Assembly: GCA_017622795.1 (NCBI GenBank)
Contig: JAGAQI010000044.1
Location: forward strand, 1-56,934
From: Lachnospiraceae bacterium
Lineage (GTDB): Bacteria; Bacillota; Clostridia; Lachnospirales; Lachnospiraceae
DNA length: 56,934 nt
Direction: 5' to 3'
Shown here piece after piece: positions 1 through 56,934 of the stretch. Positions within the stretch are counted from its first letter, which is position 1, and every line of letters starts with the position of its first letter. A program made the translations under genes and the position numbers. A model generated the notes under the pieces. It was not told where the DNA came from. It saw only the letters and a list, made by a program, of their open reading frames with translations, and made no database searches.

Positions 1-72
1 GTTGTCTCCGCTCTGGGAGTAACTGATGTTAGGGTCACGAGTGAGTCTACCCATTAAGATAACTCTGTTCAT
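1..72 (-). CDS. ssb: Single-stranded DNA-binding protein, N-terminal fragment
   Basis: Only the first 24 codons lie in the window; the rest runs off the left edge. The start reads MNRVILMGRLTRDPNI, the typical beginning of bacterial SSB, an OB-fold protein that coats single-stranded DNA in replication, recombination and repair. A strong ribosome binding site (AGGAGGG) lies just upstream on the minus strand. The gene follows rpsF by about 15 bases, giving the usual rpsF-ssb-rpsR order; rpsR would be outside the window. Identity is secure despite the short fragment. Confidence 0.93.
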   Translation of the reverse strand, partial: MNRVILMGRLTRDPNISYSQSGDN

Positions 73-87
73 TAGGAATCCCTCCTA

Positions 88-378
88 TTATTCTGCATCC
101 CGTCTAACGCATAAGAATCTGATGACATTGTCCATAATGCGTACTCTCTTCTCAACTTCCGCTGGAACTGTAGCATCAGCATCGAACTGAATGAAGTAGT
201 AATGTCCTTCTTTCATCTTCTGAATTTCGTAAGCAAGTCTCTTCTTACCCTGATCTTCAACGTTTGTTACAACGCCGCCGAATCTGGTAATGTACTTCTG
301 CGCCTTTTCTAAAGTAGCAGCCTTTACGTCATCCTCAACTTTTGCACTAACAACTAACGCTAATTCATACTGGTTCAT
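88..378 (-). CDS. rpsF: 30S ribosomal protein S6
   Basis: This 96-residue protein is full length for bacterial S6, which binds 16S rRNA together with S18 in the platform of the small subunit. It opens MNQYELALVV and carries the family's central YEIQKMKEGHYYFIQF strand pattern and the end motif DNVIRFLCVRRD. It is the first gene of the rpsF-ssb(-rpsR) operon and has a good vegetative promoter about 80 bases upstream. Confidence 0.97.
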   Translation of the reverse strand: MNQYELALVVSAKVEDDVKAATLEKAQKYITRFGGVVTNVEDQGKKRLAYEIQKMKEGHYYFIQFDADATVPAEVEKRVRIMDNVIRFLCVRRDAE

Positions 379-457
379 AGTTGTGTTGCACCTCCTTTTG
401 GTCTCTGGCCCTCTTCCCTGAAGAGAGCAAGGAAAAATTTACTCGTCACAAAATGGA

Positions 458-486
458 ATTTTACCATAGGTCAAGCGGCTTGTCAA
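458..486 (-). promoter_or_regulatory. Sigma-A-type promoter of the rpsF-ssb operon
   Basis: On the minus strand TTGACA (481-486) and TAAAAT (458-463) are separated by 17 bases, a near-consensus housekeeping promoter. The transcribed leader holds a small hairpin (CTCTTC/GAAGAG, 411-425) before the rpsF ribosome binding site AAAGGAGGTG. The hairpin could be an S6:S18 autoregulatory leader, but I did not see the conserved CCG loop expected of that motif. Confidence 0.8.
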
Positions 487-501
487 CCACTTTTTCCCTA
501 A

Positions 502-1782
502 TTACTTCCACAAATCGCCCCAGATTTCATTGCAAAGATTTGTGCAATATTCCAGGGAAAACTGCGGATCCTGATTTTTAATGGCATTTCGCTCTGCCAG
601 TTCTTCCGTATATTCCGAAAGCGGATATACGGTAATACCGTTTGTTTTTTTCTCCACATGGCACACGATTGCCGTAATACTGTAGTCTGCAACATAGGCA
701 GTTCCATTTTCATCCCGTTCCAGAAGGATGGTTGGCATGCCGCCCACCATCCGGTTTGCAACTCCCTCTCCTTTGCCGGAGGTCCAGTTGACAAAGTTAC
801 CGATGGAGTAAAACACCGGCATCTGCTCCCCGGTTTCCGGATTCGTAAGCAGTTCCACCGGTTCTATCACATGAGGGTGGGTCCCCAATACCAAGTCTAC
901 CCCTTCCTCCAAAAACAGCTCCGTCCATTCTTTTTGGCTTTTGTCCGGAGTCAGCCGGTATTCTGTCCCCCAGTGAGGACACACAATTACAATATCCGCC
1001 TGTTCTTTTGCCCTTCGGATATCCTCTTTTACCGCAGTTTTCTCCAGCATATCCACCGCATAAGGCATATCTTTTGGCATAGCGATACCGTTGGTTCCGT
1101 AGGTATAATTCAAGATGGCAATGCGGATACCTTCGATTTCCGTAATATAAAGTTCTTCCTGATCTTCTTTGCTGTCGTGAATTCCCAAGACACCAAGTTC
1201 CGGATAGTGTTCTTCCCAAAATCGCAACGTATTTAAAACGCCCTTCCCCTTTTTATCCAGTGCATGATTGGTGGCATGCAGTACCACATCAAATCCTGCC
1301 TTTACCAATGCCTCTCCCGCTTCTTTGGGTGCATTAAAGGAAGGATAACCGGAAATGCCAAGTTCCTCTCCTCCGATAATTACCTCCTGGTTTACCAGCG
1401 CCAAATCCGCAGCAGAAATTTCCTCTGCCAGATTCGCAAAGATGGTATCATAATTATAGCTGCCGTCCGCCTGTTTACTGTACTCATGGATTCTGGTATG
1501 AAGCAGAATATCTCCTGCCATGACTAAAGTTACCGATGGCTTTGGTGTCGGAGTGGCGGTCGGTACCGGCGTGCAGGTTGCTGTTGATGTGACTGTCGGC
1601 GTCGGGGCTTCCGTCGGAAGCGGTGCGGACGTCAGCGCGATTGCTTCCGTTGGTGACACCGCAACACTCACCTGCAACGTCGGTGTCTGCGATAAAACAG
1701 GCTCCACGGATGTTTTCTGCCCGCAGGCAGAGAGAAAAACCGTAAAGCCCAATAATAAAATTGTATATATAAGTTTCTTCAT
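502..1782 (-). CDS. CapA-family lipoprotein (PGA_cap metallophosphatase-like)
   Basis: The 426-residue protein starts with a lipoprotein signal (about residues 1-20, lipobox LSAC), followed by a Pro/Thr/Ala-rich spacer (about 25-85) that would hold it away from the membrane. From about residue 88 it matches the CapA/PGA_cap fold: VMAGDILLH, HATNHALDKKG, CPHWGTEY and LGTHPHVIEP supply the metal-binding residues of calcineurin-like phosphatases. CapA proteins are tied to poly-gamma-glutamate capsule export, but no capBC genes are here, so the substrate is unknown. It is the third gene of a likely operon with DUF951 and DUF6171 genes. Confidence 0.88.
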   Translation of the reverse strand: MKKLIYTILLLGFTVFLSACGQKTSVEPVLSQTPTLQVSVAVSPTEAIALTSAPLPTEAPTPTVTSTATCTPVPTATPTPKPSVTLVMAGDILLHTRIHEYSKQADGSYNYDTIFANLAEEISAADLALVNQEVIIGGEELGISGYPSFNAPKEAGEALVKAGFDVVLHATNHALDKKGKGVLNTLRFWEEHYPELGVLGIHDSKEDQEELYITEIEGIRIAILNYTYGTNGIAMPKDMPYAVDMLEKTAVKEDIRRAKEQADIVIVCPHWGTEYRLTPDKSQKEWTELFLEEGVDLVLGTHPHVIEPVELLTNPETGEQMPVFYSIGNFVNWTSGKGEGVANRMVGGMPTILLERDENGTAYVADYSITAIVCHVEKKTNGITVYPLSEYTEELAERNAIKNQDPQFSLEYCTNLCNEIWGDLWK

Positions 1783-1788
1783 GCTATC

Positions 1789-2064
1789 CTACCACTTCTT
1801 GCGTACTGCCGGGCAGTAATGTGTTTTTACCGCAGCACGCATTTCCACATAGCAGCCGCAAACCCCGCACATTCCGTTTAAGAGGCTGTCACATTCCATG
1901 CAAATTTGCAGACGTGCCTCGTATTCTTCCTTTGGGGTTTTAATATCCTCATCGATACGCGCTATATATTCCTGCATGGTACGGAACAAATCACCCTCGT
2001 CAAAATCCCGCACCAGGCATTTTTTACAAAATCTCCAATCTTCTTTTTGCATAGGTACTCTCAC
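1789..2064 (-). CDS. DUF6171-like small cysteine-rich protein
   Basis: A protein of up to 91 residues with three cysteine pairs or clusters: CKKC near the start, CMEC in the middle, and CGVCGC followed by a later YCP. The pattern fits a small zinc-binding protein; I recognise it as resembling DUF6171, of unknown function. The start shown is a GTG overlapping the upstream DUF951 stop by four bases (GTGA); an ATG at 2052 (MQKEDWRF) is an alternative. It ends six bases before capA. Confidence 0.75.
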   Translation of the reverse strand: MRVPMQKEDWRFCKKCLVRDFDEGDLFRTMQEYIARIDEDIKTPKEEYEARLQICMECDSLLNGMCGVCGCYVEMRAAVKTHYCPAVRKKW

Positions 2065-2264
2065 TCTGCTTTGTTTTCCTGCGTTCCGCAGCTTTTTATC
2101 TGGCGGATGTTTTTCTCCACCTGCTTTCGCGGAATCATGACCTGATGGTCACAGCCCATACACTTTAAACGGAAGTCCATACCGACACGGAGCACTTCCC
2201 ATTCCTTACTGCCGCAAGGATGTTGTTTTTTTAAGGTGACAATATCTCCTACCTGAATATCCAT
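2061..2264 (-). CDS. DUF951 domain protein
   Basis: The 67-residue sequence MDIQVGDIVTLKKQHPCG...EWEVLRVGMDFRLKCMGC is a close match to DUF951, a small Firmicutes protein of unknown function with a CPxCG-like zinc site (HPCG and KCMGC). In many Firmicutes it lies near chromosome-partitioning genes; here it leads a three-gene operon with DUF6171 and capA. The ribosome binding site is AAAAGGGG before ATG. Confidence 0.9.
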   Translation of the reverse strand: MDIQVGDIVTLKKQHPCGSKEWEVLRVGMDFRLKCMGCDHQVMIPRKQVEKNIRQIKSCGTQENKAE

Positions 2265-2313
2265 GGCAATTCCCCTTTTCTAAATAATCACAATATCCGG
2301 TTCATCAGGTTCC

Positions 2314-2343
2314 ATTCTACTCTAAAAGCCCCGGAACATGCAA
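2314..2343 (-). promoter_or_regulatory. Putative promoter of the DUF951-DUF6171-capA operon
   Basis: On the minus strand TTGCAT (2338-2343) and TAGAAT (2314-2319) are 18 bases apart. The -35 lies inside an inverted repeat shared with the divergent promoter at 2382-2410, so the two may be co-regulated. Confidence 0.4.
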
Positions 2344-2381
2344 GCAAAATATTCTTTTATAAAAACTTAATATTTTTCTGC

Positions 2382-2410
2382 TTGCATTTCAAAAATATAT
2401 GTTGTAGTAT
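2382..2410 (+). promoter_or_regulatory. Putative promoter of the TrhA/hemolysin III gene
   Basis: TTGCAT (2382-2387) and TAGTAT (2405-2410) are separated by 17 bases. A second possible -10, TATAAT at 2477-2482, lies closer to the gene but has only a weak -35. Confidence 0.4.
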
Positions 2411-2522
2411 TAAATTACAAGTTACGTAGTTTTTAAAACCGCATGTAATGTTATGAGTAACTTTATCATTCTTTCCTATAATAAAACAGCAGTAAACTAA
2501 TTTAAAGGAGGATACATTTGTT

Positions 2523-3191
2523 ATGTCAAAAGAAACCTTTCAGCAAAACGTCACTCATCCAAAGGATCCGGGCAGTGCGCTGACCCATTTTATCGGTGCA
2601 GTTTTAGTTGTTCTGGCAGCACTTCCTCTGCTTGTCCGGGCAGTACAGGGCGAACATCCGGTATATATTGTTTCTCTTTGTATTTTTGCTGCCAGCATGT
2701 TTCTGTTATATACTGCCAGCACCCTGTATCACACCTTTAATTTATCTGCAAAAATAAACCTGCGGTTAAAAAAACTGGACCACATCATGATTTATGTCCT
2801 GATTGCAGGCACCTACACACCGGTTTGCCTCATTACCTTAAGCGGTGCCGGCGGCACCTCCCTGTTCCTGCTTGTCTGGGGCGTTGCCTTACTGGGTATT
2901 TTACAATGCATCTTTTTTATTAACTGTCCAAAATGGGTATCCGCCCTGATCTACATTGCCATGGGCTGGCTGTGCGTTTTCTCTTTTGGTGATATTGTGG
3001 AACTTTTAAATAAGCCGGCCTTTTACTGGTTACTGGCCGGCGGAATTATCTACACCATCGGCGGCATCATTTACGCCTGCAAATTTCAGGTTTTCAACCG
3101 TTTGCATAAAAATTTCGGTTCCCATGAAATTTTTCACTGCTTTGTTTTAGCCGGAAGTATGTGTCACTTTGTAACTATGTACTGCATATAA
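2523..3191 (+). CDS. trhA: TrhA/hemolysin III family membrane protein (PAQR type)
   Basis: The 222-residue protein has seven predicted membrane segments and the PAQR/hemolysin III signature: GSALTHFIGA near the start, YTASTLYHTF in the second helix region, LKKLDHIMIYVLIAGTYTP, and HEIFHCFVLAGSMCHF at the end. The conserved histidines and Asp are those of a putative zinc-dependent hydrolase site in the membrane. Family members affect membrane fluidity; haemolysis is a historical name. The ribosome binding site is AAAGGAGG. It is a single gene, divergent from the DUF951 operon. Confidence 0.92.
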   Translation: MSKETFQQNVTHPKDPGSALTHFIGAVLVVLAALPLLVRAVQGEHPVYIVSLCIFAASMFLLYTASTLYHTFNLSAKINLRLKKLDHIMIYVLIAGTYTPVCLITLSGAGGTSLFLLVWGVALLGILQCIFFINCPKWVSALIYIAMGWLCVFSFGDIVELLNKPAFYWLLAGGIIYTIGGIIYACKFQVFNRLHKNFGSHEIFHCFVLAGSMCHFVTMYCI

Positions 3192-3254
3192 TAAAATCAG
3201 GAAGCCGGTACATAGATAATCGCTCCTTGATTCTTCTTTGTACAATCAAAAAAT

Positions 3255-3332
3255 AAAGCGGTCGGACTCCTCACACATTAACCCTGTGCTGCATGCAGCA
3301 CCTGATACTGTACCGGCTATACCGACCGCTTT
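3255..3332 (-). terminator. Large nested terminator hairpin, possibly bidirectional
   Basis: Arms AAAGCGGTCGG (3255-3265) and CCGACCGCTTT (3322-3332) pair perfectly. On the minus strand the stem is followed by TTTATTTTTT, so it should terminate the SpoIIQ-like gene. The 56-base loop contains a perfect 16-base palindrome (3286-3301). See the finding on crossing repeats. Confidence 0.7.
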
Positions 3333-3350
3333 CACATAACTTTTTGCTTT

Positions 3351-4217
3351 CTATTCTTCGGTTAATAATTCTGTCGGGTCTATACTTGTTTCACCCTCCA
3401 TTACCTTAAAGTAAAGGTTCGGACCTTCCACCACATAATATCTGGTCGGCTCTGCTACGGTACCGATACAGTCCCCTGCTTCTAAAATATCGCCTTCCTT
3501 TAATTCTGTCACATCCAGCTGACCATATACTAAACTGGTGTTATTACCTAAAGCCAAGGTTACTGTAGTTCCGGTGCGGACATCCTCTTCAATCGCTGTC
3601 ACCACACCCTTTGCCGCTGCCTTAACCTCTGTTCCCACAGCGGAGGAAAGCACTAAAGCTTCACTGGTGGAGAACTGGTCTAAGGTTTGATAAAACACAC
3701 CATGGTCCGGGCTGTACGGAATAATCACTTCGCCCGCAATCGGCCATAAAAGCCCGGCAGACTTATCAAAGGTCAACTGCTCTGCAATTAACTGAGGGCT
3801 TAACACCTCTGTCTGCTCCGGCTCTTTTGTATCTGCCGGAGTTTCCGTTATAACAGCCACCTCAGACGGGTCTTTTTCCTCCGGCTGCTGTACTCCGGTT
3901 CCTTCCTCCCCGCCAAGCGCTACCTGCTCGGAATCCTTCTCCTCCGGATTCTGTGCAGTCTGTTCCGGATCCTGCTGAACCTCTGTATTGTCACCTACCT
4001 GTACATCCGGATTCTGTACTTCCGGCTGGTTCTCGCCACCATCGGCTACCTGAGTATCACCCGGTTCGTTGGTTTCATTTAAATCTACCAAGGAATCCGG
4101 TGTGTTATCCTCCTCATTTCCTCCTATGCTTAATGCGCCCACTGTAGCAATTGCCGTAATGCAGAAAATTGCCACACCGTAAAGGGCACGTTTTCTGAAA
4201 GTTTCACTTATCTTCAC
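3351..4217 (-). CDS. SpoIIQ-like membrane protein with degenerate LytM/M23 domain
   Basis: About 288 residues: one N-terminal membrane segment (ALYGVAIFCITAIATVGALS), a long acidic Glu/Gln/Pro-rich spacer, then a LytM/M23 domain from about residue 155 (LLWPIAGEVIIPYSPD...GTEVKAAAKGVVTAIEED...VYGQL...LYFKVMEG...DPTELL). The HxxxD, YxHL and HxH zinc ligands of active M23 peptidases are replaced, so it is probably not a hydrolase. Anchor, spacer and degenerate LytM match SpoIIQ, the forespore half of the SpoIIIAH-SpoIIQ engulfment channel. A GTG at 4217 with GCAGGGG upstream is preferred to ATG at 4244, which lacks a binding site. A sigma-F-like promoter lies upstream. Confidence 0.7.
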   Translation of the reverse strand: MKISETFRKRALYGVAIFCITAIATVGALSIGGNEEDNTPDSLVDLNETNEPGDTQVADGGENQPEVQNPDVQVGDNTEVQQDPEQTAQNPEEKDSEQVALGGEEGTGVQQPEEKDPSEVAVITETPADTKEPEQTEVLSPQLIAEQLTFDKSAGLLWPIAGEVIIPYSPDHGVFYQTLDQFSTSEALVLSSAVGTEVKAAAKGVVTAIEEDVRTGTTVTLALGNNTSLVYGQLDVTELKEGDILEAGDCIGTVAEPTRYYVVEGPNLYFKVMEGETSIDPTELLTEE

Positions 4218-4246
4218 ATTAACCCCTGCCTTTCTTTTTATCATTC

Positions 4247-4276
4247 AGTTTTAGTCTTACCGAATGAAAAAGATTT
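4247..4276 (-). promoter_or_regulatory. Possible sigma-F-type promoter before the SpoIIQ-like gene
   Basis: On the minus strand GTATA is followed after 14 bases by GGTAAGACTA, which fits the sigma-F -10 consensus GGnrAnAnTw; the spacing is one or two bases shorter than usual. This would suit a forespore gene such as spoIIQ. Confidence 0.35.
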
Positions 4277-4311
4277 ATACAGGGTTTTTATTTTTTCAAA
4301 AATGAAAATTT

Positions 4312-4752
4312 TTACTCCTGAAATTTTCCCTGAAAGGTTTTTAAATCCTCTGTCATCTGTTTTGCGGACAAATAGTTTTGTAACCAGTCAGATAAGGTTG
4401 CCAAAACAAAGATAACCAGAATGCTGAGCGCAACCGCTCCGATTAGCCAAGGAGAACGGTCCGCTTCTGCAGAATCGAAAAAAATTGCAAACAGCACACA
4501 GGCTTCCGTTAACAAAAATTGGATTATTTTCCGCAGAATCAGTTCTCCGACTTTTAGTTCCCGTTTTGAATACAGGGCTAAATTCGGAAGTGTGCCTGCC
4601 AAGCCGTAAATAACTGGGATAATGAACCCTTCATAACCAAATTTTGTATCCGGCATCAAGGTAACACCCATCAGAAACATAGCAATATTAATCATGGCAA
4701 CTATCGTAAAAAACGTACGGATACAATCCGCCAGAAATTCTTTTCCATGCAT
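4312..4752 (-). CDS. DUF3021 membrane protein
   Basis: About 146 residues with four predicted membrane helices (TFFTIVAMINIAMFLMGV; FIIPVIYGLAGTLPNL; FLLTEACVLFAIFF; LIGAVALSILVIFVLATL). The arrangement and its place directly after a LytTR regulator identify DUF3021, a partner that typically modulates the adjacent LytTR protein. I chose ATG at 4752 (MHGKEF), which has AGGGTGG at a proper distance and follows the LytTR stop by one base; the upstream GTG codons lie within the end of the LytTR gene. Confidence 0.85.
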   Translation of the reverse strand: MHGKEFLADCIRTFFTIVAMINIAMFLMGVTLMPDTKFGYEGFIIPVIYGLAGTLPNLALYSKRELKVGELILRKIIQFLLTEACVLFAIFFDSAEADRSPWLIGAVALSILVIFVLATLSDWLQNYLSAKQMTEDLKTFQGKFQE

Positions 4753-4753
4753 G

Positions 4754-5197
4754 TTACACACCACCCTTCAATGCTGCCTTCAACGCCGGCACATATTTTC
4801 TTGAAATAATGATTTCCTCACCGCTTTGTAATACCGCAGTAAAGCGACCGTTTAAAGCAGGTTTGATAGAATCTACCTTCATCAGGTTTAACAGCAATGC
4901 TTTGGATACCCGAAGGAAAAATTTATCTTTTAACAATTCTTCCAGTTCATACAATTTCTGCTTCGTTTCATATACCTGCTTCACTGTGTACAGAAACACC
5001 TTATTATCCACTGCCTCAATATAACACACATCCGGTAGCGGCACCTCAAACTGACGGTCCTCCATAGTGCCGGTAAGACGCCCCTGCCTTGTCTTTACGA
5101 AAGCAATGATTTCTTTCACTTCCTCCGTAATTTCATGACAGCGGATTTCCATTTGCTCCGGTTGTTCTTTTGGTATTTTCAACAATTTTATTACCAT
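4754..5197 (-). CDS. LytTR DNA-binding transcriptional regulator
   Basis: A 147-residue protein whose C-terminal ~100 residues are a LytTR domain (VCYIEAVDNKVFLYT, YELEELLKDKFFLRVSKALLLNL, ISRKYVPALKAAL). It has no receiver domain, so it belongs to the stand-alone LytTR group paired with DUF3021 membrane proteins, which usually autoregulate or respond to envelope or quorum cues. A ribosome binding site AGGAAGGAT precedes the ATG and overlaps the end of the upstream hydrolase gene. Confidence 0.9.
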   Translation of the reverse strand: MVIKLLKIPKEQPEQMEIRCHEITEEVKEIIAFVKTRQGRLTGTMEDRQFEVPLPDVCYIEAVDNKVFLYTVKQVYETKQKLYELEELLKDKFFLRVSKALLLNLMKVDSIKPALNGRFTAVLQSGEEIIISRKYVPALKAALKGGV

Positions 5198-5200
5198 GGA

Positions 5201-6331
5201 TTAGTATCCTTCCTGAACCACCACTTCTCCCATATCCTTTAAATAACAGTTATAGAAGTCCAAAACTAACTGATTCATCGTAATTACACATTCTTCCGGG
5301 TCAATGGTACCGATGCCGAGCATCTTCGCCAGAGCCGGAGAAAACAGCGGCAGGTCTGTAAAATTCATATGTCCGCTACCCTTGAAATACGTATATTTCG
5401 CATCTTTGGCATTAGCAAGCACCCAGCTGTTCACGTACCAGTCTGCCAAATCCTGCCCTTCAAAATAATGGGCTTCATTGCTGACGGATAATAACGGTAC
5501 CGGATATGCTTCATCATAAAAATCATACTCCCCGTTGTTATAACTAAACTGCTCGCCAAGCATCGTACCATCCAAATCGATAACCGCATCAATATCCTCC
5601 CTGGTTCTGCCCACCGTAACACTGGCAGCACCACCCATGGAATGACCCATAAGACCGATATGTTCCGTGTCCGTCATGGAAAGAATCCCCCGGATAGTTT
5701 CCGCGGAAGATTCTTCTTTTATAAACCAGCAGGCCGGAAGTTCCGCCCCTTGCTCCTTCGCTGCCTTTACACTATCCAAGACAAAATTCATATCTGCCGT
5801 TCGGATGTCCAGCCAGCCATGGGACAACTCGATAATCTCCTGCTCCGGCGTTCCCATCTCATTGATATACATTACTTCCTGCATAAATTGGGGATTTACA
5901 ATAATTGTTTTTCCGGAAGTATCCTTTGTAAAAAAGGAATGATACGGATGGTCCAGACTGATTACCACATAACCGTTGCTGGCAAGTTCCATGTAGGTGG
6001 AAGTATTACTCTGATAATAGCCAAAGGCTCCGTGAGAAAAAATAACCAACGGAAATGATTTTTCACCTTCTTCCTCCGGCACTTCCGGATAGTAAAAATA
6101 CACCGGAACCTCACGTTTGGAACCATCGGTTTCAAAGGCTTCCACCCGGCTTTCATCCACCAGAATAGCGGATGCCATCTGAACCTTATACGGTCCGGTT
6201 GTCGGCAGACCAGCATAATCGGAAAACAAAAGTTTAGGAATTAATACAATTGCCAATAAAATCAGTGCAGCAATACTGCCTAAGACAATCCATAACACCT
6301 TTTTCGATTTTTGTTTGTTTTTATGTTTCAT
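5201..6331 (-). CDS. Membrane-anchored alpha/beta hydrolase
   Basis: About 376 residues. A basic N-terminus (KHKNKQKSKK) and one membrane helix (VLWIVLGSIAALILLAIVLI) anchor a catalytic domain on the outer face. FSHGAFGYYQS supplies the oxyanion region, GHSMGGAAS is the nucleophile elbow, DLDGTM and the late GSGHMNF histidine complete the triad. The fold resembles platelet-activating-factor acetylhydrolase and chlorophyllase/dienelactone hydrolase types, so an ester substrate is likely but unknown. ATG at 6331 is preferred to an upstream GTG because it has AAAGGAAAGG at a proper distance. It is followed closely by the LytTR-DUF3021 pair and may be in the same operon. Confidence 0.82.
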   Translation of the reverse strand: MKHKNKQKSKKVLWIVLGSIAALILLAIVLIPKLLFSDYAGLPTTGPYKVQMASAILVDESRVEAFETDGSKREVPVYFYYPEVPEEEGEKSFPLVIFSHGAFGYYQSNTSTYMELASNGYVVISLDHPYHSFFTKDTSGKTIIVNPQFMQEVMYINEMGTPEQEIIELSHGWLDIRTADMNFVLDSVKAAKEQGAELPACWFIKEESSAETIRGILSMTDTEHIGLMGHSMGGAASVTVGRTREDIDAVIDLDGTMLGEQFSYNNGEYDFYDEAYPVPLLSVSNEAHYFEGQDLADWYVNSWVLANAKDAKYTYFKGSGHMNFTDLPLFSPALAKMLGIGTIDPEECVITMNQLVLDFYNCYLKDMGEVVVQEGY

Positions 6332-6437
6332 TATAATCACCTTTCCTTTCTTTGATACGATGACTATAATCGGTATTTTTTTCTAAATCAAGGCTTCTGC
6401 GGGTAAGATGCATTTTACCGCAATAAGATGCAAATAA

Positions 6438-7574
6438 TCACAGTATTTCACCATGTTTTATTTTTTGAAACATACAGACGGCCGCACCAAAATAAAGTTC
6501 TTCCGCCCGGGCAAGAGCCTCGGAAACCGGCATATCATCCGGAGCGGTTTTTACAATGGCGGTAATGCCATGCTGTAAAATCTGTTCTGCCCCGGTACCT
6601 GTACTTCCGACGAATGCTATCGCAGGAACACTTCGCTTTTTACATCGCAGACCAACACCCTGTACGACTTTTCCAAAGCAGGACTGCCAGTCTAACCGTC
6701 CTTCTCCGGTGATTACCAAAGAAACATCCTGCAGCCTGGAATCAAACGCAATCAAATCAAGTACCGTCTCGCTTCCGGGCTTCATCCGTGCTTTTAAAAA
6801 TACCGCCAGTGCTCCTCCAAGTCCTCCCGCTGCTCCGGCACCGGAAAGCTCATCCAAATTTATTCCGAACTCTTTTATAATCACATCCCGGTAATTGCAC
6901 ATGCCCTCTTCCAACCCGTCAAGAAGCTGCGGTGTACCGCCCTTTTGCGGTCCATAGGTATAAGTGGCACCGTTTTTTCCGCAAAGCGGATTGGTTACAT
7001 CACAGATAACGGTAAAGGAGGCTTCCTTTACCTGTGGCAACATGCCGGAAGTATCAATATGAGCTACCTGCTTCAAATTATCTCCCACGCCGGTAAGTTC
7101 CTGACCGTTTTTATCCAAAAAACGTACTCCCAGTGCGCACATACAGCCCATACCGCCATCATTGGTAGCTGAACCGCCAATAGCAATGGTAATATCCTTG
7201 CATCCCGCCTGTAATGCGGCCGCAATCAGTTCTCCCGTTCCATAGGAAGTGGTTGTTGCCGGATTGTACTCTGCCTCGGTAAGAAGCGGTAAGCCGGAGG
7301 CTGCTGCCATCTCTATAATCGCCCTGTTTTCATCGATTCTTCCGTAAGATGCCTGCAGACTTCGCATCAATGGGTCATGTACCTCTAACATAACCTTACT
7401 GCCGCCCATAGCGGAAAGCACCGCATCCGCCGTGCCTTCTCCGCCATCTGCTACAGGCACACCGCTGCAACTGCATTGCGGAAATACCTGTTTTGCCGCT
7501 TTGGTCAGCAGCTCTGCTGTTTTTTCACAGGATAAGGTTCCTTTGAAGGAATCCGAGGCAAACAAAAATTTCAT
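6438..7574 (-). CDS. Glycerate kinase
   Basis: A 378-residue glycerate kinase of the GarK/GlxK family, which phosphorylates D-glycerate to 2- or 3-phosphoglycerate. Visible signatures are FASDSFKGTLS at the N-terminus, VADGGEGTADAVL, IGGSATNDGGMGCMCALG (substrate loop), and the C-terminal VITGEGRLDWQSCFGKVVQGV. Length is normal for the family. It is a lone gene with binding site AGGAGA; no glycolate or glucarate genes are near. Confidence 0.95.
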   Translation of the reverse strand: MKFLFASDSFKGTLSCEKTAELLTKAAKQVFPQCSCSGVPVADGGEGTADAVLSAMGGSKVMLEVHDPLMRSLQASYGRIDENRAIIEMAAASGLPLLTEAEYNPATTTSYGTGELIAAALQAGCKDITIAIGGSATNDGGMGCMCALGVRFLDKNGQELTGVGDNLKQVAHIDTSGMLPQVKEASFTVICDVTNPLCGKNGATYTYGPQKGGTPQLLDGLEEGMCNYRDVIIKEFGINLDELSGAGAAGGLGGALAVFLKARMKPGSETVLDLIAFDSRLQDVSLVITGEGRLDWQSCFGKVVQGVGLRCKKRSVPAIAFVGSTGTGAEQILQHGITAIVKTAPDDMPVSEALARAEELYFGAAVCMFQKIKHGEIL

Positions 7575-7629
7575 AATCTGAATCTCCTGAAGGAATTTGA
7601 TACATTGATTTTATCACTAATCCGAAACA

Positions 7630-7660
7630 AAAGAAAGGAGAAGGTCCGAAAACCTTCTCC
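7630..7660 (-). terminator. Rho-independent terminator of the DUF6465-like gene
   Basis: GGAGAAGG (7637-7644) pairs with CCTTCTCC (7653-7660); on the minus strand the stem is followed by TTTCTTTTG. Confidence 0.8.
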
Positions 7661-7694
7661 TCATCATTGTCATATTCTATTCCGTCTTTACAAA

Positions 7695-7892
7695 TTACTT
7701 TAAGTTGATGCTGTAAGTTACTTCGTTAACAACGTAGTAAGCCTTGCCATCTTCCGGCTTAACATAAATCTTAGCGTCTGCCATTTCCTTAACCTTGTTG
7801 CCCATAGCAACCCAGTCAGCCTTAACAGCCTTTACAATTTCATCAGCGTTGAAGCTGTCACCGGCATACTCGAAAAATAAATTCTTAATCAT
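7695..7892 (-). CDS. Small DUF6465-like protein
   Basis: A 65-residue acidic protein (MIKNLFFEYAGDSFNADEIV...YVKPEDGKAYYVVNEV) that I recognise as resembling DUF6465, a small protein common in Lachnospiraceae with no assigned function. It has a strong binding site (AAAAGGAGA), its own promoter and its own terminator, so it is expressed as an independent unit, probably at a high level. Confidence 0.75.
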   Translation of the reverse strand: MIKNLFFEYAGDSFNADEIVKAVKADWVAMGNKVKEMADAKIYVKPEDGKAYYVVNEVTYSINLK

Positions 7893-7945
7893 TATTTATC
7901 TCCTTTTATAAACAAACCTATTACAAGTTTCTATAAACAGGCTCG

Positions 7946-7975
7946 ATTATAGCATAGAAAAAGCCGTAATTTCAA
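7946..7975 (-). promoter_or_regulatory. Promoter of the DUF6465-like gene
   Basis: On the minus strand TTGAAA (7970-7975) and TATAAT (7946-7951) are 18 bases apart, about 55 bases before the start codon. Confidence 0.7.
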
Positions 7976-8046
7976 TATGTAAAATGAACAAAAAATTGCA
8001 ATAATCCTTCGGAAAATGGCGCATTTTGACGGATAAATCCCGCAAA

Positions 8047-9033
8047 TTACCTCACTTCCAGGAACCTTGTCAAAAACAATACATCCTTCAGATGTTTTGC
8101 TTCCCTGTACACATAGAGCACCACTACAATGCCGTCCTCACCATCGGCCCGGAAGATAAACTCACAGCGGTAACCGTCACCGGCTTCCAGGGCATTTTTG
8201 AAAACACCGTCATAGTAGTTATATTCCTCACCATAATAGGTCATAACCCTCTTCGTCGGAAAAATTCCCACATTACCTAAAATATTTTCCACAATCGCCT
8301 TTTCTATCAGCTTGGTTTCGTCGGAATCACCGGCGAAGGCTAATTGTGAGTTGTTGTCAAAATAGCAGACAAACAAGGATTCCGGTACGGAATCAGCAGG
8401 ACTCAGTTTATTCAACACATACTGATATCCTTCCATGGTACCGAGATTTTCATCCTTAACGCTGTGCTGAATTTTATCATTTACCCAGGTGGACGGAATA
8501 TAGTATTCCACCCCACCGTTATTTATAGTAACCTTCGTTGCGTTCCGCTTATTATACTCCGTACCGTCCTTTAAATAGTACATGTCACTTGATAAAGCTG
8601 ATGCCGGCAAGGCAGTAAATTTGTCCACGGTAAAATAAACATCTCCGGTAAACAATCCCACCGAGATACTTCCGTACAGTGCTACTTTGGTTCCTGTCTG
8701 ATAAGTTTTTGCTGTGGAGCGCAGGCTCCGTTCGCAAGTACATTCCAGTGTCAGGGAAGTATTGCTAAGGCCGGTAACCGTAAGGTTCTTACCATCCTTA
8801 TCCACGCTTACCACCTGACCGTATAACAGCACCGGCTGGTTATTATATTTTGTTTTAGCTGCTTTGCTGTTTGCTGTAAATTCTGACACAATTTCGTCCG
8901 CAGTGCGATATTGGTACACTTTATTATTTTCTGTGTCAACCATTACCTTGGTACCGTCAAACCAGCCTGCTCCGCAGAAGGAGAGGCACACACACAGCGC
9001 CATAATGATTGCCGTGATACGCTTTTTGTTCAT
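8047..9033 (-). CDS. Secreted protein with OB-fold (tRNA_anti-like) domain
   Basis: 328 residues with a signal peptide (about 1-22). Residues about 65-140 (VLLYGQVVSVDKDGKNLTV...GTKVALYGSISVGLFTGDVYFTVDKF) look like the tRNA_anti-like OB-fold found in many secreted Firmicutes proteins, where it is not known to bind RNA. The C-terminal half (about 165-328) is unassigned and begins with a short VEYYIPSTWVND strand typical of PsbP-like or secreted beta domains. It is the last gene of the ExbB/ExbD-like operon, 12 bases after its neighbour, so it may be an effector or substrate of that complex. No catalytic motif is visible. Confidence 0.7.
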   Translation of the reverse strand: MNKKRITAIIMALCVCLSFCGAGWFDGTKVMVDTENNKVYQYRTADEIVSEFTANSKAAKTKYNNQPVLLYGQVVSVDKDGKNLTVTGLSNTSLTLECTCERSLRSTAKTYQTGTKVALYGSISVGLFTGDVYFTVDKFTALPASALSSDMYYLKDGTEYNKRNATKVTINNGGVEYYIPSTWVNDKIQHSVKDENLGTMEGYQYVLNKLSPADSVPESLFVCYFDNNSQLAFAGDSDETKLIEKAIVENILGNVGIFPTKRVMTYYGEEYNYYDGVFKNALEAGDGYRCEFIFRADGEDGIVVVLYVYREAKHLKDVLFLTRFLEVR

Positions 9034-9045
9034 GCTGCCATCCTC

Positions 9046-9552
9046 CTACTCTACCGTATATTTTAATTCGATTTCCGCTTCCAAATCACTCAGAAGCTTT
9101 AACATTTCACGATATACATGCGCTTCTGCATAATCATCCACCAACCGGAAGGTGGTACGTTCATCATGATCCCTGCGCAGCTGTGCCGTAAGAATATCCA
9201 AATCCGGCCATGGCACATAATTATAGGTTATCTGTTCGCCACGGACACGGATTTCCTGAATCCTTGGTTTTGCCGGCAGATCCGGTTTTGGTGTAACCGT
9301 TACCTTCGGCGTTGGCTTTGCCGTCGGCTTTGGCGTTACACTGGTCATAGGAACCGGCGTTGCTGACGGATTCGGCGTCTCTTTGCCAATATCCTGAACC
9401 ATATCGTCTGCTCCCAGTTTACAGTTTCCGATGGCTGCGCTTAAATCTATTAACTTTTTATCACTCAGCAATTCTACTTTTTTCTGCCCCCAGCCGGCCA
9501 AAACCAGCAGAACGGCAATTGCAAGCAGGAACAGCACTCTTTTTCTTTTCAT
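9046..9552 (-). CDS. Membrane-anchored protein with Pro-rich linker and ExbD-like outer domain
   Basis: 168 residues: one N-terminal helix (VLFLLAIAVLLVLAGW), a Thr/Pro/Lys-rich linker (about 58-92) that could cross the cell wall, and a C-terminal domain (about 95-168, IQEIRVRGEQITYN...LDILTAQLRRD...TFRLVDDYAEAHVYREMLKLLSDL). The strand-helix-strand-helix layout resembles the extracytoplasmic domain of ExbD/TolR, although the family is not certain. It lacks the charged TM helix of true ExbD. Its start overlaps the previous gene by four bases, indicating translational coupling. Confidence 0.6.
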   Translation of the reverse strand: MKRKRVLFLLAIAVLLVLAGWGQKKVELLSDKKLIDLSAAIGNCKLGADDMVQDIGKETPNPSATPVPMTSVTPKPTAKPTPKVTVTPKPDLPAKPRIQEIRVRGEQITYNYVPWPDLDILTAQLRRDHDERTTFRLVDDYAEAHVYREMLKLLSDLEAEIELKYTVE

Positions 9553-10136
9553 CGTGTTTCCTCGTAATCAATTCCCATTTCGTTTAACATATCCTTTACC
9601 CCGCGATAAAGGGAACTGACGGCAAAACTGTCAATTATTATTACCGTGTTTTCTCTTTTTATTTCTGTCAGTCTGGTTTTCAATTCTAATAAATCTGCAC
9701 AGGTTTCTCCGCTCAGACTGACTTTATCACCGGCTACCAGCACATAATAAGTATATGCCTTTCCGTCTTCCGCCACAAACTGACCGTTTTCATTAATGGC
9801 ATCCCAGGCCATGGTTTCCGTTGCAATCCGGTCCGGAAACAGTTTACGGTACAGCCAGAAATTTTCACCCTTTGCGGCGTAGCCAAGATATAAACCTGCG
9901 AAAAACATCAGGATTCCTGCAAAAATAGCAACAATAAAATCCCGGATTAAGTTCTTTTTTTCATACCAGACCTGCTTCCCGATTTCCGGGTCCATCCGGG
10001 CTGAAAGGATTTCTTTGTCTTTATCATAAACAACTTCAAACCGTTCAAAGAAAGGCAGTACCCACAGGGAAATCAGACCAAGTACACCAAAAATCACAAG
10101 CAGGCCACCTACAATTATCAGAGTCCAAGGTATCAT
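9549..10136 (-). CDS. Two-helix membrane protein with ExbD-like outer domain
   Basis: 195 residues. Two membrane helices (about 4-28 and 66-88) flank a cytoplasmic loop; the rest is outside. The end, VSLSGETCADLLELKTRL...NTVIIIDSFAVSSLYRGVKDMLNEMGIDYEE, follows the ExbD/TolR outer-domain pattern of a helix, a V-x-I-x-x-D strand and a Y-x-x-V-x-x-x-M-x-x-x-G helix. It is not annotated by any family I can name with confidence. It overlaps the neighbours on both sides by four bases, so it is tightly coupled to the ExbD-like gene. Confidence 0.62.
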   Translation of the reverse strand: MIPWTLIIVGGLLVIFGVLGLISLWVLPFFERFEVVYDKDKEILSARMDPEIGKQVWYEKKNLIRDFIVAIFAGILMFFAGLYLGYAAKGENFWLYRKLFPDRIATETMAWDAINENGQFVAEDGKAYTYYVLVAGDKVSLSGETCADLLELKTRLTEIKRENTVIIIDSFAVSSLYRGVKDMLNEMGIDYEETR

Positions 10137-10678
10137 TTTTCCTCCTCATGTATGCTTCCGCGGATATAAACGTTGTTATATTCCTTTGTAAGCTCATAAA
10201 AAATATCAGTAACCATGACCTCATCCCGGTACAAAATAGTATCGTCTTTCTCATTTAAAGAAAGAATTACCGGTCGGTCTTTATTTGCTTCCACAAACTT
10301 TACCAGGCTATCCCGGAACGCTTCTACGGAAGACTTCACGTTATTTCCTACCAGGTCAAAGCTTTCGATTTCTTCGCCCTCTTTTAAGATTTGGATCGTT
10401 CTTCTTGTAACATCTTCTTTGTCATATGGTACCACAACCGATACAGCAAACACATATTGGTTGATATTATCTGCTATTTCCAATTGCTGTTCATAGAGCT
10501 TTTGCTCCGCCTCCGTTTGGTTTTTTGCAGATTCTGTTTCTGCCTGGGCCTGTTTCAAATTGGTTTCCACCGAATTCTGCCCCCACATAACAATCAGTAA
10601 TATAATAAATATGACATCCAAAAGCGATGTTAAATCAATCAGCACATCGCCCTTTGCGCCTTTTTTTCTTCTCCGCAT
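10133..10678 (-). CDS. ExbD/TolR-like proton-channel partner protein
   Basis: 181 residues. A short basic N-terminus leads into a helix, IDLTSLLDVIFIILLIVMWG, which corresponds to the ExbD helix with its essential membrane Asp (here Asp21, matching Asp25 of E. coli ExbD). A coiled-coil stretch rich in Glu/Gln/Ala (about 38-70) and an outer domain with VILSLNEKDDTILYRDEVMVTDIFYELTKEY follow. In the family this subunit forms, with ExbB, an ion channel that turns proton-motive force into mechanical work. It follows the ExbB-like gene by 18 bases. Confidence 0.8.
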   Translation of the reverse strand: MRRRKKGAKGDVLIDLTSLLDVIFIILLIVMWGQNSVETNLKQAQAETESAKNQTEAEQKLYEQQLEIADNINQYVFAVSVVVPYDKEDVTRRTIQILKEGEEIESFDLVGNNVKSSVEAFRDSLVKFVEANKDRPVILSLNEKDDTILYRDEVMVTDIFYELTKEYNNVYIRGSIHEEEK

Positions 10679-10696
10679 GCTTTCACTCCCCGGAAT

Positions 10697-11251
10697 TTAT
10701 TTTTCTTCTTGGAACTTTTTAAACATTTCCGCAATGTTTAATTTCTTGTCAAAATCATCCAGCATAACCTCTACGTCATAAATAATTCTGGATGGGAATA
10801 CCGCCTCAATTACCTTTAACAAAATAGCAAAAATCAAGCCCCAGAAAGTAGTGTCCAGCGCCGTGTTCAGAGAGGTCATCATAGCCTCAATTCCACCACC
10901 CTGGACCTGAAGCATAAGACCTGCCACCGTACCGAGAATACCAAGCAATGGGAATACCGGAATACACTGTACCAGCACACCGTGCCAGGAACATTTTGTA
11001 TTAAATTCGGTTTCATATTTACGGATGGTGTCCGGGGTGATAGCTGCCGCCTCATCTTCATTTTCTTCCATTTCCTTGGAATCCACATTCAGTGTATAGG
11101 TATTGTTTTTACGCTTCAGCGCTTCCTCAATGCGGTTTTTCTGGTTGGAAAGAGCGATACCGTTCCAGAATAATAATATAGCAACCGCTATACCAAAAAG
11201 CACAATGCCCGCCGTTCCGTATTTTGAAATAAATTCCAACATAAATCCCAT
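10697..11251 (-). CDS. MotA/TolQ/ExbB-type proton channel protein
   Basis: 184 residues with three helices (about 13-33, 95-118 and 128-152). The segment VFPLLGILGTVAGLMLQVQ, followed by LNTALDTTFWGLIFAILLKVIEAVF, is the core MotA/TolQ/ExbB signature of the pore-forming helices. Members form pentamers around an ExbD/MotB dimer. It is somewhat shorter than E. coli ExbB. As the first gene of a five-gene operon with its own promoter, it defines the unit. No TonB, TolA or flagellar genes are in the window. Confidence 0.85.
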   Translation of the reverse strand: MGFMLEFISKYGTAGIVLFGIAVAILLFWNGIALSNQKNRIEEALKRKNNTYTLNVDSKEMEENEDEAAAITPDTIRKYETEFNTKCSWHGVLVQCIPVFPLLGILGTVAGLMLQVQGGGIEAMMTSLNTALDTTFWGLIFAILLKVIEAVFPSRIIYDVEVMLDDFDKKLNIAEMFKKFQEEK

Positions 11252-11296
11252 TCTATCTTCTCCTTTGCCTGAAATAATAATAGCTTTCTAACTATC

Positions 11297-11325
11297 AGTG
11301 TATTATTTTCGTCGAATTCTGTCAA
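11297..11325 (-). promoter_or_regulatory. Promoter of the ExbB/ExbD-like operon
   Basis: On the minus strand TTGACA (11320-11325) and TACACT (11297-11302) are exactly 17 bases apart, with an AT-rich stretch upstream. The start codon follows at 11251 after AAAGGAGAAG. Confidence 0.7.
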
Positions 11326-11367
11326 TTATTATATCGTCAAAATCCCCCCTGCCCATTATGATTAACA

Positions 11368-11396
11368 TTGTAAATCCACTGCAGCCATGATAAAAT
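11368..11396 (+). promoter_or_regulatory. Promoter of the AraC-family gene
   Basis: TTGTAA (11368-11373) and TAAAAT (11391-11396) are 17 bases apart; the gene starts 34 bases later. It is divergent from the ExbB operon promoter, about 45 bases away. Confidence 0.6.
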
Positions 11397-11429
11397 ACAA
11401 GAAGAAATTGTCTGAGGAGGTATTTTCCG

Positions 11430-12422
11430 GTGAAACCTGCGGAACTGAAAACCATATTTGAGCTCATAAAAAAAGCCGGCATTCATCCCGCACCGGAAAC
11501 CCTGTCCCGGGAGGAGCTGGATGTCCTGTCTAAAGATCCGGATGCCAAAGTAAAACTGTTCCGCGCCCTGGGCGGCACCGGCATTAACCTGCACCAGGAG
11601 CTGGAAATGTCCTCTCCTTACGTAAATACCCACCGGGATACCAGCTATAACCCGGAAAACCTGCAGCTTCACAGTCATGCTTTTTTTGAGCTCATTTACT
11701 GTGAAACCGGCACCGTCCAGTATCTGATTGGAGATACCCGTTACCGTATCCATGCCGGTGATGTGATTCTGGTTCCTCCGGGCATCAGCCATCGTCCTAT
11801 CTTTTACGATGAAATGCCGGAACCCTACACCCGTATTGTTCTTTGGATTAGTTCCGACTTTTTCCACACGATTGCAGAAATCTGTCCGGAAGAGCTTCGG
11901 AGCCAACTCCGTCTGAAAGAACATTTTCTTCTTCGCACCGAAGGTACCCCTTATAAATACCTGGGAAAACTTTTTCAACGGGGTGTGGAAGAAGCCACCT
12001 TGCAGGCTCCCCTATGGGAGATGGCTCTTTGCGGCAATACCACAAACCTGCTGGCAAATTTAGGCCGTGCTTTAATGTCCACCGACACTTATTTTCCTGC
12101 AGAACAAAGGGAAGACATTGACGAAGTTATCTCCTATATTGAAAAAAATTACAGCAACCGTATCACATTAGAGGAAACCGCGCGGGAATTCCATATCAGT
12201 ACCAGTACCCTCAGCAAGCTGTTTTACAACAGGCTTCACATCAGCTTTTACCATTTCGTTACCCAGCGGCGTTTAATCAATTCCAAATTAAAAATAGAAG
12301 AAGGCAGCTCCATGGAAGAAGCTGCCCTGTCCTGTGGCTTTTGCGATTACTCCGCCTTTTACCGTGCTTTTAAAAAAGAGTACGGGATTTCTCCGAAGGA
12401 GTATCGGAAAATCATACTTTAA
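11430..12422 (+). CDS. AraC-family transcriptional regulator with cupin sensor
   Basis: 330 residues starting at GTG with a strong site (GAGGAGGT). An N-terminal segment of about 85 residues is followed by a cupin-like sensor domain (LHSHAFFELIYCETGTVQYLIG...AGDVILVPPGISHRP). The last 100 residues hold two helix-turn-helix units ending in ALSCGFCDYSAFYRAFKKEYGISPKEYRK, the AraC signature. Such regulators usually sense a sugar and control nearby glycan genes; the convergent GH127 gene is an obvious candidate target. Its 3' end overlaps that gene by four bases. Control of the divergent ExbB operon is also possible. Confidence 0.92.
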   Translation: MKPAELKTIFELIKKAGIHPAPETLSREELDVLSKDPDAKVKLFRALGGTGINLHQELEMSSPYVNTHRDTSYNPENLQLHSHAFFELIYCETGTVQYLIGDTRYRIHAGDVILVPPGISHRPIFYDEMPEPYTRIVLWISSDFFHTIAEICPEELRSQLRLKEHFLLRTEGTPYKYLGKLFQRGVEEATLQAPLWEMALCGNTTNLLANLGRALMSTDTYFPAEQREDIDEVISYIEKNYSNRITLEETAREFHISTSTLSKLFYNRLHISFYHFVTQRRLINSKLKIEEGSSMEEAALSCGFCDYSAFYRAFKKEYGISPKEYRKIIL

Positions 12423-14266
12423 TGCTTAATTTTAAAATAAATCTGATATGGTTCGTAACCGATTTCATTTAACTTGCGGAAGTTGATACCCGGATCCTGA
12501 TTTTCCGTACGATAGAAGGTTCGGAATTCACCCCACTGGCGTTCCGTATCTAAGGATAATTCTTCCTCCGGTGTTTCGTTTTCCAGCTTCAGGATTCGCT
12601 CTGCTTCGGTGATGCCGGCAAGCACATCTGCACCATAGCGGTATGCTCCCATGGTTTCATCATCCGGCAGAGTCACAAACTTCAAACCGATTGGTAAAAT
12701 CACCACTATCTTATCGCCTTCATTCCATGCACGGTTGATGGTCACAAATGCCTTCGTGTTATCGGTTTCTGCCACCGGCTCTTCATTCACAAATACTCTG
12801 GCTTTCTTTGTAATCCAGTCCGGAATTCTAAGATTCAGCGCAAACTGCACTGCGCCTTCTGTATGTACCGTAATAACATATTTCTTAAATTCCGGCTTAT
12901 TTTCATAGGCAGACGCAATGTCGTTTACTGTCTGCTTTGCATTGTTTTCCGAAGAATTCATCAAACTTCCGTTTAAGTAATCCTGGCGTTGTTCCAGTGT
13001 AATTTTCTGGTTTTCCAAAATAAAATCCGCCGCAGAATTCACATAAGAGGTTACGTAAAATTCTTCTCCGTCCTGATAGAAAATACGACGGTTCCAAGCC
13101 GCATTTACCTGTACCATGGTTCCGTGACAGCAGAAGAAACTGTCACGCTCTCCTGCCCAGTCCTTCTTGCTTCCGGCCTTCATTGGCAGGAAATAAGTAA
13201 GGAGGCCATGACCCGGGCTGTTCTGATACGGCATGCCCTGCCAATAGGTCTGGGCAAAAATACCGTTGGCAACGTTGTATTCAATGTAATGCATATACTC
13301 CGGATTCTTTGTCTGACGGAATAAAAACTCAGCCAGACGGATCATATTGTAAACCGTGCAATGCTCCTGATTTTTATCACCCAGTCTTGCCTTTAATTTC
13401 TTCATCGGGGTCCAAATCTCACCCTGGGTCTGACCACCGGTAACAAAAGCACCGCGGTCTGTCACCGCACACTTCCAGTAACAGTTTACAATATCCAGCC
13501 ACTTCTTTTCACCGGTTACCTCATAGGCTCTGGCACAGCCAAGAACTTCCGGAATAGTGGTATTGGCATGCATGTTGGTTAATACATCCTTGCCGGCAAG
13601 CAGCGGTTCAAATAATCGTCCTCGGTAATAGCGTTCCAGCAAAGTCTTGTATTTTTCATCGTCGGTAATCTCCAGTAAATCAGCCCAGACTTCCAACATA
13701 CCACCGGTTTCCATATCTAAAATATTATCAAATTCTTCTCTGGTATATTCGCCGCTCCAGCGGTAAAACCAGTCTGCCAGCTTGTCTGCAATCTGCAGTG
13801 CCAAATCCAGCTTCATAAGCTTATATACATCCACCAGACCCATAAACAACTTATGGATATTGTACTGTGGCGCCCACACATTTTTGCCTTTGCCAATCCA
13901 GTAAAGATATTTTTCCGGAATCGGGCAAACCCACTCGCCGCCGTTATCTTTCTGGCAAAGTTCCAGCTCCTTTAAAATGGATTCCGTTTTTGCCTTCAGC
14001 TCGCCGTCTTTGGAGGCTTCATAATTGAGGGCAGCCGCAGAAAGCCAATGGCCGAGGAAGTGACCTCTCAGCTGGCAGCTTAAATCTTCCCAGCCGCCAA
14101 GAGCATTCCTGTCATGTCCTCTGCCGGTCATACGTCCTGCCTCGTGTTGATAGCTGCGGAGCAGATAACGGGTCTCCAGCTTCATGAGATAATTTTTATT
14201 TGCTTCTTCCCTGCGGCGCATGTCGCCTTCCCATAAACGTACCTTAGAACCTTTTAATTCTTTCAT
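12419..14266 (-). CDS. GH127-type beta-L-arabinofuranosidase
   Basis: About 615 residues, similar in length to HypBA1. The N-terminal half forms the (alpha/alpha) barrel of GH127 (GHDRNALGGWEDLSCQLRGHFLGHWLSA, WVCPIPEKYLYW, VWAPQYNIHKLFMGLVD). The catalytic, zinc-holding set is complete: Glu and Cys in QEHCTVYN (about 301 and 303) and the Cys pair in FFCCHG (about 379-380), one of which is the nucleophile in this family. It should release L-arabinofuranose from plant glycans. No signal peptide is seen, so it acts inside the cell on imported oligosaccharides. ATG at 14266 is chosen, with GGAGGGG upstream. Confidence 0.9.
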   Translation of the reverse strand: MKELKGSKVRLWEGDMRRREEANKNYLMKLETRYLLRSYQHEAGRMTGRGHDRNALGGWEDLSCQLRGHFLGHWLSAAALNYEASKDGELKAKTESILKELELCQKDNGGEWVCPIPEKYLYWIGKGKNVWAPQYNIHKLFMGLVDVYKLMKLDLALQIADKLADWFYRWSGEYTREEFDNILDMETGGMLEVWADLLEITDDEKYKTLLERYYRGRLFEPLLAGKDVLTNMHANTTIPEVLGCARAYEVTGEKKWLDIVNCYWKCAVTDRGAFVTGGQTQGEIWTPMKKLKARLGDKNQEHCTVYNMIRLAEFLFRQTKNPEYMHYIEYNVANGIFAQTYWQGMPYQNSPGHGLLTYFLPMKAGSKKDWAGERDSFFCCHGTMVQVNAAWNRRIFYQDGEEFYVTSYVNSAADFILENQKITLEQRQDYLNGSLMNSSENNAKQTVNDIASAYENKPEFKKYVITVHTEGAVQFALNLRIPDWITKKARVFVNEEPVAETDNTKAFVTINRAWNEGDKIVVILPIGLKFVTLPDDETMGAYRYGADVLAGITEAERILKLENETPEEELSLDTERQWGEFRTFYRTENQDPGINFRKLNEIGYEPYQIYFKIKH

Positions 14267-14299
14267 ATACACCCCTCCGATAATTGATTTATTAATTAC

Positions 14300-14328
14300 A
14301 CTTTAATCTAAACTTCCACTGTTTACAA
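14300..14328 (-). promoter_or_regulatory. Putative promoter of the GH127 gene
   Basis: On the minus strand TTGTAA (14323-14328) and TAAAGT (14300-14305) are 17 bases apart, 35 bases before the start codon. Confidence 0.45.
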
Positions 14329-14370
14329 TGATATATCCTCGTTTTTAATTGATGAATCCGTCAGTAAACA

Positions 14371-14402
14371 AAAAGGCCCCGCAGGAAACTTCCCACAGGG
14401 CC
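14371..14402 (-). terminator. Rho-independent terminator of glgP
   Basis: On the minus strand GGCCCTGTGGGAA pairs with TTCCTGCGGGGCC and is followed by TTTTTG. Confidence 0.85.
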
Positions 14403-14421
14403 AATTAATTTTTCTGTTAAA

Positions 14422-16893
14422 TTACTTTCTTATACTCTTCTTTACAGTAACCTTCTCTAAGTGCCAGATATCCTGAACATACTCTTCGATTGTTCTGTCG
14501 GAGGAGAACTTACCGCTCTTTGCAATGTTGATAAGTGCGGATTTCGCCCAGCCCTTTTCATCGCGGTACTTCTCTTCTACGCGCTTCTGAGCTTCTGCAT
14601 AGGATACGAAGTCCTTGAGGATGAAGTACTGGTCTGCACGCTCATAACCGTTAGTCTCAAGAAGAGAGTTATACAGCTCGCGGAATAACTCCGTGTTATC
14701 CTGGGAGTAGGTTCCGTCAATCAGCTGTGTCATTGCCATACGGATGTCGGTGTTGGTGTTGTAGATAGCCTTTGGATTGTACTCGTTGTTATGCTCGTAA
14801 GCAATAACTTCGTCAGCACTAAGACCGAAGATAACTTCATTTTCTGCGCCTGCTTCTTCTACGATTTCTACGTTAGCACCGTCCATGGTTCCGAGGGTGA
14901 TTGCACCGTTTAACATGAACTTCATGTTACCGGTACCGGATGCTTCCTTACTTGCAGTGGAAATCTGCTCGGAAACATCTGCTGCCGCAAAAATCCACTC
15001 AGCGTTGGATACACGGTAGTTTTCAATAAATACAACCTTAAGCTTTCCGTTAATGGAAGCGTCGTTGTTGACTACATCACCAACGCTGTTGATGAGCTTG
15101 ATGATAGCCTTTGCACGGCGGTAACCTGCAGATGCCTTGGCACCGAAGATGAAGGTTCTTGGATAGAACGGCATATCCGGATTCTTCTTAATCTCGTTGT
15201 AGAGATACATGATGTGCAGGATGTTAAGGAACTGTCTCTTGTACTCATGGAGACGCTTAACCTGTACGTCGAAGATGGAGCGAGGATCAACCTCAACACC
15301 GTTGTGCTTCTTTATGTAATTAGCAAGTCTTACCTTATTCTGATACTTGATGTTCTGAAGTTCAGCCAGTGCCTTATCATCATCAGCATAAATCATTAAC
15401 TTCTCAAGATGGGACAGGTTGGTAATCCAATCGTCGCCAATCTTATCTGTAATCCAGTTAGCAAGTAATGGGTTACCGTGAAGAAGGAATCTTCTCTGGG
15501 TAATACCGTTGGTCTTATTGTTGAACTTTTCAGGCCACAGCTGATAGAAATCCTTTAACTGTTCCTTCTTTAAAATTTCGGTATGAAGGGCAGCAACGCC
15601 GTTTACGGAGAAGCCTGCCACGATTGCTAAGTTCGCCATACGAACCTGGCCGTCGTAAACAATTGCCATCTTCTCTACCTTGCTGTAGTCGTTCGGATAC
15701 TTCTCCTGTAAGAGAATTAAGAAACGACGGTTGATTTCTTCTACAATCTGGTAAATTCTTGGGAGAAGTCTGGAGAACAGCTCTAACGGCCACTTTTCCA
15801 GTGCTTCTGCCATGATGGTGTGGTTGGTGTATGCACAGCACTTGCTGGTAACTTCCCATGCCTCATCCCAGGTTAAGAAGTAGTCGTCAAGGAGAATTCT
15901 CATTAACTCTGCTACGGTAACAGTTGGGTGGGTATCATTTAACTGGAAGCAAACCTTTTCGTGTAATTTGCGTACATCATCGTGGGTTTCCATATACTTG
16001 GAAACGGCACGCTGGATGCTGGCGGATACGAAGAAGTACTGCTGCTTTAAGCGGAGCTCCTTACCTGCATAGTGATTATCGTTTGGATAAAGAACTTCTG
16101 TGATTGTCTTAGCCAGATTTTCCTGTTCAACGGACTTCTGGTAGTCGCCCTTATCAAAGGACTCTAAGTTAAAGTTATTGATAGCTTCTGCATCCCAGAT
16201 ACGGAGAGTATTTACTACACCGTTGCCGTAACCGATTACCGGAATATCGTAAGGGATAGCCATAACGGAGCTGTAGTTCTCCTGCACGAAATGGTCCTTA
16301 CCGTTCTCGGCACGAACCATCTTTACGTAACCGCCGAACTTAACTTCTACCGCATATTCCGCACGCTTGATTTCGAATGGGTTGCCATGCTTTAACCAAT
16401 CGTCCGGCTTTTCTACCTGGAAACCGTCCTTGATGGCCTGCTTGAACATACCGTACTTATAACGGATACCGCAGCCATACGCCGGATAACCAAGGGAAGA
16501 TAAGGAATCAAGGAAGCATGCTGCCAGACGGCCAAGACCGCCGTTACCTAACGCTGCATCCGGCTCTTCATCCTCAATCACATCGAGGTCAAAACCGATT
16601 TCCTCTAACACTTCCTTTACTACGCTCTGTGCCTTCATGTTGATTAAATTGTTACCAAGGGCACGGCCCATTAAAAACTCCATGGAAAGGTAGTAAACAG
16701 TCTTTACATCTTCCTTTTCATAAGTCTTGTGAGTGTCCATCCACATGTCGATGATGTAATCCTTTAATGCGTAGGACACTGCCTGGAATAACTGCTGCTT
16801 GGACGCTTCTTCAATGTCCTTGCGGTACAGCATTCTCATGTTGTTAGCAATTTTCTGCTTAAACTCTTTTTTTGTGATTTCCATACTTTTCAT
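14422..16893 (-). CDS. glgP: Glycogen/starch/alpha-glucan phosphorylase
   Basis: 823 residues, full length for the GT35 family. It releases glucose-1-phosphate from glycogen or imported maltodextrins using pyridoxal phosphate. Visible signatures: YYLSMEFLMGRALGNNLIN, ALGNGGLGRLAACFLDSL, FQLNDTHP, VDVQVKRLHEYKRQ region, and EASGTGNMKFMLNGA containing the PLP-binding lysine. The AGGAG site sits very close to the first ATG; a second ATG three codons later (MEITKK) is an alternative start. It follows ileS by only 56 bases, with a hairpin in between. Confidence 0.96.
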   Translation of the reverse strand: MKSMEITKKEFKQKIANNMRMLYRKDIEEASKQQLFQAVSYALKDYIIDMWMDTHKTYEKEDVKTVYYLSMEFLMGRALGNNLINMKAQSVVKEVLEEIGFDLDVIEDEEPDAALGNGGLGRLAACFLDSLSSLGYPAYGCGIRYKYGMFKQAIKDGFQVEKPDDWLKHGNPFEIKRAEYAVEVKFGGYVKMVRAENGKDHFVQENYSSVMAIPYDIPVIGYGNGVVNTLRIWDAEAINNFNLESFDKGDYQKSVEQENLAKTITEVLYPNDNHYAGKELRLKQQYFFVSASIQRAVSKYMETHDDVRKLHEKVCFQLNDTHPTVTVAELMRILLDDYFLTWDEAWEVTSKCCAYTNHTIMAEALEKWPLELFSRLLPRIYQIVEEINRRFLILLQEKYPNDYSKVEKMAIVYDGQVRMANLAIVAGFSVNGVAALHTEILKKEQLKDFYQLWPEKFNNKTNGITQRRFLLHGNPLLANWITDKIGDDWITNLSHLEKLMIYADDDKALAELQNIKYQNKVRLANYIKKHNGVEVDPRSIFDVQVKRLHEYKRQFLNILHIMYLYNEIKKNPDMPFYPRTFIFGAKASAGYRRAKAIIKLINSVGDVVNNDASINGKLKVVFIENYRVSNAEWIFAAADVSEQISTASKEASGTGNMKFMLNGAITLGTMDGANVEIVEEAGAENEVIFGLSADEVIAYEHNNEYNPKAIYNTNTDIRMAMTQLIDGTYSQDNTELFRELYNSLLETNGYERADQYFILKDFVSYAEAQKRVEEKYRDEKGWAKSALINIAKSGKFSSDRTIEEYVQDIWHLEKVTVKKSIRK

Positions 16894-16911
16894 TTTCTCC
16901 TTTTGGGGGAA

Positions 16912-16936
16912 GGAGCGCCCGCCCCACAGGCGCTCC
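16912..16936 (-). terminator. GC-rich hairpin between ileS and glgP
   Basis: GGAGCGCC (16912-16919) pairs with GGCGCTCC (16929-16936). On the minus strand the stem is followed by TTCCCCC rather than a clean T run, so it may be a weak terminator, an mRNA-stabilising 3' end for ileS, or an attenuator for glgP, whose binding site lies a few bases further on. Confidence 0.45.
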
Positions 16937-16949
16937 CATTATTTGTGTT

Positions 16950-19900
16950 TTACAGTCTCTTTACACCGATGGTGACATCCTCACCATTTAAATTCCATTC
17001 CTTTGCAATACCATCCATTGCACCGGTAACCACTTCGTCAGCAAGAACAACGGACTTGATTTCTGCCTCGTTCTTCTTCATGAGTTCTTCTAACTTTGCA
17101 TTGCCGTTTACATAAACGATGATGTGATCCATTACCTCGAAATCGGAATCCTTTCTCATGGTCTGAACCTTAGAAATTAACTCTCTGACATAACCTTCTT
17201 CAATTAAAGCGTCGGTTAAGTTGGTATCCAAAACTACGGTGATGCCGTGGTCGGAATCGGAAACATAACCTTCCTTCTGTGCTGCCTCAATAAGTAAGTC
17301 TTCGGTGGCAAGCTCTTCTTCTGCGCCTTCTACCACAATGGTAACCTTGCCGGTCTCATTTAAGGAATCCATAACTGCGTTGCCGTCTACGTTATTTAAT
17401 ACCTCTCTTAAAGCATTTAAGCGGCTGCCAAATCTCTTACCGAGTGTCTTGAGCTGTGGCTTGAAGGTATAGGAAGTGAAGGAACGTACATCGTTTGTAA
17501 ATTCTACTTCCTTTACGTTTAATTCATCTGCCACGATTTCACGGAAGAATTCCGGAAGCTCCTGCTCAGCCTTTACATACATCTGAGCCAGTGGCTGACG
17601 CTGCTTTAAGTTCGCGTTGTTACGGCAGGCACGGCCAAGTACTACAATCTGCAGAACTTCGTCCATATCCTGCTCTAACTTTTTATCAATCCACGCTTCT
17701 TCCACTGCCGGGAAGTCACATAAATGAACACTTTCCGGGGCAGAAGCATCTACGCTGCAAACTAAGTTGCGGTAAATTTCTTCTGTCATAAACGGAATCA
17801 TCGGAGCTGCTGTCTTGGAGATGGTAACCAGTGCAGTATACAGAGTCATGTAAGCGTTAATCTTATCCTGCTCCATACCCTTTGCCCAGAAACGTTCTCT
17901 GCCGCGGCGCACATACCAGTTACTCATTTCGTCTACAAAATCCTGGAGTGCTCTTGCCGCTTCCGGAATGCGGTAATTGTCAAGATTGTCATCTACCGCC
18001 TTAACAGTAGAGTAAAGTCTGGACAGTAACCACTTATCCATTACGGATAATTTATCATATTCTAATGCATACTTGGTTGCATCGAAGTTGTCAATATTTG
18101 CATACAGTACGAAGAATGCGTAGGTGTTCCATAAGGTACCCATGAACTTACGCTGCCCTTCCTGCACTGCCTTGCCGTGGAAACGGTTTGGAAGCCATGG
18201 AGCGGAGTTGATGTAGAAATACCAGCGGATTGCATCGGCGCCGTAAGTCTTAAGTGCATCAAATGGGTCAACCGCATTACCCTTACTCTTACTCATCTTC
18301 TGGCCGTTTTCGTCCTGTACGTGGCCAAGAACAATAACGTTTTCATAAGGAGCCTTGTTAAACAGGAGTGTGGACTCTGCCATCAGGGAGTGGAACCAGC
18401 CTCTGGTCTGGTCAACTGCTTCGGAGATGAACTGAGCCGGGAACTGCTGCTCAAACAATTCCTTATTTTCGAAAGGATAGTGATGCTGTGCGAACGGCAT
18501 TGCACCGGAGTCGAACCAGCAGTCGATAACCTCAGGTACACGAACCATCTTCTTGCCACATTCCGGACAATTAAGAAGAATTTCATCGATATACGGACGA
18601 TGGAATTCTACGGTCTTTGCTTTTTCGTCGCCACTCATGTTATAGAGATCTTCACGGCTGCCTACACAGTGCTTGTGACCGCATTCACATTCCCAGATGT
18701 TAAGAGGAGTACCCCAATAACGGTTTCTGGAAATTGCCCAGTCCTGAATGTTCTCTAACCAGTTACCGAAACGGCCCTTACCGATGGAGTCAGGGATCCA
18801 GTTTACAGTGTTGTTGTTACGGATTAAGTCATCCTTCACTGCAGTTTCCTTGATGTACCAGGACTCTCTTGCATAGTAGATAAGAGGAGTGTCACATCTC
18901 CAGCAGTGTGGATAGCTGTGCTCGAACTTAGGAGCCTCAAACAGTAAGTTTGCTGCTGCCAGGTCCTTTAATACCATTGGGTCCGCGTCCTTAACAAACA
19001 CGCCTGCGTATGCAGTTTCTGCAGTCATTTCACCCTTACCGTCTACCAGCTGAACGAATGGCAGGTCGTAGTTACGGCCAACCTTGGCATCGTCTTCACC
19101 GAAGGCAGGTGCGATATGTACCACGCCGGTACCGTCGGTTAATGTTACATAACCGTCGCAGGTAACAAAGTGTGCCTTTTTACCCTGCTTTGCGATTGTT
19201 TCGTTTGCGAAGTCAAATAACGGCTCGTATTCCTTATACTCTAAGTCCTTACCAACATAGGTTTCAAGAACTTCGTATGCAGGAGCGTCTTCTGTTTTCA
19301 GTTTGCCGAGAACAGTATTGCAAAGAGCCTCTGCCATGTAATATACAAAACCGTCTGCTGCCTTTACCTTAACATAGGTTTCTACCGGATTCACACACAG
19401 TGCCACGTTGGATGGCAGTGTCCATGGGGTAGTGGTCCATGCTAAGATGTAAGCGTCCTCGCCCTTTACCTTAAAGCGGGCAATGGCGGAACGTTCCTTA
19501 ACGTCCTTGTAGCCCTGTGCTACTTCCGCACTGGAAAGAGGAGTACCGCAGCGTGGGCAGTAAGGAACAATCTTAAAGCCCTTGTACAGTAAGCCCTTAT
19601 CCCAAATCTGACGGAGTGCCCACCACTCGGATTCGATAAAGTTGTCATCATAGGTTACATATGGGTCATCCATATCAGCCCAGAAGCCAACGGTGCCGGA
19701 GAAGTCTTCCCACATGCCCTTGTACTTCCAAACACTTTCTTTACACTGCTGGATAAACGGCTCCAGACCGTATTCTTCAATCTGGTCTTTTCCGTTGATA
19801 CCGAGAAGCTTTTCTACTTCGATTTCTACCGGAAGACCATGGGTATCCCAACCGGCCTTACGAGGCACCATGTAACCCTTCATGGTACGGTATCTCGGAA

Positions 19901-20102
19901 TCATATCCTTAATAACTCTGGTTAAAACGTGACCGATATGAGGCTTGCCGTTTGCGGTTGGCGGGCCGTCATAGAAGGTGTAAGTTTTACCCTGCTTTCT
20001 TGCTTCAATACTTTTCTCGAAAATGCCTTCTTCTTTCCAGAAGAGTTCTACGGCCTTTTCTCTGTCCACGAAATTCATGCTTGCGTCAACTTTTTTGTAC
20101 AT
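16950..20102 (-). CDS. ileS: Isoleucyl-tRNA synthetase
   Basis: About 1050 residues; charges tRNA-Ile in the cytoplasm. The HIGH site (PPTANGKPHIGHVLTR) and KMSKS site (NGQKMSKSKGNAVDP) are both present, as are the CP1 editing domain and a zinc-type CWRCDTPL cluster. Length and sequence around PRKAGWDTHGLPVEIEVEKLLG look like the longer, eukaryote-like IleS type, which in other bacteria is less sensitive to mupirocin; this is inference. ATG at 20102 is chosen because an in-frame ATG at 20117 overlaps the GGAGGT binding site. It is controlled by an upstream T-box. Confidence 0.96.
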   Translation of the reverse strand: MYKKVDASMNFVDREKAVELFWKEEGIFEKSIEARKQGKTYTFYDGPPTANGKPHIGHVLTRVIKDMIPRYRTMKGYMVPRKAGWDTHGLPVEIEVEKLLGINGKDQIEEYGLEPFIQQCKESVWKYKGMWEDFSGTVGFWADMDDPYVTYDDNFIESEWWALRQIWDKGLLYKGFKIVPYCPRCGTPLSSAEVAQGYKDVKERSAIARFKVKGEDAYILAWTTTPWTLPSNVALCVNPVETYVKVKAADGFVYYMAEALCNTVLGKLKTEDAPAYEVLETYVGKDLEYKEYEPLFDFANETIAKQGKKAHFVTCDGYVTLTDGTGVVHIAPAFGEDDAKVGRNYDLPFVQLVDGKGEMTAETAYAGVFVKDADPMVLKDLAAANLLFEAPKFEHSYPHCWRCDTPLIYYARESWYIKETAVKDDLIRNNNTVNWIPDSIGKGRFGNWLENIQDWAISRNRYWGTPLNIWECECGHKHCVGSREDLYNMSGDEKAKTVEFHRPYIDEILLNCPECGKKMVRVPEVIDCWFDSGAMPFAQHHYPFENKELFEQQFPAQFISEAVDQTRGWFHSLMAESTLLFNKAPYENVIVLGHVQDENGQKMSKSKGNAVDPFDALKTYGADAIRWYFYINSAPWLPNRFHGKAVQEGQRKFMGTLWNTYAFFVLYANIDNFDATKYALEYDKLSVMDKWLLSRLYSTVKAVDDNLDNYRIPEAARALQDFVDEMSNWYVRRGRERFWAKGMEQDKINAYMTLYTALVTISKTAAPMIPFMTEEIYRNLVCSVDASAPESVHLCDFPAVEEAWIDKKLEQDMDEVLQIVVLGRACRNNANLKQRQPLAQMYVKAEQELPEFFREIVADELNVKEVEFTNDVRSFTSYTFKPQLKTLGKRFGSRLNALREVLNNVDGNAVMDSLNETGKVTIVVEGAEEELATEDLLIEAAQKEGYVSDSDHGITVVLDTNLTDALIEEGYVRELISKVQTMRKDSDFEVMDHIIVYVNGNAKLEELMKKNEAEIKSVVLADEVVTGAMDGIAKEWNLNGEDVTIGVKRL

Positions 20103-20128
20103 GATTTCAACCTCCATTGTGATAACTT

Positions 20129-20409
20129 AAAAAGGTGCTTTCTCCCGTGCGAAACGGGACGAAAAGCACCTACTAATTCGTTATACCACCCATTCGCATA
20201 CGAAACGTCAGCCCGCATTCCGGCGAAGCATAACATTTGATATCCTATCCATATAACGGTGGAACCCGTCGCAGACTACTAAAGCTTAAGCTTGTTCGAA
20301 GCGCAACTCAGAAGGGATATTCGCCGCTTGGTACTTGCTGCCGGCTCCCACTGTCCCGGCTTCGCTGTGCCTTTCCTCAAACGGTTACTGTCTTCATCAA
20401 CGTTTTATT
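20129..20409 (-). promoter_or_regulatory. T-box riboswitch leader of ileS (Ile specifier)
   Basis: The leader between the ileS promoter and gene has T-box layout on the minus strand. A Stem I region with GACAGTAACC comes first, then a likely AUC isoleucine specifier at 20316-20318, then the antitermination sequence GGGTGGTATAACG (about 20178-20193). A strong terminator hairpin (GGTGCTTT/AAAGCACC, 20134-20170) followed by T5 ends the leader. The bulge reads UGGU, which would pair with the ACCA end of bacterial tRNA-Ile, supporting the assignment. The bases after UGGUA are TAACG rather than the usual CCGCG. Confidence 0.88.
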
Positions 20410-20415
20410 TCCTCA

Positions 20416-20444
20416 ATATTACAACGAAAATTCCCGAAAGTCAA
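20416..20444 (-). promoter_or_regulatory. Promoter of the ileS T-box leader
   Basis: On the minus strand TTGACT (20439-20444) and TAATAT (20416-20421) are 17 bases apart. Confidence 0.8.
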
Positions 20445-20505
20445 CGGATATTTTGGATTTTTCCTTAATTTATGCAATTTCCACGAAACTTCTCTATTTT
20501 TTTAT

Positions 20506-20534
20506 TTGTACATTTGAGATTTTTGTGGTATAAC
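20506..20534 (+). promoter_or_regulatory. Promoter of the VanY-type carboxypeptidase gene
   Basis: TTGTAC (20506-20511) and TATAAC (20529-20534) are 17 bases apart, 45 bases before the start codon. It is divergent from the ileS leader promoter. Confidence 0.6.
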
Positions 20535-20578
20535 ATATAGATAGTTGATTTTCATATATAAAAGAATCGAGGAATAAA

Positions 20579-22177
20579 ATGATACAAAAAAGAAATGTGA
20601 TATTTATGATATTGTTACTTGCAGCAGCCTGTTGCCTGGTTGGCTGCGGAGAACCGGATACTGCTAAGGCAAATACCCCGACCACCGGTCCGGCGATTTC
20701 CTCTGCCGCCACTCCGACTCCGGCTGATTTTCTCGGCACGGAACCTGCCATCGCGGCAACCGCAACACCAACGGCAGTTCCAACCGCCACCGGCACACCA
20801 ACGCCAACTCCGACCGCTACGCCAACGCCAACGGCTACACCAACACCAACACCTACGCCGACTCCGATTCCAACGGTTCCGCCGGCACCGGTTGCAGTAA
20901 ATACAGATACTACCACTATTGATTTTATAATCAACCGTGACTATCCGTTAACCGACGCTTACCGTCCGAATGATTTAGTCGTACCGGACATCGCTTTTGC
21001 TTTCAGCGACAAAACCGCAGACAAACGCAAATTAAAGAAAGTTGCTGCCGATGCTTTGGAAGATTTATACAACGCCGCATTGGCTGAAGAAGGGCTCACC
21101 ATTTACGGAGTTTCCGGCTATCGTTCCTACGACCGCCAGTATGACATTTACGGTGCCAACTTAATTAACAAAGGTATCCGTCATACCAATTTATATTCTG
21201 CAGCTCCGGGCAACAGCGAGCATCAGACAGGACTGGCTATTGACGTTTCCGCCAAATCCATTGGATTTGCTTTGAAGAATTCTTTTGCCTCCACACCGGA
21301 AGGTATCTGGTTAACGGAGAACTGCTGGCGTTTCGGCTTTATTCTCCGATACCCGAAGGATAAGGAACATATTACCGGCTACGCTTACGAACCGTGGCAC
21401 ATCCGCTATGTAGGGGTTCCGCTGGCTTACTATTTATATACCAATAATTTAACCCTGGAAGAATACTACGGTTCTCCGTCCAGCCACACATTGTCTGAGC
21501 TGGAGGACAGACCGTTAATTGATATGCAAACCGAACGTTTTTACCTTCTGTATGCAAAAACATTAGATTCCGAATTGCTTTACAAAGAAGACGGTTCCAT
21601 TTGGGTTTCCGACGCAACCGGTCTTCCTCATTTAAAGGAACTTATCCGGGATGCGGAAGGCAATATTCTCCGGGCGAACGGCAATGCTTTCTTCATCGAA
21701 CCGATTTATGATGCAAGCGGCAACTATGTACTGGATGAAGAAGGCAATATTCTCTATACCAAACCATATTTTGATGCCGAAGGTAATTTATGGCTGGATT
21801 ATAACGGTTCTCCGGTTTACCTGCAGCCGCTTTGGAACGCGGACGGTTCTTTAGCTAAAGACATCGACGGCAATATCCTCTATACCGAACCGGAAAGGGA
21901 CGGCTTTGGTCTGGAACTGATTACCGAAACCGGTTCCCTGACCCAAAAAGTTCCGGTCCGTGATGAAAACGGGGAATTAACCTTCCACGAAGACGGTTCT
22001 GTAGTTTTTTATGAACCGTACATCAATCCAATGACCGGTGAATTCATTACCGACAGTACCACCGGACTTCCGCTATATCCATATCAGTACTATGAAGTAC
22101 CGCATAACACTCTTCCTCTTCCAGAGGAAGAAGTATTGCCGGAAGATTTCTGGATAGAAGGAGGCTTCTTTGAATGA
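20579..22177 (+). CDS. VanY-type D-Ala-D-Ala carboxypeptidase lipoprotein with tandem repeats
   Basis: 532 residues. A lipoprotein signal (lipobox LVGC, about 19-22) is followed by a Pro/Thr repeat linker (about 45-105). The peptidase M15/VanY domain (about 120-290) carries SGYRSYDRQ, SEHQTGLAIDV and EPWHIRYVG; zinc ligands are His215, Asp222 and His274 with Glu271 as general base. It would trim the terminal D-Ala of peptidoglycan stem peptides at the cell surface. The C-terminal third holds at least five 21-residue tandem repeats starting at residue 375, plus partial copies on both sides, possibly a wall- or sugar-binding segment. The stop overlaps plsC (ATGA). Confidence 0.9.
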   Translation: MIQKRNVIFMILLLAAACCLVGCGEPDTAKANTPTTGPAISSAATPTPADFLGTEPAIAATATPTAVPTATGTPTPTPTATPTPTATPTPTPTPTPIPTVPPAPVAVNTDTTTIDFIINRDYPLTDAYRPNDLVVPDIAFAFSDKTADKRKLKKVAADALEDLYNAALAEEGLTIYGVSGYRSYDRQYDIYGANLINKGIRHTNLYSAAPGNSEHQTGLAIDVSAKSIGFALKNSFASTPEGIWLTENCWRFGFILRYPKDKEHITGYAYEPWHIRYVGVPLAYYLYTNNLTLEEYYGSPSSHTLSELEDRPLIDMQTERFYLLYAKTLDSELLYKEDGSIWVSDATGLPHLKELIRDAEGNILRANGNAFFIEPIYDASGNYVLDEEGNILYTKPYFDAEGNLWLDYNGSPVYLQPLWNADGSLAKDIDGNILYTEPERDGFGLELITETGSLTQKVPVRDENGELTFHEDGSVVFYEPYINPMTGEFITDSTTGLPLYPYQYYEVPHNTLPLPEEEVLPEDFWIEGGFFE

Positions 22178-22929
22178 GAACCATTTTAGTATTTTTATTT
22201 TTAGCAGTGTTTTTTATCGTTACTTTTCCGGCATACCTGATACTTCTCCTGCTTAGAAAGAAGAACCGGTTGCTTTCCTCCAAAATCGCACAGAAATTTG
22301 TGCAGTGGGGCTTCCGGTTTGTCACCTTTCCGGCAGGCATGAAGCGGGTGGTTCTCGGTTTGGAAAATGTTCCGAAGGACACCGCCGTACTGTATGTTTC
22401 CAATCACCGCAGTCTGGCAGATATTCCTATGGCATACATCACTGTTCCGAACCTCATGGGATTTGTAGCTAAAATCGAAATTAAAAAAGCTCCTTTCCTC
22501 AGTTGGTGGATGGAACTGGTAAACTGCCTGTTCTTAGACCGCAGTGATATGCGCGCCGGCATGAAAGTGATTTTAGACAGCATCGAAAGTGTCAAGCAAG
22601 GATATTCCATCTTTATCGCTCCGGAAGGAACCAGAAACCAGGGCAAAGAATTGCTTCCTTTTAAGGAAGGCTCCTTAAAAATTGCCGATAAAACCAATTG
22701 CCCGATTATTCCGGTAGCAATTTCCGGCACTGACGATCTTTTTGAAAATTCTTCCCCGTGGATAAAAAGTGCCACCTGTGTTATTGAATACGGTATGCCG
22801 ATTTACCCGGATCAGCTGACAAAGGAAGAGCGGAAAGGTATGGGAGCTTATTGCCGCGATGTTATCACGGAAATGTTAAAGGGCCACGAGCAGTATCTTG
22901 TGAACAACCCTTCCCAAAAGAAAAAATAA
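22174..22929 (+). CDS. plsC: 1-acyl-sn-glycerol-3-phosphate acyltransferase
   Basis: 251 residues with an N-terminal membrane helix and the acyltransferase motifs NHRSLADIP (HX4D), FLDRSDMRAGM, and IAPEGTRNQGKELLPFKEGS. It makes phosphatidic acid from lysophosphatidic acid at the inner membrane face. The start overlaps the upstream carboxypeptidase stop by four bases, so the two are translationally coupled. Confidence 0.93.
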   Translation: MRTILVFLFLAVFFIVTFPAYLILLLLRKKNRLLSSKIAQKFVQWGFRFVTFPAGMKRVVLGLENVPKDTAVLYVSNHRSLADIPMAYITVPNLMGFVAKIEIKKAPFLSWWMELVNCLFLDRSDMRAGMKVILDSIESVKQGYSIFIAPEGTRNQGKELLPFKEGSLKIADKTNCPIIPVAISGTDDLFENSSPWIKSATCVIEYGMPIYPDQLTKEERKGMGAYCRDVITEMLKGHEQYLVNNPSQKKK

Positions 22930-22999
22930 TCCGCTTGCATTTTATGCGGAAATTTTATACAATGAAATTTAGTTTGAAACAAAGGAAGGAGGAAATTCT

Positions 23000-23458
23000 A
23001 TGGAAACATGGATGATTGTTACACTTGTTATCGTTTTGGTTGTAACCGCAGCACTGATTGCGTTATATATTTTCGGCAGCAAGATGCAGAAAAAGCAGGA
23101 AAAGGCTCAGGCAGATATGATGGTGGGTGCACAGACCTACTCTATTCTGGTCATCGACAAAAAGAAGATGAAGCTGAAAGAAGCCGGATTCCCTGCCATT
23201 GTTTTGGAGCAGACACCAAAGTACCTTCGTAATTCCAAGGTGCCGGTAGTTAAGGCAAAAATCGGTCCTAAGGTTATGTCTTTAATGTGCGAACCAAAAA
23301 TCTACGATTTAATTCCTGTAAAGAAGGAAGTTAAGGCTGTTATGAACGGTATCTACATCATTGATGTAAAGGGTATGCGCGGCGGCCTTGCAGAAAAGCC
23401 TGCGAAGCTGACTTTCATGCAGAAGGTAAAGGCAAAGCTGGCTAAGAAAGAGAAGTAA
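23000..23458 (+). CDS. Membrane-anchored protein of unknown function
   Basis: 152 residues: an N-terminal helix (MIVTLVIVLVVTAALIALYIF), a charged segment, then a basic soluble domain (SILVIDKKKMKLKEAGFPAIVLEQTPKYLRNSKVPVVKAKIGPKVM...) ending in KVKAKLAKKEK. I know similar unnamed proteins in Clostridia but no function. The site AAGGAGGAAA is strong. It lies 70 bases after plsC and may be its operon mate; the palindromic element after it could end transcription. Confidence 0.7.
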   Translation: METWMIVTLVIVLVVTAALIALYIFGSKMQKKQEKAQADMMVGAQTYSILVIDKKKMKLKEAGFPAIVLEQTPKYLRNSKVPVVKAKIGPKVMSLMCEPKIYDLIPVKKEVKAVMNGIYIIDVKGMRGGLAEKPAKLTFMQKVKAKLAKKEK

Positions 23459-23466
23459 TTTTCGAA

Positions 23467-23689
23467 CAAAAGAAAACGCAGCAGATTCCAGCTATAAAAG
23501 AATCCCTGCTAAAAAATTTATACATCGCGAACACGCTCTCGCTATCATCGCGACGTAGTCTCACTAAATTCGTGCAACTATCGTTGCATTACCTCATTAA
23601 GTGAGAACGTCGCTCCAGAGTTCGCTTCTGTATAAATTTTTTAGCAGGGATTTATTTTATCTGTCCACTTTTTGCTGCATTTTCTTTTG
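23467..23689. repeat. 223-bp imperfect palindromic element
   Basis: The 281 bases between convergent genes contain nested inverted repeats. The outer arms at 23467-23483 and 23673-23689 pair at 16 of 17 positions. A perfect 24-base pair of arms lies at 23501-23524 and 23629-23652. Partly matched arms follow at 23550-23567 and 23597-23613, then a hairpin TGCAAC-TATC-GTTGCA (23573-23588) at the centre. No gene is visible. It resembles a MITE-like or REP-like element, or a giant bidirectional terminator. Confidence 0.75.
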
Positions 23690-23739
23690 GTGAAAGTTAC
23701 GTCAGGCGGTTCTTATCCGGCTTTGGCTTTTCCGTCAGA

Positions 23740-24807
23740 TTAAATCAAGTTCTTCTCTTTAATAAATTCCACCAAATACTCTGCAAGCTTCTTCTGGGTG
23801 CTTTCCGTTGGGTGCCAGTCGGCACCGATACCGTCCACATCACCGTTTTGCAAAAAGGCTTCTTTAAAGAATACCTTGCTGTCGCCAAAGTCATTTACAC
23901 GGGCTACCGCTTCTCCTACCAAATCCTTAGCGGCTGTAGCCATAACGCCTACCGTACAAAGGATGTTGGCATCCGGATTTACTTCACGGACCTGACGTAG
24001 GAACTTCACATAACCGTTGACAAAGGCACGGTCACGGGCAGGAATATTCCTGGTGTAGCTGCCGTCGTTGGTACCGAGGTTAATGATAATTAACTGTGGC
24101 TGATACGTCGTGAAATCTCTCTTTATGTAGTCTGTTCTTGCTTTGCCACGGCGGAAGTCTGCCGAATAATCTTCGTAATAATACAGTTCCGGCATCAGTG
24201 CTTCGTCGTTACGGGGCTCATTGACGGATTCCTCCACATAATGGGAAATAATACCGTTTCCGCTCCAGGAAATCATGGAGAAGTCTGCATCTAATGCTCT
24301 TGCCACACGACAACCGTAGGCATTCCACGGATTTTCCTGGGCTGTGGTAAAGGTGTCCACATCTACCACGCCTTCGATACCGTAACCGCAGGTAATGGAA
24401 TCACCGATTACTTCGATTTTCTTATCCTTTGCCGCAGGCGGCGGAAGAAGTTCTCCTTCCACATCAAGACAGGAAATGCCGACTGCACCGAATGCAGCTT
24501 CGGAATACTTCATAATCCGCAAGGTAACTTCCTTTGCTTCCACACTTTCATATAATACAAAACGTTCTTTTTCTTTTGTCAGAGGAAACCGGAGTGCCGG
24601 TATTTCTGCACCGTTTACAAATACCGCTACCCAGGCACGGGTGTTTTCTTCCCAGTCCAGGCGGTCGGTTATCAATTCAGCTTCTGCCTTGGTTCCCTTA
24701 AAGGCAAACTCCAAAAACGATGCCGAATAGCCAAGATATAATGCGCCATCCTGCCAAGTAGTTCTTCCGGACAGCCGGTACGCCGCTTTGTTTTCTAAAA
24801 TATTCAT
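23740..24807 (-). CDS. SGNH esterase, CE2-type (acetylxylan esterase-like)
   Basis: About 355 residues. The N-terminal ~125 residues form a beta-sandwich (YLGYSASFLEFAFKGTKAEAELITD) typical of carbohydrate esterase family 2. The SGNH hydrolase domain follows, with GDSITCGYGIEG (nucleophile Ser), NLGTNDGSY (oxyanion Asn) and DWHPTEST (His). CE2 enzymes remove acetyl groups from xylan or mannan sugars. No signal peptide is seen, so imported oligosaccharides are the likely substrate. The start is ATG at 24807, overlapping the DUF1934 stop as ATGA. Confidence 0.88.
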   Translation of the reverse strand: MNILENKAAYRLSGRTTWQDGALYLGYSASFLEFAFKGTKAEAELITDRLDWEENTRAWVAVFVNGAEIPALRFPLTKEKERFVLYESVEAKEVTLRIMKYSEAAFGAVGISCLDVEGELLPPPAAKDKKIEVIGDSITCGYGIEGVVDVDTFTTAQENPWNAYGCRVARALDADFSMISWSGNGIISHYVEESVNEPRNDEALMPELYYYEDYSADFRRGKARTDYIKRDFTTYQPQLIIINLGTNDGSYTRNIPARDRAFVNGYVKFLRQVREVNPDANILCTVGVMATAAKDLVGEAVARVNDFGDSKVFFKEAFLQNGDVDGIGADWHPTESTQKKLAEYLVEFIKEKNLI

Positions 24808-25229
24808 CCTGCCATACACTCCTTTACTTCAATATCCAGCTCACATTCCGACATATGGGTATCGTTTATTTCCAAGTCGTAACGCAGTGCCACCGATATC
24901 TGATTTTCTTCTTCCATAACATCTACCGATTTTGTAGTCATGCCCAGGGTCAGTTCTCCAAAAGGCGTTTCGTAGCAGGCATAATGCTTCTGTCCTGTTA
25001 CAAAAATCATTTGGGTAGTAATGCCCCCCTGCTTGATCATCTCAACGGATGACGGTGTGACTTTAATGCGGTTTTTTGTAAGTTTACCGTCCTCATCCGC
25101 TTCTTCATAGGAAAGGTAATGGGTGTCATCTTTTCTTAAATAGGTTCCGGCGCTGATTACCTCTACCGGTTCATCCTCCGCCACCTGACGCTGCAAACCC
25201 CGCACCGTAATTACAACATTTTTCTTCAT
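24804..25229 (-). CDS. DUF1934 (YwiB-like) protein
   Basis: About 141 residues with the DUF1934 pattern: VVITVRGLQ at the start, VEVISAGTYLRKDDTHYLSYEE, GQKHYACYETPFGELTLGMTTKSVDV, and a final DLEINDTHMSECELDIEV strand pair. The fold is a calycin-like beta barrel; function is unknown. In Firmicutes it often neighbours argS or murI-type genes. ATG at 25229 (MKKNVV) with GGAGA is chosen over an upstream TTG. It lies 12 bases after murI. Confidence 0.88.
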   Translation of the reverse strand: MKKNVVITVRGLQRQVAEDEPVEVISAGTYLRKDDTHYLSYEEADEDGKLTKNRIKVTPSSVEMIKQGGITTQMIFVTGQKHYACYETPFGELTLGMTTKSVDVMEEENQISVALRYDLEINDTHMSECELDIEVKECMAG

Positions 25230-25241
25230 GTATTTCTCCAA

Positions 25242-26054
25242 TTATTCAAAGCTTTTTACTGCCACATCTTCTACCTCTAAATGGTCACACGGCAAAATGG
25301 AATTAGCAAACCGGCGGAATTTTTCCGCACCGTCACTGACATAAAACTTATGCACCGGCGAAGTAGCCGCTTCTCTTAAAAGATGGTTATCTTCCAGCAC
25401 ATAGCACAATTCCTTAGCTGTTTCATAGGCGGGATTTACCAGGGTAACTCCTTCCCCCATCACCTCACCGATTACACCTCGGAGCAAAGGATAGTGAGTG
25501 CAACCAAGCACCAGTGCATCCACCTGTTTCTCCTTCAGCTCTGCCAAATAACGCTCGGCTACCTGTTTTGTTACATCATCGGAAAGCCATCCCTCCTCCG
25601 CCAAAGGAACAAAGAGCGGACAGGCCTTACCGAACACCTCTACCTCCGGATTGGTGGTCTTTAAAAATGTTTCATAAATGCCGCTTTGAATGGTTCCTTC
25701 CGTGGCAATGATACCGATTCTTTTGTTCTGTGTTGCCTGGGCCGCCATTTTTGCGCCCGGCTTTACCACACCGATAAAGGGCACGTCGAATTCTTCTTTA
25801 ATCGTTTCTAACGCCAGAGCACTGACCGTATTACAGGCTACCACAATCGCCTTTACTTCCTGCGTCATTAAAAACTTTGCAATTTGTCTGGAGTACGCTG
25901 TGATGGTTTCTGCCGACTTGCTGCCGTAAGGCACTCTTGCCGTATCTCCATAATAAACAATGGACTCCTGAGGCAGTGCTCTCATAATTTCTTTTACCAC
26001 GGTTAATCCGCCAACGCCGGAGTCAAACACTCCGATTGGGGCATTGTTATTCAT
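25242..26054 (-). CDS. murI: Glutamate racemase
   Basis: 270 residues; makes D-glutamate for peptidoglycan. The motifs GVFDSGVGGLTVVKEI, YYGDTARVPYGSKS, VACNTVSA (first catalytic Cys) and LGCTHYPLL (second catalytic Cys) are all present, and length is normal. It follows ddl by 48 bases and precedes DUF1934, so two consecutive cell-wall precursor genes share an operon. Confidence 0.97.
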   Translation of the reverse strand: MNNNAPIGVFDSGVGGLTVVKEIMRALPQESIVYYGDTARVPYGSKSAETITAYSRQIAKFLMTQEVKAIVVACNTVSALALETIKEEFDVPFIGVVKPGAKMAAQATQNKRIGIIATEGTIQSGIYETFLKTTNPEVEVFGKACPLFVPLAEEGWLSDDVTKQVAERYLAELKEKQVDALVLGCTHYPLLRGVIGEVMGEGVTLVNPAYETAKELCYVLEDNHLLREAATSPVHKFYVSDGAEKFRRFANSILPCDHLEVEDVAVKSFE

Positions 26055-26102
26055 ACTGTTTCCTTTCTGCCCGCCGTATGATACGGCAAGGGATAAATAT
26101 TC

Positions 26103-27164
26103 TTACAAATTGATTTCTCTTACATGGGCAAGCTCTAAAAGGCGGGTAATTAACGCCGGCTTGTCGATGCCCTTTGCACCCCAAAGCATCGGATACATGC
26201 TGATGGCAGTAAATCCCGGCAATGTATTGATTTCATTGAAAATCACACGGTTCGTTTCGTTTTCCAGGAAGAAATCCACGCGGGATAAGCCCTGACCGTC
26301 CACCGCTTTAAAAATTCTTACTGCAGCTTCCCGGATTTCTTCTTCCTTACCTTCCGGAAGCTCCGGAGAAATCACGGTTTTGGACTCCGCATTATGATAC
26401 TTTGCTTCGTAATCGTAAAATTCTGCCGCAGCCAAAACTTCACCGATACCGGAAGCATCCACCTTACCGTCACCAAGCACGGCACATTCCAGCTCTCTGC
26501 CGTAAATAGTTTCCTCTACTAAAATTTTACGGTCATGGTTTGCCGCTTCTGCAAGACCTGCAATTAATTCTTCTCTGTTTGCAGCCTTGGATACGCCGCG
26601 GGAAGATCCTGCATTGGATGGCTTGATAAACACCGGATAGCCTAAAGTCTTTTCAATTTTTTCATATACGGAAACATCGTTGATTTCGTCCTTATACACA
26701 CCAACATAGCGGGCCTGGGAAATGCCAAGGGTATCTACAATAATTTTGGTGTATAACTTATCCATGGAAACCGCAGAAGCCAAAATGCCGCAGCCTACGT
26801 ACGGAATACCTGCCAGTTCAAACAGCCCCTGCACAGTACCGTCCTCACCGTTTAAACCGTGAAGCACAGGGAAAGTCACATCTATTCTGATTTTCTTCAT
26901 TTCGCCGTTTTCAAATACATACAGCGCCTTCTCGGTGGTATCCGGAGAAAGAACTGCCTGCTTTTTACTGTTTATCCAGGTTCCGTCCTGAATTTCTTCC
27001 GTGCCGTCCACCAAAACCCAGCGGCCTTCCTTAGTAATGCCTACTGCAAAAATTTCATACGCCTCTCTATCCATATTGGAAATCACTGTGGTAGCTGATA
27101 CACAGGATACTTCATGCTCCGAAGATCTTCCTCCGAATAATACTAGTACATTTTTCTTTTCCAT
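26103..27164 (-). CDS. ddl: D-alanine--D-alanine ligase
   Basis: About 353 residues of the ATP-grasp fold. LFGGRSSEHEVSCVSA is the N-terminal signature, FPVLHGLNGEDGTVQGLFELAGIPYVG the second, and RVDFFLENETNRVIFNEINTLPGFTAISMYP the metal-binding end. The omega loop reads EFYDYEAKYH, the Lys-Tyr form typical of D-Ala-D-Ala rather than vancomycin-resistance D-Ala-D-Lac ligases. ATG at 27164 has GGAGGT upstream and is preferred to a GTG eight codons earlier. First gene of the ddl-murI-DUF1934-CE2 operon. Confidence 0.96.
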   Translation of the reverse strand: MEKKNVLVLFGGRSSEHEVSCVSATTVISNMDREAYEIFAVGITKEGRWVLVDGTEEIQDGTWINSKKQAVLSPDTTEKALYVFENGEMKKIRIDVTFPVLHGLNGEDGTVQGLFELAGIPYVGCGILASAVSMDKLYTKIIVDTLGISQARYVGVYKDEINDVSVYEKIEKTLGYPVFIKPSNAGSSRGVSKAANREELIAGLAEAANHDRKILVEETIYGRELECAVLGDGKVDASGIGEVLAAAEFYDYEAKYHNAESKTVISPELPEGKEEEIREAAVRIFKAVDGQGLSRVDFFLENETNRVIFNEINTLPGFTAISMYPMLWGAKGIDKPALITRLLELAHVREINL

Positions 27165-27256
27165 GACTTCGTACCTCCATCTCCGCACACTGCGGATTTA
27201 TTACTATTTTATTCCGCTTGCCATACATTATGGCATAATTTCGCATTCTAAAAGCT

Positions 27257-27285
27257 ATTTTACTCCATTTCCCGATGTAATTCAA
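27257..27285 (-). promoter_or_regulatory. Promoter of the ddl-murI operon
   Basis: On the minus strand TTGAAT (27280-27285) and TAAAAT (27257-27262) are 17 bases apart. Confidence 0.6.
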
Positions 27286-27308
27286 TCACAAATAAAATAA
27301 ATTCCGAT

Positions 27309-27338
27309 GAATTTAATTGCAAATTTTAGTCCATACTT
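27309..27338 (+). promoter_or_regulatory. Possible sigma-F/sigma-G-type promoter of spoIIR
   Basis: GAATT (27309-27313) and CATACTT (27332-27338) are 18 bases apart, each one base off the forespore consensus GHATR-N18-CATWHTA. spoIIR is a forespore gene elsewhere, which supports this. Confidence 0.45.
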
Positions 27339-27389
27339 CCATTAGAAACTACCGGAGAGTTACCTCCGTTTATGAAAGGACCATTCCAC

Positions 27390-28169
27390 ATGAAAGAACG
27401 CATTATTTCCATCGTTGTTTTACTTTTTGCCGCTATTACCCTTTGGCTGATTGCCACAGAACTCCCAACGAAAAACTATGCCAAGCCGGCTTCCGATTTT
27501 ACCGAGTCCATCCGGAACAAAAGTTTCACTTCATCCTCTGCCGCTTCCGGTTCTCCGGCTGTGGCAGAAGATGTCATTCGGCTACATATTCTGGCAGACA
27601 GTGATTCCGAACGGGACCAGGCAATGAAACTTGCCCTGCGGGACGTGCTTTTGCCGTACATCAATGCCGCCACCCTGGATGCAGAAAATAAAGAACACGC
27701 CTTAGCACAAATAACCGCTCAGTGTTCTTCTCTTACGGAGATTGCCAATGCTTTTCTGGCAGAACAAAATGCCTGCTACACTGCCACCGTTTCCGTGGAA
27801 CAGGTTTATTTCCCCATCCGCATTTACGGAAGCCAGACCTACCTATCTGCTGATGCCGTGATTTTTCCTCCGGGCTATTATGACAGTGTACAGGTAATTC
27901 TGGGCAGCGGCAAAGGACATAACTGGTGGTGCCTGGCTTATCCGTCCCTTTGCTTTATCGATTCTTCCTACGATTACATCCCGAAGGATTCCGATATTTA
28001 CAAGCTGAAAATCGGCACGGTGAGAAAAAGTGTGTTGGAAGAATTGTTTTATGGAAAAGAACTCCCGGAGTCTCCCGTTGGAACATCTTCCGACTCCGAT
28101 GAAATCACGATTTATTTCGGAAGTAAATTGTGGGAGCTGATAAAATTATTGACCGGAAAAGTCGAATAA
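27390..28169 (+). CDS. spoIIR: Stage II sporulation protein R
   Basis: About 259 residues with one N-terminal helix or signal (IISIVVLLFAAITLWLIATEL). The core shows VIRLHILADSDSERDQAMKLALRD, VYFPIRIYG, FPPGYYDSVQVILGSGKGHNWWCLAYPSLCF, the SpoIIR signature. SpoIIR is secreted by the forespore and activates SpoIIGA to process pro-sigma-E in the mother cell. ATG at 27390 has AAAGGA at a proper distance; an in-frame ATG six codons earlier lacks one. Divergent from ddl. Confidence 0.95.
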   Translation: MKERIISIVVLLFAAITLWLIATELPTKNYAKPASDFTESIRNKSFTSSSAASGSPAVAEDVIRLHILADSDSERDQAMKLALRDVLLPYINAATLDAENKEHALAQITAQCSSLTEIANAFLAEQNACYTATVSVEQVYFPIRIYGSQTYLSADAVIFPPGYYDSVQVILGSGKGHNWWCLAYPSLCFIDSSYDYIPKDSDIYKLKIGTVRKSVLEELFYGKELPESPVGTSSDSDEITIYFGSKLWELIKLLTGKVE

Positions 28170-28249
28170 CGTCGCGTAAAATTTCCAAATATTTACTATG
28201 CAAAACCAATTTTCTGTGATATACTGTCGATATCGAGAGGAGGAATTCC

Positions 28250-29167
28250 ATGGAACAACTTACTATTTATGCCAATGCAAAAATCAATCTTGCACTGGAT
28301 GTTTTAAACCGCCGTCCCGACGGCTATCATACCGTACGCATGATTATGCAGTCCCTGTCACTTTGTGACACCTTATTTATGCAAAAAACAAAGGAACCGG
28401 GCATTATCCTTTCCGCCCGAAACCCGGAGCATTTTCCGGATGTCACCTGGGACGAGCACAACTTAATTTATAAAGCAGCCAAGCTTTTCCTGGACACCTG
28501 TTCCGTCAAAGGCGGTGTGCAGATTACCGTAGACAAGCAAATTCCTTCCGCAGCCGGTCTTGCCGGCGGCAGTTCCGACGCAGCCGCTACCTTAAAGGGC
28601 TTAAATCAGCTGTTTGAAACAAAGCTCTCCCTGGAAGAGCTGCAAAAGCTCGGTGTAACATTAGGAGCCGATATCCCTTACTGTCTGCAACTCGGCACCG
28701 CACTTTCCGAAGGCATCGGTGAAATATTAACGCCACTAAAGCCGGCACCTGCTCTGTATTGTACCTTGGTAAAGCCTGCGGCTGCAGTTTCTACCAAATA
28801 CGTCTATGAAAATCTTAAGCTGGAGGAAGCAAATCATCCGGATATCGATGCCGCTCTTTTGGCCATCGAAACCGGAAATATCTCCATGCTTTGTGCCAAT
28901 TTAAATAACATCCTGGAACCGGTGGCCCGTACTCTTTGTCCGGAAGTTGAAGAAATCGAGCTGAAGCTGCTGGAAATGGGTGCTGCAGGTGCCTGCATGA
29001 GCGGCAGCGGCCCTACCGTATTCGGATTATTTACCGATGGCAACGATGCCATTGAAGCTGCCGAATATTTCATGGATCACGGTTATGCGGAACGTTCTTT
29101 CGTCACAAAGTTCCACCAACCACCACTCCGCCGAATGAATTATGATGATATCCACCCTGCAAATTAG
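28250..29167 (+). CDS. ispE: 4-diphosphocytidyl-2-C-methyl-D-erythritol kinase
   Basis: 305 residues of the GHMP kinase fold; phosphorylates CDP-ME in the MEP route to isoprenoids. Visible motifs are YANAKINLALDVLNRRPDGYH (motif 1), QIPSAAGLAGGSSDAAATLKGL (ATP loop) and CMSGSGPTVFGLF (motif 3). The site AGAGGAGGAATT is strong. It lies 80 bases after spoIIR, as in several clostridia. Confidence 0.97.
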   Translation: MEQLTIYANAKINLALDVLNRRPDGYHTVRMIMQSLSLCDTLFMQKTKEPGIILSARNPEHFPDVTWDEHNLIYKAAKLFLDTCSVKGGVQITVDKQIPSAAGLAGGSSDAAATLKGLNQLFETKLSLEELQKLGVTLGADIPYCLQLGTALSEGIGEILTPLKPAPALYCTLVKPAAAVSTKYVYENLKLEEANHPDIDAALLAIETGNISMLCANLNNILEPVARTLCPEVEEIELKLLEMGAAGACMSGSGPTVFGLFTDGNDAIEAAEYFMDHGYAERSFVTKFHQPPLRRMNYDDIHPAN

Positions 29168-29265
29168 GAAAAGGGCTTGATTTTTCTTAGGCAGATGCCG
29201 ATATATACAGTGCAGATAAAAAACAACGCCACGGAGGGCACAGGAAAGTACACAAGGAGGATTAT

Positions 29266-29910
29266 ATGGATATCGCAGGAATCTCCCAGGTTATGGGCGC
29301 CAATTACGAAAACAATAAAGTTGGCAAAGAAAATGAAAAGAAAACTACAGAAATTACCGATAGCAAATTAGCAGAAGGCGCTGCTGCAGAATATGAAAAA
29401 TCAGAAGCTTCCGAAAGTAAGAAAACGGTAAAATATGATGCAGCTACCATTGAAAAAATGAAAGCAGAGGCAGAAATGAAAACCGCTCAGCTTCGTTCCC
29501 TGGTAGAAAAAATGCTGTTAAAGCAAGGAGAAAAATTCACTACTTTAGCAGATGCTTTCGATATGATTAAGGACGGCACCATCGAAGTAGATGACGAAAC
29601 CGCTGCCGAAGCTGCCAAAGAAGTGGCAGATGACGGTTACTGGGGTGTAGAACAGACCTCCGAGCGTCTGTTCTCTTTCGCAAAAGCGTTGGCAGGCAAT
29701 GACCCTACCAAGGCAGACTCCATGCTGGATGCGTTACAAAAAGGCTTTGATGAGGCAACCAAAGCCTGGGGCGGCGAACTTCCTGAAATTTGTCAAAAGA
29801 CATTGGAAGCAGCCCAGAAGAAAATTACCGACTGGCGTGACGGAGTTACCGCAGAAACAAATACCGATGCAGCAGTTTCCGAAAACACTGCAGAAACTTC
29901 CGCTAAATAA
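29266..29910 (+). CDS. Hypothetical charged helical protein
   Basis: 214 residues, Ala/Glu/Lys-rich, with no signal peptide or membrane helix. The N-terminal ~70 residues look disordered or coiled (KENEKKTTEITDSKLAEGAAAEYEKSEASESKK). The middle, DDGYWGVEQTSERLFSFAKAL...DSMLDALQKGFDEATKAWGGELPEICQKTLEAAQKKITDW, is a compact helical domain that I have seen in unnamed clostridial proteins. Function unknown. A good site (AAGGAGGA) and a following terminator support a real gene. Confidence 0.75.
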   Translation: MDIAGISQVMGANYENNKVGKENEKKTTEITDSKLAEGAAAEYEKSEASESKKTVKYDAATIEKMKAEAEMKTAQLRSLVEKMLLKQGEKFTTLADAFDMIKDGTIEVDDETAAEAAKEVADDGYWGVEQTSERLFSFAKALAGNDPTKADSMLDALQKGFDEATKAWGGELPEICQKTLEAAQKKITDWRDGVTAETNTDAAVSENTAETSAK

Positions 29911-29920
29911 AATAATTAAA

Positions 29921-29977
29921 AAAATCTCCCTTGCGAACCCGCTGACACTAACGGTTCGTACAGGGAGATATTTTTGA
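29921..29977. terminator. Bidirectional rho-independent terminator
   Basis: Between convergent genes, ATCTCCC...GCGAACC (from 29924) pairs with GGTTCGTACAGGGAGAT (to 29969). A runs on the left and T runs on the right let it work for both strands. Confidence 0.88.
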
Positions 29978-29985
29978 TTTAAGCG

Positions 29986-31548
29986 TTAGTTATTCCCGTT
30001 ACAAATCAGCAACAGCATTTTTCCCGCCGGAATCATTTCCTCTTCCAGATTGTTTTGCTGTGCCACCATTTCCGGAGATACATGGAATCGTTTTCCTACG
30101 GACCAGAGATTGTCACCCGCTTCGCTGCGATAGCCAATCATGCTATGCCGGCCTGCCAACTCTTCTTCCGTAAACGGTACAAATTCTGCACCGGTCACCA
30201 TATATTCCGGCGTATTGCAAAACATGATGGTCTGAAAATTCACTTCTGCCTTCCATTCCAGCTCATTGCTGCGGTACAACTGGAAAGAGGAATCCGTTAC
30301 TACCGGCATCACATGATAGGTACATTCCTCATTAATGCCCTTCGCCTCAATCTCCTGTCGGAACGGAGCATAAAATTTCACGCCGAGATACGGCTGTTCA
30401 TCAGAACCGGTCACCATCAACACTTTAAACTCCAGCATGCCTTCCACCGACAGTTTGTTTTCCTCCATACCGATTTTTTCCGGATGGACTTCGCAGCTGC
30501 CATAGGAAATCTGCATCGGAGTTACCTCTCTTGCCGGCAACTCATAGGTACCGAAAAAGCTTCCCATGCTTTGGTTTTTCATTAACAAATGCGGAATCAG
30601 CTCCCGGCGTCCCTGAAGATTTACGTGGCCCGCCACAGAGTAAATATCCTCCAGCACCATCAGTTCCTTTTCTTCATAAAGCTTCATATCCAGTTCCAGA
30701 ACCGCTTCCACTTCAATTACACGTTCTTCCCCGTCTTCATCCGGCCGGATATTGATATTTTTCTGAAGCACTGCCGGTGTAATATCTTCAATCATGCTCG
30801 GCATCGCCCCGGACAAGTCAAATCGTCCGGTAAAAGGAAGTCTGGTTTCAAAAAATTCCGGCGTTTCTTTTAAACCCATCCCCCGGTAAACCAAAAAGAC
30901 ATTCATATTGCCCTTCACCGACAGTTCATCTTCCAGCACTCTGCTTTCATTTACCGTCAGATGTAATTCTTTGTAAAGAATTTCTCCGATGTTTGGCCGG
31001 GATGACGGAAGTGTCACTTCCTCTCGAATCCGAATGGTATCCTTCCGCATTGCCGCCAAATTGGTGAAGTTCACGTCCTTTGCTCTTGCAAATAGTCCCT
31101 TGCCCTCTGCTTCCGTCACCACAATTTCATCTTCGATTTCCTCGCAGAATGCCTTTACGGTAATCAGGGCTTTTACATTTAATTTGCGGGAATGAATCAT
31201 GGTGGCGGTCATATCCTCCAGCTCTGCACGGATTGTAATGCCGGAACAATCTTCCTGCTCCATATGTATCATTTCATCGAAAGGAAGTTCACTTTCCATA
31301 CCGTAAATTCCGGCACCCTCTTCTCCGATGTAAAGTACATCCGCCTGAAGGACGCCCCGGATATGCAGCCGTCCTCCGTTGCATTTTTTCTCCAACACCC
31401 GGATTCTTCCCTTTTCACGTAAAATCATTTTTACATCCGGTCTGGCGTCCGGCACATTAAAATCGTCATCCAAAGTAAACGATACCGTCTGACATGCACT
31501 CTGCACAGTTCCACTCATTCGGTGGATATTTTCTTTTTTCAGCTCCAT
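29986..31548 (-). CDS. SipL-like spore coat assembly protein (DUF3794/SPOCS plus LysM)
   Basis: About 520 residues. Residues ~1-440 contain SPOCS/DUF3794 units (FNVPDARPDVKMILREKGRIRV; LPSSRPNIGEILYKELHLTV), and the end holds a LysM domain (MIGYRSEAGDNLWSVGKRFHVSPEMVAQQNNLEEEMIPAGKMLLL). This order and length match SipL of Clostridioides difficile, which binds SpoIVA and anchors the spore coat. The upstream sigma-E-type promoter agrees with a mother-cell role. ATG at 31548 (MELKKE) with AAGGAG is preferred to a GTG three codons earlier. It follows the PrcB-like lipoprotein gene by 15 bases. Confidence 0.85.
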   Translation of the reverse strand: MELKKENIHRMSGTVQSACQTVSFTLDDDFNVPDARPDVKMILREKGRIRVLEKKCNGGRLHIRGVLQADVLYIGEEGAGIYGMESELPFDEMIHMEQEDCSGITIRAELEDMTATMIHSRKLNVKALITVKAFCEEIEDEIVVTEAEGKGLFARAKDVNFTNLAAMRKDTIRIREEVTLPSSRPNIGEILYKELHLTVNESRVLEDELSVKGNMNVFLVYRGMGLKETPEFFETRLPFTGRFDLSGAMPSMIEDITPAVLQKNINIRPDEDGEERVIEVEAVLELDMKLYEEKELMVLEDIYSVAGHVNLQGRRELIPHLLMKNQSMGSFFGTYELPAREVTPMQISYGSCEVHPEKIGMEENKLSVEGMLEFKVLMVTGSDEQPYLGVKFYAPFRQEIEAKGINEECTYHVMPVVTDSSFQLYRSNELEWKAEVNFQTIMFCNTPEYMVTGAEFVPFTEEELAGRHSMIGYRSEAGDNLWSVGKRFHVSPEMVAQQNNLEEEMIPAGKMLLLICNGNN

Positions 31549-31563
31549 TTTCCGCACTCCTTT

Positions 31564-31974
31564 TTATTGAAATAAAACATCCAGACCCAAGTCCTTTATT
31601 TTCACAACTACGTAAGGGTAGGTTTCCACCTGCAGTACCGGTTCTGTTTTTCCGGGGCCCAGCAGTTCCGCAGAAAAAACAATTCCTTCCGCCGCCTCAT
31701 ACAGGTCTGTCACACGGATACTGTAGCCACTGGTTGATTGGGTTCCGTACCCCTTTGCAATATAAAGATACCCCTCCGTTGCATAGGTCATTTGAAAGGC
31801 TTCCTTTTGCTTTTCTTTCATCTTTGCCAGCAATTCCTCCGGCACCCGGCTTTCCTCCTGCACCGTATATTCTATATCCTTTATCTTTTCCGGTTTGCTG
31901 ACCTTCTCTCCGCAGCCGGCAAAAAATGCCGCCAGAAAAACAAGCAGCAAAAACAAAATCCGTTTCTTCTTCAT
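31564..31974 (-). CDS. Lipoprotein with PrcB C-terminal-type domain
   Basis: 136 residues. A lipoprotein signal (lipobox FAGC, about 18-21) is followed by a domain with YLYIAKGYGTQSTSGYSIRV...ETYPYVVVKI, the PrcB_C pattern (strand-rich domain first seen in the Treponema dentilisin complex). In Clostridia such lipoproteins are of unknown role. It shares an operon and a sigma-E-type promoter with the SipL-like gene, so a role in the mother-cell envelope during sporulation is likely. Confidence 0.82.
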   Translation of the reverse strand: MKKKRILFLLLVFLAAFFAGCGEKVSKPEKIKDIEYTVQEESRVPEELLAKMKEKQKEAFQMTYATEGYLYIAKGYGTQSTSGYSIRVTDLYEAAEGIVFSAELLGPGKTEPVLQVETYPYVVVKIKDLGLDVLFQ

Positions 31975-32002
31975 ATTGCACCCGGTGATTCATTTTGTTA
32001 TC

Positions 32003-32031
32003 AGTGTATGAGAGGGAAATTTGGTTTATGA
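32003..32031 (-). promoter_or_regulatory. Sigma-E-type sporulation promoter
   Basis: On the minus strand TCATAAA (32025-32031) and CATACACT (32003-32010) are 14 bases apart. The -10 fits the sigma-E consensus CATACAnT exactly, and the -35 resembles KMATATT. It lies 29 bases before the PrcB-like lipoprotein gene. Confidence 0.65.
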
Positions 32032-32222
32032 CTAAAACCTTCCCCGCGGGGAGTTCCCCGTCCTTTTCTTTCTAAGACCCGGCCACTTTCCGCGGGGACT
32101 TGCCAAGGGATATTGCAGCTTTCTTTTGATTAATGACTGCCTTTGCGGTTTTGCTGAAACTCGGTGCCGGGTGGGGCGGAAGTTTATTGTTATATTGTTT
32201 TATAGATTTGGACGGTGCAAAA

Positions 32223-32322
32223 ACGTCGGAACGACGTACTTCTAAGAACGAGCAGAGTCCTGTCGGACACATAAAGTGTCCACAGAACTCCTACTCATTC
32301 TTAAAAGCGCTCACGCGCTTTT
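32223..32322. repeat. Multi-hairpin intergenic element
   Basis: Three consecutive stem-loops fill 100 bases: ACGTCG-GAA-CGACGT (32223-32237), a long imperfect stem of about 28 positions with loop ATAAA (32243-32303), and AAAAGCGC-TCAC-GCGCTTTT (32303-32322), which is terminator-like on both strands. It lies in the 645-base gap 31975-32619, which shows no credible gene. The rest of that gap holds the promoters and the repeat copy noted separately, plus GC-rich sequence at 32041-32200 that I cannot explain. Confidence 0.65.
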
Positions 32323-32357
32323 TGCCCCTCCCAAATCATTTACACAGCAACCATTCA

Positions 32358-32447
32358 CCGGCACCTCAAACAGTCAGCCAAACCGGCAAAGGCGGCCATC
32401 TTTGAAAGCTTCCATCCCCTTGGAGTCGCCGGAAAAGTGCTGAATGT
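32358..32447 (-). repeat. Repeat copy A (related to 33451-33539)
   Basis: Read on the minus strand, about 90 bases run parallel to the plus-strand sequence at 33451-33539, sharing TTCAG, CTTT-CCGGCG-CTCC, TTTGGC and CTGTTTGAGG with CCGG at the end, in the same order. The two copies are in opposite orientation on either side of the PHP gene. Confidence 0.6.
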
Positions 32448-32523
32448 CCTACACAGGGAAAGGTCGTGGAAAATAATATCCGCCGGAAGGTTTGCCATGA
32501 GAAAATAAGAGCCAAATTGTAGA

Positions 32524-32553
32524 TTGACAGTCGTGCAGAAAACATAATAATAT
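32524..32553 (+). promoter_or_regulatory. Promoter of the PHP-family gene
   Basis: TTGACA (32524-32529) and TAATAT (32548-32553) are 18 bases apart, about 67 bases before the start codon. Confidence 0.6.
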
Positions 32554-32619
32554 ACATAATAAGAGGCATTGATTTTAAAACTTCATCGAAAATAAAACTG
32601 CTGTTGGGGGAATAAAATA

Positions 32620-33414
32620 ATGAAAGACGTACATATTCACTTTTTACACGGAGATCCTATCGGTTATACTATGGATTTTTTTGAAGGCTTCATTAAAGTT
32701 GCTCAAGAAACAGGACTTGATGAAATCTACTTGCTGGAGCATACCCATCAGTTTACTGAATTTGAGAAAGTTTATGAACCGGTACAATCATATAATGAAT
32801 TTCAATATAATTGGGTAACAAAAAGAATGACCGAATCGATAGCGGACTATACTCGATTTATAAAAACAGTGAAAAAGACCGATTACCCTGTAAAAGTGAA
32901 GTTTGGCCTTGAAGTCTGCTATATACCTAAAACTGCTGATATTTTGTCAGAGATTCTTGGTAACTACAAATTCGATTTCCTTACCGGCTCCGTGCATTGG
33001 ATTGACGGCTGGGGCTTTGATCATCCGCGCCAAAAGGAAACTTGGGAAAGCAAAAACGTAGAAGAAGTATATAAACGATATTATGAAATTATGTTCCAAT
33101 TATGCGAGAGCGGTTTATTTAGCGGTCTCGCCCATCCTGACTCCATCAAGTGTTTCGGCCATAAGCCAAACATGGACTTAACAGAATATTATAACAAATT
33201 GGCTATGCTGTTAAACAAGCATGGTATGTATGCCGAAAACAGCGGTGGCTTACGATTGAACTACAGCCCTGAACTGGAACTCGGCTTAAATCCTCAATTA
33301 TTATCTGTTTTAGAGAAAAACAAGGTGCAAATTGAAACCGCTTCCGATGCACACAAGCAAAGCGATGTCGGTGCTAATATTCGGGAGTTGGAACGTATGA
33401 TAAAACACCGGTAA
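32620..33414 (+). CDS. PHP-domain phosphatase (histidinol-phosphatase-like)
   Basis: 264 residues of the PHP metal-dependent phosphoesterase fold. DVHIHF (HxH), LLEHTHQ, FGLEVCYIP, GSVHWIDGWGFD, GLAHPDSIK and ASDAHKQSDVG provide the three-metal site. The closest named family is HisJ/HisK histidinol-phosphatase, but no other his genes are nearby, so another phosphate ester is possible. Codons are visibly richer in A and T than in the neighbours, and the gene is flanked by related non-coding repeats, which suggests separate acquisition. A weak site (GGGGG) precedes ATG. Confidence 0.88.
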   Translation: MKDVHIHFLHGDPIGYTMDFFEGFIKVAQETGLDEIYLLEHTHQFTEFEKVYEPVQSYNEFQYNWVTKRMTESIADYTRFIKTVKKTDYPVKVKFGLEVCYIPKTADILSEILGNYKFDFLTGSVHWIDGWGFDHPRQKETWESKNVEEVYKRYYEIMFQLCESGLFSGLAHPDSIKCFGHKPNMDLTEYYNKLAMLLNKHGMYAENSGGLRLNYSPELELGLNPQLLSVLEKNKVQIETASDAHKQSDVGANIRELERMIKHR

Positions 33415-33425
33415 ACTTCCCTCCG

Positions 33426-33641
33426 TCTTTTGCACCAATTTTTCTGCTCCACGTTCAGGGCTTTCCCGGCGGCTCCGGGCTACACCTAAGAAGCGATATG
33501 GATGCGGTTTTCATTTTGGCCAACTGTTTGAGGAACCGGAAGGTACATAGCCTTTGGCATTAGACATGGTTTTCGCTTCGTGGACAGCCCGGCAAGCCTC
33601 CGTGGGAAGCATCTGAGTGGATAGAAAATTGGTGCAAAAGA
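33426..33641. repeat. 216-bp imperfect palindromic element (contains repeat copy B)
   Basis: Arms at 33426-33445 and 33623-33641 share 17 perfectly paired bases starting TCTTTTGCACCAATTTT. Inside, 33446-33480 pairs imperfectly with 33585-33620 (CCGGGCT with AGCCCGG). Repeat copy B (33451-33539) lies in its left half. No credible gene fits. The rest of the 280-base gap holds the trpB terminator. Confidence 0.7.
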
Positions 33642-33652
33642 GCATCTAAAAA

Positions 33653-33686
33653 GCCGCCACAGGAAACTTGAGTTTCCCGTGGCGGC
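33653..33686 (-). terminator. Rho-independent terminator of trpB
   Basis: On the minus strand GCCGCCACGGGAAAC pairs with GTTTCCTGTGGCGGC and is followed by TTTTTAG. Confidence 0.9.
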
Positions 33687-33694
33687 ATCTTGCT

Positions 33695-34915
33695 TTAACG
33701 AATACCGTAATTCTCTAAAATGTAGTCCATATCCTTGTCGCCGCGACCGGACAGGTTAATAAGCACCGAACCGTGATCCATCGTCTTGGCAAGCTTCATA
33801 CCGTAAGCAACGGCATGGGAGCTTTCGATAGCAGGGATGATACCCTCTAAACGTGCTAATGTGAAGAACGCATCAATGGTTTCCTCATCATTGATTACAT
33901 CATACTTAACGCGTCCGATTTCCTGAAGGAATGCATGCTCCGGACCGGAAGACGGATAGTCGAGACCGCTGGCAACGGAATAAACCGGAGCCGGCTCACC
34001 ATTTTCATCCTTTAACATGATACTGTTAAAGCCGTGCATAATACCCTCGGTACCGTACTTCAGACTTGCCGCATGATCACCCAGCTTTTCGCCGCGGCCC
34101 AGAGGCTCAATACCGTAAATGTCCACCGGATCATTTAAGAAACCGGCAAATAAACCGGCTGCGTTGGAACCGCCGCCCACACAGGCAACAATAGCACTTG
34201 GCAGATGACCGGTCATATCGATGAACTGGTCTCTTGCTTCGATACCTACCACGCTCTGGAAGTCACGAACCATCATTGGGAATGGATGTGGTCCTAAAAC
34301 GGAACCGATGCAGTAAATAGCATCCTTGTATTCTCTGCTGTATGCGTCAAACGCTGCATCAACCGCTTCTTTTAATGTCTGTAAGCCATGAGTAACCTCA
34401 ATTACGTTTGCGCCTAAAATCTTCATTCTAGCAACGTTTGGAGCCTGCTTCTTAATATCTACGGAACCCATGTAAATGTCACACTCTAATCCAAAGTAAG
34501 CAGCTGCGGTAGCAAGAGCTACACCGTGCTGGCCTGCGCCGGTTTCTGCGATAACTTTCTTCTTGCCCATGTATTTTGCAAGAAGTGCTTCACCCATACA
34601 GTGGTTTAACTTGTGAGCACCGGAATGGTTTAAGTCTTCTCTCTTTGCATAAAGCTGTACCTTGCCGCCGAGAGCGTCGGATAATCTTTCTAAATGGGAC
34701 ACAGGAGTTGGTCTGCCCTGGAATTCCTTACGGATTCTTCTAAGCTCTGCAATGAACTTTCTGGACTGGCAGATGGAAAAGTACGCTTCTGTAATTTCAT
34801 CCATGGCTGCCTTTAACTTTGGTTCGATATAAGCGCCGCCGTACTTACCGAAATAGCCGTTTACATCCGGATAATTGTTAAAATAGGTGTCAAAATCCAC
34901 ATTGTTGAGTTTCAT
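33695..34915 (-). CDS. trpB: Tryptophan synthase beta chain
   Basis: 406 residues; condenses indole and serine to tryptophan with pyridoxal phosphate. [21 protein letters not shown] contains the PLP lysine, [20 protein letters not shown] and [15 protein letters not shown] bind the cofactor phosphate. It is the TrpB1 type that normally pairs with TrpA, but neither trpA nor other trp genes are adjacent. An indole-salvage role is therefore possible. Binding site TAAGGAGG. A Trp T-box controls it. Confidence 0.96.
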
Positions 34916-34969
34916 AATAGTATCCTCCTTAAACTAAAAATAATGGGTTATTCGCAGCCTTTGAGGTAT

Positions 34970-35291
34970 AAAAAAAACCCTTATCCACTGCGAAAAGTTT
35001 CGCGGGACAAGAGTAAACTCCTGCGGTGCCACCCGTATTGGTATCCTGTTGATACCCTCTTAAGCCCTGCGCCCCTTGCGGTTGACAGGCTGGTTTTGTT
35101 AACGGAGATTCGACTCCGGCTTCCCTACCTTCCAAAGGATGTTCAGGTCGCCCTCCAAAGCCCATTCGCTTTAACCACTCGTGCTGCAGTTCCACCATTC
35201 TGCTGCTCTCTGTACCGGTGCTGTTAAAGGTACTTACTCTTTGTCACAGGTTTTGCTTGCGTTGTTACTTTAACTAAGCAAAGTAATTATA
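34970..35291 (-). promoter_or_regulatory. T-box riboswitch leader of trpB (Trp specifier)
   Basis: On the minus strand the leader has AAAGAGTAAGTACC of Stem I, a UGG tryptophan specifier at 35175-35177 (in GAGTGGTTAAAG), the T-box GGGTGGCACCGCAGG (about 35020-35035), and a terminator (34978-35013) followed by eight T. The bulge UGGC would pair with the GCCA end of bacterial tRNA-Trp. Uncharged tRNA-Trp should stabilise the antiterminator and raise trpB expression. Confidence 0.95.
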
Positions 35292-35297
35292 TGCATA

Positions 35298-35326
35298 GTT
35301 ATAGCACATAATTACTTTGCCGTCAA
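35298..35326 (-). promoter_or_regulatory. Promoter of trpB within an inverted repeat
   Basis: On the minus strand TTGACG (35321-35326) and TATAAC (35298-35303) are 17 bases apart. A perfect 13-base inverted repeat (35278-35290 and 35308-35320) brackets the -10, an operator-like arrangement. Confidence 0.75.
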
Positions 35327-35332
35327 CTATTT

Positions 35333-38113
35333 TTAATAAACTTTCTCGTTCTTTAATTCTTCCGGCAGGTTCGGTAACAAATCTCCCCAAATAAGAGGCT
35401 GATTGTTCTTATCCCACTCAAAGCCATACAGATTGTACATAATTCCACGGGTCCAGTAGTCTGCTGCTTTCACATTCTTCTCTGTTTTCAAAAGCTCTTC
35501 CAATGAACAATATCCATTCTCCGTTTTTATACGCAGCAAATGGTCTGTATAGTCTTTACTATACTTTTCATCGTTCCTATCAAATAAGCTACGTAATTTC
35601 TTTTTCTTTCCTTTGACATAGAAAAAGTGATAAAACAGGGTACGATACCTATACTTTTCCCCATGAAGATTGCCCAACTGTACATACTCCTGTAATGACA
35701 GTCTCTTTTCTTTACACAGTTCCGTAAGTTCTTGCTCATCCATGGAGTTTATCTTCTTCATCTTAAGCTCCAGACGATAAAAGAAATTTTCTGTTTTCTT
35801 AACCCCGTTTTCTTCATATTCCTGCTCGCAATAACGCCAATCCGAATCATTTACACCGCTTCGTAAAAGAGCTTCCTCCCTACGGGTAAAGTGAAATGCC
35901 AGTTTGTAGAAAGCAGAGGCTTCTATTTGCTTTTTTTCCGCATCATACGTCAGATTAAAATAGTCTAAATACTGCTTTTCTTCTTCCGCTTTTTTTCCTG
36001 TCCCAGTAGCCAGTGCCCGGACAAACGGAACGTAGTCAAAACCATCCATACGGAGAGCACCGTTTTTCGTTTTAGACTGCTTCCAAATCCAGTAGTTTCC
36101 ATATTGTCTTAATTTACATAAAAGCGGAAGGCGTTTTGCTATGCTGTCACAGTTTCTGATAAAGTATTGCTTTTCCTCACCCTGTAAAGCCTGAAACTCC
36201 TCCGCTTCCAACATAGCTTCAAACACCCTGCGATAGCCGTCAAACGGAAACAAGCTATAAAAATCATTCTCATTAAAGCGTTGCGAAAAATACTTATCCA
36301 TCCTGTCCAGATAAGCCTTCTCCAGAGCACGGTAGTTTACCTCTTCATTAAACACCTTACAATACTCCTGATACGCCTGACTTGCACGGATTTCGTCACC
36401 AAAATCATTCGGATGACCTAACAGCTTTACCTTTGGTCTGCCATTTTTATCCACATCCAACGGGTCCACATAAAAAACACCGTCCGGCAATTTCTGCATA
36501 AAAACTTCCAGCCCCTTTAGTATTTCTTCTTTTTTTCTGTTTTTTTCTTTCTCTTCTTTTTCCAGGATTTGCCGGAGTTCTGCCTGCTCTGCCGGTAACA
36601 ACTCGTCAAAATAGGTAATTCCTTCCCCATAGTAGCCCTGCTTCTCCGCAAGTTCGTTCAGTCTTCTTTGCTGTACTTCCGGTTTCACCTGCTCTGTTTT
36701 CTTTAACTCCTTCTCAAACCACTCTTTTACACTTTCCATATTTTTTTCATTCAATAACACATTTTTGGATGGAAAGAACGGTAAAAGAGAGCGAATATAC
36801 GTACCCAGCGCTTCATAATAATTCTCCGTACTGGAGCTTTTACCAAACCGCTGTAATAAAAACACCATGTAGATTTCTTTGAAAACCTGGTGTCCCTCTG
36901 CATCTAACCGGTCAATCCGCCCGTAGCGCTGTTCCAAATTGGCAGGAAATCTGGAAATATGCAAATTAATCACATGGTCAAAGCCAGCTAAATTCAAGCC
37001 CTGCTCTCCCACCTGATACGTGAGAATCAGCACCGTTGGCCGCTTCTCTTTCTTCAGGAATGCCTCAACCGCATCCTTATCTTGAAATGCATCCCCGTCC
37101 AGGATTTTATAGGTAAACTTCTCTTCTTCATGTCCATCAAACTCCTGATAGCCATTTTCGCGGAAATAAGCCCCAAGTTCCCCTGCACTTCCCTTGATGC
37201 TTTCACTCTTGGTTCTGGTAAACACAATGAAACGGCTGTCCGGAATTTCTTTTTGGTCTTTCGGGTCTTTTTTTTCTTCCAGTTTTCTTAATTCTTCCTG
37301 CTCCTCTAATATTTTTTTGATTTCATCGCATAATGTCGGATAACATTCGTCCTGGTTATTAAACTCCCACTCTTTCACCTGCTGACGGATGGCTTCCGTT
37401 TTTTCTTTCTTTTCAAACTCCAGTTTTTTAATCGTATCCTTAAAATACCGGGTTATCGGATGGGTTTCATCAAAGGAATTTACTTTATAGACCTCTTTCA
37501 CCCGCTCCTCATTCCAGGCATTGTTGCCGCACAACAGATTTCTTACTTTTGTTACCTTTTCTTTTCCGACAATAGCCTCCGCAAGCTCCACAAATTCTTC
37601 TAAATCGCTCTTTCCTTCTTTTACGGGCGTTGCCGTCAGAAATACCACCTTGTCAGCTTTCAGCGCTCTTAACGCTTCCTGCTTCCGTGTTCCGGCATTC
37701 AAAAACAGTTGGGCCTCATCCACAATAATCAGACCATACTCTGTTTTGCTTTTGTTGGTAAGATTCACATAATGGTTTCCGATATATTTAACCTGTTTAT
37801 CATATCCCAGTTCTTTATAAGGCATTTTGGACTCCCAGCAGTCCTGAAACTGCCCTTTTACCGAATGAGTAGTAATTACCAAGACTTTTTTCCCCGGATT
37901 ATTGTAAAGGTAATGCATTGCCATCAAACCGGAGGAAATGGTTTTTCCCGTTCCCACTTCATCAAAGATAAACACGCAGTCATTTGCTTCCAAACGGTCA
38001 CAGTTAGCAAACTGCAACGGATATAATTTCAGTTTTTTTGAATCCTTTTCGGTAGCCAAATCCAGGCTCCTGATCCAGTCCTTGCTCCAACCATCACCCT
38101 TTGTGTCCTGCAT
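35333..38113 (-). CDS. Large SF2 (SNF2-like) DEAD/DEAH helicase
   Basis: 926 residues. The N-terminal half is a two-lobed SF2 helicase: Walker A EVGTGKTISS, VITTHSVKGQF, Walker B IIVDEAQLF, LTATPV (motif III), ILTYQVGEQGLNLAGFDHVINLH (motif V) and EQRYGRIDR (motif VI). It is interrupted by a long charged coiled insert (about 220-300). The C-terminal ~450 residues are lysine- and aromatic-rich and match nothing I know. No methyltransferase, nuclease or other defence gene is adjacent. It closes a directon with YitT, HAD and GH13 genes. Function unknown; binding site AAGGAGAAG. Confidence 0.85.
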   Translation of the reverse strand: MQDTKGDGWSKDWIRSLDLATEKDSKKLKLYPLQFANCDRLEANDCVFIFDEVGTGKTISSGLMAMHYLYNNPGKKVLVITTHSVKGQFQDCWESKMPYKELGYDKQVKYIGNHYVNLTNKSKTEYGLIIVDEAQLFLNAGTRKQEALRALKADKVVFLTATPVKEGKSDLEEFVELAEAIVGKEKVTKVRNLLCGNNAWNEERVKEVYKVNSFDETHPITRYFKDTIKKLEFEKKEKTEAIRQQVKEWEFNNQDECYPTLCDEIKKILEEQEELRKLEEKKDPKDQKEIPDSRFIVFTRTKSESIKGSAGELGAYFRENGYQEFDGHEEEKFTYKILDGDAFQDKDAVEAFLKKEKRPTVLILTYQVGEQGLNLAGFDHVINLHISRFPANLEQRYGRIDRLDAEGHQVFKEIYMVFLLQRFGKSSSTENYYEALGTYIRSLLPFFPSKNVLLNEKNMESVKEWFEKELKKTEQVKPEVQQRRLNELAEKQGYYGEGITYFDELLPAEQAELRQILEKEEKEKNRKKEEILKGLEVFMQKLPDGVFYVDPLDVDKNGRPKVKLLGHPNDFGDEIRASQAYQEYCKVFNEEVNYRALEKAYLDRMDKYFSQRFNENDFYSLFPFDGYRRVFEAMLEAEEFQALQGEEKQYFIRNCDSIAKRLPLLCKLRQYGNYWIWKQSKTKNGALRMDGFDYVPFVRALATGTGKKAEEEKQYLDYFNLTYDAEKKQIEASAFYKLAFHFTRREEALLRSGVNDSDWRYCEQEYEENGVKKTENFFYRLELKMKKINSMDEQELTELCKEKRLSLQEYVQLGNLHGEKYRYRTLFYHFFYVKGKKKKLRSLFDRNDEKYSKDYTDHLLRIKTENGYCSLEELLKTEKNVKAADYWTRGIMYNLYGFEWDKNNQPLIWGDLLPNLPEELKNEKVY

Positions 38114-38150
38114 ACTTCTTCTCCTTTATCTTCCACTCATACAGTTTGTA

Positions 38151-39023
38151 CTACAACCTCTTCTCAAAATTGCCGCTTACCATAACATTTTCATCCACAA
38201 TCACAAAAGCCTGCGGGTCAATACTGTGTACCAGGTCCATCATCTCGTTGACTTCATATTTGTTGATGCAGGACACCAAGATTTGTGTAGCTTCCTGCGT
38301 GTAAGCCCCACACCCGTTCCACTTGGTAACACCGCGGCGGGTTCTCACATTAATTGCCTTATCGATGCCGTCTTTCTTGGTAAAAATCATTACCCGGACA
38401 TTGATGTTCTGATAATGGGTCTTGTCTAAAACAAGAGTAAAGATTACCGTGTAAATTAACGAATAAATTACGGTTTCCGCATCAAACAGAAACAGCATAA
38501 TGGCATATAACAACACGTTAAAATACAGGGAAATCTTGCCTACACTGGCATTTCTGAGTTTCTTTGCCGCCCACATGGCTATCACGTCGATACCGCCGCC
38601 GCTGCCGCCGGCAATCAGGATAATACCTACGCCTGCGCCACAGGCAATACCGCCGATAAGTACAGAAGTAAGATAGTCTTCTACTATCGGCACAGACAAG
38701 GTCGGCACCAGGGTAATGAACAAACTGATGGCACCGGAGCCGATTAAAGTCTTAATAAAAAATTTATAGCCCAGCTGAAAATATGCCAGGAACAAAAGCG
38801 GAATATTAATAATCAGATATACGATACCATACAGGTTAAAGTTTCCCACATCAATCAGGTTCTTCAAAAACAAGGTTAATAACTGGGCAAGACCCACACC
38901 TCCGCCACTGAATAAATGAAGCGGTGTCAGGAACAAATTCATTCCTAAAGCATACAATAAACTTCCGCCGATTATCAGCCCGGCGTTTTTCGCAAGAATC
39001 CTACTTCTACTTTTCTCTTTCAT
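38151..39023 (-). CDS. YitT-family membrane protein (DUF161/DUF2179)
   Basis: 290 residues with five or six membrane helices in the first ~190 residues (LIIGGSLLYALGMNLFLTPLHLFSGGGVGLAQLL; LIGGIACGAGVGIILIAGGSGGGIDVIAMW) and a soluble DUF2179 domain at the end (VMIFTKKDGIDKAINVRTRRGVTKWNGCGAYT). This is the common YitT type of Firmicutes, of unknown transport function. It starts 40 bases after the HAD gene and ends 37 before the helicase. Confidence 0.93.
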   Translation of the reverse strand: MKEKSRSRILAKNAGLIIGGSLLYALGMNLFLTPLHLFSGGGVGLAQLLTLFLKNLIDVGNFNLYGIVYLIINIPLLFLAYFQLGYKFFIKTLIGSGAISLFITLVPTLSVPIVEDYLTSVLIGGIACGAGVGIILIAGGSGGGIDVIAMWAAKKLRNASVGKISLYFNVLLYAIMLFLFDAETVIYSLIYTVIFTLVLDKTHYQNINVRVMIFTKKDGIDKAINVRTRRGVTKWNGCGAYTQEATQILVSCINKYEVNEMMDLVHSIDPQAFVIVDENVMVSGNFEKRL

Positions 39024-39062
39024 GACTGCTACCTCTTAGCAAATTCGACTCTCTCAGCAAAA

Positions 39063-39800
39063 TTATATAGTTAAAATATCCGTAAGGCACTCCACCTGTA
39101 CACTTCCTTTCGGAAGTTCTCCCGTAAACGGTGTGGATTGCTCTGTGTGAAGATAAATGGCTTCCAACCCAAAATCCAATGCGCCCTGCACGTCCGCAAA
39201 CCGGTCATTACCTACCATCACGGACTCTCTTTTTATTAATCCATGTTTTTCGAACAGCGCCTCATAAAACTTTGCAGAAGGCTTCTTCACTTCCAAATCA
39301 GAGGAAAAGAAGATATCGTCAAAGTACCCGGTAATACCAAGGGCTTTCATCTCAGGATAAGTAAAGGATGTTTGCGCATTGGAAAGCAGGTACACCTTTT
39401 TCCCCGCAGCCTTTAATCCCTGCAAAAGTTCCACGGTGCCCGGAAACAGCTTTAGTTTTTCCATGGTAATGGCGCGGAACGCAAGCATGGAATCCCTGAT
39501 TAACTGCTTGTTTGCTTTTACCCCCTTTTCTTTATATAGCGCCGCAAACACACGGTCCAGATTAATTTCTACTTCTTTCACCGTAATGTCCGGATATTTC
39601 TTTTTCAGTTTTTTCTGCAGCTTCTTTTCTTCTGCACGAATGAGGGTCAGATACCGCTCCTTCAGCTCTTTTCCGGTATATTCCGCCCCCTGGGCACTGA
39701 AATACACCGCAATCTTTTTCCAAAGAGGCACCTTGCTTTCATCGGTGTGAATATCCACCAGAGTTCCGTACAAATCAAAGATATAATTCTGATACTTCAT
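39063..39800 (-). CDS. HAD-family hydrolase (YjjG-like nucleotidase)
   Basis: 245 residues of the HAD-IA superfamily. FDLYGTLVD holds the nucleophile Asp, YLLSNAQTSF the motif II Ser, KKPSAKFYEAL the motif III Lys, and MVGNDRFADVQGA motif IV. The cap is helical. YjjG enzymes hydrolyse non-canonical pyrimidine nucleotides; the exact substrate cannot be read. It starts 13 bases after the GH13 gene. Confidence 0.88.
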   Translation of the reverse strand: MKYQNYIFDLYGTLVDIHTDESKVPLWKKIAVYFSAQGAEYTGKELKERYLTLIRAEEKKLQKKLKKKYPDITVKEVEINLDRVFAALYKEKGVKANKQLIRDSMLAFRAITMEKLKLFPGTVELLQGLKAAGKKVYLLSNAQTSFTYPEMKALGITGYFDDIFFSSDLEVKKPSAKFYEALFEKHGLIKRESVMVGNDRFADVQGALDFGLEAIYLHTEQSTPFTGELPKGSVQVECLTDILTI

Positions 39801-39812
39801 ATAATCAAACCT

Positions 39813-41837
39813 CTATTTACTGCTCTTTCCGGCTTCCAAATTAAAGTTTTTCAACACAAAGGAAGAGAATGCCGGCATGGTCAGGGAAAGCTTACCGTCT
39901 GCCACGGAATAAAGCTTAGCTTCCGGCGTCATTGTGTTTTCTGTGGTCAGCATAAGGCTTACCATAAACGGTGAATTAATATCCAACTCTTCCACGGAGA
40001 ATGTTACAATCTTTGCCGTATCGTTATTATTTACCGCAATAAAAAACTGATCTTCCCGGTCAAACCGGCCAAAGCTCAAAATACCGTGTTCACAGTGCAG
40101 CATACGGAAAGAACCGGTACGCAGCGCCGGATAGGTGCGGTGAATTTTTATCACTTCTTTATGGAATTCTATCAGCTCTGTATCTTCATTTTTCCAAGGG
40201 TACGGTCGACGGTTATCCGGGTCGGTAAAACCACACACACCGGCTTCGTCACCGTAATACAGGGTTGGTGCACCCGGCCAGAACATCTGCAGCACTACCG
40301 CTTCGGCAAAGACAGCCTTATTAATACCTTCTTCCGCTGCTTCCGCCCCCAGCACCTGGACTCTGCCTGCCTGATGATTGGTTCTTGTTAAAAAGCGGGA
40401 ATGGTCGTGATTGGACAATTCATTCATGGCACAATATAAAGACGGAGTCTGGAATTTTGCCATGTTATGTTTCATACAGTGCAGAAAATGCTCATGATTA
40501 TTCCATAAATATCCCCGGAACTCATCACTATGCTTTTCCATACCGGTTAAAAACCAGGTGACCGGTTCCATAAATGCATCATAATTCATGACCGTATCCC
40601 ATTCATCACCCTGCAGCCAGGAAGCCGCATTACCGTAATGCTCCGCCAGAATCACCGCCTCCGGATTTGCATCCTTTACCGCCTTGCGGAACCGTTTCCA
40701 GAACTTATGGTTAAACTCCTCTGTATGACCAAGATCTGCTGCCACATCAAGACGCCAGCCGTCTACATGATAAGGCGCAGAAACCCACTTGGCACCTATT
40801 CTGCAGATGTAATCACAAAGTTCCTCAGATTCTTCAAAGTTCAGCTTTGGCAGAGTTTCGTAACCCCACCACCCTTCATAAGAATTTTTATCATTTTCAT
40901 TACGGAACTTAAAAAACTTCCGGTATGGACTTTCCTTAGACTGATATGCTCCCGGTTCGTATCCGCCGCCGGCCGCATAAAATCCTTCTCTGTCCAGCCA
41001 TTTATTAAAGGAACCGCAGTGGTTAAATACACCGTCTATAATTACCTTCATGCCCCGACGATGAATCTCTTCCACCAATTTGGCAAAGTAAGCATTGCTT
41101 GCCTCCAGGTTTTCCTTATCGGTAGTTCTCTTAATATATGTTGCAAAGGCACTGTCGCCTATTTTTCCGTCATTAACAATTACACCAAAATGCGGGTCAA
41201 TGTAGTCATAATCCTGGCTGTCATATTTGTGATTAGACGGAGATACAAACAATGGGTTAAAATAAATAACCTCTACACCCAGGTCCTGCAAATAATCCAG
41301 CTTTTTGCGTACACCGGCCAGGTCACCGCCATAAAAGCGGCCCACATCCAATTCCGCCACCGGAGTATTCCATTTTTCTACCTTTTCTACTGCAGTGCCA
41401 AGGTAGGTATATTCGCCCGTAAGGACATCATTGGATTTATCGCCGTTGCAAAAACGGTCTGTATATATCTGGTACATCACGGCACCTTTTGCCCATTCCG
41501 GCACATCAAAGCCCGGAGTCAGCCGGAAATAAAATTCCTCCGTTGCCCCATTGGTGACACCGCTGCGGTCATAATGATAAATCACACCTTCACAAATGAA
41601 GGAAAAGTAATACCAGACCGGAGTATCCGCCATATGAATGGTTGCCGTGTAATAATCAAATCGCTTTCCTGTTTCCGATAACTCCATCGGAAGCTCTCCC
41701 TGCTCTGTATGAAGCATCGGATATGCCCTGCACCCGGCCGGCACACGGAAACGTACGGTCACTGCATCTCCCGCCTTACAATTTACCGGATTCCGGTATT
41801 CTTTTGTTCCGTCTGAAAAAAACAAATTCAGATTCAT
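39813..41837 (-). CDS. GH13 neopullulanase/cyclomaltodextrinase-type enzyme
   Basis: 674 residues with no signal peptide. An N-terminal CBM34-like immunoglobulin domain (about 1-115) precedes the GH13 barrel. Catalytic residues sit in VDGWRLDVAAD (nucleophile), VILAEHYG (acid/base) and MNELSNHDHSRF (third Asp), with region I IIDGVFNHCG. The layout suits GH13_20 enzymes that cut imported maltodextrins, pullulan pieces or cyclodextrins, in keeping with glgP elsewhere in the window. Its binding site is weak and distant. A terminator-like hairpin stands between its presumed promoter and start. Confidence 0.93.
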   Translation of the reverse strand: MNLNLFFSDGTKEYRNPVNCKAGDAVTVRFRVPAGCRAYPMLHTEQGELPMELSETGKRFDYYTATIHMADTPVWYYFSFICEGVIYHYDRSGVTNGATEEFYFRLTPGFDVPEWAKGAVMYQIYTDRFCNGDKSNDVLTGEYTYLGTAVEKVEKWNTPVAELDVGRFYGGDLAGVRKKLDYLQDLGVEVIYFNPLFVSPSNHKYDSQDYDYIDPHFGVIVNDGKIGDSAFATYIKRTTDKENLEASNAYFAKLVEEIHRRGMKVIIDGVFNHCGSFNKWLDREGFYAAGGGYEPGAYQSKESPYRKFFKFRNENDKNSYEGWWGYETLPKLNFEESEELCDYICRIGAKWVSAPYHVDGWRLDVAADLGHTEEFNHKFWKRFRKAVKDANPEAVILAEHYGNAASWLQGDEWDTVMNYDAFMEPVTWFLTGMEKHSDEFRGYLWNNHEHFLHCMKHNMAKFQTPSLYCAMNELSNHDHSRFLTRTNHQAGRVQVLGAEAAEEGINKAVFAEAVVLQMFWPGAPTLYYGDEAGVCGFTDPDNRRPYPWKNEDTELIEFHKEVIKIHRTYPALRTGSFRMLHCEHGILSFGRFDREDQFFIAVNNNDTAKIVTFSVEELDINSPFMVSLMLTTENTMTPEAKLYSVADGKLSLTMPAFSSFVLKNFNLEAGKSSK

Positions 41838-41903
41838 AAAGATTATGCCTGTCCTCTCTTGTCTACTTTTTATTCTCTCTCTTTTTTGTCTCCGCCTTTT
41901 ACG

Positions 41904-42016
41904 AAAGGTAAAAAGGCTGGCAATCGCTTGCCAGCCTTTTCGGAGAAGGTATTTTTGTTACTTATGGGGTGTAGCAAAAACTATATAATGTATTGGGGTT
42001 TACGTGTGTTATTATA
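41904..42016 (-). ncRNA. Candidate small RNA or attenuated leader upstream of the GH13 gene
   Basis: In the 284 bases between ftsH and the GH13 gene, a TATAAT -10 (42011-42016, minus strand; weak -35) is followed about 95 bases later by a strong rho-independent terminator, AAAAGGCTGGCAA paired with TTGCCAGCCTTTT (41911-41940) and a T run. This would give a transcript of about 100 bases or a leader that must be read through to reach the GH13 gene. The terminator may also stop ftsH read-through. Confidence 0.45.
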
Positions 42017-42121
42017 GTACAGTTTCTCACATAAGTGTGCACAAACTTTACAAAATTTTACCTGATTTTTTGTTAAAAATAACAACAACTCTCTTTCCAC
42101 CCTCAAAAACACGCCGTTAAA

Positions 42122-43933
42122 TTATACAAAAAGCGCCTCAAATTCGTCTTTTGTGATACGTTCCTTCTCGAGAAGGAGCTCTGCACATGCCTCCAGAACC
42201 GCTTTATTTTCAATTAACAGCTGCTTTGCCTTTTCGTAACATTCGTCAATGATTGCACGAACCTCTTCGTCAATGCTGTTTGCCACTGCATCACTGTAAT
42301 TTTTGGTGTGGCCGTAATCTCTGCCGAGGAATACCTCATTCTCGCTGATTTCACAGTTCACCAGACCGATCTTATCAGAGAAACCGTATTTGGTTACCAT
42401 ATTTCTTGCTGTATGGGTTGCCTGCTTAATATCCTGGGAAGCACCGGTTGTAATATCATCAAATACCATTTCTTCGGCAATACGTCCGCCGAGGCTTACT
42501 ATAATATCCTGCAAAAGCTTACCCTTGGTTAAGAACATTTCATCCCGTTCCGGAAGCGGCATGGTATATCCCGCAGCACTGGAGCCGGTTGGAATAATGG
42601 ATACGGTATACACCGGACCTACATCCGGCAACACATGGAACAGGATTGCATGACCCGCTTCGTGATATGCGGTAATTCTTCTTTCCTTTTCGCTTACCAC
42701 ACGACTCTTCTTTTCCATTCCGATGCCAACCTTGATTAAGGACTTTTTAATGTCCTCTTCCCTAACGAAAGCACGGTCTTCCTTTGCCGCAGCAATCGCA
42801 GCTTCATTTAATAGATTCTCTAAATCCGCACCGGTAAAGCCTGCCGTTGTCTGGGCAACTCTCTTTAAGTCTACATCTTCTGCCAGTGGTTTATTCTTTG
42901 CATGAACCGCTAAAATTTCTTCTCTTCCCTTAACATCCGGACGGTTTACATAAACCTTACGGTCGAAACGTCCCGGACGAAGAATGGCAGGATCCAGAAT
43001 ATCTACACGGTTGGTGGCTGCCATTACAATGATACCCTCGTTGATGGCAAAACCGTCCATTTCTACTAACAGCTGGTTTAAGGTTTGTTCCCGTTCGTCG
43101 TGTCCGCCGCCCATACCGGTACCACGGTGTCTTGCCACCGCATCAATTTCGTCAATAAAAACAATACATGGTGCATTTTTCTTCGCCTGGTCAAACAGGT
43201 CACGTACTCTGGATGCACCCACACCAACGAACATTTCCGCAAAGTCGGAACCGGAGGTAGTAAAGAAAGGAACTCCCGCTTCCCCTGCAACTGCTTTGGC
43301 AAGTAAGGTTTTACCGGTTCCCGGAGGGCCCACTAAAATAACACCCTTCGGTATTTTTGCACCCACTTGGATATATTTCTTCGGATTCTTTAAGAAATCC
43401 ACAATTTCCGCCAGTTCTTCTTTTTCTTCCGCCACGCCGGCAACATCTTTAAAGGTGGTTCCCTTACCATCGGTATTTAAAGTCATTTTGGCACGGCTCT
43501 TACCGAAGTTCATCATTTTGGAATCACCGCCGCCGGCACTTCTGCCCATCATCATGTTAAACATAAAGAACATGACAATAAAAATTAAAATCATCGGCAG
43601 GATTTCGGTCATAAACCAGTTCGGTTTGGAAATATCCATAACCTCCGGACTGATTCCTGCATCCATGGCTGCCTGCCATGCCGTTTGGGTATTTACTACA
43701 TTAAAGGTTTTTACCGTATCATTTTTATCTACCACGCTGACCTGACCGGTAGGCGCCTCTTCATTCTGCCGGATTACAACACGTTTTGCCGTTCCATCCG
43801 CTAAATCCTCCAAATAATCCTGATACGTATAGTTTACTGCATTTGTCTGATGGGTTAATGTTAAGCCCAGACCAAGCAGCACACAAATAATTAACAGGAT
43901 AAAAAAACCCTGTCCTTTTGAGCTTCTGTTCAA
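42122..43933 (-). CDS. ftsH: ATP-dependent zinc metalloprotease FtsH
   Basis: 603 residues; a membrane AAA+ protease that degrades damaged membrane and regulatory proteins. Two helices (about 10-27 and 110-128) flank an outer domain. The AAA module has GPPGTGKT (202-209), FIDEIDAV and the [21 protein letters not shown]. The zinc site is HEAGH (424-428). Length is normal. It is the last gene of the hpt-ftsH end of the conserved tilS cluster. Confidence 0.98.
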
Positions 43934-43989
43934 GATATAATCCTCCTAGTTCTTTACCATCGGGAACCCGGGGTTCCCAACCGTCTTTT

Positions 43990-44511
43990 TTATAATTCCA
44001 CTACTCCGATATAAGGGAGATTGCGGTACTTCTGTGCATAGTCCAGACCATAGCCTACCACAAATAAATCCGGAATTTCCTTGCCGACATAATCTACGTT
44101 TACATCCACTACACGGCGGTCCGGCTTGTCAAGCAGTGTACAAAGCTTTAAGCTCTTTGGCTCTCTTACCTTTAAGAAGGAGAGCAGATGGGAGAGGGTA
44201 CGTCCGGAATCAATAATATCCTCCACCACAAGAACGTTTTTGTCTTTAATCGGATCGTCCAAGTCCTTCATGATTTTAATTCTTCCGGAGCTCTCGGTGC
44301 CGTCACCGTAGCTGGATACCGACATAAAGTCAATGGTTACCGGAACGGTAATGTATTTTGCCAGCTCACAGGTGAAAAAAATGCTTCCTCTCAATATGCA
44401 TACCAGATGCAGTTTTTCTCCTTCATAATCCTTACTGATTTGTGCCGCCATCTCGCGGATTCTTGTTTCCAGTTCTTCCTGTGGAATTAAAACACTGATT
44501 TTATCTTCCAT
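43990..44511 (-). CDS. hpt: Hypoxanthine phosphoribosyltransferase
   Basis: 173 residues; salvages hypoxanthine and guanine to IMP and GMP. The PRPP loop VLVVEDIIDSGRTLSHLL and the N-terminal VCILRGSIFFTCELA are typical. The start overlaps tilS by 11 bases, the same order as tilS-hprT-ftsH in Bacillus subtilis. Confidence 0.97.
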   Translation of the reverse strand: MEDKISVLIPQEELETRIREMAAQISKDYEGEKLHLVCILRGSIFFTCELAKYITVPVTIDFMSVSSYGDGTESSGRIKIMKDLDDPIKDKNVLVVEDIIDSGRTLSHLLSFLKVREPKSLKLCTLLDKPDRRVVDVNVDYVGKEIPDLFVVGYGLDYAQKYRNLPYIGVVEL

Positions 44512-45916
44512 CTTCGTTTCCTCCGTCTATTGTTGCTACTAAAACCTGCTTTGTTTCTTTTGTGATACGGTAATCTTCGCTTCCGCGGATGCCGGGAATC
44601 CAGAGCACCCGGTTTCCTGCTGCCAGTACCGGATAAACCATCCGTTTTTCCGCCGGTACTTTTGCCTCCGCAAAAACGTCCGTCACCTGCTTCTTTCTGC
44701 CATCGGTATAAACCGCGATTTCATCACCCGGTTCCGGTGGTCTTACGGAAATAACTTTACTTATTTTATCATAATCAAACCATTTCGTATAGGTACTTTT
44801 TGGAATATTTTCCGATAGTTTTTCCCGTGATACCAAAGAAAGGGTAAGATTTTTTTCAATCGCCGGTAAAAATGTCCGGTACGGGAACTCTCTGATTTCT
44901 TCCGCACAAAAAGAATCTGCCGGAATGTTCCGGCCAATCCACAGAGCATCGAAATTTTTTCTTGCCACCACACCCTCCGGCAGGGTAAGATACCGTCCGG
45001 TCTGCTTTTCCAGCAATTCCGTGCAGGCTGTCACATATCCGGCGGTAATATCTTTTTTTCTTCCGTATACTCTACACAGTGCTTCATAGATGACCCGCTC
45101 TGTCAAAAGCCGTTCTGCGTTCCTCAGCGGCTCAATTTTGAGTGAAATACCGTTTTCCCCATCCATTGTAGCCGTTTGGTTAAAAAGTTCCTCTGTGAGC
45201 CGTTCCAGAAGTTTTTCCACTTCTCCCGCATACTCTGCGATGTCCGTCAGATGCTCTACTGCCCGGTCACAAATGTTCTTTGCTTCCGGAATCACCCGGT
45301 GGCGGATTTTATTCCTGGTATATTCTTCCTCCAAATTAGTGCTGTCTATACAATAATTTTGTTTTTTTTCCGCTAAAAATATTTCTATCTCTTCCCGGGT
45401 TACAGTAAGCAGCGGACGCACTACTGCTTCGTTTTTTGCCCCCATACCGGAAAGACCCTTTAGCCGGCTTCCCCGAAGTAATTGAAACAGCACCGTTTCT
45501 GCCTGGTCATCCTTATGATGGGCAACCGCAATTTTATGGCAGCCCCATTCTGCTTTTTTGTTAAAGAATATCTCATAACGCGCATTCCGGCCCGCTTCTT
45601 CCAAAGAAAGTCCCTGTTCTCCGGCAAGCTCTGCTACCGGCACGGAAACCACCTGCAGTTCCAATCCATGCATTTTGCACAGTTCTTCACAAAAGTCCTG
45701 ATCCCGCAGAGCCTCTTCTCCCCGGAGATTATGATTCACATGTACCGGAAAAAGAGTCAGTTCCCATTCCTTTGCCAGTTCCGTAAGTACCAGAAAAAGG
45801 CAGACGGAATCTGCTCCTCCGGAAAGACCGATCAATACCTTGTCTCCCACAGCCAACAGTTCTTTCTGCCTGCAAAAAGCCCTTACTTTGTTGTAAAATT
45901 CAAATGCTTTTTCCAT
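44501..45916 (-). CDS. tilS: tRNA(Ile)-lysidine synthetase
   Basis: 471 residues. The PP-loop SGGADSVCLFLVL near the N-terminus binds ATP, and VHVNHNLRGEEALRDQDFCEELC and HHKDDQAETVLFQLLRGSRLKGLSGM are family motifs. The C-terminal ~75 residues form the TilS_C tRNA-binding domain (VRPPEPGDEI...VYPVLAAGNRVLWIPGIRGSEDYRI). It modifies C34 of the AUA-reading tRNA-Ile and is usually essential. Confidence 0.96.
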   Translation of the reverse strand: MEKAFEFYNKVRAFCRQKELLAVGDKVLIGLSGGADSVCLFLVLTELAKEWELTLFPVHVNHNLRGEEALRDQDFCEELCKMHGLELQVVSVPVAELAGEQGLSLEEAGRNARYEIFFNKKAEWGCHKIAVAHHKDDQAETVLFQLLRGSRLKGLSGMGAKNEAVVRPLLTVTREEIEIFLAEKKQNYCIDSTNLEEEYTRNKIRHRVIPEAKNICDRAVEHLTDIAEYAGEVEKLLERLTEELFNQTATMDGENGISLKIEPLRNAERLLTERVIYEALCRVYGRKKDITAGYVTACTELLEKQTGRYLTLPEGVVARKNFDALWIGRNIPADSFCAEEIREFPYRTFLPAIEKNLTLSLVSREKLSENIPKSTYTKWFDYDKISKVISVRPPEPGDEIAVYTDGRKKQVTDVFAEAKVPAEKRMVYPVLAAGNRVLWIPGIRGSEDYRITKETKQVLVATIDGGNEDGR

Positions 45917-45966
45917 AGTATCTACATTTTAACAAGTCCGTTCCGAATTGACAAGACTCAAAACGT

Positions 45967-47166
45967 TCATTTCTCCTCAAAAATTCCGCATACCAGTACC
46001 GTCATATCATCCCGAGGTTCAAAATTTTGCAACAACAGGGACGCATTCAGAATCCGCCCTGCAATTACCTGGGGATTCTGCCCCGGATCTTCACCGATAA
46101 TCTGCTGTAAAAATTCTGCCCGCTCGCTTTCCGGTACTGCATCCAGGACGCCGTCACTCATCATAATAATATAATCCCCGTCGTACAGCTTTTTTACCAT
46201 AAAGTCATAATCCACCCGTTGCAGCATCCCGATGGGCAGCGTCTTTGCTTCTACACATTCCAGCCACCTTCCCCTGCGGATATAGGTCGCTGCCCCGCCG
46301 ATTTTAATAAATTCACAGGTTCCGCCGTATAAATTGATGCGACTGATATCCAGCGTGGCAAAGGTATTCTGTTCCGCCCGAAGCGCCAGGACAGAATTAA
46401 TCAGGCGGATTGCCGTTTCCTCCCTAAAACCTGCTGACAACATCCGCTCCAGCAAAAGCAGCACCGATTCACTTTCCTGCTCTGCCGCCTCGCCGCTTCC
46501 CATGCCATCGGATAAAATCATGGCCAGTTCTCCCTCATTTTCGTAAAAGAAAGAAAAGGAATCTCCGGATACCTTCTGTTCCTCCTTTACCATTCGGGCC
46601 ACACCGGTCAAAGAATAATAGGCCGGCTTTTCCCGGAATGTAAAATAGTGCTCTTCCTCTGAAAGATATCCCCGTTCCGGACAGGAGGCCTTTACCGGAA
46701 AGCCCAGCTGTTCCGAAATCAATCGCTCCGCCAGTCGCAAAGAGATGGCAGCCCTCACTCCGTCACATCTCAGCCACAGGGAAAGCTCCCTTCCTTTACC
46801 GTTTTTGCATGCGGTTTCCACCTCTCTTGCCCTGATATGATATCTTCTCAAATAGTATATCAGCTCCCTTATCTCCGTTTCGGAAAGATATTGTTCCCGC
46901 TTTAGCGAAGCTTCCATTTCCTGAAAATACCTGGCCGTTTCCTCTAACTGGTATACCAATGCTTCCTTTCCTTCCAGCATCTGATTATATGCCGACCGCT
47001 TTACTCTGGTAATTCTGGGGCAGGAATCGCAGGAAAACCCTTCCTCTAAACTTCCCCCGCAATCACATTCCTGTTCCATCTTCCCGGATACATAAGTAGA
47101 AAACACCCTGGCCAGTTCCTGATAAGACCTTGCCGCCCTGGCTGTCCATTCTCTCTGTCCTTCCAT
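45967..47166 (-). CDS. spoIIE: SpoIIE-family protein phosphatase lacking membrane domain
   Basis: 399 residues. The C-terminal half is a PP2C phosphatase: AMILSDGMGSGEAAEQES, IIMMSDGVLDAVP and RDDMTVLVCGI carry the metal-binding Asp residues. The N-terminal ~190 residues include a cysteine-rich CDCGGSLEEGFSCDSCPR segment and a helical region like part of SpoIIE region II. Classical SpoIIE is about 800 residues with ten membrane helices; no helix is visible here. Position between divIC and tilS matches spoIIE, which dephosphorylates SpoIIAA to free sigma-F in the forespore. The promoter also fits spoIIE. Confidence 0.85.
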   Translation of the reverse strand: MEGQREWTARAARSYQELARVFSTYVSGKMEQECDCGGSLEEGFSCDSCPRITRVKRSAYNQMLEGKEALVYQLEETARYFQEMEASLKREQYLSETEIRELIYYLRRYHIRAREVETACKNGKGRELSLWLRCDGVRAAISLRLAERLISEQLGFPVKASCPERGYLSEEEHYFTFREKPAYYSLTGVARMVKEEQKVSGDSFSFFYENEGELAMILSDGMGSGEAAEQESESVLLLLERMLSAGFREETAIRLINSVLALRAEQNTFATLDISRINLYGGTCEFIKIGGAATYIRRGRWLECVEAKTLPIGMLQRVDYDFMVKKLYDGDYIIMMSDGVLDAVPESERAEFLQQIIGEDPGQNPQVIAGRILNASLLLQNFEPRDDMTVLVCGIFEEK

Positions 47167-47228
47167 AACTTCCTCCTGTAAAAAAGCTTAACCGGCATCA
47201 CACCGGTATTCTATAGCGTCTGTGCGGT

Positions 47229-47262
47229 ATTATACGGCAGGCAATTTACAATTTTTGTCAAA
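47229..47262 (-). promoter_or_regulatory. Spo0A-type spoIIE promoter with 21-bp spacing
   Basis: On the minus strand TTGACA (47256-47261) and TATAAT (47229-47234) are 21 bases apart. On the plus strand TTGTCAAA (47255-47262) differs from the 0A box TTGTCGAA at one base and overlaps the -35. The B. subtilis spoIIE promoter has the same unusual wide spacing and Spo0A-dependent activation. Confidence 0.65.
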
Positions 47263-47291
47263 ACAAAAGGAAGAGTCCATAAAACTCTTCC
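47261..47291 (-). terminator. Rho-independent terminator of divIC
   Basis: On the minus strand GGAAGAGT (complement of 47284-47291) pairs with ACTCTTCC (complement of 47269-47276), followed by TTTTGTTTTG. The T run overlaps the -35 and 0A-like box of the spoIIE promoter. Confidence 0.85.
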
Positions 47292-47310
47292 TCATAATCT
47301 GACCAATTTT

Positions 47311-47625
47311 TTATTCTTCTTCCTCCGGACGGAGAATGGTTTCATCCGGATATACCAATCCCAAAACCTTTCTTGCAATTTCCTCTATGTAACGGACAGT
47401 CTGCATATACGCCCGCTGGTCTTCCAGCTCCTCCGAACGCTCCTGCTCGGTTTGCAGAGCCGCTTCCAGTTCGCTCTTTCTTTTTTCCAATGCCCGCTTT
47501 TCCGCCTGCAGCTCAATACCGCTGTAGGTGATAACACCAAACAGCACCAATACTGCCACGGCAATAATTTTAAGACCATTCTTTTTGTTTCCGTTTTTTC
47601 TTGTGTTCCGGGCACTTCTTCCCAT
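47311..47625 (-). CDS. divIC: Septum formation initiator DivIC/FtsB
   Basis: 104 residues: a basic cytoplasmic tail, one helix (IIAVAVLVLFGVITYSGI), then a coiled coil (ELQAEKRALEKRKSELEAALQTEQERSEELEDQ) and the end YIEEIARKVLGLVYPDETIL, the FtsB/DivIC signature. It joins FtsL/DivIB in the divisome. Its start lies 56 bases inside the end of yabQ, an unusually long overlap; it depends on an AGGTG-like site inside yabQ. Confidence 0.9.
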   Translation of the reverse strand: MGRSARNTRKNGNKKNGLKIIAVAVLVLFGVITYSGIELQAEKRALEKRKSELEAALQTEQERSEELEDQRAYMQTVRYIEEIARKVLGLVYPDETILRPEEEE

Positions 47626-47992
47626 CTGCCGACACCTGTCCTTTACTGAGCTTTTTCTTTATTTTAACCGTTTTCCGAAGCTTTTGCAATATCCACTTTC
47701 TGACACGCTCCACCGCTGCTCCCACCGTTCTGAGATAAGCAAAGCATCCCAGTCCCGCTCCAAGAAAAGCATACCAGCGGAGAATCCCGTTATTGCACTC
47801 ATATACCGTCAAAAAGAACCCAACACCCGCAGCACCCAGGAATAAAATGTCCTCTGCATCTGTAAACGATGTACCATGCCGGATGAATGCCCGCAGAAAC
47901 AAAAGCAAATGATAACAAAACGAAACCAATACTCCATAACATATCATGGCGCAAAAATACCGGAGTTCTGCTGCCATTTCAGGACGGAGCAT
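47570..47992 (-). CDS. yabQ: Spore cortex biosynthesis protein YabQ
   Basis: 140 residues with three or four membrane helices (CAMICYGVLVSFCYHLLLFL; DILFLGAAGVGFFLTVYECNNGILRWYAFLGAGLGCFAYL) and a basic tail. Pattern and position after yabP identify YabQ, a mother-cell membrane protein needed for cortex formation in Bacillus. The start codon directly follows the yabP stop (TAAATG), and its 3' end overlaps divIC. Confidence 0.9.
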   Translation of the reverse strand: MLRPEMAAELRYFCAMICYGVLVSFCYHLLLFLRAFIRHGTSFTDAEDILFLGAAGVGFFLTVYECNNGILRWYAFLGAGLGCFAYLRTVGAAVERVRKWILQKLRKTVKIKKKLSKGQVSADGKKCPEHKKKRKQKEWS

Positions 47993-48283
47993 TTAGCGGA
48001 ACAGGCGTTTTAAGAGAGAATCTCCTTCGCCTGCCTTTCCCGGCTTGTCGGTATAGATAAAGCTGTCCACCCGTCCTTCCAGGTCAACTTCCCCCTTTTC
48101 CACGGTGAGTCGCTTTACAAACAACTCATCACCACGAATCAGCAGTGCCCCCATGGTTGTGTTCAGCACCACCTCTTTGGCATCAAAGGAAACAACCTCC
48201 TTTACTCCGGTAAGCTCCACTGTTTTTCTTCCCTGCAGTAATAATTTGTGCGGACCTGATTCTGCCGGTATTTTGTTATCCAT
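47993..48283 (-). CDS. yabP: Sporulation protein YabP
   Basis: About 96 residues: HKLLLQGRKTVELTGVKEVVSFDAKEVVLNTTMGALLIRGDELFVKRLTVEKGEVDLEGRVDSFIY is the YabP/YqfC pattern. YabP is produced in the mother cell and is needed, with YabQ, for spore cortex or coat formation. ATG at 48283 (MDNKIP) with AGGGGG upstream is chosen over an in-frame ATG ten codons earlier. Confidence 0.93.
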   Translation of the reverse strand: MDNKIPAESGPHKLLLQGRKTVELTGVKEVVSFDAKEVVLNTTMGALLIRGDELFVKRLTVEKGEVDLEGRVDSFIYTDKPGKAGEGDSLLKRLFR

Positions 48284-48349
48284 CGCATCCCCCTGCATTT
48301 CCCAATGTTCCATCCGTACAGTGTATGCGGCAGAATCAAGATTTATGCC

Positions 48350-48589
48350 TTACAGATATTTAAACAGATCCTTTGCCTCGTCCTTTTTTGTGGTATCCTG
48401 AATATCCAGCACCTCAACCTTTACAGACTTGGTGCCAAAACCGATTTCTATTACATCTCCCACCTTTACCTCTGTGGAAGCCTTTGCTACCTTGTCGTTA
48501 ATTAACACTCTTCCTGCATCGCAGGCTTCATTTGCCACGGTTCTTCTTTTTATCAGTCGTGACACCTTTAAATACTTATCGAGTCTCAT
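48350..48589 (-). CDS. rqcP: S4-domain RNA-binding protein RqcP (YabO)
   Basis: 79 residues forming one S4 domain (MRLDKYLKVSRLIKRRTVANEACDAGRVLINDKVAKASTEVKVGDVIEI). The B. subtilis YabO/RqcP protein assists RqcH in adding Ala tails to stalled nascent chains on 50S subunits. Position between hup and yabP is as in other Clostridia. Confidence 0.93.
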   Translation of the reverse strand: MRLDKYLKVSRLIKRRTVANEACDAGRVLINDKVAKASTEVKVGDVIEIGFGTKSVKVEVLDIQDTTKKDEAKDLFKYL

Positions 48590-48611
48590 GATATTTCCTC
48601 CGTTTACAAAA

Positions 48612-48642
48612 TGAAAGGCTGTCAGAAATTACTGACAGCCTT
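48612..48642 (-). terminator. Rho-independent terminator of hup
   Basis: AAGGCTGTCAG (48615-48625) pairs with CTGACAGCCTT (48632-48642); on the minus strand TTCATTTTG follows. Confidence 0.85.
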
Positions 48643-48667
48643 AATTTCATTCATTCGTTTTTTAGAC

Positions 48668-48943
48668 TTATGCGTTAACAACGTCCTTTAAAGCCTTACC
48701 AGCCTTGAACTTAGGGTTCTTGGAAGCTGCGATAGTGATCTTCTTCTTAGTCTGTGGGTTGATGCCTTCTCTAGCAGGTCTTTCGGAAACTTCGAATGTA
48801 CCGAAACCAACTAACTGAACCTTTTCACCTTTCTTTAATTCGTCTGTTACAACGTCGATGAATGCCTTTAAAGCCTTTTCTGCATCCTTCTTGGATAATT
48901 CTGCGTTTGCTGCCATAGCTGCAACTAATTCTGTCTTATTCAT
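48668..48943 (-). CDS. hup: HU-family DNA-binding protein
   Basis: 91 residues: [49 protein letters not shown] and a final [13 protein letters not shown] are textbook HU. It bends and compacts DNA. ATG at 48943 has AGAGGAGG upstream; a longer reading from 48982 lacks one. It follows mazG by 35 bases and has its own terminator. Confidence 0.97.
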
Positions 48944-48978
48944 TTTATAATCCTCCTCTAAAAGTATTATTAAAAGTG

Positions 48979-49791
48979 TCAATTATGTTTTATGGGACAC
49001 TTCACTCTCTGCCAGAGAGCATCTAATTCCTCTGCTGACAGCTGGCTTAATTTCTCTCCCTTTTCACGGGCAAGTAACTCTATGCCTACACATCTATTTA
49101 TAAACTTATTAGTAGCATTTGTCAAGGAATTTTCTGCATTCAGGCCTAAAAAACGGGATAAATTTATCATGGAAAACATCAAATCACCAAATTCCTCTTC
49201 GATACGCTCCGTATCCGCTTTTTCTGACTCTTTTTTCTCTGCAATTACTTCCTCCAGTTCTGTCAGTTCTTCTTTCACTTTGGAAAGCACCTGCTCCAGA
49301 GATTCATACTCAAATCCGCACTTTGCAGCCTTCTTCTGAACCTTTTCTGCGCGGATATTTGCCGGAAACGCCTTTGCCACACGATTTAAGGTATCCTCCA
49401 AGGTTTCTTCCTTCTTTTCCTGCTTTTTGATATCCTCCCAAAGCACCAAGGATTCTTTGGAATTTTCTGCTGCAGCATCACCAAATACATGAGGGTGACG
49501 CCGGATCATCTTTTCACAGATTTCATCCACGATATCCTCCATGGTAAAACGCCCCTCTTCTTTTGCAATTTGGGCATGTAACACCACCTGCAGCAAAACA
49601 TCTCCCAGCTCTTCCCGAAGATTCCTGTAATCGCCGGTGGCCTCATATTCCGTAATGCCGTCGATTACCTCATAGGCTTCCTCCAGCATACATTGTTTTA
49701 AGGAAGCATGGGTCTGCTCCCTGTCCCACGGACAGCCGTATTCGCTGCGAAGCTCCTCTATTACTTTTAAAAAATCTTCATACGTATGCAT
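48979..49791 (-). CDS. mazG: Nucleoside triphosphate pyrophosphohydrolase MazG
   Basis: About 270 residues with two MazG domains: [33 protein letters not shown] and [16 protein letters not shown] in the first, and [42 protein letters not shown] in the second, each with the ExxE...ExxD metal motif. It clears aberrant NTPs. It lacks the N-terminal methylase domain of Bacillus YabN. The second ATG (MHTYED) is chosen for its distance from AGAGGAA. Confidence 0.95.
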
Positions 49792-49844
49792 TTTCATTTC
49801 CTCTGTTCTCTTATTTTTCCGTTATAATGAATCCTCTTTCTTCC

Positions 49845-50390
49845 TTAGCTTTCCATTTGGCGTCCTAAAAAGGAAGCTGCTGTCTGGGCAATTTTTAATT
49901 CCGTTTCTCCCGGCTTCTGCTTTGCTTCCCTTGCAAGAATCAGTACCGCGCCAATGACATCACCTTCACAGATAATCGGTACAATTACCTGGCTGTTATA
50001 CTCTTCCTCGTCGTAGCTGATAGAAACAAAGCTTTTTTCCCCCTTCATTGCCACCAGAGTTTCCCTCTCTGTCATGAGATTTTCCAATTCCCTGCTGACA
50101 GACTTGGCAAGTAAATCCTTTTTGCCGCTGCCCGCTACCGCAATAAACTGGTCTCTGTCCGCAATGGCTACCACCTGACCGGTAGTTTGGGCCATGGCTT
50201 CCGCATACTGCTTAGCAAAAATGCTCAGCTCTCCGATTGGAGAATATTTCTTCAGGATAATTTCTCCTTCTCTGTCGGTAAATATTTCCAGTGGGTCGCC
50301 CTCACGGATGCGCAAGGTTCTTCTGATTTCCTTTGGCACAACCACTCTTCCTAAATCATCGATTCTACGTACAATTCCTGTTGCTTTCAT
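49845..50390 (-). CDS. spoVT: Stage V sporulation protein T
   Basis: About 181 residues. The N-terminal ~50 residues are an AbrB-type swapped-hairpin DNA-binding domain (MKATGIVRRIDDLGRVVVPKEIRRTLRIREGDPLEIF) and the rest a GAF domain. SpoVT tunes sigma-G genes in the forespore. ATG at 50390 with GGAGG is chosen; earlier GTG/ATG codons overlap the site. Part of this site lies in a hairpin arm. Confidence 0.95.
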   Translation of the reverse strand: MKATGIVRRIDDLGRVVVPKEIRRTLRIREGDPLEIFTDREGEIILKKYSPIGELSIFAKQYAEAMAQTTGQVVAIADRDQFIAVAGSGKKDLLAKSVSRELENLMTERETLVAMKGEKSFVSISYDEEEYNSQVIVPIICEGDVIGAVLILAREAKQKPGETELKIAQTAASFLGRQMES

Positions 50391-50400
50391 ATTATTTTCC

Positions 50401-50433
50401 TCCATAAACACTTTTTGTATGTTTGTTTATGGA
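50401..50433 (-). promoter_or_regulatory. Inverted repeat over the spoVT ribosome binding site
   Basis: TCCATAAACA (50401-50410) and TGTTTATGGA (50424-50433) pair perfectly over 10 bases with a 13-base loop. On the minus strand the 3' arm ends in GGA of the spoVT GGAGG site, so the hairpin could limit translation; it could also be a protein operator. About 20 bases upstream lies a weak forespore-type pair (GGTATA, then GATAATA 17 bases later). Confidence 0.55.
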
Positions 50434-50472
50434 GTTATTATCTGTAAAATCAGTCGTAATATACCAAAAATT

Positions 50473-51270
50473 TTATTCTTTTTTCCTTCTCACTTCCGTC
50501 GGTGAAACACCATAGGTTTTCTTAAAAATATAGGAAAAATAATTACCGTCGTTAAACCCGCAGGCATAGGCTACTTCACTGACCGCACGACCGGTTTCGT
50601 ATTTTAGCATATCTTCCGCTTTTTGCAGACGGAAGCCGGTCAGATATTCTTTGAAGCCAATGCCGGTTTCCTGCTTAAATACCCTGGACAAATGTTCCTG
50701 ACTAACCGAAAGCATTTCTGCTATGGAGGACAGCTTCACATCATTCATATAGTTATTCTGGATATACTCCTGCACCGTAGAAACAAAGTCATTGCCTTCC
50801 CGCTTGATTTCATGCTCATTTTTATGACGCAAAATTACAAACATCAGCTCCGCGGTAAAACATTTAAGCACTTCTGCGGATAAGGCATCTGCATGACCGT
50901 ATTCATGCTCTATTTTTGCAAACAGTTCCTCCAGCTGACTGATTACTTTGTGGTTACGGTATAAATAACCGATGGTGCCTAAACGTTCTAACACCGGCGC
51001 CGGAATATAAGCATCGGAACAGTTTACCAAAAGTCTGGAATGGGCAACTCCGCCATAGGTAGTACGATGACTGGTGTTTCCGGGAATCAGAATCACATCA
51101 CCGGGCTTTACCTTAAAGGTATAATCCTTAATATGATACGTACAGCTGCCTTCCTTCATATAATAGATTTCAAATTCCTTATGGACATGGCGGGTAGATT
51201 CATGACCCACCACATCCACAACTTTACTGTAATAATAATCCGGTATATATTTTTGAATGGTATCTTTCAT
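50473..51270 (-). CDS. AraC-family transcriptional regulator
   Basis: 265 residues: a cupin sensor (HVHKEFEIYYMKEGSCTYHIKDYTFKVKPGDVILIPGNTSHRT) and a C-terminal AraC domain (LSSIAEMLSVSQEHLSRVFKQETGIGFKEYLTGFRLQKAEDML...ACGFNDGNYFSYIFKKTYGVSPTEVRR). It lies downstream of the sugar ABC gene cluster on the same strand and probably controls glycan uptake, which is inference. Own promoter upstream. Confidence 0.92.
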   Translation of the reverse strand: MKDTIQKYIPDYYYSKVVDVVGHESTRHVHKEFEIYYMKEGSCTYHIKDYTFKVKPGDVILIPGNTSHRTTYGGVAHSRLLVNCSDAYIPAPVLERLGTIGYLYRNHKVISQLEELFAKIEHEYGHADALSAEVLKCFTAELMFVILRHKNEHEIKREGNDFVSTVQEYIQNNYMNDVKLSSIAEMLSVSQEHLSRVFKQETGIGFKEYLTGFRLQKAEDMLKYETGRAVSEVAYACGFNDGNYFSYIFKKTYGVSPTEVRRKKE

Positions 51271-51294
51271 ATCAAATTTCTCCTATTCTTTATT

Positions 51295-51323
51295 ATTCTA
51301 TCATTACAGAAAATAAAATACAA
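51295..51323 (-). promoter_or_regulatory. Promoter of the second AraC-family gene
   Basis: On the minus strand TTGTAT (51318-51323) and TAGAAT (51295-51300) are 17 bases apart. Confidence 0.6.
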
Positions 51324-51348
51324 GAACGTGAATAGCGTTACGAAACAA

Positions 51349-51420
51349 AAAAGGCACATAACTATATCGGAGGAGTACAGTGGTTTACCACGTACCCGGA
51401 GATATAGTTATGTGCCTTTT
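51349..51420 (-). terminator. Long nested terminator of the sugar ABC cluster
   Basis: The arms at 51349-51368 and 51401-51420 pair perfectly over 20 bases. The 32-base loop forms its own hairpin (GTGG-TAAA-CCAC core). T runs on the minus strand follow. It would end the ABC operon, and A runs on the other side could make it work in both directions. Confidence 0.85.
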
Positions 51421-51435
51421 ATATTTCGTTATTTT

Positions 51436-52530
51436 TTACTTTCTGCCTTCTTCGATTACGAATTCTGTTTCGCCGTCAAAGAGGTATACATTCTTGTAAG
51501 GAATGGAGAACTTGATGTTGGTATCCATAGCAGGTGTATCGTGCGGATCTACCTTTAAGATGGATTTTACGCCGTCAATATCAACATATACGTTGGTGTT
51601 GTCACCAAGTAACTCGGTTAACTCAACATCTGCATTCAGAACAAAGCTCTCTGCCTGCTCGCCAAGCTCAGTTCCTTCCGGACGGAAGCCAAGAACCATC
51701 TTCTTGCCTTCGTAGGAAGCTAAAGTATCTGCCTTAAGAACAGCATTTAAATCAAGCTCTGCCTTTCCGACAGTAATCTTACCGCCCTTTACTTCGGATG
51801 TAACAAAGTTCATCGGAGGCTCACCAATAAAGCCTGCTACGAACATATTTACCGGCTTGAAGTACAGGTCGTACGGAGTACCAACCTGCTGGATGTAACC
51901 ATCCTTCATACAAACAATACGGTCTGCCATGGTCATGGCTTCTGTCTGGTCGTGAGTAACGTAAATAGTGGTTGCTCCAACCTTTCTATGAATGTCGGTA
52001 ATTTCGGATCTCATGGTAACTCGCTGCTTTGCATCCAAGTTAGAGAGAGGCTCGTCCATTAAGAAAATACCAACCTTACGGATGATGGCACGGCCAACCG
52101 CAACTCTCTGTCTCTGACCACCGGACAGAGCACGAGGCTTTCTGTCAAGGTAATCGGTAAGACCGAGGATTCTTGCAGTTTCCTGAACCTTTCTGTCGAT
52201 TACGTCATCATCTACGCCCTGTAAGGAAAGTCCGAATGCCATGTTGTCATAAACGGACATATGCGGATACAGTGCGTAGCTCTGGAATACCATGGCAATC
52301 TCACGCTCACGAGGACCTATCTCGTTGGCACGCTTGCCATCAATACAGAACTCACCATTACTGATGTTTTCCAGACCGGCTATCATACGCAGCGTAGTGG
52401 ACTTACCGCAACCGGACGGACCTACGAATACGATAAACTCGCCACGTTCAATTTCCAAATTGAAATCATGAACAGCGTGAAAGCCATTAGGATAGATTTT
52501 ATTAATTCCTTTTAAACTGAGGTATGCCAT
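51436..52530 (-). CDS. Sugar ABC transporter ATPase (UgpC/MsmX type), second copy
   Basis: 364 residues. Walker A GPSGCGKST, Q-loop FQSYALYPHM, signature LSGGQRQRVAVGRA, Walker B LMDEPLSNLDA and H-loop TIYVTHDQTEAMT are intact; the C-terminal ~130 residues form the TOBE/OB regulatory domain. Such ATPases energise CUT1 oligosaccharide importers. It is the last gene of the cluster and is clearly related to the ATPase at 53743-54801, but not a recent duplicate. Confidence 0.95.
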   Translation of the reverse strand: MAYLSLKGINKIYPNGFHAVHDFNLEIERGEFIVFVGPSGCGKSTTLRMIAGLENISNGEFCIDGKRANEIGPREREIAMVFQSYALYPHMSVYDNMAFGLSLQGVDDDVIDRKVQETARILGLTDYLDRKPRALSGGQRQRVAVGRAIIRKVGIFLMDEPLSNLDAKQRVTMRSEITDIHRKVGATTIYVTHDQTEAMTMADRIVCMKDGYIQQVGTPYDLYFKPVNMFVAGFIGEPPMNFVTSEVKGGKITVGKAELDLNAVLKADTLASYEGKKMVLGFRPEGTELGEQAESFVLNADVELTELLGDNTNVYVDIDGVKSILKVDPHDTPAMDTNIKFSIPYKNVYLFDGETEFVIEEGRK

Positions 52531-52540
52531 AACAAACTCC

Positions 52541-53179
52541 TTACTGATTTTTTTGTTTTGCGTCGGATATGATTTTAATCATGGTGTTTTTCATCGTGAT
52601 GAAAAGCATATCAATTGCCATATAAGTCAACCCGAAGACAATAGGCTCAACGCCCAAGTACATTTTTCCTTCGGTGCCTTTGATATTATTTAACACGACG
52701 TTGAATATGTTATAAAACCATATAACGCCAACAAGTACCGGAAACGCATAGAGAATGTTTGCCACAAAAGTCCAATACTTTTTCTTCGGAAACATCATCC
52801 ATTTGTCATTCTGCCCTTCATAGTTCGCCAAAAAACGGAAGGCATTGTTTACTAAAATATCGGTAACCATACCCATAACTACGGCAAGTACAAAAATCAT
52901 ATCTAACATGTCGGTAACGTACATGCCCAGTCCCCAGAAAATAAAGAAACAAACCGAACCGTTGAACCAAAACTTGATAAATAATGCTTTCAGCCAGGAA
53001 GGAACTTTATCTAAGAAACCTCTGCTTCGGTATTCTTTACCCGGGTCACCCTTGGTTTTGTCATAGGTTTTTTTATCGGCATTGACCAACCGGTTTACCG
53101 CATCGGTTTTTAACTTGTAATAGTCAGCCGATGATTTTTTCTCGGGAGTATGGTTGTTTTTATCTTTCTTTTTAGCCAT
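52541..53179 (-). CDS. Unassigned membrane protein of the ABC cluster (213 residues)
   Basis: A highly charged cytoplasmic N-terminus (about 90 residues, Lys/Asp-rich) precedes about four helices (ALFIKFWFNGSVCFFIFWGLGMYV; MLDMIFVLAVVMGMVTDILV; WTFVANILYAFPVLVGVIWFYNIF; VEPIVFGLTYMAIDMLFI). No EAA loop of ABC permeases is present. Function unknown; location between two ATPase genes suggests a transporter accessory protein. ATG at 53179 is chosen, seven bases after the preceding gene's stop. Confidence 0.72.
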   Translation of the reverse strand: MAKKKDKNNHTPEKKSSADYYKLKTDAVNRLVNADKKTYDKTKGDPGKEYRSRGFLDKVPSWLKALFIKFWFNGSVCFFIFWGLGMYVTDMLDMIFVLAVVMGMVTDILVNNAFRFLANYEGQNDKWMMFPKKKYWTFVANILYAFPVLVGVIWFYNIFNVVLNNIKGTEGKMYLGVEPIVFGLTYMAIDMLFITMKNTMIKIISDAKQKNQ

Positions 53180-53186
53180 TGAAAAC

Positions 53187-53726
53187 TTATTCCTCGTCAC
53201 TTAACTCAATTGCACCAAGATCACCATTGTCTTCAATTTCAATGGATGTATTAATCTTCTTTAAGAGCTTAGCATAAATTGGTTCTGCCACAACAAGTAC
53301 TGCACTGACAATAACAGAGATGATGTGTGTGCTCATAAGATTAAATGCATCGTTAATGTACATAGTTGCTTCAGTAATTTCAATTGGATTTTCCGGTCTC
53401 TTAACTGCTGCCCAAATGCGGTCAGAGTAGAAATTATCACAGAAAATAATAATTCCGTACATAACCAGAATCATAGCAATCATAATCCAGTTTGGCTTTT
53501 TACGTTTTGGGTATGCACTGAACATACAAACATATGCCAGAATGGAAAGCAGCATGGTTACAAAAGAGCACAGACCCATATGAGGACCGTAAATCTTTGC
53601 CGTAGTATTGGAAACAGCGGTTAAATTAAGCGAATAGATACCAAATGCAACCGTATGTGCCAGAAGCGGAATTACCTGAGGATTTTTCTTCAGGGAAACC
53701 AGGAATTTTCTAATCATTTCTTTCAT
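53187..53726 (-). CDS. Unassigned membrane protein of the ABC cluster (179 residues)
   Basis: Four predicted helices (VIPLLAHTVAFGIYSLNL; GLCSFVTMLLSILAYVCMF; WIMIAMILVMYGIIIFC; MSTHIISVIVSAVLVVAEPIYAKLL) and an acidic C-terminal tail (IEIEDNGDLGAIELSDEE). It is too short for a sugar permease and lacks its EAA motif. Function unknown. It follows the ATPase gene by 16 bases. Confidence 0.72.
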   Translation of the reverse strand: MKEMIRKFLVSLKKNPQVIPLLAHTVAFGIYSLNLTAVSNTTAKIYGPHMGLCSFVTMLLSILAYVCMFSAYPKRKKPNWIMIAMILVMYGIIIFCDNFYSDRIWAAVKRPENPIEITEATMYINDAFNLMSTHIISVIVSAVLVVAEPIYAKLLKKINTSIEIEDNGDLGAIELSDEE

Positions 53727-53742
53727 AGTCGTATCCTATCCT

Positions 53743-54801
53743 TTATCTTATTGCCTTGGTAGTATCCTTGTCGAAGAAATGCATACGGTCAAAGGATACG
53801 GTTACTTCATCACCCGGCTTATAGTTGGACCACTCACGGAACTTGGCAGTAGCCTTATGTCCTCCGATGGTACCGTGTACTAAAGTTGTCTGGCCCAGGT
53901 TTTCATTTAAAGTTACGGAAAGGGTCATGTCGTCACCCTTTGTAATATTTTCAGGGCGGACACCTAACGTAATAGTTTTGCCCACATAGTACTTGAGAAG
54001 CTCTTTCTGCTCAGCCTTTAACTTTACGGAGAAGCCGTTGCCCACCAGTTTATCTTCTTCTACTTCACAGTCAAAGAAGTTCATTGGCGGAAGACCGATA
54101 AAGGATGCTACGAACAGATTAGCCGGAGTATCGTAAAGCTCTAACGGAGTACCTACCTGCTGCACATAACCCATGGACATACAAACGATTCTGTCTGCCA
54201 GAGTTAATGCTTCTGTCTGGTCGTGAGTTACATATAACATGGTTGCACCGAGGCGCTTGTGAAGGAGAAGGATTTCTCTTCTGGTTGCACCACGGAGCTT
54301 AGCGTCTAAGTTGGATAACGGTTCATCGAACAGGAATACCTTTGGTGTACGTACAATGGCACGACCCATGGCAACTCTCTGTCTCTGACCACCGGATAAC
54401 TGCTTCGGCTTTTTATTGAGCTGATCGGTAAGACCAAGAATTTCAGCCGCTGCAAGTACTTTTTCATGGATTACATTCGGATCTTCCTTACGGAGTGTTA
54501 AGGAAAATGCCATGTTTTCATAAATTGTCATATGAGCATATAACGCATAGTTCTGGAAAACCATTGCGATATCTCTGTCCTTTGGTGGCTTACGTGTTAC
54601 ATCTTCACCATCAATGATTAAGGTGCCGGAGGAAATATCCTCAAGACCTGCAATCATACGGAGAGTTGTAGACTTACCACAGCCGGAAGGACCAACAAGT
54701 ACGATGAACTCGCCGTCTGTAACATCAAGATTGAAATCAAAAACGGCCTGTACGTTGTTATCGTATATTTTGTTAATATTTTTTAAACTTAAGGAAGCCA
54801 T
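53743..54801 (-). CDS. Sugar ABC transporter ATPase (UgpC/MsmX type), first copy
   Basis: 352 residues with GPSGCGKST, FQNYALYAHM, LSGGQRQRVAMGRA, FLFDEPLSNLDA and MLYVTHDQTEALT, and a TOBE domain at the end. The N-terminal domain is close to the copy at 51436-52530, but the C-terminal domains differ, consistent with different partners or regulation. It sits between two pairs of unassigned membrane proteins. Confidence 0.95.
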   Translation of the reverse strand: MASLSLKNINKIYDNNVQAVFDFNLDVTDGEFIVLVGPSGCGKSTTLRMIAGLEDISSGTLIIDGEDVTRKPPKDRDIAMVFQNYALYAHMTIYENMAFSLTLRKEDPNVIHEKVLAAAEILGLTDQLNKKPKQLSGGQRQRVAMGRAIVRTPKVFLFDEPLSNLDAKLRGATRREILLLHKRLGATMLYVTHDQTEALTLADRIVCMSMGYVQQVGTPLELYDTPANLFVASFIGLPPMNFFDCEVEEDKLVGNGFSVKLKAEQKELLKYYVGKTITLGVRPENITKGDDMTLSVTLNENLGQTTLVHGTIGGHKATAKFREWSNYKPGDEVTVSFDRMHFFDKDTTKAIR

Positions 54802-54835
54802 AGTTTACGCCTTTCTTTCGGAAGTATTGGTTCGT

Positions 54836-55318
54836 CTACGCGAGTCCCTTTTCTTTTAAGTAGTTGTTAAGAGTGGATACCTTATAAGCACTTACAAGAC
54901 CGGAAGCAATACATGCAACACCGGAAACCACAAGGCAAATGCATACCCAGGCAAACTGCTTGTTGCCCATAACTACGGTATCTACACCGTCAAGGTTCAG
55001 CACTGTGCTGTGAGCCATGCGCGGAATACCTAAAATTCTTACAAACTGTAATACACCGATTCCCATAATAACCCAGGAATAATGTCCTTTGTAATTCTTT
55101 ACACCTTCAGAAGAAAGAAATGCTGTTAAAAGAAATACCAGGTTATATAATACGGAAAAACCAATGGTTATGGTGTAGTAGTAATTATCTACATCAGAGC
55201 TGTAGATGCTTACAAAATATAATACATTGAATAAAATTGCAACGTAAGCCAAATTTGCGGAGAACTTATTTTTGGTATAACGTAAGCGGTCTTTTTTTAT
55301 TGTTTTTGCATCCATCAT
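54836..55318 (-). CDS. Unassigned membrane protein of the ABC cluster (160 residues)
   Basis: Four helices (LAYVAILFNVLYFVSIYSS; YYYTITIGFSVLYNLVFLLTAFLS; YSWVIMGIGVLQFVRILGI; FAWVCICLVVSGVACIASGLVSAY). It overlaps the previous membrane gene by four bases (ATGA), so the two are translationally coupled and probably form a complex. No known family recognised. Confidence 0.72.
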   Translation of the reverse strand: MMDAKTIKKDRLRYTKNKFSANLAYVAILFNVLYFVSIYSSDVDNYYYTITIGFSVLYNLVFLLTAFLSSEGVKNYKGHYSWVIMGIGVLQFVRILGIPRMAHSTVLNLDGVDTVVMGNKQFAWVCICLVVSGVACIASGLVSAYKVSTLNNYLKEKGLA

Positions 55319-55932
55319 GCCGCCTTGCCCTCCTTACCGGCCTTTACCAGCTTCTTTTCATTGTTCATTAAGCAAATCTTCCATACCATATTTAACAGGT
55401 TGAAAACCATTGCAACCAGAACAAATCCAAATACATATTTGCCGGCATCAAACCAAAATGTAGACTCGGTATAAGCAAAGCCGTATCTTTCGTTTAACTT
55501 CTGAAGCTCTGCGAAATCGACCTTCAAATACCGTTCTTTATATAATAATATGTTGCTGAGGCCCCACCAGGAGTAATAAATTGCTCCGACAGCATTTGCC
55601 CCAACAGTGATATAATTTGCGATGTAATATTTTCTGCGGTTCTGATTCTGGAAAACAAACTGGGAAACCGCCAGAAGAATTAAAACAATACCCGCGCCGG
55701 TAAGCTCGCGGTTAAACTGCTGCATGTCATAGTAAATTTCGGAACCTGCTACCTTTACCTTAGATAACGCTTCTTCTGTCATGCCGTTTTTGTAATATCT
55801 TTCTGCATGATATTCAAATTTCATTTCAAACATATCGGTCAAAAGACCTAATGAATATACGAATACGAGCGCAGCGGCTATTAATACGATATAGCACACC
55901 AGGCGCTGGAGAATCATTTGTTTCTTATACAT
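55315..55932 (-). CDS. Unassigned membrane protein of the ABC cluster (205 residues)
   Basis: About four helices: VCYIVLIAAALVFVYSLGLL; ELTGAGIVLILLAVSQFVF; NYITVGANAVGAIYYSWWGL; YVFGFVLVAMVFNLLNMVWK. Two hydrophilic outer loops (about 35-70 and 130-150) are rich in Tyr and Glu. It has no permease EAA motif. ATG at 55932 (MYKKQM) has TTGGAGA upstream; an earlier TTG is less likely. Three hairpins lie in the leader between it and the solute-binding protein gene. Confidence 0.72.
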   Translation of the reverse strand: MYKKQMILQRLVCYIVLIAAALVFVYSLGLLTDMFEMKFEYHAERYYKNGMTEEALSKVKVAGSEIYYDMQQFNRELTGAGIVLILLAVSQFVFQNQNRRKYYIANYITVGANAVGAIYYSWWGLSNILLYKERYLKVDFAELQKLNERYGFAYTESTFWFDAGKYVFGFVLVAMVFNLLNMVWKICLMNNEKKLVKAGKEGKAA

Positions 55933-56024
55933 ATTCTGTCTCCAATCTTTGCCATAAGCCGGCAAAGTTTATTAATTCACTGTTGCCATCCGCTCGGCAA
56001 CAAGGCTTAATTTTTTATTTTATC

Positions 56025-56052
56025 CGGCAGAGGAGCAAAAGCTCCTCCGCCG
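56025..56052 (-). promoter_or_regulatory. Intercistronic hairpin after the solute-binding protein gene
   Basis: CGGCAGAGGAGC pairs with GCTCCTCCGCCG around an AAAA loop. It is not followed by a good T run on the minus strand, so it probably protects the 3' end of the abundant binding-protein mRNA or partly attenuates downstream genes. Two smaller hairpins follow at 55981-56002 and 55947-55967. Confidence 0.6.
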
Positions 56053-56112
56053 AATTTAATTACTTGTTTGCCAATACTTTATTGACTTTTTATTACTTGT
56101 TTCTCTTATAAA

Positions 56113-56934
56113 TTACTTTGTAAGAGTTTCATAGTACTCCTGAAGGAGTTCCCAAGCACCCTGTCTGATGTCAAGAGCACTTGCACCACCCCATGCATCG
56201 CCAGCGATTGTGCTTGCTGCGGAAGCTGCATCTGTAATAGCTGCATCACCTGCACCAGCGTAACCCTTAACGATCATGTCTACAAGGATATTTTCCTTAC
56301 CCTTAGCTGTGCTGAACTTGTTAGCAAGCAGATCATAACTCTTAATGATGTCATTTTCTGCCTTAGTTGTAGGAAGAACGGTAGGAACGGATGTGTACCA
56401 TGGGTTCTCTGTGATAGCTAATTCCGGATGCTTGATAGTACCAAGACCGATAGCTGTGGAGATATAACCTGCACCTTCCTTACCAACTTCGTGTGTACAC
56501 TGATATTCGAAAGCCTGGCTCTTCATGAAGGAAAGAGTGGAACCAAGGTACATACGAGCGTAGTTGGTGTAGTTACCGGATGCCTTATCCCAAAGTTCAG
56601 CATAAGTTGCATCAGCGATAACAGGCATCTGTGTGCCGTTGAAGTTGAATGTTACGAAGGAACCGTCAGCGTTCTGCTTAATGAATGCTGCTGGACCATA
56701 GGACATAAGGATTGTACCTTCTGGGCTGTAAGCGTAGTCGATAAGAGCTAAAGCTGCATTAAGCTTGTTAGTATCGTTACCTACACCCTTAACGGAGATT
56801 CCCCAACCATCAGTCTTAACGGATCTCCAGGATTCTGTAAATCTCATGTACTTTTCAGTACCGTCGTTCCAACGAGCTACAGGAACCATAACTGCCATGT
56901 ACTTTTCGCCATCCTGTAACTGTGTCTCATTGTA
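56113..56934 (-). CDS. Extracellular solute-binding protein, C-terminal part (runs off the window)
   Basis: The last 273 residues are visible and stay open to the right edge, so the N-terminus with signal peptide is outside. The text WRSVKTDGWGISVKGVGNDTNKLNAALALIDYAYSPEGTILMSYGPA is typical of large family 1 (CUT1) sugar-binding lipoproteins in Lachnospiraceae. The end, SALDIRQGAWELLQEYYETL, is a normal terminal helix. It supplies substrate to the ABC system of this cluster; permease genes are presumably upstream, beyond the window. Confidence 0.85.
   Translation of the reverse strand, partial: YNETQLQDGEKYMAVMVPVARWNDGTEKYMRFTESWRSVKTDGWGISVKGVGNDTNKLNAALALIDYAYSPEGTILMSYGPAAFIKQNADGSFVTFNFNGTQMPVIADATYAELWDKASGNYTNYARMYLGSTLSFMKSQAFEYQCTHEVGKEGAGYISTAIGLGTIKHPELAITENPWYTSVPTVLPTTKAENDIIKSYDLLANKFSTAKGKENILVDMIVKGYAGAGDAAITDAASAASTIAGDAWGGASALDIRQGAWELLQEYYETLTK

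Follow-up and report, generated by a model that had tools for sequence, protein, structure and literature searches.

A five-gene operon for a putative ExbBD/TolQR/MotAB-class motor with additional ExbD-like outer domains in an apparently monoderm Lachnospiraceae bacterium

The window, a stretch of 56,934 nucleotides from a Lachnospiraceae bacterium, carries a tight five-gene operon on its minus strand (8047-11251, order P1-P2-P3-P4-P5) whose best reading is a functional, so far undescribed variant within the ExbBD/TolQR/MotAB motor class. That it encodes a working proton-driven motor of this class, with composite outer parts and in a bacterium that has no outer membrane, is judged from the sequences to be probable on balance, if modestly so. 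The usual view is that ExbBD motors serve the outer membrane. The five-gene set was not described among the matches listed in a search of open PMC full text, preprints and subscription journals being outside its scope. The five tightly coupled genes of the initial annotation were all recovered as open reading frames at the coordinates in Table 1, with intergenic gaps from P1 to P5 of 18, -4, -4 and 12 bases. The region contains 15 promoter-like sites; shuffled versions give 8.9 (sd 3.0).

Table 1. Features of the five-gene operon and the site upstream of it, in coordinates of the window.
Feature	Position	Strand	Description
P1, ExbB/TolQ/MotA-type channel	10697..11251	-	184 aa, three hydrophobic segments; PF01618
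P2, ExbD-type axle	10133..10678	-	181 aa, one TM, charged stretch, outer domain; PF02472
P2 Asp21 codon	10616-10618	-	membrane Asp
P3	9549..10136	-	195 aa, two hydrophobic segments, outer domain at residues ~126-195
P3 outer domain, ExbD-like	9552..9761	-	hhalign to P4 domain and canonical ExbD
P4	9046..9552	-	168 aa; conserved LIDL stretch and variable linker after an N-terminal hydrophobic segment
P4 outer domain, residues ~97-168	9049..9264	-	homology with P3 outer domain
P5	8047..9033	-	328 aa; hydrophobic segment at the N-terminus, OB-fold and conserved C-terminal domain
Promoter-like site upstream of P1	11297..11325	-	TTGACA, 17, TACACT; by consensus match only

The assignment of P1 as an ExbB/MotA-type channel is upheld by its score above the PF01618 cut-off (37.5 vs 22.9 bits, E 2.3e-9), and among PDB sequences P1 matches both MotA and ExbB, MotA (8gqy) being the top match. 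Thr108 and Thr135 of P1, which align with Thr148 and Thr181 of E. coli ExbB (numbers counted along the alignment), are kept in 14/14 operons, the window included; the site of ExbB Glu176 is not kept and holds T, V, I, L or P. In a tree, P1 falls outside the clade (95/86) of 30 ExbB rows, which were taken from 30 loci of the same phylum where each adjoins a Pfam-recognised ExbD gene. P2 exceeds the PF02472 cut-off (28.1 vs 25.4 bits, E 2.4e-6) and its Asp21 is kept in all 14 operons, again counting the window, so that the ExbD-like protein with a membrane Asp described earlier stands; the P2 transmembrane segment aligns with that of TolR/ExbD in the PDB sequence search, where TolR was the top match (E 0.04, weak alone). 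The organism had also been expected to lack an outer membrane, and this is supported: Omp85 (PF01103) was found in 0/15 genomes, the control detecting it in 7/14 known genomes, and the TonB C-terminal domain (PF03544) in 0/8 genomes, the control detecting it in 3/14 known genomes. From its gene content the host appears to be a bacterium without an outer membrane, and the sequence comparisons support P1 and P2 as a real ExbB/ExbD pair in this apparent monoderm.

Hydropathy gives P3 two hydrophobic segments in 14/14 operons, separated by a basic loop (38-47 aa in the window's clade) that is probably cytoplasmic. P4 has one N-terminal hydrophobic stretch, which passed a 19-residue scan in 13/14 operons (L010 lay below threshold) and may serve as an anchor or as a signal peptide, in which latter case P4 would be secreted instead of anchored. 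The outer domains of P3 and P4 are homologous to each other (hhalign E 9e-16). Against the canonical ExbD outer domain (17/30 loci kept, plus-strand ORFs only) the P3 domain scores 26.5 over 56 columns, compared with 23.6 for the operon's own P2 outer domain and 15.0 for the best of 35 control windows (overlapping natural windows from four alignments), and collinear matches of 56-63 columns exceed these 35 windows as well as 100 column shuffles. The P4 domain alone scores 15.6-15.7, which exceeds the 35 control windows but is surpassed by the highest of 30 column shuffles (17.1). When a profile of the P3/P4 domain was run over 455 ORFs from 35 other loci, the third proteins of L086 (E 2e-10) and L085 (E 6e-6) came top; among the matches listed below them, 9 of the next 13 lie at canonical ExbD positions (E 0.03 to 2), and the third protein of L085 touches PF02472 within its outer-domain part (E 0.019). 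No significant match was obtained when P3 and P4 were compared by profile with P2, when the outer domain was searched against PDB sequences or when it was searched against Pfam, where PF02472 was reached by 1/14 P3 members (E 0.09) and 1/30 domain members (E 0.024). The comparisons support a resemblance between the outer domain of P3 and P4 and that of ExbD. As to the proposal that both extra proteins are ExbD-like on the outside, the shared domain and the likeness of P3 in hhalign comparison have stood, but P4 alone does not rise above shuffles and the direct Pfam and PDB sequence searches are not significant.

One member had further been credited with a Pro-rich linker long enough to cross the cell wall; given that only 3/14 operons have a Pro-rich P4 linker, a wall-spanning Pro-rich linker was rejected. 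The secreted OB-fold protein fared better: P5 of the window passes the PF12869 OB-fold cut-off, 8/14 members match at E 0.01 or better and, with its N-terminal hydrophobic segment, P5 is probably exported. By its pattern, its C-terminal domain may have a PsbP/Mog1-like fold. A relationship of P5 to LptC (E 0.001) was discarded, the match being lost once the N-terminal hydrophobic segment was taken off, and so was an N-terminal docking segment common to P4 and P5 that had been proposed by eye (a 4-column match, score 9.1).

The complete five-gene set occurs in 13/397 sampled genomes of the family and in one congener, and the association first read from the window is reproduced by the gene-neighbourhood search, the order being identical in the 14/14 full-set loci inspected. 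The carriers' proteins share 15-97% identity with those of the window, and the order is still kept where the least similar pairs among loci share 13-22%. The five proteins co-diverge, with correlations of r 0.84-0.93 between their pairwise divergences and 0/2000 permutations as high for each of the 10 pairs. A Nei-Gojobori estimate for one pair, the window and L095 (the same genome as L001), gives dN of 0.021, 0.062, 0.184, 0.255 and 0.111 for P1-P5 and dS of 0.93-2.2, near saturation; in this pair all five genes are under purifying selection. The identical content and order of the five genes in 14/14 loci, together with dN well below dS in this pair, indicate that the operon is not due to chance, and its sparse presence in the family and in 2/4 genomes of the genus argues that it is not a housekeeping machine. 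The genus members G288 and G1066 are without the cassette, and the AraC-type gene neighbouring the operon has no clear orthologue in them.

Matches to P2 were found in 7/150 family genomes, every one inside the five-gene set, and strong P5 matches in family genomes likewise always lie within it. Weak P5 matches occur in 8 further genomes; the five examined, along with a second match in G357, are OB-fold proteins with no motor genes nearby, and those in G081, G123 and G259 (E near 1e-3) fall outside these five. The initial treatment of the genes as one set, followed here through P2 and P5, therefore holds within the family for P2 and strong P5 matches. Three-gene ExbB-ExbD-domain operons without P5 exist at L085 and L086 in two other Clostridia families (G450, G751). 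There, a single protein that has a hydrophobic segment along with the P3/P4 domain comes after ExbB and ExbD, and the stretch examined shows neither another domain protein nor P5. G774, a weak match to the P2 profile, was rejected as a relative, its locus having no ExbB-ExbD pair. No relatives were found in viral contigs, searched with one pattern, or in plasmids, searched with P1 only. Two copies in G111 were flagged, with one stop within the P2 match. The L015 copy adjoins a CD1107-like mobile-element protein, and upstream of the L011 operon lie VWA-like (below cut-off), macro-domain and nuclease genes. An AIM24-family gene adjoins 7/14 operons, and the P3 loop measures 9-22 aa in these seven and 38-47 aa in the seven without it; since the latter form one clade in the tree, the link between loop and AIM24 may be a single event, and is hence weak.

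By analogy with the motor family, P1 would form a ring and P2 an axle that takes protons on Asp21. The cores of the P3 and P4 hydrophobic segments have no acidic residue and so should not carry protons; these two proteins would instead supply two additional ExbD-type outer domains, which may pair with one another, with P2 or with both to make a composite outer head. With its N-terminal segment, flexible linker and folded end, P4 could stand in for TonB or TolA, and motion would be handed on to the exported P5 or to the wall. We infer the complex, its rotation, its transmission and its target. Among the half of the family that does not belong to the window's clade, an AIM24-type protein, presumably cytoplasmic, would be part of the set, and this AIM24-containing form may be the ancestral one. 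That the operon is an energised trans-envelope machine of the monoderms' own, with three ExbD-type domains in its head, an exported effector at the wall and a cytoplasmic AIM24 partner, is a tentative proposal to which we give somewhat less than even credence.

Like ExbB-ExbD-TonB, the operon has an ExbB-type ring and an ExbD-type axle with a membrane Asp, and its linker protein could fill the TonB role; unlike in that system, neither Omp85 (0/15 genomes) nor TonB_C (0/8) was found, P1 stands outside the clade of 30 ExbB rows with the Glu176 site not kept, and two ExbD-like outer domains and an exported OB-fold protein are added. The motor class is shared with TolQ-TolR-TolA, whose TolR transmembrane segment is the top, though weak, PDB match to P2, but the host shows no sign of an outer membrane and the operon has extra subunits. 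As to the MotA-MotB stator, which provides the best PDB match to P1 (8gqy), P1 has only 184 aa and three hydrophobic segments, and a separate frame of ~270 aa with a far stronger MotA_ExbB match is present in 10/13 carriers. ZorAB of Zorya, described in an abstract as a 5:2 motor outside Ton/Tol/flagella, has a patchy distribution in common with the operon, which is without the long ZorA tail, has no ZorCD that was noticed by eye and has its outer parts multiplied instead.

It could be argued that P3 and P4 are unrelated accessory proteins whose small alpha/beta domain merely resembles ExbD, as the direct ExbD searches without significant match and the failure of P4 alone to rise above shuffles would allow. 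However, this is unlikely, given the collinear ExbD matches above both control windows and column shuffles, the enrichment of canonical ExbD ORFs just under L086/L085 in the P3/P4 profile ranking and the domain protein in the same place of the three-gene operons. The AIM24-family gene beside 7/14 operons and the P3 basic loop, longer where that gene is absent, raise the possibility that the machine is a gated proton channel serving membrane-stress control, with outer domains that would sense wall contact, AIM24 to read the state and no mechanical output; this is rather unlikely, as the AIM24-less operons are one clade and a signal device leaves P5 unexplained.

A motor-coupled sensor or Zorya-like phage-defence device, sensing envelope damage and signalling inward, is improbable: no ZorC/ZorD-like effector was noticed by eye in the 14 loci (flanks unequal in length), in PADLOC the channel part of P1 gave only weak ZorA matches and P2-P5 gave no match, a long cytoplasmic tail is missing from P1 and the extra domains are predicted to be extracellular, although the patchy presence in family and genus, the AIM24 neighbours, the mobile-element protein beside L015 and the genes upstream of L011 would suit such a device. 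Passages of a survey (PMC12204202) hold that the Ton systems occasionally found in monoderm Clostridia are likely non-functional, from which one might suspect here a Ton system that is vestigial or was recently imported and has no function; this is highly improbable, given the low dN/dS of all five genes in one pair, the order kept at 13-22% identity, the separation of P1 from the 30 phylum ExbB rows (95/86) and the finding of TonB_C in 0/8 genomes.

According to passages of a review (PMC9389320), the function of Ton orthologues in Gram-positives remains to be tested. Given that the operon of the putative motor lies in a bacterium apparently without an outer membrane, proton-driven motors of the Ton/Tol type may also act at the surface of single-membrane cells. 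If true, this would add another use of the motor class to those in Ton/Tol, flagella/gliding and Zorya, and the operon would offer a natural case of axle-type outer domains carried on separate subunits. With a conserved, selected and expanded version in gut Lachnospiraceae, the use of such a motor in a one-membrane cell becomes testable.

All five minus-strand ORFs that the initial annotation had claimed were found in place, with spacings of 18, -4, -4 and 12 bases between consecutive ORFs from P1 to P5. Pfam assigns P1 to MotA/TolQ/ExbB (37.5 bits; cut-off 22.9), P2 to ExbD/TolR (28.1 bits; cut-off 25.4) and the N-terminal region of the probably exported protein P5 to the tRNA_anti-like OB-fold family (26.6 bits; cut-off 23.5). 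P3 and P4 are without any family in the Pfam search, and NCBIfam and PADLOC gave weak matches only for the operon proteins.

Features of the cassette and its surroundings in the window
Feature	Position	Strand	Basis
Five-gene cassette, P1-P5	8047-11251	-	ORFs
65-aa ORF past P5	7695-7892	-	ORF
Promoter-like site preceding the 65-aa ORF	7975-7946	-	pattern
Terminator-like hairpin beyond the 65-aa ORF	7662-7635	-	pattern
Flanking genes: DUF3021-like, LytTR-like, a hydrolase, glycerate kinase	4312-7574		by eye
Flanking gene: AraC-type regulator	11430-12422		by eye

A P5 profile matched 21 of 397 genomes of the family, 13 of which hold the whole five-gene set; the other eight gave weak P5 matches only, and five of these, when inspected, encoded OB-fold proteins with no motor genes. 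Small exported OB-fold proteins resembling the N-terminal part of P5 were also observed at L046 and L050, where, by eye, a kinase-like gene and a gene for a small regulator-like protein lie next to theirs. Gene order is identical in all 14 five-gene loci, namely those of the 13 carriers and L001, from a named Lachnospiraceae MAG counted with sampled genome G1065 as one genome; the L041 locus has its P4 gene at the expected position, though the first P4 profile missed it. Identity to the window across relatives spans 20-97, 26-87, 17-73, 15-64 and 23-82% for P1 to P5, mean pairwise identity over 13 loci is 30, 31, 23, 25 and 27%, and the five protein distance matrices of those loci correlate at 0.84-0.93. 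The window's genus has the cassette in two of four genomes, the window's own counted. In genome G111 two copies with equal match scores lie on separate contigs (C37 and C63), each with one TAG flagged inside the P2 match (the C37 copy being the one inspected), and could reflect duplication or assembly redundancy.

Beyond the family, a P1-type profile gave three strong matches in 381 Clostridia genomes, the window and the three-gene relatives G450 and G751; the matches ranking after these, at 1e-10 or weaker, were mostly MotA-sized frames. The P2 profile, in 391 Clostridia genomes, recovered the same three and one weak match, G774, in which no ExbB-ExbD pair was found. The Pfam ExbD model matched the window alone in 321 Clostridia genomes, but is insensitive here, given that G450's own ExbD falls under its cut-off; across the phylum it matched 75 of 299 genomes, all but the window belonging to other classes.

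Within the motor core, Asp21 and Thr17 of P2 and Thr108 and Thr135 of P1 are invariant in 14/14 loci, the latter two aligning with positions 148 and 181 of E. coli ExbB, whereas the site of ExbB Glu176 is not conserved in P1. A channel-protein tree of 51 rows (14 cassette, 30 ExbB, two three-gene relatives and five others, with no flagellar MotA) places the 30 ExbB rows adjoining Pfam-recognised ExbD genes of the phylum in one group (95/86), outside which all 14 cassette rows fall. These share a 20-row branch (98/91) with four long MotA-like rows and both three-gene relatives, and are not set apart as one clade; the fifth other row, L097, is a long branch next to the ExbB rows. Two-gene pairs at L098 (G357), L099 (G331), L100 (G052) and L101 (G193) comprise a 462-525 aa MotA-like protein and a coiled-coil partner, MotB/OmpA-like by eye; no effector gene was noticed by eye in these stretches of 5.6-11 kb. 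Such pairs are orphan motors and differ from the cassette.

Two hydrophobic segments are seen in P3 at 14/14 loci and one N-terminal stretch in P4, above threshold at 13/14; in both proteins acidic residues occur only at the edges of these stretches and none in the core. The P4 linker, of 29-64 residues, is Pro-rich in the window, L001 and L044 only and mostly acidic or Ser/Thr-rich elsewhere, such that the proposal of a Pro-rich linker reaching through the wall is not supported. P3 and P4 share a homologous C-terminal outer domain (hhalign 98.6%, E 9e-16). That both are ExbD-like, as initially annotated, held better for P3 than for P4. Against 17 canonical ExbD outer domains from 30 phylum loci, P3 scored 26.5 over 56 columns (best of 35 overlapping control windows from four other alignments, 15.0), the combined P3/P4 domain 22.7 over 63 columns (15.8), the P2 outer domain 23.6 (16.0) and P4 alone 15.6 (12.8). 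With its columns shuffled 100 times the combined domain scored at most 13.9, and the best of 30 shuffles each was 15.3 for P3, 16.2 for P2 and 17.1 for P4, the last exceeding the real score there of 15.7, so P4 alone does not beat its shuffles. Neither direct comparison with P2 nor a search of Pfam and PDB sequences for ExbD gave the P3/P4 domain a significant match. The P4 shuffle control lowers the domain claim and an independent ranking raises it: when a profile of 28 P3/P4 domains was run against 455 ORFs of 35 other loci, the top two places went to the protein encoded third in each three-gene operon (L086, E 2.1e-10; L085, E 6e-6), and nine of the next 13 listed ORFs stand at canonical ExbD positions (E 0.03 to 2, each alone non-significant). 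The L085 protein also touches PF02472 within its outer-domain part (E 0.019). Given these scores, nulls and rankings, a relationship of the P3/P4 domain to the ExbD outer domain appears likely but unproven.

At seven of the 14 loci the operon has an AIM24-family gene (PF01987; L014 copy E 6.7e-36) as its neighbour, divergent in L044 and separated by one acyltransferase gene in L042. In a search of 16 genomes these seven copies scored 1e-36 to 1e-44 and nine matches elsewhere 1e-60 to 1e-75, with one exception at 3e-18; G135, a carrier lacking the neighbour, had no match anywhere. In the 51-row tree the seven operons that lack an adjacent AIM24 gene group as a single supported clade (99/99), and their P3 loop has 38-47 aa versus 9-22 aa in the seven with it, an association that is only suggestive since it may reflect a single evolutionary event. 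Few other genes recur next to the cassette. A small regulator-like protein is encoded at three loci (at L011 within a macro-domain protein) and a Ser/Thr kinase at two. L013 and L015 have kinase and regulator near the cassette (kinase tested for L015). In G116, genes for a CD1107-like mobile-element protein (PF14283) and for one with DUF5688 (L015:2288-5172) precede AIM24 and the cassette; an integrative element may carry this cassette as cargo. In L095, a close relative of the window, the same outer neighbours enclose the cassette, and the tabulated flanking genes on both sides have no tblastn match; thus the flanks vary between close relatives and the cassette stays.

Omp85 was not found in any of 15 genomes (13 carriers, G450 and G751), nor TonB_C in the eight carriers tested, both controls being positive in known genomes, and the cassette therefore falls outside the Ton and Tol definitions, although it has their motor core. 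In the window/L095 pair dN is 0.021, 0.062, 0.184, 0.255 and 0.111 for P1 to P5, P3 and P4 evolving fastest, far below dS (0.93-2.2), and all five genes are thus under purifying selection. The ordinary reading, an imported or decayed Ton system, is disfavoured. The core motor class is already known and the composition of the cassette is not, no description of it having been found in the open literature among the matches listed; the best reading of the cassette is a putative monoderm proton motor, active and bearing a composite outer head.
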